Source of the DNA: Candidatus Helarchaeota archaeon
Lineage (GTDB): Archaea; Asgardarchaeota; Lokiarchaeia; Helarchaeales; HEL-GB-A
DNA: 30,732 nt
Direction of reading: 5' to 3'
NCBI GenBank assembly: GCA_013375455.1
Contig: JABXJT010000055.1
Span: 1-30,732, forward strand
Shown: positions 1-30,732 of the stretch, one piece after another
Numbering within the stretch: position 1 is the first letter of the stretch
How the letters are laid out: every line of letters starts with the position of its first letter
Position numbers and translations under genes: made by a program
The notes under the pieces: model-generated
The model's database searches: none
The model's input: the letters and a program-made list of their open reading frames with translations, nothing else
What the model was told of the DNA's origin: nothing

Positions 1-19
1 GCCAACTAATTTTTCTTTT

Positions 20-358
20 TTATTCTAAAACCTTTCTTGCATAAGCGACGCCTGGGGGGGTGAGGTCGACAATATTTCCTTCTATTTTAATAAAGAAGAT
101 ATCTTTCAAGAATTGGAGGTGGTACTGCAGGGTCTTCTCGTCTAAGTTCAGACTCTTTGCGAGTTCGTCCGTTGATAGAGCTTCTTCTTTAAGCATGGAA
201 ATAATTTCTCGCCTAATTGGATTCTGCATGGCACGAAGGGCTCGTCTATGTTCATCAAGTGGATCTCTTTGCGGATTTTTTTCTAGTGCCCTTTTTCTCC
301 AAGCTTCAAGATCCTCATCGCTCATCACCCTATAATTTTTCTTTACCATCTTAACCAC
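20..358 (-). CDS. Winged-helix (ArsR-like) transcriptional regulator
   Basis: A 112-residue protein with a basic, charged N-terminal third and a winged-helix DNA-binding domain. Residues about 44-90 (NPIRREIISMLKEEALSTDE, then LAKSLNLDEKTLQYHLQFLK) match the ArsR-type pattern of helix, recognition helix (EKTLQYHLQFL) and wing (FFIKIEGNIVDLTPPG). No metal-binding cysteines are present, so it is not a classical metal sensor. The first codon of the longest frame is GTG; an ATG three codons later (349) is an equally good start. It is divergent from the DUF2122 gene at 425 with a short AT-rich gap, so it could control itself or that neighbour, but no operator is evident. The family is fairly sure, the target unknown. 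Confidence 0.8.
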   Translation of the reverse strand: MVKMVKKNYRVMSDEDLEAWRKRALEKNPQRDPLDEHRRALRAMQNPIRREIISMLKEEALSTDELAKSLNLDEKTLQYHLQFLKDIFFIKIEGNIVDLTPPGVAYARKVLE

Positions 359-424
359 ATTAATAATAGGGACGGTTACATTTATTAGAATTATAGAGTT
401 GTAAAAAAAGAAACGAAATCAAGC

Positions 425-898
425 GTGATGAAGATGTTGGAGAATTTATATGTGGCAATCCATAATGTGACGGGGATTCAAAAGATCAAGGAGTATACGA
501 AGGTATTATTGGGATTTCAAATCAAAACCATAATTATTTCAAAGGCAGTCGGGTCAGCTGCGATGTCAGGGGTCCCGCAAGCGCAAAAATTGGTTTTCAA
601 GAAGGGAGGAAATTTATTATACGTGGAAGATATTCCAGATATCATTGAATTGCTGAGTCCTGATGAGATACATGTAGTAGCTCCTCAGCCATATGCAAAG
701 AATAAGTTTAATCCTGAATCGGTAGCCCAGAAGTTAAAAGATAAGACCAAAGTGCTTATGATCTTTGGAGGGAGCGACCCAGGACTTTCCAAGCGCGAAT
801 TGGATTTTGGAATTGACTCATACCTTGAAGTTCCGGCGGATATTGGAACCATTGGCACCGCGGCGATTATTCTCTATCAGATTTACACGCGTCTCTGA
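425..898 (+). CDS. DUF2122 / COG4080 protein (SpoU-methylase-like, so-called RecB-family nuclease)
   Basis: A 157-residue protein resembling the archaeal COG4080/DUF2122 family. Databases label this family either RecB-family nuclease or SpoU-like methylase; its function is unproven. The C-terminal part (GGSDPGLSKRELDFGIDSYL, then EVPADIGTIGTAAIILYQIY) has the glycine-rich, IGTAAIIL-type ending of the SPOUT (trefoil-knot) fold that binds S-adenosylmethionine. The N-terminal half (MLENLYVAIHNVTGIQKIKE) also fits the family. A start at the second ATG (428) is possible. It lies just upstream of the tRNA-Ser gene, which suits a role in RNA modification, but that is inference. Family assignment is fairly confident. 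Confidence 0.72.
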   Translation: MMKMLENLYVAIHNVTGIQKIKEYTKVLLGFQIKTIIISKAVGSAAMSGVPQAQKLVFKKGGNLLYVEDIPDIIELLSPDEIHVVAPQPYAKNKFNPESVAQKLKDKTKVLMIFGGSDPGLSKRELDFGIDSYLEVPADIGTIGTAAIILYQIYTRL

Positions 899-979
899 AA
901 AATTTAAATAAGACAATGAGAGTTTATTGTTTTGCGGAAGAAAAATAGAGCTATGACTATATGAGAATAGCTAGTAAAT

Positions 980-1095
980 GCCGAGATCTTCCAGTCTGGT
1001 AGGAAGTTAGGATTGGTGGCTTGATTCTAACCTAAAGCAGGACTGCTAATCCTGTGGTTTCGGCCGCGAGGGTTCAAATCCCTCTCTCGGCGCCA
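980..1095 (+). tRNA. tRNA-Ser(GCT) with a 31-nt non-canonical intron, CCA encoded
   Basis: The acceptor GCCGAGA pairs perfectly with TCTCGGC, followed by discriminator G and an encoded CCA. The D stem is TTCC/GGAA. The anticodon arm is CAGGA-CTGCTAA-TCCTG (anticodon GCT), the variable arm is GGTTTCGGCC and the T arm is GAGGG-TTCAAAT-CCCTC. Between the D stem and anticodon stem lie 31 extra bases (about 1006-1036) that must be removed. They fold as a BHB: exon TAGG pairs with intron CCTA (4 bp), each followed by a 3-nt AAG bulge, and the inner helix TTAGGATT pairs with GATTCTAA. The AAG direct repeat makes the cut register ambiguous by up to 3 nt without changing the product. Confidence 0.9.
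1006..1036 (+). other. BHB intron in tRNA-Ser, between positions 26 and 27
   Basis: A 31-nt insertion between the D arm and anticodon arm. It has a perfect 4-bp central helix (TAGG/CCTA), two 3-nt AAG bulges and an 8-bp inner helix with G-T wobbles. This is the geometry recognised by the archaeal tRNA splicing endonuclease. Confidence 0.82.
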
Positions 1096-1117
1096 TTTTC
1101 TTTTTTAAAAAAAGTTT
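1096..1117. terminator. Back-to-back oligo-T terminators between tRNA-Ser and SRP RNA
   Basis: Directly after the encoded CCA of tRNA-Ser the plus strand reads TTTTCTTTTTT. On the other strand, just past the 3' end of the SRP RNA, it reads ACTTTTTTT. Oligo-T tracts are the usual archaeal terminators, so the two convergent RNA genes appear to share a short spacer that stops transcription in both directions. Confidence 0.6.
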
Positions 1118-1118
1118 G

Positions 1119-1445
1119 GGGTGATAGACCCGATGCTCGACACCTTTCCGATTACCGATTTCTCTATCTGGTCTCAGACCAGTATCCTATGAGCACCAAA
1201 CGTTAGGACTTACGCTGCTCCATCCCTGGCCTCGCTGGGTTTGCCCATTAGAAGATAGTGACGACTTCCCTTCAGAAGGCGCCTAATCTACCGCCGATCC
1301 CATGGGGCCAATCCTCACTGCCGTGATAGAGCTCGCATAACCGTTCCAGAACCTCACATCGGCTTTTACTCCGCCATATAGAGCACTTGCGGTCCGGTAT
1401 ATTACCTTCAACTGCCGCCCTGTCTCAGTCAGTTAGTCTATCAAA
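1119..1445 (-). ncRNA. ffs: Signal recognition particle (7S) RNA
   Basis: About 325 nt, structured, GC-richer than its surroundings and with no ORF. The 5' TGATAGAC pairs with the 3' GTCTATCA, giving the closed 5'/3' helix typical of archaeal SRP RNA. Helix 8, the SRP54 site, is seen as GAGGCCAGGGATGGAGCAGC (plus-strand 1213-1233): a CCA/TGG stem closed by a GGGA (GNRA) tetraloop, followed by the AGCAG internal loop. The 5' (Alu) portion also resembles archaeal 7S RNAs in the TATATGGCGG and AAAAGCCGATG stretch. The RNA scaffolds SRP54 and SRP19 for cotranslational membrane targeting. Exact ends are estimated from the terminal helix. Its promoter would lie near 1464-1474. Confidence 0.83.
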
Positions 1446-1463
1446 TAATATTCACCAAATAAG

Positions 1464-1476
1464 CCTTAAAAAAGTT
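1464..1476 (-). promoter_or_regulatory. Possible box A (TATA) of the SRP RNA
   Basis: On the minus strand a CTTTTTTAAGG stretch lies about 20-30 bases before the inferred 5' end of the SRP RNA, the usual distance between an archaeal box A and the start site. Position and base composition are the only evidence. Confidence 0.35.
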
Positions 1477-1483
1477 TAGAGGA

Positions 1484-2908
1484 TTATCTTTGTAAAAAAT
1501 TTAAGATTGTATTTCCAATGAATCCATTCTTAAATTCACTCATGTACATGGTAAATTGAGTTTCGGGGACTAATTCCTTGAGTTTGGTTAAATTTAAAGT
1601 CCTGATATGGCCCCAACCACCCTCATATTTTGATGTATTTTTTAAATAACTTTCCCAATAGTTTTTAAAATTTTCTTGGCCAAGAAGATAGCATTCATAG
1701 AATAATTGGTTTTTCCCCAATGGAATGTGTATTTGCTGTTTTAATTGATTTTCGCAATTTAATTTTGTTCTTGCCTTTATCGCTTTCTGCATTCCAACGA
1801 CTTTAGGACTTGGTTCCATAATCACCAATAATAATCCTCCTCCTTGTAAAAGCATATTAATTTCATGTTCTGTTATTGAAATGGAGTGTTTTCTCGCAAA
1901 AAATTGCTTTCTGTCTTTCTTTAGTTTACAATTCAACTTAATAAATTTAATTTCAATGATATAATAACGTTTATTCCAAAAGAATGGGATGTCTCCAACA
2001 AGATTTTTCATTGGGATCCCATCTACTACAATAGGATTATTGCATTTTTCAGGACGACAATCCCAAACAGGTACGCCTCTGTATAGGAGAGCTTTCATCA
2101 CAAAATTGCGCACTTCTTCCTCAGATGTAAAATAAGAATGTTTCATTTGGATGTTTGGAATTTGGTTCGGAAAAGTCAACTGAGTTGATACTTTAGGTGA
2201 TGTTTCTAGATGTTTCAAAATAATATTAGCAATATTTCCCTTACCAAAATCACTCATATAAAGACGATAATAGCTTTTTGGGACTATCTCTTTAAGTTTA
2301 AGGAAACTTAGGATTCGACCTGGGCCCCTTTCACTCGGTCGGATGGGTGCAGTTTTTAAATGGTTCTCCCAATATGATTGGAATTGATTTTGACTTAGTA
2401 GGTAACATTCATAAAAAAGACGATTTTTTCCTATTAACTCACGATATTGGTTTAGCCCTTTGTTGCATTCTGCTCTGGTCACTCCTTTTATGCCTGATCT
2501 TCCAGCGAATTTCGGATGCGGCTCCGTAACAACCATTAATAGTCCCCCACCTTTTAAAAGTAAATCGCTTTGCGAGTCAGATAGTCTAATGGGTCTTCTT
2601 TGAATCCGAAATTGATTTTGATGAGAATCAACTTTAGTACCCAATGTATATAACTTGAGTTCAATAACATAATAGTGCCCTTTCCAAAAGAAGGGGATAT
2701 CTCCAACCGCAATTTTCATCGGAATCCCATCCACTATGATGGGTTCATTGGTCTTTTCGGGGCGAGAATCCCAAACAGTCACGCCTTTATTGATCAAGGC
2801 ATTCATCACTACTCGTCGCAGATGCTCTTCACTCACAAAATATGGTTTTGAAAATTGTTCGTCAAAAGGAGAAGTGTTTACTTTTTCCCGAGGTTCCCTA
2901 ACTTTCAT
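1484..2908 (-). CDS. Tandem-duplicated PD-(D/E)XK-like nuclease domain protein, unrecognised
   Basis: A 474-residue protein built from two copies of the same ~235-residue module (offset about 236). Each copy carries SEE..R..VM.AL...GV.VWD.RPEK, then VDGIPM, then VGDIPFFW....YYVIE(L/I)K, a GGGLL(M/L)V strand, GKN.LFYECYLL.Q and YMS.F..G.I. The D-x12-E-x-K arrangement (Asp70, Glu83, Lys85; again Asp306, Glu319, Lys321) is the catalytic signature of PD-(D/E)XK nucleases, with the acidic and lysine residues on adjacent strands. Both copies keep it, so both may be active or one protein may act as an internal dimer. No methylase or helicase partner is adjacent. A DNA-repair, resolvase or restriction-like role is possible; none is shown. 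I do not recognise a named family. Confidence 0.62.
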   Translation of the reverse strand: MKVREPREKVNTSPFDEQFSKPYFVSEEHLRRVVMNALINKGVTVWDSRPEKTNEPIIVDGIPMKIAVGDIPFFWKGHYYVIELKLYTLGTKVDSHQNQFRIQRRPIRLSDSQSDLLLKGGGLLMVVTEPHPKFAGRSGIKGVTRAECNKGLNQYRELIGKNRLFYECYLLSQNQFQSYWENHLKTAPIRPSERGPGRILSFLKLKEIVPKSYYRLYMSDFGKGNIANIILKHLETSPKVSTQLTFPNQIPNIQMKHSYFTSEEEVRNFVMKALLYRGVPVWDCRPEKCNNPIVVDGIPMKNLVGDIPFFWNKRYYIIEIKFIKLNCKLKKDRKQFFARKHSISITEHEINMLLQGGGLLLVIMEPSPKVVGMQKAIKARTKLNCENQLKQQIHIPLGKNQLFYECYLLGQENFKNYWESYLKNTSKYEGGWGHIRTLNLTKLKELVPETQFTMYMSEFKNGFIGNTILNFLQR

Positions 2909-2924
2909 TTAATAAAATATCTTA

Positions 2925-2941
2925 TTTGAGTAAATATAAAA
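2925..2941 (-). promoter_or_regulatory. Candidate promoter of the tandem nuclease gene
   Basis: The minus strand reads CCTTTTATATTTACTC about 20-30 bases before the ATG at 2908. This is a plausible box A, and the transcript would have little or no leader. Sequence and spacing only. Confidence 0.35.
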
Positions 2942-2979
2942 GGGGAGAGGCCGTGAATGAAAAGTGAAAAAAAATATAT

Positions 2980-3933
2980 TCAAATTTTCTTCGAGGAGAA
3001 GCCTTGGAGGTCTTGCATGAGTTGGCAAAATTTACAAATTTTCTCGGTGGCAGGTTCATGGCATACGGGGCAGGGGTGAATTTCCTGTTTAATTTGTAGG
3101 TATTGCTGGATTTTATCGCCAGATCGGAGGACGGAGTGCTTGGTCCCCGGGCGTTTTTGCTCCATGTCATTCAAAATTTGCTGAATATCATTTCGAAGGA
3201 CCCCCTCAGCGTAGGGGCAAGTCTGTGAGTGAAAAGGTAAATCGCGGAAGAAGGCGTAGGCAGCAATCTCCCGTTCCGGAATTTCCCGGAGGGGTTTAAC
3301 GCGAGTAACAAATAGATCGTGAATCTGGCGCGTGTCCAGGTTGGTGCGTCCCATTCGCAGGACATCACTCCGAAACACGTTCATCAAGACCGTTTGGGCT
3401 TCATCATCGAGATTATGGCCAATGGCGAGTTTATCCACTTTCAACTCACGGGCCATTTGATTGAGGGCGCGTCGGCGGAGAATGCCACAGAAAAAGCAAG
3501 CAGTATGAGTTTCTTCTGATTTTTTATTGTATATCTCAACAATTTCATCCAAGGAATATCCATAGAGGTCTTTAAAAGACATAACGTGGTGCTCAATCTC
3601 AAGATCAGAAGCAATTTGAGTGGCGAGTTTTAAACTCTCATCCCGATATCCTTTAATCCCTTCATCAATGGTAATGGCAAGCAGTGAAGATTTGGAGAAC
3701 CGTTCTTCAACCTTCTTCAGAATATGAAGGAGCACGGTGCTATCCTTGCCACCGCTAATGCCGACTCCGATTCGATCCGTTTCCTTGAGCATTTTATGTC
3801 TAGCAATGGTGCGGGCAACTTTTCGATCGATGGATTCGAGAAAATGCCTTCTACAGAGATGTTCTCCCGAATAAGGACGATAATAAGCCGCTTCCTTTTT
3901 ACATTTTAAGCATCGTGTCAAATTAGGGCCCAA
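2980..3933 (-). CDS. ttuA: tRNA 2-thiolation enzyme, TtuA/NcsA (Ncs6/Ctu1-like) family
   Basis: A 317-residue PP-loop ATPase that adenylates a tRNA uridine and replaces its oxygen with sulfur. An N-terminal zinc site is formed by C8, C11, C27 and H30. The ATP-binding PP-loop SGGKDS is at 60-65. The catalytic cysteines CFFC (146, 149) and C239 (QTCPY) would hold a [4Fe-4S] cluster as in TtuA, and GHNLDDEAQT follows the family. A second zinc ribbon (C288, C291, C300, C303) closes the protein. In archaea the sulfur comes from a ubiquitin-like SAMP/TtuB protein, not seen here. The start is TTG and immediately follows the TAG stop of the site-2 protease gene, so the two are translationally coupled. 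Thiolation of U34 or of U54 cannot be decided from sequence. Confidence 0.92.
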   Translation of the reverse strand: MGPNLTRCLKCKKEAAYYRPYSGEHLCRRHFLESIDRKVARTIARHKMLKETDRIGVGISGGKDSTVLLHILKKVEERFSKSSLLAITIDEGIKGYRDESLKLATQIASDLEIEHHVMSFKDLYGYSLDEIVEIYNKKSEETHTACFFCGILRRRALNQMARELKVDKLAIGHNLDDEAQTVLMNVFRSDVLRMGRTNLDTRQIHDLFVTRVKPLREIPEREIAAYAFFRDLPFHSQTCPYAEGVLRNDIQQILNDMEQKRPGTKHSVLRSGDKIQQYLQIKQEIHPCPVCHEPATEKICKFCQLMQDLQGFSSKKI

Positions 3934-5652
3934 CTAGTAAAGAATTCCAGAAAATATGGAGAAGATATCGAACAGGATTAAGGAGAGTATGATGTTTGAA
4001 AGGAGTAGGAAGATTGCTAATCCCCTTACACTCCAAATGAAAGTTTTTACCCACGTCCACGGTTCTTTCGGTTTGAGCTGTTCAGTTTTTGATTTCTCAT
4101 CGGAACCCTCCCCAGAAGATTCAGAGGAATTGGAACGAGGGAAATCTCTATTAAATAATGAGGTAAATAATTTATCACCATCAAAGGGGGGAATCGGGAG
4201 AAGGTTAATGAGTCCCACGGCGAGAGAGAACATATATAAATATACGAGTGTCTGATACACGTGAGGCGCAAGGGGACCGAATAAAATGGCCAATTCGCGA
4301 TCGAGGAGATAGTTCCCTATCCATATCCCGAAACGCCCTTCTGTTTGGTTAGTAAGCGGATATAATTTACATAAATCAATACTTACGTTAAAATCGGTCG
4401 AAGCATTAAATATGAAATCGAGTTGAAGAAATTCTGAGCCATTGACGTAATCTTCTAATTTATATCCAGCAGCTCTTGAGATATTTCCAGTCAAGGTGAC
4501 TTCAGAGCTTAAATTTTGGAAGGAGAATATCTCGTAATTCTGCGAAGGATTTGTAATATTCACTATGTATGCCTTGCTAGTATTAAAAACGCTTAGGCTC
4601 GCATTGATATCGAGGTCAATAACGATCCAAGTAAGATTTACGGCGGATATGCTAAAGGCTGAAAAATTAATTAAAAGCGAGAAATTGAGGTAAGTATTTG
4701 AGGAATTGAAAAGTAATCTGGCTTGATCAGAGGTGGAGAGATTCTCTAGCCCTCCATTGACATATGTTCCGTTATTTATTAAAAATTGTCCCCAAGGACG
4801 GTAAGCCGCTGTTCGGTTAAAGCCAGTAATGACCAACCGATTCGAAATGCTCCCATTTTCAGCTTGAACCGTAAAATTGGCGGGGTCAAAGGGTTTAAAT
4901 TGATCCAATACTGTATCCAAATGAGTGCCATCTCTTATTTGCGTTCCATTAACTTGCATGATGATCTCGTCCTGTTGTAGGATGCCGTAGGCTGCGCCAT
5001 CTGTTTCGATCTTATAAAGATAGGCGCCCTCTCCGACGCGATACATGTTTGTAACCAAAATTAAGGCGAAAAGCGCAATGATCAAATTAATGAACGACCC
5101 CGCAATAAAAATTCGCTGACGCGTTAGACGCTTTTTCTTGGCCGCTTGTTTATCATCGAGTTCGACAAAGGCACCAAAGAAAACAATGAACGCAAGGAAT
5201 CCTGAGGATTTCACCGTAACTCCATCGATCCGAGCGGCAATCCCGTGGGCTACTTCATGAGAAAACATTATTATCGCAATGGGAATTATCATATATAATA
5301 AAGGAAGTCCTGTCACGGTTACGCCTGGAATGAATGGCACAATCGCCTGTTCAGGTCGTGGTGCGGTCAAAAGACCATGAAGATTTATGCCTAGCCAAAC
5401 CATCGTGAAGACCATTGCAAAAAATCCAAATCCAATACCGACAGTTAATAAGGCCCTCCAAAATCGAGGAAACCGCTTCGCTACTTTGTTGATGAAGCGA
5501 TTTAACCGAGTCGTTTTTGCGAGAAGGAGGCCTGGTCCAATCTCCCAGCCCCTTTTCTCTAGTTTAAAGAGAGTCCCAATACCCCATAAACAGAGCCAAA
5601 AGGAGAGTAAAAACAGGAAAAACATCCAGACATCGAATTGCGAACGAACCAC
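3934..5652 (-). CDS. Site-2 protease (M50) family intramembrane metalloprotease with PDZ-like domain
   Basis: A 572-residue polytopic membrane protein. Hydrophobic segments lie at about 9-28, 68-92 and 115-132. The zinc motif HEVAH (132-136) lies in the third region, and the second catalytic motif LLPIPPFDGDKLF lies near the C terminus, giving the DG aspartate. Between them is a long, N-x-S/T-rich region with a PDZ-like start (IQ..GAYGILQQDEIIMQVNGT type). Two further hydrophobic segments follow. The family cleaves transmembrane substrates, usually anti-sigma factors or membrane-tethered regulators. The start is GTG at 5652, with GGAG just upstream. It is expressed with ttuA (stop and start codons touch) and probably with cutA (9-base gap). 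The substrate is unknown. Confidence 0.9.
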   Translation of the reverse strand: MVRSQFDVWMFFLFLLSFWLCLWGIGTLFKLEKRGWEIGPGLLLAKTTRLNRFINKVAKRFPRFWRALLTVGIGFGFFAMVFTMVWLGINLHGLLTAPRPEQAIVPFIPGVTVTGLPLLYMIIPIAIIMFSHEVAHGIAARIDGVTVKSSGFLAFIVFFGAFVELDDKQAAKKKRLTRQRIFIAGSFINLIIALFALILVTNMYRVGEGAYLYKIETDGAAYGILQQDEIIMQVNGTQIRDGTHLDTVLDQFKPFDPANFTVQAENGSISNRLVITGFNRTAAYRPWGQFLINNGTYVNGGLENLSTSDQARLLFNSSNTYLNFSLLINFSAFSISAVNLTWIVIDLDINASLSVFNTSKAYIVNITNPSQNYEIFSFQNLSSEVTLTGNISRAAGYKLEDYVNGSEFLQLDFIFNASTDFNVSIDLCKLYPLTNQTEGRFGIWIGNYLLDRELAILFGPLAPHVYQTLVYLYMFSLAVGLINLLPIPPFDGDKLFTSLFNRDFPRSNSSESSGEGSDEKSKTEQLKPKEPWTWVKTFIWSVRGLAIFLLLSNIILSLILFDIFSIFSGILY

Positions 5653-5661
5653 GCTCCAATA

Positions 5662-5970
5662 TTAACCAGATAACGTTTCATCAATCCAATTTAAATAATC
5701 AGGTAAGCCATCTTCAATTGAGAGAACAATGCATTCAGGCACTTCATACGGGTGAATTTCTTTGATGGTTTTTTTCAATTGTTCTATTTTCTTGTCTTTA
5801 GTTTTGATTATAAGTAAGTTTTCTTTATCATCTTCAATTTTGCCCTTCCATCTATAAATTGAACGGATGGGCATTATATTTACACATGCTGCCACGTTCT
5901 TCTTCACCAGTGCTTCGGCAATTTTGGGTCCATCTGCCTCCGCGGTGGTGACAAATACCACTTTAAACAT
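5662..5970 (-). CDS. cutA: CutA1 family divalent-cation tolerance protein
   Basis: A 102-residue protein matching CutA1 along its full length: VVFVTTAEADGPKIAEALVK, VAACVNIMPIRSIYRWKGKI, LLIIKTK and HPYEVPECIVLSIEDGLPDY. CutA1 forms a very stable trimer with a ferredoxin-like fold. It was linked to copper tolerance in E. coli, but its biochemical role in archaea is unknown. It begins the run cutA, site-2 protease, ttuA on the minus strand, and the small gap to the protease suggests cotranscription. Confidence 0.95.
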   Translation of the reverse strand: MFKVVFVTTAEADGPKIAEALVKKNVAACVNIMPIRSIYRWKGKIEDDKENLLIIKTKDKKIEQLKKTIKEIHPYEVPECIVLSIEDGLPDYLNWIDETLSG

Positions 5971-6039
5971 TTTTGGTTAGCTCACGATATTTCTAATTTT
6001 AGATCGCGTCTTCTCATAAAAAAATTCTGATTCATTTTT

Positions 6040-6348
6040 TTACCGAATGTTTTTGCAATAGCCAATTACTTGAAAGTCCTCATCATCAAAATCATCTATC
6101 GTCCAATTGATAACATCTTGTTCCAATTTTTGTACGAGATCTGGGTGGTCTTTCAGAGTATTTTCGGAAATTTGCATGTTATAACTCGTTTTGATCCAGT
6201 CGAATATTGCCAGTTTTAGAAACTCCCTCGCGCCATCGAGGGAAATATGAAACTTTTCAGAAACTGCTGAAATTAATGGGGTTTTTTGATTTAATAATTT
6301 AGAGATAGTGTTTTCCATGAACATCACACTATTAAATAACGATTTCAA
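6040..6348 (-). CDS. Small hypothetical protein
   Basis: Up to 102 residues; not recognised. The longest frame starts at a weak TTG. ATG codons at 6324 and 6318 (MENTISKLL...) are better candidates, the latter preceded by GTGATG. The sequence looks mainly helical, with an acidic DDFDDEDFQ stretch near the end and a single cysteine. There is no membrane segment or known motif. It is divergent from the flippase gene with a short AT-rich gap. Confidence 0.5.
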   Translation of the reverse strand: MKSLFNSVMFMENTISKLLNQKTPLISAVSEKFHISLDGAREFLKLAIFDWIKTSYNMQISENTLKDHPDLVQKLEQDVINWTIDDFDDEDFQVIGYCKNIR

Positions 6349-6390
6349 TTTACGATCATTTATTATTTATTTCAAAAGGTTTTGATTGCG

Positions 6391-8046
6391 ATGTCTGTAT
6401 TCGAAGAAGGCCCATCAGTGGCAAAGGTAATCACGGGAGGAAGTTTAACTTTTCTAATGGCGATGATAGCGGGAGGGCTTGCATGGGTTTTTGGAATTGC
6501 GTTTACTTATGAAGATTTTGGGTTGGGTAAAGATGCCTATGGGGTTTTTATAACAGGACAAGCTATTATCGTGTTAATTGTATGCATAACATGGGGTGTC
6601 AATCAATCCATTCAAAAATATGTAGCCGAATTTTTGGTTACAGATAAAGAAAAAGCAGAACTCTATGCCCGTAATGGCACTATTATTATAATTATTTTCG
6701 CATTAGTTACATGTATTATTAACTGCACGATAGGACTTTTACTTTTTCCGTATGATTCAATGATAGGATTATTACTTTTAATTATAGGCCCGACTATCCT
6801 CATAATATCTTTAAAAGAAGGTATTGTTGGAAATATTGCAGCAATTCAACGGTTTGATCATGTTGCTGTTATTAACGCTTGTATGGCCTTGGGATTATTT
6901 GCGGTTGGAATTCCTCTCATTTTTTTCATCAAAGGACACTATCCAAGTACTCAATACGCTGCCATAGCACCGCTAACACTTTTTGGGTTAACCGTCGGGT
7001 ATTTCATTCAATTTCTGGTCGCGTGGTATTATGGACGTAAAAGTCTCCCTTTTGAGATTAAAAAGTTGTATGCAGGTCCCAAGGATATTCGTATTATGGG
7101 AAAAATTTTTAAATATGGATTATATTGCGCAATTCCCACTATAATTCTATCAGGAGCTATCCTGTGGATCCCTGCTTTGCTGATGTCTTTCATATTAGGA
7201 CCAGCCACTCCTGGCTTGTACGGGGTCATCGTGGGGTATTCCTTTGTTATGCTAACGATTTCATTCATGGGGTGGCCAATGATAAGTGCGGTTTCGGAAG
7301 CGCGTGCAATGGGGGACCAAAAATTGATTGACGATTATTTCCGGAGTAATATCAAGAGCTCTTTCAACTTTATAGCCCTGTTCTTAACGATTTTTGTTGG
7401 ACTTTCTCGACCAATCCTTGCTCTCTTCCATGGTTCCGAATTCATTGAGGGTCATATTCCTTTTATAATTCTTTCGATAGGAGTTTCCCTGTTAGCACTA
7501 GAATTCATTTGTTGCACGATTCTTATCGGTGTTGGAGAGGGAAGAAAGGCTTCTTACGTTTTCATAGCACTTACTCTATGTGAAATCATCCTTACAGTAC
7601 TTTTTATAAATTTATTTCCTGCTAACATTGTAAATTATGCTCCAACTAGTGCAATACTCATTTCCAGTTTGATAGTGCTTCCCATCATTCCTAAACTCTT
7701 AAAATCCCATATCACGGTTCCCTTCCCAAAGCATACCCTTTGGAAAGGTAGCATGTCCGTTATAATTGCTCTCGGGGTTGGTTTTCTCATTGATTCTTTC
7801 ATTTTTTCCTTCGTATCACTTACGGGTTTTGTGATAGGAATTCTGATCCTTGCAGGTATGTACTTGCTATCCATGCTCCTTTTGGCAGGATATGATGATG
7901 AAGATTTTGAAATGATTTATGATTCATTAAAAACGTTTAAATTAACCGCCTTAACAAATGCAATAAAAACATTCCAGAAAATAACTCAAAAGAGTCCTTT
8001 TTACAAAAAATCTAAAAAGTCTGATGATGGAGAAAAAGAAAATTAA
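6391..8046 (+). CDS. MOP-superfamily (Wzx/MurJ-type) lipid-linked polysaccharide flippase-like protein
   Basis: About 551 residues with roughly 12-14 hydrophobic segments spread over the whole length. The N-terminal organisation is typical of polysaccharide-biosynthesis transporters (GGSLTFLMAMIAGGLAWVFG, then GVFITGQAIIVLIVCITWG and NQSIQKYVAEFLVTDKEKAE). The short loop with charged Tyr-Val-Ala-Glu-Phe after the second segment is common in this family. Such proteins flip lipid-linked sugars for surface glycans or N-glycosylation. The ATG at 6391 is preferred because AAAGGT lies about ten bases upstream; an in-frame TTG at 6382 is too close to that site. The C-terminal tail is cytosolic and Lys/Asp/Glu-rich. 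No glycosyltransferases are adjacent, so the substrate is unknown. Confidence 0.78.
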   Translation: MSVFEEGPSVAKVITGGSLTFLMAMIAGGLAWVFGIAFTYEDFGLGKDAYGVFITGQAIIVLIVCITWGVNQSIQKYVAEFLVTDKEKAELYARNGTIIIIIFALVTCIINCTIGLLLFPYDSMIGLLLLIIGPTILIISLKEGIVGNIAAIQRFDHVAVINACMALGLFAVGIPLIFFIKGHYPSTQYAAIAPLTLFGLTVGYFIQFLVAWYYGRKSLPFEIKKLYAGPKDIRIMGKIFKYGLYCAIPTIILSGAILWIPALLMSFILGPATPGLYGVIVGYSFVMLTISFMGWPMISAVSEARAMGDQKLIDDYFRSNIKSSFNFIALFLTIFVGLSRPILALFHGSEFIEGHIPFIILSIGVSLLALEFICCTILIGVGEGRKASYVFIALTLCEIILTVLFINLFPANIVNYAPTSAILISSLIVLPIIPKLLKSHITVPFPKHTLWKGSMSVIIALGVGFLIDSFIFSFVSLTGFVIGILILAGMYLLSMLLLAGYDDEDFEMIYDSLKTFKLTALTNAIKTFQKITQKSPFYKKSKKSDDGEKEN

Positions 8047-8073
8047 GATATGCCATTATAAATTTAGAGATAA

Positions 8074-8172
8074 TGCCCCGGCCGGGATTCGGACCCGGGT
8101 CGTTCCCCTAGAGAAGGGATCTAGTTTAGGGGTGAAAGCCCTAAATGCTTGGCCGGACTACACCACCGGGGC
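8074..8172 (-). tRNA. tRNA-Glu(TTC) with a 23-nt intron in the variable region
   Basis: The acceptor GCCCCGG pairs with CCGGGGC and the discriminator is A; CCA is not encoded. The D arm is GTGTAGTCCGGCCAAGCAT, as in archaeal tRNA-Glu. The anticodon arm is TAGGG-CTTTCAC-CCCTA (anticodon TTC) and the T arm is CCGGG-TCCGAAT-CCCGG. About 28 bases separate the anticodon and T stems where five are expected, so about 23 (8103-8125) must be removed. They form a hairpin (CTAGA/TCTAG), and exon CCCT can pair with intron GGGG as a BHB central helix. Position 55 is C where a U (pseudouridine) is almost universal. Confidence 0.87.
8103..8125 (-). other. Probable BHB intron in tRNA-Glu, between the anticodon arm and T arm
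   Basis: A 23-nt excess over the normal variable loop. Its core CTAGATCCCTTCTCTAG forms a 5-bp hairpin. The 3' strand of the anticodon stem (CCCT) can pair with GGGG at the intron end, with AAA and AAC as bulges. The inner helix needs one extra bulged base, so the fit is looser than for the Ser and Asn introns. The cut register is uncertain by a base or two. Confidence 0.68.
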
Positions 8173-8225
8173 ATGTTAAAATAAAGTGGCGCCGCCGGTA
8201 GGACTCGAACCTACGACCGACAGGT

Positions 8226-8247
8226 ATCTGCTTTTCTTATGGAAAAA
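8226..8247 (-). other. Canonical 37/38 BHB intron in tRNA-Asn
   Basis: A 22-nt intron. The outer helix is the anticodon stem ACAGG/CCTGT. The central helix is CTGT/GCAG (4 bp, one wobble), the bulges are TAT and ATA, and the inner helix is TTTTC/GAAAA. Cutting after the second base of each bulge gives the exact CTGTTAA loop. This is textbook BHB geometry. Confidence 0.88.
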
Positions 8248-8277
8248 TAACAGCCTGTCGCACTACCTAACTGTGCT

Positions 8278-8302
8278 GTCGCCACAATCAATTTAGATTG
8301 AT
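8278..8302 (-). other. Non-canonical BHB intron in tRNA-Asn, near positions 8/9
   Basis: A 25-nt intron. The central helix CGCC (acceptor, exon) pairs with GGCG (intron, 4 bp). The bulges are GTA and ACA, and the inner helix CAATC/GATTG closes a TAAATT loop. The outer positions CG continue pairing with GC. Excision restores a perfect acceptor stem and TA at 8-9. Confidence 0.82.
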
Positions 8303-8421
8303 ACGGCGGCTAGGCGGCGGCTGAACAGTTTCTTAACCATGTATGGATATGAAAAATTATTTGATTAATATTAATTTTATGTTCAAAAATTTATCAAGTT
8401 TTTCCTTTTTCTAAAACTTTC

Positions 8422-8991
8422 TTATCGTGGAGGGATTTTCCATAAATTAGCACGATCTTTTTTCATTTCCTGTCGTTTTTTATAAAGGAATTGATACACC
8501 GTGCTATGAGACAGACCATCAATTAACATGTTAACGGCTTTTTTGGCGATTTTAAGAACATTAATGGGACCTATTAGTGTTATAGTGTTTCCGTAGACCG
8601 AGAGGACGGTTCCAGTCAATTCCTCGATCAATTTTCTAGTTTTTCCAGCTTCACCAATGACGCGTCCTTTAATGCGCTTGATGGCTTTCTCATTGCGTCC
8701 AAAAATTGCTGACAAATCGATGATTTCTAAGTATGCCTCCTCATCTAAGAGATTTAAAGCTCGTTCAGGACTAAATCCACGGCCGATTGCCTTAATGATA
8801 TCCCGTGCTTTCCATACGGCAAGTGGATTTTCAGCTTCAGGGGTATTTACAATATGCACCAATCCTTCTTTGCTGTCGATTTCGATGGAGGTTTGAGTTA
8901 GGGTCTCAATCTGTAGCTTTGTTTCACCATTTTTTCCAATGAGTACAGCAATACGCTCCATCGGAATTTTGACGTGCTCCTCGGCCTTCAT
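8422..8991 (-). CDS. KH-domain ribosome-assembly protein, archaeal Dim2/Pno1 homologue
   Basis: About 189 residues with two KH-type modules. The first holds VKIPMERIAVLIGKNGETK and the second RIKGRVIGEAGKTRKLIEEL. The diagnostic C terminus is LIDGLSHSTVYQFLYKKR. Archaeal Dim2 binds the 3' end of 16S rRNA and works with Nob1 and Rio1 in final small-subunit maturation. The longest frame starts at 9012 inside the end of rio1. The ATG at 8991 is preferred because GGGATGA stands upstream at good spacing and the protein then begins close to the first KH strand. Its position directly after rio1 is a conserved and functionally sensible arrangement. Confidence 0.88.
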   Translation of the reverse strand: MKAEEHVKIPMERIAVLIGKNGETKLQIETLTQTSIEIDSKEGLVHIVNTPEAENPLAVWKARDIIKAIGRGFSPERALNLLDEEAYLEIIDLSAIFGRNEKAIKRIKGRVIGEAGKTRKLIEELTGTVLSVYGNTITLIGPINVLKIAKKAVNMLIDGLSHSTVYQFLYKKRQEMKKDRANLWKIPPR

Positions 8992-8998
8992 CCGTGTT

Positions 8999-9769
8999 TC
9001 ATCCCGTAACATATTCGTAAGCTTGATCTAGCGAAGGTAATTCTATTTCAAAACTAGAGAAGTAATATAATAGATTTTTTAAATCTCTTATAAGAAATTC
9101 ACGCGCATTTGGATGGTCCAAAACGACACCTTGTGAAATGTCAATAATGACCGGTTCATCAGTGTAGAGAATGTTAAATTCACTTAAATCCGCGTGGACC
9201 AATTTTGCTTTTTGGAAAAGCAACTTCACGTACTTGAGTATCATATCAAAGACTTTTTGGGGTTTAGAGAGGGTACAATTTTTAAGGAGTGGTGCAGGAT
9301 CTCCATCGGTTCCTATAAATTCCATTACAAGAATATTCTTTCGCACGGCGAAGGGCTTGGGAACTCGGACTTTCGCGGTTCTCGCACGGTTTAAGTTTTT
9401 AAATTCTTTTTCAGCCCAAGCAAAAATTAAATCTCGCGTTTTACGACGGATTCTCTTGAACCGGGGATCGCCAATGACGTAAGGCCACATAAATCGAGTT
9501 TCGGCGGTTTTAATTCGGTATATTTTGACTGCAAGGTCCTGCTCAGGGCCGATGGCATAATAGACGTTGGCTTCCTTGCCCGTGGAGATTACAAATTCAA
9601 TTTCATCCAAAATATTTCGATTATAGAGTTCATAGATTGTTTTTTGTGTTTCTGTGTCAAAAACACCTTCAACAACACTTTGGTCTTCGGATCTCTTTTT
9701 GCGTATTTTCCTTTTATCGATTTTCGTTTCTAAGTTATCTGCCTTATCGTCCACGTATGAGACCTTCAT
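8999..9769 (-). CDS. rio1: Serine/threonine protein kinase Rio1
   Basis: A 256-residue RIO-family kinase. The nucleotide loop STGKEANVYYA is followed by the lysine strand LAVKIYRIKT, the RIO1-type MWPYVIGDPRFKRIRRKTRD region, hinge MEFIGTDGDPAP, catalytic loop LVHADLSEFNILY (catalytic Asp) and metal-binding DISQGVVLDHPNA. RIO1 is an ATPase/kinase that releases late factors from pre-40S/30S particles. Its ATG overlaps the stop of the upstream reductase gene (ATGA), and its end overlaps the Dim2 frame. It is therefore the middle of a tightly coupled operon of Nmd3, reductase, Rio1 and Dim2. Confidence 0.95.
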   Translation of the reverse strand: MKVSYVDDKADNLETKIDKRKIRKKRSEDQSVVEGVFDTETQKTIYELYNRNILDEIEFVISTGKEANVYYAIGPEQDLAVKIYRIKTAETRFMWPYVIGDPRFKRIRRKTRDLIFAWAEKEFKNLNRARTAKVRVPKPFAVRKNILVMEFIGTDGDPAPLLKNCTLSKPQKVFDMILKYVKLLFQKAKLVHADLSEFNILYTDEPVIIDISQGVVLDHPNAREFLIRDLKNLLYYFSSFEIELPSLDQAYEYVTG

Positions 9770-10863
9770 TTATTTTTCCATAAACTCAAAGCTATTTCGG
9801 TAGATCTATGATTTTGCCATAATTTCATAAACCGCAATATATTTTCATCCGAGCCGTAGACTTCAGGCTGGATTTCGCGCTTGGCAATTAAAGCAGTTAG
9901 GAACGCCTGCCTCAACTTTTTTTCATAGAGTTCATTCAATTTATCTATGCTATTTTTATCAATTGTTCTCTTTAAAACTTGTCCTGCAAGAACGCCGCTT
10001 ATGGCGGCATAGATGATCCCTTTACCGCTCAGTGGATCCACGAACCCGGCCGCATCTCCTGTTGCGATTACTCGGTCATTATAAAGGGGTCGGACGCCGA
10101 CAGGCACGAGATGGGCTGATTTTCTCATTAATTTGCCATTTTTTATTTGATCCTGTACCAGGTCTTTAAATTCTTGAAACTGTCGGCTGGAATTCCGGAT
10201 TTCAGTGAGTCGACATCCCCAACCTACGCTTATTGCTTCTCTTTTTGGGAAAAGCCACCCGTAACCGGTTCCGAAAAAAGTTTTCCCAAAATAGATGTGA
10301 AGATGATCCGATCCTAATCTTCTTTCAATGATTTGTTTTGAAAGTTTTATTTCGTGAGTAATAGTTAATGCAATTTCATCACGCAAGAATTTTCTCCAAC
10401 CTAGCAAGCGTAAAACTGTGGAATTCACGCCATCAGCGGCTATCAGCCAATCGCTCTTAAATTCCCCCTTGGTTGTCTTAACGTGAAACTTATCATCTTT
10501 TCTTATAATATTGGTAACCATTGTCCCGTCTTTAAGTTGAGCGCCACTATTTCGAGCGCGTTGAGTCAGGAATGCATCTAGATCTGATCGCCACAATACG
10601 ACCCCCTCACCCTTTCGCTCAATGACAGTGTCCTTTGAGATGTGATGCAATATTAATGAACTGAAATGTCTTTGGATTATTTCATCTGGAATTTCAAATT
10701 CTTCTACCATTTCCTTTGGTATCGCGCCACCACATGCTTTATAACGAGGAATTTTTTCTTTTTCGAGGAGGACTACTGGGAAACCACTTTTTGCTAAGGT
10801 TTCTGCACAGGTTGATCCCGCGGGACCTGCCCCTACAATAATGATCGAATCCATATTTTTCAC
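9766..10863 (-). CDS. Geranylgeranyl reductase family FAD-dependent oxidoreductase
   Basis: A 365-residue flavoprotein. The N-terminal Rossmann motif SIIIVGAGPAGSTCAETLAK is followed by the GGR-type EKEKIPRYKACGGAIPKEM. The second FAD motif is RVIATGDAAGFVDPLSGKGI near residue 270. In archaea members saturate the geranylgeranyl chains of ether lipids; others act on chlorophyll side chains or quinones. The start may be the GTG at 10863 or the ATG at 10854, the latter with GTGA just upstream. It sits between nmd3 (3-base gap) and rio1 (ATGA overlap). Its place in a ribosome-assembly operon is not explained by its chemistry. The exact substrate is inferred from family only. Confidence 0.85.
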   Translation of the reverse strand: MKNMDSIIIVGAGPAGSTCAETLAKSGFPVVLLEKEKIPRYKACGGAIPKEMVEEFEIPDEIIQRHFSSLILHHISKDTVIERKGEGVVLWRSDLDAFLTQRARNSGAQLKDGTMVTNIIRKDDKFHVKTTKGEFKSDWLIAADGVNSTVLRLLGWRKFLRDEIALTITHEIKLSKQIIERRLGSDHLHIYFGKTFFGTGYGWLFPKREAISVGWGCRLTEIRNSSRQFQEFKDLVQDQIKNGKLMRKSAHLVPVGVRPLYNDRVIATGDAAGFVDPLSGKGIIYAAISGVLAGQVLKRTIDKNSIDKLNELYEKKLRQAFLTALIAKREIQPEVYGSDENILRFMKLWQNHRSTEIALSLWKNK

Positions 10864-10866
10864 TTA

Positions 10867-11979
10867 TTATTTTGGAATTATATATATTTGTCCATCCACT
10901 TCAAATCCTCTTGTTACTTCACCAACTTTTAATTCACCATATTTTTCGGATTTGGGAATCTCAAATATTCGATAATTTTTGAGGTCCATGAGTTGAAACG
11001 TTTCTTTTGTTTGTGAAAAATTAATAAATGATCGGATATCGCTTGAATGTAGTAAAACTGTTGCATCTTTTAGAACTTTTAATGGCTTTTTAAATTGTTC
11101 AAGCGTAATTAAATTATGACCACTGACCTTTTTTCCCCGAATTTGAGTGATATGTAATGGAGCATTATTAACCCATAATAAATCTCCTTCGACAAATGAA
11201 GGTAAATATATGCTGATATAAAGTTTATTTTGTTTCACTTCTTTTGGAATTTTTCGAGATCCAAATTTATAAGTTTCCTTTAAAAGTCCTCCTAGATTAT
11301 AACTTAAATTTGAGGCGAGAGCCCGAGCAAATTTCTCAGACCCGACATAGAACGTGATTTTTCCTTTTTTCATATTGAATTTAGAAATATATGCCAAATC
11401 GTCCAATTTTGTTGATTTTGCAACTTGTTTTTCTATGAATGAGAAAACGTAATCCCGTTCCCGTTCGAGCATTTCACGATATGGCGTTAAAATGTGTAGA
11501 ATAGCTTGATACATTCCCCTTTTTACACTTAGACAAGAGGGACAAACAGTGAAAACTAAATCGACCTTTTGGGATTTATAACTTTCAGAATAGATGTCCA
11601 GTGTATTATGGGCACGACCTCGTGCGTTAATATCAATAATTATTGTTTCCTTTCTTAAAATGGATTCCATGTTTCCAGGAACGTTTGAAGTTATTTCCAA
11701 TTCAGTTTGAGGTGGGCGTTCTATTTGGGGAGGAATGATGTCTTTTAGCGCATTATCAATAATGCTCTCTAGATCGGTGTAATGTGAGGTAATCCATCGA
11801 TTTTTAAAGAAATAGCGATTACACTTTTCACACAACTTTATTTTTAAAGGAGCGGGAAATGTAAGTAAGGGATGTAACTCAATGTAACAGTCTGGGCAAA
11901 GATTTTCTATTAATTGGACTTTTTCACTTGCGATTCTTCCACATTTATAGCAAAAGTTTTGCATTTTTCTTTCAATCAT
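10867..11979 (-). CDS. nmd3: Nmd3-like large-subunit assembly/export factor
   Basis: A 370-residue protein with the N-terminal zinc-ribbon signature of NMD3. It has CYKCG, then LCPDC about 15 residues later, then LCEKCNRYF and WITSHYTDLE, with a further CPSC near residue 150. The core contains the family's RGRAHNTLDIYSESY-like region and an OB/SH3-like C-terminal half. In eukaryotes NMD3 binds the 60S joining face and carries it through export. Archaeal Nmd3 lacks the shuttling tail and presumably acts in 50S assembly. An internal ATG at 11964 (MQNFCYKCG) is an alternative start. It heads the operon with the reductase, rio1 and dim2. Confidence 0.92.
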   Translation of the reverse strand: MIERKMQNFCYKCGRIASEKVQLIENLCPDCYIELHPLLTFPAPLKIKLCEKCNRYFFKNRWITSHYTDLESIIDNALKDIIPPQIERPPQTELEITSNVPGNMESILRKETIIIDINARGRAHNTLDIYSESYKSQKVDLVFTVCPSCLSVKRGMYQAILHILTPYREMLERERDYVFSFIEKQVAKSTKLDDLAYISKFNMKKGKITFYVGSEKFARALASNLSYNLGGLLKETYKFGSRKIPKEVKQNKLYISIYLPSFVEGDLLWVNNAPLHITQIRGKKVSGHNLITLEQFKKPLKVLKDATVLLHSSDIRSFINFSQTKETFQLMDLKNYRIFEIPKSEKYGELKVGEVTRGFEVDGQIYIIPK

Positions 11980-12078
11980 GAAATATTTTAATAGTAATCA
12001 AGCGGCGAGAAATGGCGTTTGGGTAATTTTTTGGTAAAAAATGGAGTTTTAAGGGATTTTTGGGAGACCTTTTCGAGA

Positions 12079-13143
12079 TTAGACATACTTTTTAACACAC
12101 ATTAATTCCGCGTTTAAAATAACTGCTCCTGCAGCACCACGAATGGTATTATGGCTTATCAAGCATAAATTAATGGATTTTTCATCGCATCCTCGTCGAA
12201 TTCGTCCTACAGTAACTGACATCCCTGGTACTGACCCAGCCATCCGATCCAGTCTAGGTTGTGGTCGATTAATTTCTTCTCGAACAATAAGGGGATTTTT
12301 TGGAGCGTAAGGCAACCCAAGGGAGTCTAATCCTGGAAATTCTCGGATTACTTTTTTGACTTCTTCAATGTCAGCTGATTCTTTGGTCTTAATGTATGCC
12401 GTTTCAAAGTGCCCATCAATTGTTGGTACCCTCGTGCAAGTAGCTACCATCTTGAAGTCAGCCTTCTTTATGTGGTCGTCTTCAAATGTTCCTATGATTT
12501 TATGTACTTCAGAAACAACCTTTTCCTCTTCACCACCGATGTAGGGAATGACGTTATCGGTGATCAATAAACCAGGTACTCCTGGAAGTCCTGCACCTGA
12601 AATGGCTTGCCATGTATTCATGATGGCCTCTTCGATTCCAAAACGATCATTGATAGGCTTAAAAACCATTGCTAACCCGATTGTAGTGCAGTTTGGATCC
12701 GTACAGATCGCCCCTGACCAATTCCGCTTCTCTTTTTGTGTCTCAATTAATTGTAAGTGATCGGGATTTATTTCGGGGATAATCAGGGGAACATCTTCTG
12801 CCATCCGGAAGGCACTGGCATTGCTTGTCAATGTGTATCCTGCTTTTGCAAATTCAGGCTCAACTTTCTTAGCAACGCCGGAAGGGAGAGCAGAGAATGC
12901 AAGGTCTGCCTGCTCAACAGCTCTTGGATCCATTGGTTTAATAATCATTTCAGCGATTTCATCTGGCATGTTGGAACTAAGGTACCAAGAATCGCGCATC
13001 CGATCCTTGTATTTTTGACCAGCAGAGCGTTCTGAAGCCGCAAGGTCCACGATATCAAACCAGGGATGTGGATATAAGGCTTCTATTAACCGCTGACCGA
13101 CGGTACCCGTACATCCAAGAATTACACAGGATTTTTTCTGCAT
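12079..13143 (-). CDS. asd: Aspartate-semialdehyde dehydrogenase
   Basis: A 354-residue enzyme that reduces aspartyl phosphate to aspartate semialdehyde, for lysine, threonine, methionine and isoleucine synthesis. The NADP-binding motif VILGCTGTVGQRL is at 7-20. The catalytic cysteine is C152 in the SGAICTDPNCTTIGLAM region. The conserved ISGAGLPGVPG and the C-terminal GRIRRG..SINLCLISHNTI and RGAAGAVILNAEL are of the archaeal/fungal subtype. No other amino-acid gene adjoins it; it is flanked by the UPF0280 gene upstream on the same strand. Confidence 0.96.
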   Translation of the reverse strand: MQKKSCVILGCTGTVGQRLIEALYPHPWFDIVDLAASERSAGQKYKDRMRDSWYLSSNMPDEIAEMIIKPMDPRAVEQADLAFSALPSGVAKKVEPEFAKAGYTLTSNASAFRMAEDVPLIIPEINPDHLQLIETQKEKRNWSGAICTDPNCTTIGLAMVFKPINDRFGIEEAIMNTWQAISGAGLPGVPGLLITDNVIPYIGGEEEKVVSEVHKIIGTFEDDHIKKADFKMVATCTRVPTIDGHFETAYIKTKESADIEEVKKVIREFPGLDSLGLPYAPKNPLIVREEINRPQPRLDRMAGSVPGMSVTVGRIRRGCDEKSINLCLISHNTIRGAAGAVILNAELMCVKKYV

Positions 13144-13215
13144 TTAAATTACCAACCATTTGAATTAATTAGGATTTAAATAAATTCAAGTCTTTTAAAT
13201 GTTACATGTGGGGGT

Positions 13216-13986
13216 TTACAAAATGGTGAAATCGGAAGGAAGTACATTTGAATAGCGCTGCGTCAAGACTTTCCATGATTTTCCTGTTATTTTTAAAAGT
13301 TGTGGTAATTTCCCAACAATTCCCGCGAATTTTCCACGTATGATTAGTGCTCCACGAACACCATCTAAAGTTTCCGCGGCTTCTAAACCTTTTTGAACGG
13401 ATTTTTCAAAATCGGGTCCTTTTACTTCGTTTGCAACGGCAGTCGCGCCAGCATCACCAAGAGCGGCATTATTCGTTAATACCGTGGCAGCATCAGCTTC
13501 ACCAAAACTAAATGCATGCCCGACCGTACCCGAACTCGTTCCGAGCCCAATAGGAAAATCTTCAGTTTCAAATCGAAACCCAATTTTGCCTGAGAGAGGA
13601 GAATTTCCTGCAAAAATACCTACGTTAATTGAAATATTTGAAATACCTGCAATTTCCCCACCATTTTCAATAAGTGCGACCTTTGCTCCAAATTTGACCA
13701 TTTCTTTTACACCTAAATCCGCGAGCGCTCCTGCTACTGCTGCCATTGGGCCTACTCCAGCAATTTCACCCGCTTCGGCCATTATTGAAATTATTTCAGG
13801 TGCATCCTTCTCTATTCTTATTGGTTGGAGGGTTTTCAGAAACTTAGGATGCCCTGCGATGTATTGCTCCAATTGATTCCGATGGTATTTAATTATTAAA
13901 ATAGCCGCACGAATGGCCTTCGCTTTATCAGTTTTAAAAAAGATGTCCGATTCTTTAATTATCTCTCGATGCTGCGTTAAAGGCAA
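13216..13986 (-). CDS. UPF0280 family (ApbE-like) protein
   Basis: A 256-residue member of COG2122/UPF0280, distantly related to the FMN transferase ApbE. The family signature is visible: ISIMAEAGEIAGVGPMAAVA, ALADLGVKEM, ALIENGGEIAG, GLGTSSGTVGHAFSFGEADA and LGDAGATAVANEV. The Gly-rich, Thr-Ser-Ser region corresponds to the ApbE flavin site. Biochemical function is not established; relatives are common in methanogens and other archaea. The only plausible start is TTG at 13986, with no strong ribosome site. The family call is solid, the role is not. Confidence 0.87.
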   Translation of the reverse strand: MPLTQHREIIKESDIFFKTDKAKAIRAAILIIKYHRNQLEQYIAGHPKFLKTLQPIRIEKDAPEIISIMAEAGEIAGVGPMAAVAGALADLGVKEMVKFGAKVALIENGGEIAGISNISINVGIFAGNSPLSGKIGFRFETEDFPIGLGTSSGTVGHAFSFGEADAATVLTNNAALGDAGATAVANEVKGPDFEKSVQKGLEAAETLDGVRGALIIRGKFAGIVGKLPQLLKITGKSWKVLTQRYSNVLPSDFTIL

Positions 13987-14083
13987 TTCTCTTTACACGT
14001 CAATTCTTCTTTAATTCAATATTTCAATTTATAGAATAAAAAGGTTCTAAAAGTTTTTATTTGGGAATTTTCTTAGGAAAATT

Positions 14084-15472
14084 ATGCATAAATCCCGATG
14101 GCTTTTATTGCTTTTTCTAATCCCATTCCTCCTATTTGCGATCCCGCAGAACGCTAACGCTCAGGGAGGTTCCTCTGTTTTAAAAATAACGCTAGATAAC
14201 GATATTGGGCTTGCAGAGGAATTAATGTTTGATGATGCGATAAATTATGCACAACAACAAGGTGTGGATCTGATCGTAGTAGAACTTAGTACCCCTGGAG
14301 GAACTGTAGATGCAGTACTCGAAATTATGGGGAAATTTGAAAGATCATCCATTCCAATTTGTATTTGGATTCCAGTTGGGGCCGGCGCATGGTCAGGAGG
14401 AACGTACCTTTTGATGGCATCCCATATTGCAGCAATGGCATCTCCATCTTTTATAGGGAGTTGCCAACCTGTGGGAGATGACGGGCTTCCTATTACCGAC
14501 AGCAAATACATCAATCCATTAATTGCAACCATAGTCCGTTATGCAGAGTTACATAATCGAAATACAACAATAGCAGAACAGTTCATCACCCAAAACTTGA
14601 ATTTGGATGATCAAGATGCTTTAAATTTTAATGTAACAGAATTTCAAGCAAATTCTCTCACATCCCTGTTAAATCAATTGAATAATTATACACTCCTGAA
14701 GAATATTACTGGCCAAGAAACTTATTATGAATTAGTTTCATCTTTCGGAGGGCCGTATCCAATTCCCGAACGGATTAATTTCACATACCTTGATATCAAG
14801 TCCGCAAATATCATCCCATACAATCCCAGTATTTCTTATCATTTCATTCGTTTCATTACAAATCCGACAGTTGTTTCCATCTTTTTAACAGTCGGTTCAT
14901 TTGGTTTGATCATTGGACTTACTACTACAAATACACATTTAGATGAGATAGTAGGCGGGATTGCACTTGTAATTGGTTTAATTGGTATAGGAATAATTGG
15001 TATTGCAGTAGGGGCAATTATTTTGTTCGCTATTGGTCTCGCATTTTTCCTTTTAGAAATTAAGTTTGATGTGGGGTTCAATGGTTCCTTAGCAATTGGT
15101 GGTGGAGTCTGTATTGCGATTGCGAGTTTATTTATCATTCCGTCGAGTGCCTTTTGGGCAAAACCTGAGTTTTTAGCAAGCGCAAAATGGTCTGCCTTTG
15201 GAATTAGTGTTGCTTTCATCGCATTTTTTTCGGTCATAGCGATTAAAGTTCTTGAAACTAAAGGCTTAAAATCAGAATTAGACGTGGACCGTTTATGTGG
15301 AGCGCGAGGTTACGTAAAGAAAGAACTGAAACCTGAAGGGCAAGTCATCGTAAAGGCAGAACAGTGGAGTGCAATTGCTCTTGAGGGTAATTGGCCCATC
15401 GCTGAAGGCGAAGATATAGAAGTTGTAAAAATTGATGGTCTACGGCTCATTGTAAAACGAGTAGAAGAATAA
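14084..15472 (+). CDS. NfeD-type membrane-bound ClpP-class serine protease
   Basis: A 462-residue protein. A signal peptide is at 1-26 (hydrophobic LLLLFLIPFLLFAI, then ANA/QGG). The ClpP-like domain follows: VDLIVVELSTPGGTVDAVLE, then GAGAWSGGTYLLMASHIAAM with the probable nucleophile Ser104, and GSCQPVGDDG then DSKY with a candidate general base Lys141. This is the Ser-Lys dyad pattern of Pyrococcus PH1510 (1510-N). Four to five membrane segments are at about 285-405, and a soluble C-terminal NfeD OB-fold (GARGYVKKELKPEGQVIVKA, then EGEDIEVVKIDGLRLIVKRV) follows. The Pyrococcus relative cleaves a stomatin-like protein; no stomatin gene is visible here. The family role is membrane-quality control. 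Confidence 0.9.
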   Translation: MHKSRWLLLLFLIPFLLFAIPQNANAQGGSSVLKITLDNDIGLAEELMFDDAINYAQQQGVDLIVVELSTPGGTVDAVLEIMGKFERSSIPICIWIPVGAGAWSGGTYLLMASHIAAMASPSFIGSCQPVGDDGLPITDSKYINPLIATIVRYAELHNRNTTIAEQFITQNLNLDDQDALNFNVTEFQANSLTSLLNQLNNYTLLKNITGQETYYELVSSFGGPYPIPERINFTYLDIKSANIIPYNPSISYHFIRFITNPTVVSIFLTVGSFGLIIGLTTTNTHLDEIVGGIALVIGLIGIGIIGIAVGAIILFAIGLAFFLLEIKFDVGFNGSLAIGGGVCIAIASLFIIPSSAFWAKPEFLASAKWSAFGISVAFIAFFSVIAIKVLETKGLKSELDVDRLCGARGYVKKELKPEGQVIVKAEQWSAIALEGNWPIAEGEDIEVVKIDGLRLIVKRVEE

Positions 15473-15489
15473 CTTATTATTATTGAATA

Positions 15490-16800
15490 CTAGATTAAGG
15501 TTCTTTGGGGACTCTTCACAATCTTAACGTCAAGATAGTCAAACTTTTCTCCAATATATAGTTCTCCATAAGTCCCATCGAATCCGAATGGTTGGAAGGA
15601 GAAATTTCCTTTTCGGACTTCAAGGATGGCTTGAATAAGACCCTCCTCGATGATTCCATCTAGTTTTTGCTCGATCGAATGTGGCTCCATAAACCACATC
15701 TCGCACTCATTTTCTAATTCCATCACTATTTTTTGATACTCTTTTGTTACTTTCTTAGAGGTTGTAGATTTTATTTCATAAAATTTAGCTATTATTTCAA
15801 CTAATGGAACCATATGTACAAAGTCACGCGAGTTCTGGGGTAAAAAACCCAATTCTCGATTGCCGCCCTGTGCGATGTTTAATTCAAAGGTACGTTCAAG
15901 AACGCCGACGGTCAATTTCTTTTTGCATATGGGGCATAATTTATTTTTAGGTGTGTGTTTCGGGGAATAAATACAATAGCTGTTGTCATGTCCTTGTTTG
16001 CCAGCACGATGCCCGGTCAAGAAATAGCGCCCCTCAGATGGATTGAATTCAGCAGTGTGAATGATATTATTAGTTCTAATAGCTTTTATAAGTGCGGGAT
16101 AGGTTAAACTTTTAATATTTAGGCTGGTGAATTCCCGCCCCAACCGCGCTAAATGATGAGAATGAGCATCACTGTTTGAGAGAAGCGTGAGTTTATCCAG
16201 TTCAGGTATTAATCCCAGAATCATGGGATCTGCGCTTAAACCCGTTTCAACTGCATGTATCAGTTCCGTAGCATCTCCAAAGAATTTTGACAGATGGTTT
16301 ATGGGGTTATTAGACCCGAAGACGCCCTGAGGAGTCATTACATGCGCAGGAATGATTTCAATTAAATCATCGATTTTGGTCATTTGATATAATTTCTTAG
16401 CAACATCATCTTTATCTTCACATCGTACAAAGGGGCGGCCGATTGTATTTTTTACTTCCCACTTCTCAAATAGAGCAATGATCTTCTCTGTCACTTCGAA
16501 CGAAGGGAATAAAAAGACAGTATGCACAGATTTTCGTCCGGTTTCAACGGCACAAGTAAAGATCAACTCGGTTTGCAGGATGAACTTGATGTCGCTCTTG
16601 AAAGTTGGGGAAAAAATTCCATCTGATGATTCCGTTAGAATTTGTTTGAGGGTGGAGTTCCATACCGGATGCAAAACATCCCCCGTACCTAAGAGCTCAA
16701 TGCCTTTTAATGGCATTGTCTGCGCAATTTTTTCGATGTCTAAGTTGCCAACCCCCCCAGATGCACCAGAATGGCAATGTAAATCAGCATTTATTTTCAT
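15490..16800 (-). CDS. Endonuclease Q (EndoQ), PHP-domain DNA repair nuclease
   Basis: About 436 residues. The PHP metal site starts with DLHCHSGASGG and continues with LLGTGDVLHPVW, IIPAHVMTPQGVFGSNNP and LLSNSDAHSHHLARLGREF. A zinc-binding insert (SYCIYSPKHTP, then CPICKKKLTVGVLER) and a helical C-terminal part complete the EndoQ architecture known from Pyrococcus furiosus (424 residues). EndoQ nicks 5' of deaminated bases (hypoxanthine, uracil) and abasic sites. The ATG at 16800 (MKINADLHCHS) is preferred to the GTG four codons upstream, because GAGTG lies before it and the PHP strand starts there. Convergent with the NfeD gene. Confidence 0.9.
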   Translation of the reverse strand: MKINADLHCHSGASGGVGNLDIEKIAQTMPLKGIELLGTGDVLHPVWNSTLKQILTESSDGIFSPTFKSDIKFILQTELIFTCAVETGRKSVHTVFLFPSFEVTEKIIALFEKWEVKNTIGRPFVRCEDKDDVAKKLYQMTKIDDLIEIIPAHVMTPQGVFGSNNPINHLSKFFGDATELIHAVETGLSADPMILGLIPELDKLTLLSNSDAHSHHLARLGREFTSLNIKSLTYPALIKAIRTNNIIHTAEFNPSEGRYFLTGHRAGKQGHDNSYCIYSPKHTPKNKLCPICKKKLTVGVLERTFELNIAQGGNRELGFLPQNSRDFVHMVPLVEIIAKFYEIKSTTSKKVTKEYQKIVMELENECEMWFMEPHSIEQKLDGIIEEGLIQAILEVRKGNFSFQPFGFDGTYGELYIGEKFDYLDVKIVKSPQRTLI

Positions 16801-16900
16801 AAATCTTCGCACTCTAAGTAATATTTGTTACTCTCAATATCCTTCTAGATTACACCAAACTTATTCAATCAATTTATTTATTTCCATTTAACAAGTAAGA

Positions 16901-16908
16901 TTTAAATA
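16901..16908 (+). promoter_or_regulatory. Box A (TATA) of the uL3-uL4 transcript
   Basis: TTTAAATA preceded by the purine-rich AAGA (BRE-like). Transcription would start near 16926-16932, leaving a leader of about 100 bases before uL3. Position and consensus are the evidence. Confidence 0.55.
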
Positions 16909-16939
16909 GATAGGTTTTGTAATTTTCTTGCTAAATTGT

Positions 16940-16959
16940 CCCGATGAGGTGAATTCGGG
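16940..16959 (+). promoter_or_regulatory. Leader hairpin upstream of uL3 with a Shine-Dalgarno-like loop
   Basis: CCCGA (16940-16944) pairs with TCGGG (16955-16959). The loop TGAGGTGAAT contains GAGGTGA, an excellent match to the archaeal ribosome-binding consensus, yet no ORF of note follows and the uL3 start is some 75 bases away. It could be an autoregulatory leader element or chance. The 213-base spacer 16814-17026 contains no gene. Confidence 0.35.
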
Positions 16960-17026
16960 GTTCGATTAATTAGCTTTTAATGTTAAATTAACATTATTGA
17001 AAATAATTGACTAAAGTAAGGATGTT

Positions 17027-18046
17027 GTGCCAATGGGACATCGGAAAAAGTCAGCTCCGCGTCATGGAAGCTTAGCGTATCATCCACGAAAGCGAGCGAG
17101 TAATTTTACCGGGCGATGGCGAAGTTGGGGCGATCTTTCATACGATACACCTACTATTTTAGGATTTGCAGCTTATAAGGCTGGCATGACGCATGTAGTT
17201 CTAATTGAAGACAAAAAAACCAGTCCCTATTATGGACATGAAGTAATTAAGGCAACCACAGTGCTAGACGCGCCCCCAGCAATTGTTTGTGCCATTCGAG
17301 CTTACAGTAGCGCTGGTAATGCATTAAAAGCATTAGGAGATGTCTGGGCTGGCGAATTAACAGAAGATTTAAGACGAAGATTCACAACTCCAAAGGACTA
17401 CAGTATGGATAAAGAACTTTTAGAGTTAGAGAAGCGAATTAAGGATGCTACCGAATTACGATTAATTCTTCATACCCAACCACGCTTAACTTCGCTCCCA
17501 AAGAAAAAACCTGATATAATGGAGAGTAAAATATCAGGGGGATCCCTCAAGGATCAATGGAAATTTGCAAAAGAATTGTTGGGCAACGAAATTAAGGTGA
17601 GTAGTATTTTTAAAGAAGGGGAATACATTGATGTTTCCGCTGTCAGTAAAGGGAAAGGATTACAGGGACCGATGAAAAAGTTTGGAATTAAAAAGCTCCC
17701 TCGAAAGTCCCGAAAGACTGTTCGTGGTGTTGGCTCCATTGGTCCATGGACGCCAGCCCGTCTCATGTGGACTATTGCTCGTTCCGGTCAGATGGGATTC
17801 CATCAGAGAGTAGAATATAATAAACGAATCTTAAAAATAGGAATTGACCCAAAGGAGATTATTCCAGCTGGTGGATTTTTAAATTATGGGGTGATTCGTG
17901 GAGATTATTTGCTCATGTTAGGTTCCATGCCAGGACCGCGCAAGCGAATGATTCGACTTCGAAAAGCAATCCGCCCTCCTAAAATAATTCCGGAAACTCC
18001 CGCTGATTTAGTATATATTTCTTTAGCAAGCAAACAAGGGAAATAA
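17027..18046 (+). CDS. rpl3: Large-subunit ribosomal protein uL3
   Basis: A 339-residue uL3. The N terminus GHRKKSAPRHGSLAYHPRKR enters the peptidyl-transferase region, and the conserved core includes FAAYKAGMTHVV, DVSAVSKGKGLQG and TVRGVGSIGPW. FHQRVEYNKRILKIG and GGFLNYGVIRGDYLLMLGSM are typical of archaea and eukaryotes. The start is GTG at 17027 or ATG at 17033. AAGG ends five bases before the GTG, whereas alignment with the eukaryotic SHRK/GHRK start favours the ATG. uL4 follows 14 bases later. Unlike the common archaeal order, no uL23 or uL2 gene follows uL4 here. Confidence 0.97.
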   Translation: MPMGHRKKSAPRHGSLAYHPRKRASNFTGRWRSWGDLSYDTPTILGFAAYKAGMTHVVLIEDKKTSPYYGHEVIKATTVLDAPPAIVCAIRAYSSAGNALKALGDVWAGELTEDLRRRFTTPKDYSMDKELLELEKRIKDATELRLILHTQPRLTSLPKKKPDIMESKISGGSLKDQWKFAKELLGNEIKVSSIFKEGEYIDVSAVSKGKGLQGPMKKFGIKKLPRKSRKTVRGVGSIGPWTPARLMWTIARSGQMGFHQRVEYNKRILKIGIDPKEIIPAGGFLNYGVIRGDYLLMLGSMPGPRKRMIRLRKAIRPPKIIPETPADLVYISLASKQGK

Positions 18047-18060
18047 TCAGAGGTTATCAC

Positions 18061-18843
18061 ATGGTGCAACAAGTAAATGTTTTTTCGCTTGATGGGAAGG
18101 CAGTAAAAACTATTCCACTTCCCGAGGTGTTTCAGACTCCCTTCCGTCCGGACATTATAAATCGTGCTGTTTTAGCCATACAAACTCATCGATTTCAACC
18201 AAAAGGTACAAATAAGAAGGCAGGACAACGAAATACTGCTGAATCGGTTGGACCTGGGCGTGGTATTTCGCGAGTTCCGCGGATTAAGGGTGGGGGAACT
18301 CCTGCAGCTCATCAAGGAGGTTTTGCACCCGGGATGAGAGGTGGTCGGCAAGCACATCCTCCGAAACCTGAGAAAAATATCCGGAAAGAAATAAATAAGA
18401 AAGAGAACACCTTTGCTATCCGTTCTGCTATTGCAGCCACGGTAAATAAGGGGAAAGTTAGTGAGCGAGGCCACGTAATCGACGAATTAGTTGAAATTCC
18501 AACAGTTCTTGTAGATGATTTTGAGAAACTCCAAAAAACAAGTGAAGTGCGGGAAGCATTAAAAAATATTGGGGCGTGGGGTGATATAGAACGTGCTTCA
18601 GTTAAAAAAATTCGACCTGGAAAAGGGAAAATGCGGGGGCGCAAGTACAAGAAGAGGAAGAGCGTCCTGATCGTCGTAAATAAAAATAATGGGATTTACC
18701 AAGCAGCTCGCAATATCACGGGAATTGACATTTGTGAGGTTAAAAACCTCAACGCTGAGCTTCTCGCTCCCGGTGGTCACTGTGGGCGCTTGACTATTTG
18801 GTCAGAGTCAGCAATGAATCAGCTCGAGACTCTTTTTGCATGA
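18061..18843 (+). CDS. rpl4: Large-subunit ribosomal protein uL4
   Basis: A 260-residue uL4. The N terminus VNVFSLDGKAVKTIPLPEVF is followed by the long basic loop that lines the exit tunnel (SVGPGRGISRVPRIKGGGTP, then GGRQAHPPKPEKNIRKEINK). The body carries RSAIAATVNKGKVSERGH, MRGRKYKKRKSVLIVV and NITGIDICEVKNLNAELLAP, and the C-terminal GHCGRLTIWSESAMNQLETL is archaeal-type. A GAGGT site lies before the ATG. Cotranscribed with uL3. The gene ends about 55 bases before the stop of the convergent eL40 gene. Confidence 0.97.
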   Translation: MVQQVNVFSLDGKAVKTIPLPEVFQTPFRPDIINRAVLAIQTHRFQPKGTNKKAGQRNTAESVGPGRGISRVPRIKGGGTPAAHQGGFAPGMRGGRQAHPPKPEKNIRKEINKKENTFAIRSAIAATVNKGKVSERGHVIDELVEIPTVLVDDFEKLQKTSEVREALKNIGAWGDIERASVKKIRPGKGKMRGRKYKKRKSVLIVVNKNNGIYQAARNITGIDICEVKNLNAELLAPGGHCGRLTIWSESAMNQLETLFA

Positions 18844-18898
18844 AAATAGTGAGTTCTTCAAAAAGAAACAATTTTTCGATTCAAATTACTTTTTTAAG

Positions 18899-19060
18899 TT
18901 ACTTACCAATCTCTCGTTTTTTAAACCGAAGCCGTTTCGAGCGACATCTTCTACATTTCGTCGCATTTATTGGATTTCTAGCTCCACAACTACGACAAAT
19001 TTTCATGAATAGAAGACTGTGCACTGCAATTTGCTTTTTTATGGGATCTGTTATCGGAAT
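18899..19060 (-). CDS. rpl40e: Ribosomal protein eL40, apparently with an ATT start codon
   Basis: A 53-codon frame. From residue 20 it contains ICRSCGARNPINATKCRRCR then SKRLRFKK, the four-cysteine zinc ribbon of eL40. Upstream in frame is PITDPIKKQIAVHSLLFMK, which matches the MPITDP..KxxIA.. N terminus of archaeal eL40. The codon where the initiator Met is expected is ATT at 19060. No ATG, GTG or TTG occurs in frame between it and the upstream TAA at 19097. A CTG at 19069 is the other possible start. Starting at the internal ATG (19006) would give only 35 residues and lose the conserved N terminus. Identity is strong; the start is unusual. Confidence 0.85.
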   Translation of the reverse strand: MPITDPIKKQIAVHSLLFMKICRSCGARNPINATKCRRCRSKRLRFKKREIGK

Positions 19061-19159
19061 TTTTACCAGCTCACTTGTAAGGGTTTGAATTATATGTTAA
19101 TATCAAACAAATCTTCTTAAAGGTTTGGGTTTTCTTCTCCGGATTAGAGCGTATTTCGG

Positions 19160-19756
19160 TCATTCCAGTAAAATGAGCCCAAAATGGCGCATTTTTTCAA
19201 TATTATCTTCATTTATTACTTCAAGTTCGAGCCCAGCATTCTGAACCGTGGTAAAAACATCGATTCCTACGGCTTCAAGAGAGGGACGTGCTTTATTTTT
19301 ATGGCGGCAGTAGCGTCGAGCAACATCAGCTGGAATACCCTTCATTGAATCCTCCTGAATGATGCATTTTTTACAAAGAAGGCACGTACCAGCTGCAAAT
19401 CCAACGGCTTTCACCAATCCCTTGAAAAAAGCGGCTTTCTCGAGTTTAAAAAATGCTTTGTTCATTTTCTTATGGTGCTCCAGTGGGTTGACAGTGGTTC
19501 CCTGGAAGCCAATAAGCAATGCATGTTTATATTGTTGGATTAATTTTGCTGTTTCTTCCGGAGTGGGAATGAAAGGTGGGCAGCATAAGGAATTACCATA
19601 ATTAGAACAGCCAAAAGAACATTTCCATCGTACCCAAGACCCAGCGACTTCAATCTTATCAGCGCTGATATACTTAATGAATTCTTTCTCGGCTCCTTCT
19701 TTGAGGGCAAGTTCGGTGAGCTCTTCAATAGCTCTAGTAATTTTTTCCGGCACCAA
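19160..19756 (-). CDS. DUF2284 predicted metal-binding protein
   Basis: About 199 residues. The DUF2284 cysteine pattern is present: WKCSFGCSNYGNSLCCPPFI near the N terminus and GTCLLCKKCIIQED in the middle, then ADVARRYCRHKNKARPSLEA and GIDVFTTVQNAGLELEVINE near the end. The cysteines suggest an iron-sulfur or other metal site; the function is unknown. The longest frame starts at GTG 19765, but that GTG is part of AGGTGA, which looks like the ribosome site for a TTG at 19756 (or GTG at 19753). The gene follows the cobalamin adenosyltransferase after five bases and so ends the mutase operon. Members of this family often occur near corrinoid genes, consistent with a role in cofactor handling (inference). 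Confidence 0.85.
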   Translation of the reverse strand: MVPEKITRAIEELTELALKEGAEKEFIKYISADKIEVAGSWVRWKCSFGCSNYGNSLCCPPFIPTPEETAKLIQQYKHALLIGFQGTTVNPLEHHKKMNKAFFKLEKAAFFKGLVKAVGFAAGTCLLCKKCIIQEDSMKGIPADVARRYCRHKNKARPSLEAVGIDVFTTVQNAGLELEVINEDNIEKMRHFGLILLE

Positions 19757-19770
19757 TTTTTTCACCTAAT

Positions 19771-20310
19771 TCAAAATTCAATGCCAAACCGAGCTCCAAT
19801 GCCTTGGATGGCAAAATAATGCTTTACTTGTTTCATTTGAGTGACTAGATCAGCCACTTGTTTGATTTTTGGATGGACTTTTCGTCCAGTAATAATTAAT
19901 TCGACATGTTCTGGTTTGTTGTCTATTAATTCCAAGACGGGTTCGACGGGAAGGAGCCCCATATCGATGGCGACACCAACTTCATCTAGGATCACGATGT
20001 CATATTCATCACTCATGATGATTTCTTTGGCGTGCTCGATACCGTTTTTGGCTTCCTCAATATCGACCGTTTCAGGTTCGGCAATTAGGTCGGGGCGACC
20101 AAACTGTTTAATTGTCAGGTTTTCAATTTTTTTTGCATGGTCGATTTCGCCGTATTTCACATTCCCCTTCATGAATTGAATCATATATGCCCGAAATCCA
20201 TGCCCAATGGCTCGAAATGCTTGTCCTAGAGCGCACGTGGTCTTGCCTTTCCCTGAGCCAAAATAGACTTGAATTAATCCTTTTTTAATTCTCCTGCGTT
20301 CTTTACTCAC
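19771..20310 (-). CDS. cobO: Cob(I)alamin adenosyltransferase, CobA/CobO/BtuR type
   Basis: A 179-residue P-loop enzyme that transfers the adenosyl group of ATP to cob(I)alamin, making the cofactor of the neighbouring mutase. The Walker A is YFGSGKGKTTCALGQAFRAI. YMIQFMKGNVKYGE, DIVILDEVGVAIDMGLL and ELIITGRKVHPKI are family hallmarks. The GTG start overlaps the TGA of meaB (GTGA), so the two are translationally coupled. As this type normally serves de novo or salvage corrinoid adenosylation, here it probably keeps the mutase charged. Confidence 0.94.
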   Translation of the reverse strand: MSKERRRIKKGLIQVYFGSGKGKTTCALGQAFRAIGHGFRAYMIQFMKGNVKYGEIDHAKKIENLTIKQFGRPDLIAEPETVDIEEAKNGIEHAKEIIMSDEYDIVILDEVGVAIDMGLLPVEPVLELIDNKPEHVELIITGRKVHPKIKQVADLVTQMKQVKHYFAIQGIGARFGIEF

Positions 20311-21296
20311 GAATTTTCGCGCCCCTTTTGATGAGATACAAATTTTTCATATATCGTGCCAGCTGCATCATAAATCCTGTATTTTTTTTCATAAACTTGA
20401 TTTAGGACAGATTCTTCAATTTCAGGATAAATATTATCCATAACATAATTCCGAATTTTATATTGAATTAAGGCAAGAAGTTTGTCCTTCAAGCGCTTTT
20501 GCCGTTTCTTGTCCAAAATACCAGATAGCTCGACATGCTCTTTATGGTTCCAAATTTCCTCGATTAATTCATCGATGCCTTCGCCGGATATTGAATTTGT
20601 CTGGACAACGGGAGGGCGCCATCCAGTTTGACCTATATACATTACTGCATCATCCAGCATTAGATCAAGCTGGACCGCAATTTCTTCTCCGCCGAGATCC
20701 TTTTTGTTAACGACGAGAATGTCGCCGATTTCAGTGATCCCGGCCTTTTGACACTGAATCGAATCTCCTAAACCCGGCACGTTAATGACAATTATAGTGT
20801 CCGCTAAATGAAGGACTTGGACCTCGCTCTGCCCGGCACCAACAGTCTCAATGATTATCACATCCATTCCGAAGGCTTCATACAACAGGCAAATGTCAAA
20901 CGTGGCTCTAGATACGCCTCCGACTGACCCGCGCGAAGCCATACTCCTCATGAATACCTTCTCTTGATTCAAACCGGACATCCGGATGCGATCTCCGAGA
21001 AATGCCCCTCCAGTGAAGGGCGAAGAGGGATCCACCGAGATGATGCCTACCGATTTCCCTTGTTCCACTAATTTTTGGGCGATTTTACTGATCATGGTGC
21101 TCTTTCCAACGCCGGGGGAGCCCGTAATTCCGACTACATAGGCGCCGTTCGGTTTTTCAAAATGCTTAAAAATTTGACTCGTCAATTCGGGGTCATTTTC
21201 CACCATGGAGATCAACCGCGCCAGCGCTCTTCTGTCCTTTTGTTTAAATTTTGTTATTAACTCATCAACGTTATTAGTTCGCACGATATTCACCAT
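20307..21296 (-). CDS. meaB: MeaB/ArgK-type GTPase, chaperone of the B12-dependent mutase
   Basis: A 329-residue G3E-family GTPase. Walker A GITGSPGVGKSTMI is near residue 57, VDPSSPFTGGAFLGDRIRM is the switch region, IIETVGAGQSEV is the G3 region and NKKDLGG is the base-recognition motif. The helical C terminus (VLNQVYEKKYRIYDAAGTIY) is that of MeaB. MeaB gates loading of adenosylcobalamin and protects the mutase from inactivation. An AAAGGTGAT ribosome site stands rather far (about 15 bases) from the ATG. The 118-base gap from the B12-subunit gene contains several oligo-T runs, so meaB may be expressed less, or from its own promoter. Confidence 0.95.
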   Translation of the reverse strand: MVNIVRTNNVDELITKFKQKDRRALARLISMVENDPELTSQIFKHFEKPNGAYVVGITGSPGVGKSTMISKIAQKLVEQGKSVGIISVDPSSPFTGGAFLGDRIRMSGLNQEKVFMRSMASRGSVGGVSRATFDICLLYEAFGMDVIIIETVGAGQSEVQVLHLADTIIVINVPGLGDSIQCQKAGITEIGDILVVNKKDLGGEEIAVQLDLMLDDAVMYIGQTGWRPPVVQTNSISGEGIDELIEEIWNHKEHVELSGILDKKRQKRLKDKLLALIQYKIRNYVMDNIYPEIEESVLNQVYEKKYRIYDAAGTIYEKFVSHQKGRENS

Positions 21297-21344
21297 TCTG
21301 ATTAAGGAATTATCACCTTTGTTTTAGAAGTTTTCTGATTATGC

Positions 21345-21410
21345 AATGTAAAAAGCTCGACCTTCTAAAAAAAGAGAAATAAAAAAGGGTTCGAGGGAAA
21401 AAATGAGCCG
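21345..21410 (-). terminator. Oligo-T-rich spacer after the mutase B12 subunit
   Basis: Reading the minus strand, three T runs (TTTTTT, CTTTTTTATT and CTCTTTTTTTAG) follow the stop of the B12-subunit gene before meaB. Oligo-T tracts cause archaeal termination, so full or partial termination is likely here. Confidence 0.45.
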
Positions 21411-21414
21411 AAAT

Positions 21415-21810
21415 TTATTTTTTCACGTGTTCCTGAATGAACGCAACAATATCTTTGATTAGAGACCCTGGGCCATAGATGTTGGCTGCCCCAATTTCCT
21501 TCAGGGTGTCAAAATCTAATGACGCAATGGCACCTCCAACCAGCAGCAGAAATTGACCATCCATCTTCTTCTCCTTGAGGAGCTCAACGACGCGCTTCGT
21601 ATAGCCTATATGGGCCCCCGAATGGATGCTCAAGCCAATCATGTCCACATCCTCTTCGATGGCGGTTTCTACGATTTGCTCACAGGTTTGAAAGCCTCCG
21701 AAGATGACTTCCATCCCCGCGTCCCTCAATCCGCGTGAGACGACGACGATCCCTCGCCAGTGCCCATCGATTCCCGGTTTGGACATTAAGACTCGTATTG
21801 GACCTGCCAT
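21415..21810 (-). CDS. Acyl-CoA mutase small (cobalamin-binding) subunit
   Basis: A 131-residue B12-binding Rossmann domain. The signature DxHxxG is Asp15-Gly-His17-Trp-Arg-Gly20, where His17 coordinates cobalt base-off. GLSIHSGAHIGYTKRVVELL and LLLVGGAIASLDFDTLKEIG are the other two cofactor-binding stretches (SxL and GG motifs). It begins nine bases after the stop of the large subunit, the usual order of two-subunit archaeal methylmalonyl-CoA-type mutases. The GG loop (GGAIASLDFD) departs from the common GGIIPxxD, so some divergence is seen here as in the large subunit. Confidence 0.93.
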   Translation of the reverse strand: MAGPIRVLMSKPGIDGHWRGIVVVSRGLRDAGMEVIFGGFQTCEQIVETAIEEDVDMIGLSIHSGAHIGYTKRVVELLKEKKMDGQFLLLVGGAIASLDFDTLKEIGAANIYGPGSLIKDIVAFIQEHVKK

Positions 21811-21819
21811 TTTCGACCC

Positions 21820-23605
21820 TCAGACTACGATTGGGGGTTCCCACACCTTGAAAATTTCACGGTAGATCCCGCAAATCTCGCCCACTGTGGCACCCTCTTT
21901 GGTTGCTTCCATAACTACGGGGAGCACGTTCTCCTCTTTTTCGCATACCTTCCGCAATTGATTAAGAATTCCTTCCAGCTTCTTATTGTCGCGGCGTGCC
22001 CTCAACTTCTTTATCCGATCTATTTCCTTCAGACCTGCTTCCGGATTCGTTCTGAAGACGTTTTCAAAATCCAGTTCGTCCACCAGATAGCGATTCACTC
22101 CGATTACCTTCTCTTCCCCGATTTCGATTTTATGTTGCCTCTTCTTGAAAGCGTCCCGCATTTCCCGATAGAGCCATCCCGATTCCAAGGCCTTCACTAT
22201 TCCACCCGCACCTGCAATTTTATCCATGTATTTCCAGATCCGATCCTCAAGCTCGTCTGTTAGCCATTCTACATAATATGATCCTGCCATAGGATCTATC
22301 GTATTGCCAACCCGAATCTCATCTTGAATAATCTGTTGCGTTCTTAACGCCAGTAAGACCGCCTCTTCCGAAGGAAGGCAGAGCGCTTCATCATACGAGT
22401 TTGTATGCATCGATTGGCAACCACCTAAGACCGCCTCCAGCGCTTGATACGCTGTGCGCACAATATTCACCAGTGGTTGCTGCTGTGTCAAAGAAGATCC
22501 AGCAGTTTGAATATGAAATCGGAATTGCCAGGATTTTGGGTCCTTCGATTCATACTTGTCCTTCATTAGTTTATACCAAATCCGTCGTGCTGCGCGATAC
22601 TTCGCTATTTCTTCAAAGAAATCTTTGGAAGCGGATAGATGGAAAGCCAACCGATTCACGAAATCGTCGATCTTCCATCCTCGGGCAATGACTTCATCGA
22701 TATGGGCGATGGCATTGCCAAACACGAATGAAATTTCTTGGACAGCGTCTATGCCCCCTTCACGGTAAACCTACGAGCACTAGAGCGTATCTAGTTCTCT
22801 TTATATCCCGTGAAATTGATGGGGTGCCATTTTGGGACGTTTTTTTGCGCCGTACACCACTCGATCATGTCGCATGCCAGACGTAGTAGGTGGGGTGGAG
22901 ATATATTTTTATAAGCTACATAACCTATTTGCTGAGTGCATATGTCGTTTTGCGTTGTTCCCGCAATCTGCTTCAAATCGTACCCCCTTTGCTTAACCAC
23001 GTTGAAATACATTGCGTTTATTGGAGCTGACGAAAATGGCTCCACTACAAGTGCCACAGATATCTTATCAATGGGTAAGTCTTTAGTGAGCGCATCCAAG
23101 CTATCTATGCAGTAAAGAGGCACACCGGCCGTCCCAACTTCTAAATGCAGTAGATGGGTCAAAACCCAAGCTATATCTGCTATGGGGTCGTCCGGATCGA
23201 TGCCATTGAAGGTCAGAGCATCGACAGCGGCAGATAGTCCAGTTTCTCCGTGTTCATACAGGAATTTCCACCGTGCATTGGTCTCCTCGGGCGTTACGTG
23301 CCCTGAGAATAATCTCAAGACATTCCGTGCCCGGAGAACAAACGCATGGTCCACATTCTTCCCCGATACATATTCGGATAGACACCCCGGGTGAAGGGGG
23401 GCTCCCCAGGAAAGCCGATATCTTTGAGATAGTCTTTATCTTTGATATCCAGGGGAGTATATAGCGGTTTCACCGGAATCTCAGAGTAGGTTTCAAATTT
23501 CTCTGGGCGTTCCTTCTTTTTGGCTATGATTTCTTCCCATTCTTTAGCTTTTGCTTCAATTTTTTTATAATCTTCTTCTGGAGACATAATATCATCCTTT
23601 ACCAT
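21820..23605 (-). CDS. B12-dependent acyl-CoA mutase large subunit, interrupted by two putative BHB introns
   Basis: Three reading frames together give one mutase. Exon 1 (23605-23323) ends TRGVYPNMYRGRMWTMRLF then SGHG. Exon 2 (23293-22801) runs TPEETNARWKFLYEHGETGL to WHPINFTGY. Exon 3 (22768-21820) runs YREGGIDAVQEISFVFGNAI to the stop, with RFHIQTAGSSLTQQQP and MHTNSYDEALCLP. Removing 29 and 32 nt gives 1,725 nt, a 574-residue protein, the normal size. Compared with Propionibacterium methylmalonyl-CoA mutase, Tyr89 is Phe (F90 here), no Arg lies at the 207 position, and the His after Gly-Tyr (244) is replaced, so the substrate is probably another acyl-CoA. A start at the ATG 23587 is favoured by AAAGGATGA. 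Without splicing it would be a pseudogene; splicing is inferred. Confidence 0.8.
22769..22800 (-). other. Putative BHB intron 2 in the mutase large-subunit gene (32 nt)
   Basis: It contains an in-frame TAG and shifts the frame. The inner helix is GAGAACTAGA/TCTAGTGCTC (one mismatch, loop TACGC). The exon sequences TTCACGG and CCGTGAA pair as the outer helix. The central helix has three of four pairs (TAT/GTA), with AAA and GTT bulges. Excision joins the GGA TAT (Gly-Tyr) codons to TAC CGT GAA (Tyr-Arg-Glu) at exactly the spacing of the family. Registers within 2 bases either side give Asn, Val, Ile or Lys at the joint. Confidence 0.65.
23294..23322 (-). other. Putative BHB intron 1 in the mutase large-subunit gene (29 nt)
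   Basis: It contains an in-frame TGA. The inner helix GTCTTGAGA pairs with TCTCAGGGC (loop TTAT). Exon CGGGC pairs with exon GCCCG as the outer helix. The central helix ACGG/ACGT has three of four pairs, and the bulges are AAT and AAC. Cutting after the second base of each bulge joins the codons into SGHGTPEETN, the conserved family sequence. Three adjacent registers give the same product. Confidence 0.72.
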
Positions 23606-23615
23606 GAGATAGATT

Positions 23616-23635
23616 GCCCATAATTTATCTTGGGC
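23616..23635 (-). promoter_or_regulatory. Small inverted repeat in the mutase leader
   Basis: GCCCA and TGGGC arms of five bases separated by ten lie between the palindrome and the first ATG of the mutase gene. A weak leader hairpin or operator half-site; low significance alone. Confidence 0.3.
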
Positions 23636-23638
23636 TTA

Positions 23639-23659
23639 TTATGATAACGGTTATCATAA
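23639..23659 (-). promoter_or_regulatory. Perfect 10-1-10 palindrome over the mutase promoter
   Basis: Arms TTATGATAAC and GTTATCATAA around a single central G. It stands about 35-55 bases upstream of the first ATG and just downstream of a possible box A (minus-strand TTTTAATGG, 23662-23670), covering the expected start site. This is the classical place for a repressor. No regulator gene is adjacent. The 174-base spacer 23606-23779 has no gene. Confidence 0.6.
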
Positions 23660-23661
23660 AA

Positions 23662-23670
23662 CCATTAAAA
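23662..23670 (-). promoter_or_regulatory. Candidate box A of the mutase operon
   Basis: On the minus strand AAAATCTTTTAATGG gives a BRE-like AAAATC and a TATA-like TTTTAATGG, about 25 bases before the centre of the palindrome. Spacing and consensus only. Confidence 0.4.
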
Positions 23671-23779
23671 GATTTTGATTTGAGTAAAAGAATTACCTGA
23701 ATTAGATTATAGTCTAATTACAAAAAGAGATTAATTTTTTGATGAGAAATTTACCTGGGGTCGAGAAAAATGTTATAAC

Positions 23780-24172
23780 TTAGAAAAAATCTGTTAATAA
23801 CCTTTGCCCTTTTTCTATAGAGTCGAGATTTTGAGATATTTCCGCCAACTTTTTAAGCTCTTCTATATCTCTCGTCCTTTTTACTTCAAGAGCCTTATTA
23901 ACGAAATTATTTAACAAATCACGGTGTTCGTTGTTAAATTTAAAGAAGTTAATAAAATTTCTAATTGGCAGGACTTTAATATTTTCTTTGAATGGCACTG
24001 GGGGGATTACATAATCAGTTGCTTGTTTATTATGGGAGATTGGGACGAAATAGAACATCTTATCATCTGATTGATAATTCTTCTCACATTTTTCTTGTAA
24101 TTCTTCTTTTGTCCTTTTTTGTTTGAAATAATTAGTTACTGCATTAACCGTAAAATCCGCAAGAATTTCCAA
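23780..24172 (-). CDS. Hypothetical protein, 130 residues
   Basis: Not recognised. The N-terminal part is basic and helical (KQKRTKEELQEKCEKNYQSD). It continues with a Pro-rich strand region (YVIPPVPFKENIKVLPIRNF) and two long C-terminal helices rich in Lys, Glu and Leu. It starts with TTG at 24172 and has GTGAG shortly upstream. There is no membrane segment or known motif. It is divergent from the giant repeat protein, with a 169-base AT-rich gap that may hold both promoters. Confidence 0.5.
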   Translation of the reverse strand: MEILADFTVNAVTNYFKQKRTKEELQEKCEKNYQSDDKMFYFVPISHNKQATDYVIPPVPFKENIKVLPIRNFINFFKFNNEHRDLLNNFVNKALEVKRTRDIEELKKLAEISQNLDSIEKGQRLLTDFF

Positions 24173-24341
24173 CTCACTTCACTCTTCTACTTCTAAAAGG
24201 CTCCCATTACTCCAATTATAAATAATAAAAAGTATTTATCAATTAATAACAAATAATTCCTAGGAGTATTAATGTAGCGAATTTTTACGTGGGGGTTTTT
24301 TGCGATACGAGAAGAACAGGATTAGAAAGGAGAAGCTCGCG

Positions 24342-27300
24342 ATGGGGGTAGAAATTCTTAAATTGGAACACATTAGGAAAAGTTCGTTGCAGGAAATAAA
24401 TAACTTTCTTCGCCAACAATATGAAATCTATGGATACGAAGCAATTAAAATCGCCCGGTTGAATAAAGGGACTTTATATGAAATATTCGAAGAAAAACTG
24501 CCAGGCGCCTCACTGCAGGAAATTGGGGTGTTCCATTCACGATTAGCAGACATTCTGGGATATGAGGCCAATGACCTTATCCGACAAAATAGGACCACAA
24601 TATCGCGAATGTTCGGGGAAAAACTACAAGATTCTACTCTCAAAGAAATTGGAGATTTCTTTTTAGGTTTACAAGAAATTAATAAGTTTATTGCAAGCGA
24701 CATTTTTCAAATCCATAAAAAGATGATATATGAATTAATTGAAGAAAAAATCGATCGAAAATTGCTCAAAGGAATCATAAACCTCCTTGAAGGAGTAAGG
24801 AAAATTTCATATGATGAGTGGAACCTATTAACGCAGATATATCTAGAAAAATTAACAGATATGGTAAAAGAACAATATAGGAGCTATTCTCTTGAGGACG
24901 TTGGGCATTGTGTCTATTTTTTTTCGTTGCCTTTGCATATGAAAAAGGATAAATTTGTTCTAAAACGGCGAAATTTATCTGAAATTTTTGGAGAAAAACT
25001 TGAAACATCGCCCCTTGAGCAAATTGGAGCATTCCTCAATTATATATCTTTTTCCTTTAAACGAGGAAGAATTGCGAAGAGACTCGTGCGAACCCATAAA
25101 AACGCATTATTTGAGGTATTTGGAGGAAAACTCAAGGGTTCCTCACTTGAAGAAATTGCGGCCTTTTTGTCTGGGATGAGTATTGCCTCCACGGATGTAG
25201 CATTGGAACTTGCTCGAACTCACAGCAACGCATTGTATGAAATGTTTGAAGGAAAATTTCAAGGAGCTTCAATCGAAGAGGTCATCAAGTTTCTCTATGC
25301 GTTTAGAAATGCTTTTCAAGAAGGAGCTACAGCGATTGCTCAAACCCATTATCAATCACTAACACGCAGGTTTGAAAAAATCCTCCAGGATGCTTCCGTA
25401 AGGAAAATAGCTAATTTCTTAGTTACCTTATCGGCATCCTCCAGAGAATTGGTCGAAGAACTCATCGTGAGCCATAAAAGGGTTATTGAAGAGAAGTTGA
25501 GGAATTTAACGCTTTATGATGTTGGTTACTTCCTTTACTGGTTAGCTCGTGCCCCTTTTTTACCCTCAAAAGAATTCGCGCCGACCCAAGAACAGCGCGC
25601 ATCTGAAATTTATGGGGAAAGATATCTCGTATCTCGACAAAAATGGTTTGAGAAGGGAGTCTTTATAAACACCGGCAATAAGCCGGGCGCGACTTATGTT
25701 TCATCTGTCTTTCTTTCTAGTTTCTCAAAGACCTTATTCGATGTGTTCAAAAAGAAGCTTCCAACAGCCTCGCTTGAGGAAATTGAAAGCTTTCTTGATG
25801 GATTACAAAGAGTTTCTGAGGATGTAGCACGGGAATTTACTCAAACCCTCCAAAAGGATTTAATTCTCTGTTTTAAAGAAAAACTCGATGAGATTTCAGT
25901 TAGAAAGACATCTTCCTTGGAATTTCTCAATTATGTAGAAAGGATAGAAAGTATTTCAGAAGATTTAGGTCAAGAACTCATTGAAAAAAATAAAACTATT
26001 TTATATGAGGAATTTGGAGAGAATTTACAACATTATTCGATAGATCAAATCCTTACAATACTGGCTTTAATGTTTAAGAGTTCTGAAAGCATGGCCTTAG
26101 AATTTCTACAATCACATAAAGAAATCATCTCAAGAAGAATTGAATCTAAAATTAGGGATTATTCACTCCATGAAATTATCTCGCATCTCAGATTAATTGG
26201 TCCAATATCTAGGAATTTAATGGGAGAACTCGCAAAAATGTATAAAGACCCTTTGACACATTTATTTCATGAGAAGTTAATTAGATCTTCACTTCACGGC
26301 ATTGGGAGTTTTTTTCGGGATTTATCATCTATCTCAGATGGTCTAGCCAAACAAATCCTTAGATTAAATCAAGCTTCGTTATCTGAAATTTTCAACGAGA
26401 AAATTCATTCTGCGTCCCTTTACGAAATTGCTGCATTCTTTCGTAATTTCACAAAATTCTCTCCCTCTCTTATAGGAGAAATATTTCAACCCCGCCAAAC
26501 TACTATCTCTAAAGTTCTTGAAGATAGGTTACGAAAAGCTTCCTTAAAACAAATTAATTGGTTTCTGAGAAATGCAAGAATTTGGAGAACTCCAGTTGCA
26601 AATTTTATTCACATCCATGAAAATATCATATCGCGCATAGTGAAAGAGAAAGTTGATTTCTCCTTTAAGGATGTCAATGATTTCATCTCACGTATGGGAA
26701 GAGATTATGAATATATAGGAGAAATTATTACACGGACCCACCAAAGGGAATTGACTTCAATGGTAGAAGTCGACTTTCAGACTTCCTCATTAGAGGACAT
26801 CGGTCAATTTCTTAAGTATTCAAAAACCTCCTCAAACTTGACGGAAAAAGTTATCCAAGGACGTAAATTATTAGTAGAAAAGAAAATTCGTTCGTCATCC
26901 CTTAAAGAAATCTGGAAATTCCTTGAAAGATTTACTATTACTCATCGAGCCATTGCAAAAAAATTCATAAGAATCTATAAAGAAACTCTGTTTGAGGTAT
27001 TCGAAGATAAAGTTCAAGCAACTCCCTTAAGAGATACTGGGAAATTTCTTGAACGATTAGGAAGAATTTCCGGATATAATGCGCGAAAATTGACCGCTAT
27101 TCATAAAAATATGATAATAAATATATTCGAGGAAAAACTTCCAAGCTCTTCATTATACGATATTGATGTTTTTCTCAGGAGTTTATCCAAGATTTCTAAT
27201 GATTTTGTAAAAAAACTGGTTCATCGTTTTGAAAAACAAATATTGGAACTTATCGAGAAAAAACTTCAAAACACTATAATAAAAGAGATTTTTCAGTTTT

Positions 27301-28883
27301 TTAGCAGTATTGCAGCTGGCTCTGAAGAACTTGCGAATAAAATTTTCCTTATCCATAAGGATTCACTAGAAAAGAGGCTCCGAACTCATTTTATTTCGAG
27401 ATTTTCTCCACGCATTTCATTATGGGAGTTATCCCCCTTATCACTTGATTTAAGGGAGCTTCCTGACGATATTCATAATGAAATAGCTAGAATTCGTTTG
27501 AGTATAATCAACGAACGGGCTCATGAATTTACATTACAGGACGTAGGAAGTTTCTTTTTTTTAAGGAATTATCCCAGTGCTTTAAAACAAAAATTTCTTC
27601 AACATCATGTACCTCGATTCATCGAACTATTCAAAAAGAACCTTTATAATTCCAGATTATATGACCTTGGTAGTTTTTTCAAGGGATTGGCATCTATCTC
27701 AGAAAATAAAGCAAGAGAACTCATTCAGACATATAAAAAACAATTGTTAGATATTGTAAATGAAAAGTTTGGGGACGCAACACTTGGATCCATTGACACA
27801 TTTATCTCAGGGATAGCTAAAGCATCTGAATCTCTCGCCATAGAGATCATTCACACCCATAGAACTAAGTTAGATGAAAAATTTCGGGATGCCTCACTTT
27901 ATGATATTCTTAATATGATATTCTTAATAACAAGCCCCCCTGAATCAATAGGAAAGGTAATTATTCAATCTCACAAACAAACGCTTATCGACATGGGAAA
28001 CTCACTTCTGATGAGATCTTTCAAAGATATTGTACGCTTCCGCTTCCTCATTAGAATCGCAGAACTCTCTGAAGAATTCGCCCAAGAATTCGCTCAAGCT
28101 CATCAGACCAAACTATCTGAAATTTTACAGAAAAATATCCGAGATGCGCCACTTAGTGAAACAGGCGAGTTCCTCTCAGGATTGACCAAGATTTCTGAAT
28201 CTGTAGCAAACAACATTGTCCAACTTCACCAGACTCTATTGCGTGAAGTCTTCAGTACAAGGCTACAAGAATCGAACCTCCATGAACTAGGGAAATTTCT
28301 GAGCGGAATAGCAGCTGCATCTAAACCAATTGCTCAGGAACTAGTTCAACCCCATAAGAATCAATTAGTTGAAGCATTTACTACAAAATTACTTGATGCG
28401 GATGTTAGTGAAATAGGAATTTTTCTTTCTGGAATAACGAACAGCTCTGAAAGTATCGCACAAGAAATGCTTCAGACTTCTCTAAATGAGTTATATGACA
28501 TGCTAGAAGAGAAATTATGGGACGCAACTCTTATTGGAATCGGTGAGTTCTTCCTAGGAATAGCCACTACTTCTAAAAATATTGCAAAAGAAATTCTTCA
28601 GACCCATAAATCTTTATTGTTTGAATTAATAAACAACAAGTTACAAATTGATCAGATGTTTCGTGCTAGCCTACCTATCGTAAAAATGCTCTCAGGAATC
28701 GCCAGTACTTCTGAGGATCTATTAAATGAAATCATTCTCAAAAGCGCGTTAAGACAATGGCTTGATGGGGCACCTGACAAAGAAATTCAAGGCCTACTCG
28801 CCCAGATATCTAAAATTTCTGAGCCTGCAGCGAAAAAACTTGCTCCAATCTTTGAACAATTGAAATCATCCCATTTCTCTTAA
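24342..28883 (+). CDS. Giant helical-repeat protein, about 34 repeats of ~42 residues, novel
   Basis: About 1,513 residues from the ATG at 24342, which has AAAGGAG nine bases upstream. A TTG at 24300 would add 14 residues but lacks such a site. The entire length is one degenerate repeat, consensus SLxEIGxFLxGLxxIS then xxxAxExxxxHKxxLxEIFE and EKLxxA, near 42 residues. Each is probably two or three helices, so the protein should form an extended alpha-solenoid. Only one obvious insertion interrupts it (after the GERYLVSRQKW region, about residues 425-470, with Gly-Asn-rich sequence). There is no signal peptide, membrane segment or enzymatic motif, and no N- or C-terminal cap domain. It resembles HEAT/ARM-like scaffolds only in kind; I recognise no named family. 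Confidence 0.8.
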   Translation: MGVEILKLEHIRKSSLQEINNFLRQQYEIYGYEAIKIARLNKGTLYEIFEEKLPGASLQEIGVFHSRLADILGYEANDLIRQNRTTISRMFGEKLQDSTLKEIGDFFLGLQEINKFIASDIFQIHKKMIYELIEEKIDRKLLKGIINLLEGVRKISYDEWNLLTQIYLEKLTDMVKEQYRSYSLEDVGHCVYFFSLPLHMKKDKFVLKRRNLSEIFGEKLETSPLEQIGAFLNYISFSFKRGRIAKRLVRTHKNALFEVFGGKLKGSSLEEIAAFLSGMSIASTDVALELARTHSNALYEMFEGKFQGASIEEVIKFLYAFRNAFQEGATAIAQTHYQSLTRRFEKILQDASVRKIANFLVTLSASSRELVEELIVSHKRVIEEKLRNLTLYDVGYFLYWLARAPFLPSKEFAPTQEQRASEIYGERYLVSRQKWFEKGVFINTGNKPGATYVSSVFLSSFSKTLFDVFKKKLPTASLEEIESFLDGLQRVSEDVAREFTQTLQKDLILCFKEKLDEISVRKTSSLEFLNYVERIESISEDLGQELIEKNKTILYEEFGENLQHYSIDQILTILALMFKSSESMALEFLQSHKEIISRRIESKIRDYSLHEIISHLRLIGPISRNLMGELAKMYKDPLTHLFHEKLIRSSLHGIGSFFRDLSSISDGLAKQILRLNQASLSEIFNEKIHSASLYEIAAFFRNFTKFSPSLIGEIFQPRQTTISKVLEDRLRKASLKQINWFLRNARIWRTPVANFIHIHENIISRIVKEKVDFSFKDVNDFISRMGRDYEYIGEIITRTHQRELTSMVEVDFQTSSLEDIGQFLKYSKTSSNLTEKVIQGRKLLVEKKIRSSSLKEIWKFLERFTITHRAIAKKFIRIYKETLFEVFEDKVQATPLRDTGKFLERLGRISGYNARKLTAIHKNMIINIFEEKLPSSSLYDIDVFLRSLSKISNDFVKKLVHRFEKQILELIEKKLQNTIIKEIFQFFSSIAAGSEELANKIFLIHKDSLEKRLRTHFISRFSPRISLWELSPLSLDLRELPDDIHNEIARIRLSIINERAHEFTLQDVGSFFFLRNYPSALKQKFLQHHVPRFIELFKKNLYNSRLYDLGSFFKGLASISENKARELIQTYKKQLLDIVNEKFGDATLGSIDTFISGIAKASESLAIEIIHTHRTKLDEKFRDASLYDILNMIFLITSPPESIGKVIIQSHKQTLIDMGNSLLMRSFKDIVRFRFLIRIAELSEEFAQEFAQAHQTKLSEILQKNIRDAPLSETGEFLSGLTKISESVANNIVQLHQTLLREVFSTRLQESNLHELGKFLSGIAAASKPIAQELVQPHKNQLVEAFTTKLLDADVSEIGIFLSGITNSSESIAQEMLQTSLNELYDMLEEKLWDATLIGIGEFFLGIATTSKNIAKEILQTHKSLLFELINNKLQIDQMFRASLPIVKMLSGIASTSEDLLNEIILKSALRQWLDGAPDKEIQGLLAQISKISEPAAKKLAPIFEQLKSSHFS

Positions 28884-28952
28884 AAAAAGAATTACATCTT
28901 TAAATGGGTATTAGCTTTTTGACATTCTTAAAAACTAAATTTTTATAATGTC

Positions 28953-29005
28953 GGAAACAAAGATTTATAGAAAGTCAATCACTTTGGAAACAAAGATTTA
29001 TAGAA
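28953..29005 (+). repeat. Tandem direct repeat with TATA-like core before the small membrane gene
   Basis: Two copies of a 20-base unit, identical (GGAAACAAAGATTT followed by ATAGAA), start 33 bases apart at 28953 and 28986. Each holds AAAGATTTATAG, which can pass for BRE plus box A. The second is followed by GGTGA (29006-29010), the ribosome site of the gene at 29015. They could be duplicated promoters or an operator pair. Confidence 0.55.
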
Positions 29006-29014
29006 GGTGATAAA

Positions 29015-29404
29015 ATGAGTGATACGATTACAAAACAGCTAAAATGGGTTTTTCTAATTCACTTTATTGCAGGTATTGTGGCTGGAATTGCATATTTTCT
29101 TATCCCAGAACAATACGCAGGGCTCCTAGGCTGGACTCCCATTGAGCCAGCTATATACCGATTAGTTGGCGCAGCAATGATTGGGTTAGCGTTTGGTTCG
29201 TTGCTAGCCTACAGAGCCGCAAATTGGGTGAAAGTAAGAATTGTGTTAGAGATGGAGATAGTTTGGCTCATTTGTGCCGATATTGCTTTGATAATGGTTG
29301 CAACTACAGGACTATATCCACCTTTAATGTGGGCGTCTGCTCTTGGGATAATGCTGTTTTTTACAATATCTTTCATCTACTGCTATATCACAAATTTAGA
29401 CTGA
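29015..29404 (+). CDS. Small four-helix membrane protein, unknown
   Basis: A 129-residue protein with four hydrophobic segments at about 10-30, 46-66, 79-98 and 102-125. The connecting loops are short (IPEQYAGLLGWTPIEPAIYR). There are no conserved polar or charged residues within the segments that suggest a catalytic role. The organisation resembles many small DUF membrane proteins. A GGTGA site precedes the ATG, and a T run at 29430-29439 follows. Function unknown. Confidence 0.62.
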   Translation: MSDTITKQLKWVFLIHFIAGIVAGIAYFLIPEQYAGLLGWTPIEPAIYRLVGAAMIGLAFGSLLAYRAANWVKVRIVLEMEIVWLICADIALIMVATTGLYPPLMWASALGIMLFFTISFIYCYITNLD

Positions 29405-29429
29405 GAGGCTACGTGGAACTCTATTACCC

Positions 29430-29439
29430 TTTTTTTTTT
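29430..29439 (+). terminator. Oligo-T terminator after the small membrane gene
   Basis: A run of ten T, followed by CTATTTTATTATT, starts 26 bases after the stop codon. Oligo-T tracts are the common archaeal termination signal. Confidence 0.6.
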
Positions 29440-29482
29440 CTATTTTATTATTGCATGATTTAATATAATTACAAATAACAGT

Positions 29483-30232
29483 CTAATGACTTCTCTCAGA
29501 GCTCTTTATTAAAATCGTTAATAACAATATATTTATTAGTAATTCTCGCTGCCCCATCGTGGAGTTCGCTAGTTCTACAAGGTGTTCAAGTTTCTGTAAG
29601 ATCCTTGTAGGTTGCCCATCGGTTCGATTTGTCTTCAGCTCTCTCACGAGGATATTCAATTGTTTTTTAATCTCATTGTCAGACTCTCTCTCTAGTACAT
29701 GTTCAAAAAGCGCGAATTGCTCCTTATTTTGAAGGGTTTCTACATCCACTGCATAACCCATCTTATCTCTCATCCTTTTTTCATCTGAAAAAACGTGGTT
29801 TGTTGAGGGAAATATCCGAAAAATTTCTGCGATTAGATTATAGAGAGTTAAAAGTCGATGCAAATAAGTTAAGCATTCATCACCCAAGCGTGCGTAATTG
29901 GTTTCGCGTGTATTGTCACCTGCGGAAGGGTCATTGGAAACTTCAATGAAATGCGCTGAATCAGCGATATCAAACCGTGAAAAAGGGGAGTCATTAAACA
30001 CCCTTTGAAAAAGTTCTTGAATCCTTTGTTCCGTTTTATTACTATAACTAGTGATAAAAAAATAAGAGATCATTGAGCTCGCGAAAATGGTAACGCTTGC
30101 AATTACAGTAATAATTATTATTTCGTGAGAAATTTTAAAATGATTCATTAAAGAGAATATTACAATTTCGATACATGAGAATAATGAGGTATAGAGTGTA
30201 ATTAAAACCCAATTTTTTCGGATTAATTTCAA
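29483..30232 (-). CDS. Membrane-anchored cytosolic protein, unknown
   Basis: A 249-residue protein. Two hydrophobic segments lie at about 9-28 and 38-60 (EIIIITVIASVTIFASSMIS), then a soluble, mostly helical domain of about 185 residues. The soluble part is rich in charged residues, without cysteine clusters or a nucleotide-binding loop. It could be a signalling or scaffold protein with the soluble part inside the cell, but nothing identifies it. The only start of the full frame is TTG at 30232 without a clear ribosome site. It is convergent with the small membrane gene. Confidence 0.5.
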   Translation of the reverse strand: MKLIRKNWVLITLYTSLFSCIEIVIFSLMNHFKISHEIIIITVIASVTIFASSMISYFFITSYSNKTEQRIQELFQRVFNDSPFSRFDIADSAHFIEVSNDPSAGDNTRETNYARLGDECLTYLHRLLTLYNLIAEIFRIFPSTNHVFSDEKRMRDKMGYAVDVETLQNKEQFALFEHVLERESDNEIKKQLNILVRELKTNRTDGQPTRILQKLEHLVELANSTMGQRELLINILLLTILIKSSERSH

Positions 30233-30439
30233 CCAAGTCTTGATAAACAGTTAAATCCCCTGTAAGTCTCCATTTGTTAGAATTTAATAGAAATTTGGAG
30301 CCTCAATAATAATCTACCATCTAAAATCGATGATTATTTAATTATATTTTCTTTCGGGAATTAATATTTTGCGAAAATATAAAATCTTGTGAAATGCGCC
30401 ATTAAATTTGTCTTTCAATTCGGTGACTCATATTATTTT

Positions 30440-30625
30440 TTAATGAGCTCTATCATATCTGCTTATCCACGTAATATCCCTAGTACATGGATGCTCTTTT
30501 CTTAGTGGAATTACCGACTGGAGGACGTTAAGCAATTCATCAGGAGCGTCGATGCTATCAAATCTAAGAGCTGAAGTAGTTCGCATGTAGAAGGCCGCGA
30601 AGTCCTCTGAGTCATCGCATTGCTC
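30440..30625 (-). pseudogene. Possible gene remnant or missed short ORF in the last 500 bases
   Basis: The stretch 30233-30732 has no complete gene. On the minus strand a 61-codon open frame ending at 30440 reads like real protein: DSEDFAAFYMRTTSALRFDS, then DAPDELLNVLQSVIPLRKEH and DITWISRYDRAH. It lacks a start codon near its 5' stop; the first ATG is 14 codons in. It may be the C-terminal end of a decayed gene. The rest of the stretch is AT-rich. TTTAAAT near 30714 may be a promoter for a gene beyond the window. Confidence 0.25.
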
Positions 30626-30732
30626 TCAATAAAAAATCAAAATATTTTTTATTTGTTTTTTTCATAATCCGCAAAAGTAATCTTTTCCGACAAAAATCAC
30701 CACATGGAAACATTTAAATCCCGCTGAGAGGC

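What the first reader, a model, noticed from the sequence alone, without database searches (positions are those of the whole stretch)
21820..23605. Metabolic mRNA apparently carrying two BHB introns
The mutase large subunit is broken twice. The lesions are not random indels. Each is a compact segment (29 and 32 nt) that folds into a hairpin flanked by pairing exon sequences, with bulges at the very places where cutting restores the conserved protein (SGHG/TPEETN and FTGY/xYREGG). Intron lengths match the tRNA introns of the same window. Archaeal protein-coding BHB introns are known mainly from cbf5 of Crenarchaeota; introns in an acyl-CoA mutase gene, two at once, would be a new case and would make expression of the gene depend on the tRNA splicing endonuclease.
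Basis: partly seen in the sequence, partly recalled or inferred. Interest (0 to 1): 0.92.

Follow-up and report, generated by a model that had tools for sequence, protein, structure and literature searches.

The report
Likely introns inside Asgard enzyme genes
A metabolic gene of an uncultured Asgard archaeon is interrupted by three tiny hairpin segments that look like tRNA-type introns, and similar segments turn up in a few genes of its relatives, including the gene for the ligase that joins spliced RNA, which suggests that messenger RNA splicing in archaea is more common than thought.

Summary
In all three, a bulge-helix-bulge (BHB) cut (between nt 2 and 3 of each bulge) gives exactly the conserved protein. 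Unrelated inserts of the same kind sit at the first site in two other Lokiarchaeia. BHB-type inserts also occur in the mutase small subunit (4 genomes, two sites), in RtcB, the RNA-splicing ligase itself (at least 7 of 207 genomes with a match, two sites), and, weakly, in an acyl-CoA dehydrogenase. Two RtcB genes sharing a stop-containing insert are under strong purifying selection (dN/dS 0.05), which fits removal before translation, not decay. An RNA polymerase domain shows no such insert in the rows listed. Passages read name cbf5 and one 5'UTR as known archaeal mRNA cases. Verdict: real; probably EndA/RtcB-dependent mRNA introns, a new variant of a known kind. No RNA data were available: splicing itself is inferred.

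The parts
23323..23605 (-). exon 1 of the acyl-CoA (methylmalonyl-CoA type) mutase large subunit, ends ...RLFSGHG plus bases of the next codon
   Evidence: PF01642; alignment
23294..23322 (-). insert/intron A, 29 nt. Central helix 23328-23325 with 23299-23296 (3 of 4 pairs plus G.A), bulges AA^U (23324-23322) and AA^C (23295-23293), intron helix 8 of 8 positions
   Evidence: P 0.001; z -4.4; cut restores SGHGTPEETN. The minimum-energy fold has a 3-bp central helix with bulges GAA and AAC
23175..23293 (-). exon 2, ends ...DPIA plus two bases of the D codon
Central helix GCAG (23180-23177) with CUGC (23150-23147), bulges AU^A and AU^U
   Evidence: absent from all 12 relatives aligned; P 0.018; z -1.05
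22801..23144 (-). exon 3, ends ...FTGY plus two bases of the N codon
22769..22800 (-). insert/intron C, 32 nt. 5' bulge AA^A; central helix AUAU/GUAG (3 of 4 positions pair); relaxed 3' side; a 7-bp exon helix UUCACGG/CCGUGAA further out
   Evidence: P 0.044; z -3.2; cut restores GYNYREGG
21820..22768 (-). exon 4 to the stop codon
21415..21810 (-). mutase small subunit (B12-binding), uninterrupted here; carries BHB inserts in four other genomes of the class

Best explanation
The three segments are short archaeal introns of the bulge-helix-bulge type. The exon ends flanking each segment and the segment itself fold so that a central helix of four positions lies between two bulges. The tRNA splicing endonuclease (EndA, PF01974) cuts between the second and third nucleotide of each bulge, and RtcB joins the exons, so that the mRNA reads through. 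Shown here: the inserts, their geometry, exact restoration of the conserved protein by the canonical cut, recurrence at shared sites with unrelated insert sequences, purifying selection on relatives' genes that carry such inserts, and EndA and RtcB genes in related genomes. Inferred: cutting and ligation in the cell. The introns are probably gained repeatedly at a few highly conserved codons (mutase, B12 motif, RtcB motifs), as inteins and other insertion elements favour conserved sites; how they are gained is unknown.
For:: three inserts, canonical cut, exact consensus; ten inserts scored, Fisher over the eight non-homologous ones 6e-11; site A carries unrelated 30-nt and 31-nt BHB inserts in G016 (L023) and G056 (L033); in L033 the canonical cut restores the T of TPEETN where tblastn had aligned an S; database fragments end at site A (P0127), three codons on (P0128-P0133) or at B (P0122-P0126), or begin at C (P0153, P0155); one such pair lies on contigs of the same length (P0132/P0167, 6975 nt); mutase small subunit in G017, G019, G046 (SKPGID|GHWRGG, 4/4 central helix, 7-8 of 8 intron-helix positions) and G026 (RGG|IVVSR). 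RtcB inserts in G026 and G062 (GGVGY|DINCG) and in G081, G159-G162 (LPD|AHQGYG, each with TGA or TAA). G160-G161 RtcB dS 0.29, dN/dS 0.05 with a stop-containing insert in both; no comparable insert in the listed rows of RNA polymerase domain PF00562. PF01974 in 226 of 227 genomes, two matches in most; one copy of a Lokiarchaeote (L037) is closest to chains 3p1z_B and 3ajv_B (Aeropyrum pernix enzyme, organism recalled). RtcB in 7 of 7 genomes asked.
Against: No RNA reads. The window's own genome is not held, so its EndA and RtcB were not seen. The minimum-energy fold of A has a 3-bp central helix (bulges GAA and AAC); read literally, the canonical cut on that fold removes 30 nt and loses the frame, so the in-frame cut needs the G.A mismatch counted as the fourth position. 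Insert B lacks a stop and is in frame, so it could simply be translated; its fold is not unusual (z -1.05). Insert C has a relaxed 3' side. L033 also folds no better than shuffles (z -1.0). Insert A alone of nine tested shows direct-repeat likeness to exon 1 (16 of 20, p 3e-4), which could mean a duplication or a chimeric assembly. A free search over positions gives equally good BHB scores by chance (17 at an ordinary indel), so the evidence rests on the cut being fixed by the protein. Covariation in the RtcB LPD|AHQ insert is weak (2 compensated pairs; 47 of 500 shuffles as good on pairing, 186 of 500 on compensated pairs), one of the five (G160) has a poor intron helix, and no null P was computed for these five.
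Confidence: 0.88

Rival explanations
1. The window gene is a decaying pseudogene with chance indels.
For: A 96% identical intact allele exists (P0001); the window gene itself could not be tested for relaxed selection (dS saturated against L001).
Against: Outside the three inserts the frame is open and aligns to relatives without further lesion; three inserts of 29-32 nt, each with BHB geometry at the restoring cut; the same site is used in other genomes; RtcB and small-subunit genes with such inserts are under purifying selection (dN/dS 0.04-0.20).
Confidence: 0.05
2. Assembly or sequencing artefact (strain chimera or misjoin).
For: Likely metagenomic contig; insert A repeats exon-1-like sequence with other codons.
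Against: Three inserts of intron size in one gene, while 19 of 26 other window genes had homologs in the fetched loci and none showed an insertion against its closest homolog (one, 3934-5652, shows 8-9 aa gaps against some of its other hits only); same-site inserts in independent assemblies, the RtcB LPD|AHQ one in five genomes and the small-subunit one in three.
Confidence: 0.04
3. Ribosomal bypassing (hopping) over hairpin segments, as in T4 gene 60 (recalled).
For: Short hairpin inserts between coding blocks.
Against: No direct repeat across the insert boundaries in 8 of 9 inserts tested (matched landing triplets as such were not tested); exon-exon pairing and bulge geometry are not expected for bypassing.
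Confidence: 0.02
4. Insert B alone is a translated lineage-specific insertion, while A and C are introns.
For: In frame, no stop, weak fold.
Against: 4 of 4 central-helix pairs, and the canonical cut gives DPIADLEVG; database fragments P0122-P0126 stop at this site.
Confidence: 0.12

Closest known systems
cbf5 pre-mRNA intron of Crenarchaeota (Yokobori 2009, PMC2738675, passages read; Watanabe 2002 seen only as a citation)
   Different: Here Asgard archaea; several genes (mutase large and small subunits, RtcB, possibly acyl-CoA dehydrogenase); three inserts in one gene; RtcB is itself the presumed ligase.
BHB intron in the 5'UTR of HVO_1309, Haloferax (PMC7714728, passages read)
   Same: mRNA substrate of EndA.
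   Different: Untranslated region, not coding sequence.
Multiple tRNA introns of Asgard archaea (PMC11291895, passages read)
   Same: Same phylum; the same machinery is presumed.
   Different: The passages speak of tRNA genes only.
RtcB inteins of other Asgard genomes
   Same: Occupy nearly the same conserved RtcB site (FDIN|C, three codons from the GGVGY|DIN insert).
   Different: Insertions of several hundred residues with an Intein_splicing domain (PF14890, one gene scanned), removed from protein, not RNA.

Membership tests
archaeal BHB intron | two 3-nt bulges on opposite strands about a 4-bp helix | tested here: met
   central helix 4 of 4 in window B, L023, L012, L017, L004, L231, L232, L243; 3 of 4 in window A, window C, L033, L021. 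In the minimum-energy fold of window A it is 3 bp. Relaxed 3' side in window C and in the RtcB LPD|AHQ inserts, as in known relaxed motifs.
archaeal BHB intron | canonical cut restores the mature product | tested here: met
   10 of 10; RtcB 7 of 7 (for two; for the other five, for which the script had searched the wrong stretch and printed nothing).
archaeal BHB intron | host encodes splicing endonuclease and RtcB ligase | tested here: inconclusive
   Relatives: PF01974 in 226 of 227, RtcB in 207 of 227. The window's own genome is not held.
archaeal BHB intron | segment absent from mature RNA | not testable with these tools
   No RNA data.
archaeal BHB intron | cleaved by EndA in vitro | not testable with these tools
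   Bench assay needed.
group I or group II intron | catalytic core of some hundreds of nt (recalled) | tested here: not met
   29-32 nt; Rfam at gathering thresholds lists only two tRNAs in the window.
intein | in-frame protein insertion with splicing domain | tested here: not met
   A and C shift the frame, B is 10 aa.

The most novel reading that the evidence does not exclude
Asgard archaea have a sporadic system of protein-coding BHB introns that recurrently colonise the same few conserved codons, and in at least seven genomes the gene for the ligase RtcB is itself interrupted, so that functional RtcB mRNA can be made only by splicing that needs RtcB: a self-dependent, possibly self-regulating loop. 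Insertion next to the RtcB intein site and recurrent use of mutase site A with unrelated sequences suggest active, perhaps mobile, gain.
Probability: 0.5. Interest if true: 0.92.

Novelty: new variant of a known kind. Interest (0 to 1): 0.86.

Why it matters
PMC7714728 (2020, passages) says that cbf5 was the only other reported archaeal mRNA with a BHB intron. Recurrent introns in metabolic genes and in RtcB of the archaea held to be closest to eukaryotes would show that protein-enzyme mRNA splicing is a living process there. It would explain some of the broken gene calls in these genomes, give comparative material on how such introns are gained and lost, and raise a testable feedback loop at the ligase gene.

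Tried and rejected
Insertions flagged in L014, L024, L025 and L027 lie, by translation, between the end of the mutase small subunit and the start of MeaB and are not introns. The truncated match in L029 is a run of N, and the stop in G004 is terminal. Tandem duplication as a general origin: a sign of it only in window insert A, none in the other eight tested. A survey of about 2.0 Mb (G019 and G043) plus the earlier loci (2.77 Mb, 2541 ORFs) gave 65 candidate places. One search printed the best 45 by BHB score, and that list missed three inserts already known (L004, L017, L021); one search lists the candidates with a frame break, a stop or more than two supporting hits: those named here, the intergenic ones above, L016 (not examined) and two single low-similarity splits in G019 (not examined). 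So no further clear intron, with limited sensitivity; chance BHB scores up to 17 appear when the cut is left free. RtcB rows in G091 and G111-G115 belong to long frames: the ends of the frames were read for G091, G112, G113 and G115, one (G112) carries PF14890, G111 and G114 are judged by frame length. G151, G059, G118, G027 and G128 have pieces on different contigs. G006 is unexplained. The row list was capped, so genomes with one unlisted row, those with two or three rows that I did not pick (G056 at a contig end, G075, G077, G082, G096, G098, G177) and G116 (one TAA) were not examined: seven is a minimum. Papers searched for mRNA BHB introns; the listings show none in Asgard, but most subscription papers and bioRxiv are not held, and PMC2738675 itself cites earlier predictions of putative introns in other coding genes and 12-bp elements in an archaeal virus.

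Full report
The window is a contig of a Helarchaeota-like Asgard archaeon. The mutase closest in a fetched genome is that of Hel_GB_A (L001, 84% identity); 19 of 26 other window genes have hits in the fetched loci, and the best ones shown lie in loci of that genome, G001. The closest database protein is P0001 (96%). The gene in question is the large subunit of an acyl-CoA mutase (PF01642), followed by its B12-binding small subunit, a MeaB protein and a cobalamin adenosyltransferase.

Observation. The large-subunit gene needs two removals, 29 and 32 nt, to be open. Aligned with 12 relatives it shows a third, in-frame insertion of ten residues that all 12 lack. The three inserts are A 23322-23294, B 23174-23145 and C 22800-22769. 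In each, the archaeal BHB rule (two bulges of three, four positions between, cut after the second bulge base) gives exactly RLFSGHGTPEETN, GIDPDDPIADLEVGT and PINFTGYNYREGG. Among cuts of the right length that restore the peptide (3, 3 and 1 of them), the canonical one scores best; chance values are 0.001, 0.018 and 0.044. The minimum-energy fold of A has two 3-nt bulges about a 3-bp helix, one position short of the canonical four, and taken literally would place the cut one base off frame; the in-frame cut counts a G.A mismatch as the fourth position. The fold of B holds the 5' bulge and the 4-bp helix but an open 3' side; C has a relaxed 3' side.

Recurrence at the same site. In 227 phylum genomes (the class subset first), 57 rows have at least 69% identity; a few of these end at contig ends or in a run of N. 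Two carry an insert, both at site A: G016/L023, 30 nt with two TAA, and G056/L033, 31 nt. Their sequences are unrelated to window insert A, but the geometry and cut are the same. In L033 the canonical cut restores the threonine of TPEETN, where the plain alignment had placed serine. Searches of the protein database with exon pieces return fragments whose ends cluster: after SGHG (P0127), after SGHGTPE (P0128-P0133), after DPRAD or DPRAE (P0122-P0126), and starts at NYREGG or YREGG (P0155, P0153). The DNA of these was not available.

Other genes. Comparison among 101 non-redundant loci (804 kb, 796 ORFs) found 32-nt inserts in the mutase small subunit of L012, L017 and L004 (G046, G019, G017) at SKPGID|GHWRGG, with full central helix, five consecutive exon pairs and 7 or 8 of 8 intron-helix positions. 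A protein search of 83 genomes gave 52 rows of at least 61% identity, four with an insert, the fourth being G026 at RGG|IVVSR. An acyl-CoA dehydrogenase in L021 has a weaker case (P 0.05). Over ten inserts the combined chance is 8e-17, and 6e-11 when homologous copies are counted once. The null is random positions in the fetched loci. With the cut left free, ordinary indels score as high (17), so the fixed cut carries the argument.

RtcB. Looking for the ligase that would join the exons, I found that its own gene is interrupted. Of 227 genomes, 207 have a match. G026 and G062 carry 29 nt at GGVGY|DINCG (P 0.005 and 0.001). G081, G159, G160, G161 and G162 carry 30 nt with a stop at LPD|AHQGYG, where the canonical cut is again the best-scoring cut that restores the protein; the central helix is 3 or 4 of 4, and the 3' side is a larger loop beyond which an exon helix of up to 11 bp forms. 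Seven is a minimum, since the row list was capped. Covariation is slight: 2 compensated pairs and 87.5% of cells paired against at most 44% when slid, but 47 of 500 shuffles pair as well and 186 of 500 have as many compensated pairs. Divergence of the spliced coding sequences gives dN/dS 0.05 for G160-G161 (dS 0.29) and 0.04-0.09 for the six other pairs where dS could be computed (dS 1.05-1.89, two more saturated), 0.06 for G026-G062 and 0.11-0.20 for the small subunits. So these genes are maintained while interrupted. Some other genomes show long insertions at FDIN|C, three codons away (read for G091, G112, G115, and in part for G113); the one scanned has an intein splicing domain. As a yardstick, RNA polymerase domain PF00562 in the same 227 genomes (201 with a match) shows no extra-long row among those listed; one stop and four genomes with two rows were not examined.

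Machinery. PF01974 is found in 226 of 227 genomes, with two matches in most. Of the two copies of one Lokiarchaeote (G002), one matches chains 3p1z_B and 3ajv_B best, the other 1a79_A; that these are the Aeropyrum pernix and Methanocaldococcus jannaschii enzymes is recalled. Two paralogs fit the hetero-oligomeric enzyme that PMC2738675 links to relaxed motifs in pre-mRNA (passages); the assembly here is inferred. The window's genome is not held.

Reading. Decay, assembly error and ribosomal bypassing do not easily explain shared sites with unrelated inserts, exact restoration, and purifying selection. The likely mechanism is cutting by EndA and joining by RtcB; both are inferred. Insert B is the least certain member because it is in frame and weakly folded. 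Insert A alone resembles the preceding exon, an unexplained feature that may bear on its origin.

Known background. PMC7714728 (passages) states that the only other reported mRNA BHB intron is in cbf5, and adds a 5'UTR case. PMC2738675 (passages) describes the cbf5 intron and cites predictions for other coding genes. PMC11291895 (passages) reports abundant tRNA introns in three Asgard genomes. PMC12397907 (passages) mentions bulge-helix-loop and relaxed substrates. PMC13149111 (passages) names no archaeal coding mRNA case in the passages seen. The listings show no title or abstract reporting coding BHB introns in Asgard archaea or in RtcB.

Noticed in passing
window 23294-23347: The 3' half of insert A encodes RLFSGH with different codons from the preceding exon (16 of 20 identical at the insert's own length, p 3e-4); the other eight inserts tested show no such repeat.
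   Followed up: partly
window 8073-8173 and 8198-8277: A tRNA-Glu with about 25 extra nt outside the anticodon loop and a second tRNA with about 23 extra nt in the loop.
   Followed up: partly
window 1020-1095: 3' part of a tRNA-Ser-like gene (by eye) not called by ARAGORN; short matches to this stretch recur in four related genomes.
   Followed up: no
window 1122-1443: Archaeal SRP RNA, 93.3 bits, just below the gathering score of 96.5.
   Followed up: no
L242, L244, L245, L265: RtcB genes of other Asgard genomes carry insertions of several hundred residues at FDIN|C, three codons from an RtcB BHB insert site; the one in L245 has an intein splicing domain.
   Followed up: partly
window 24300-28883: A 1527-aa repetitive protein without a convincing Pfam match and without a hit in the fetched loci.
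   Followed up: no
window 14084-15472: Only residues 20-210 of this 462-aa protein match Hel_GB_A; why the rest does not was not looked into.
   Followed up: no
G006:C209:4484-5596: RtcB with about 70 residues missing between two pieces, unexplained.
   Followed up: no
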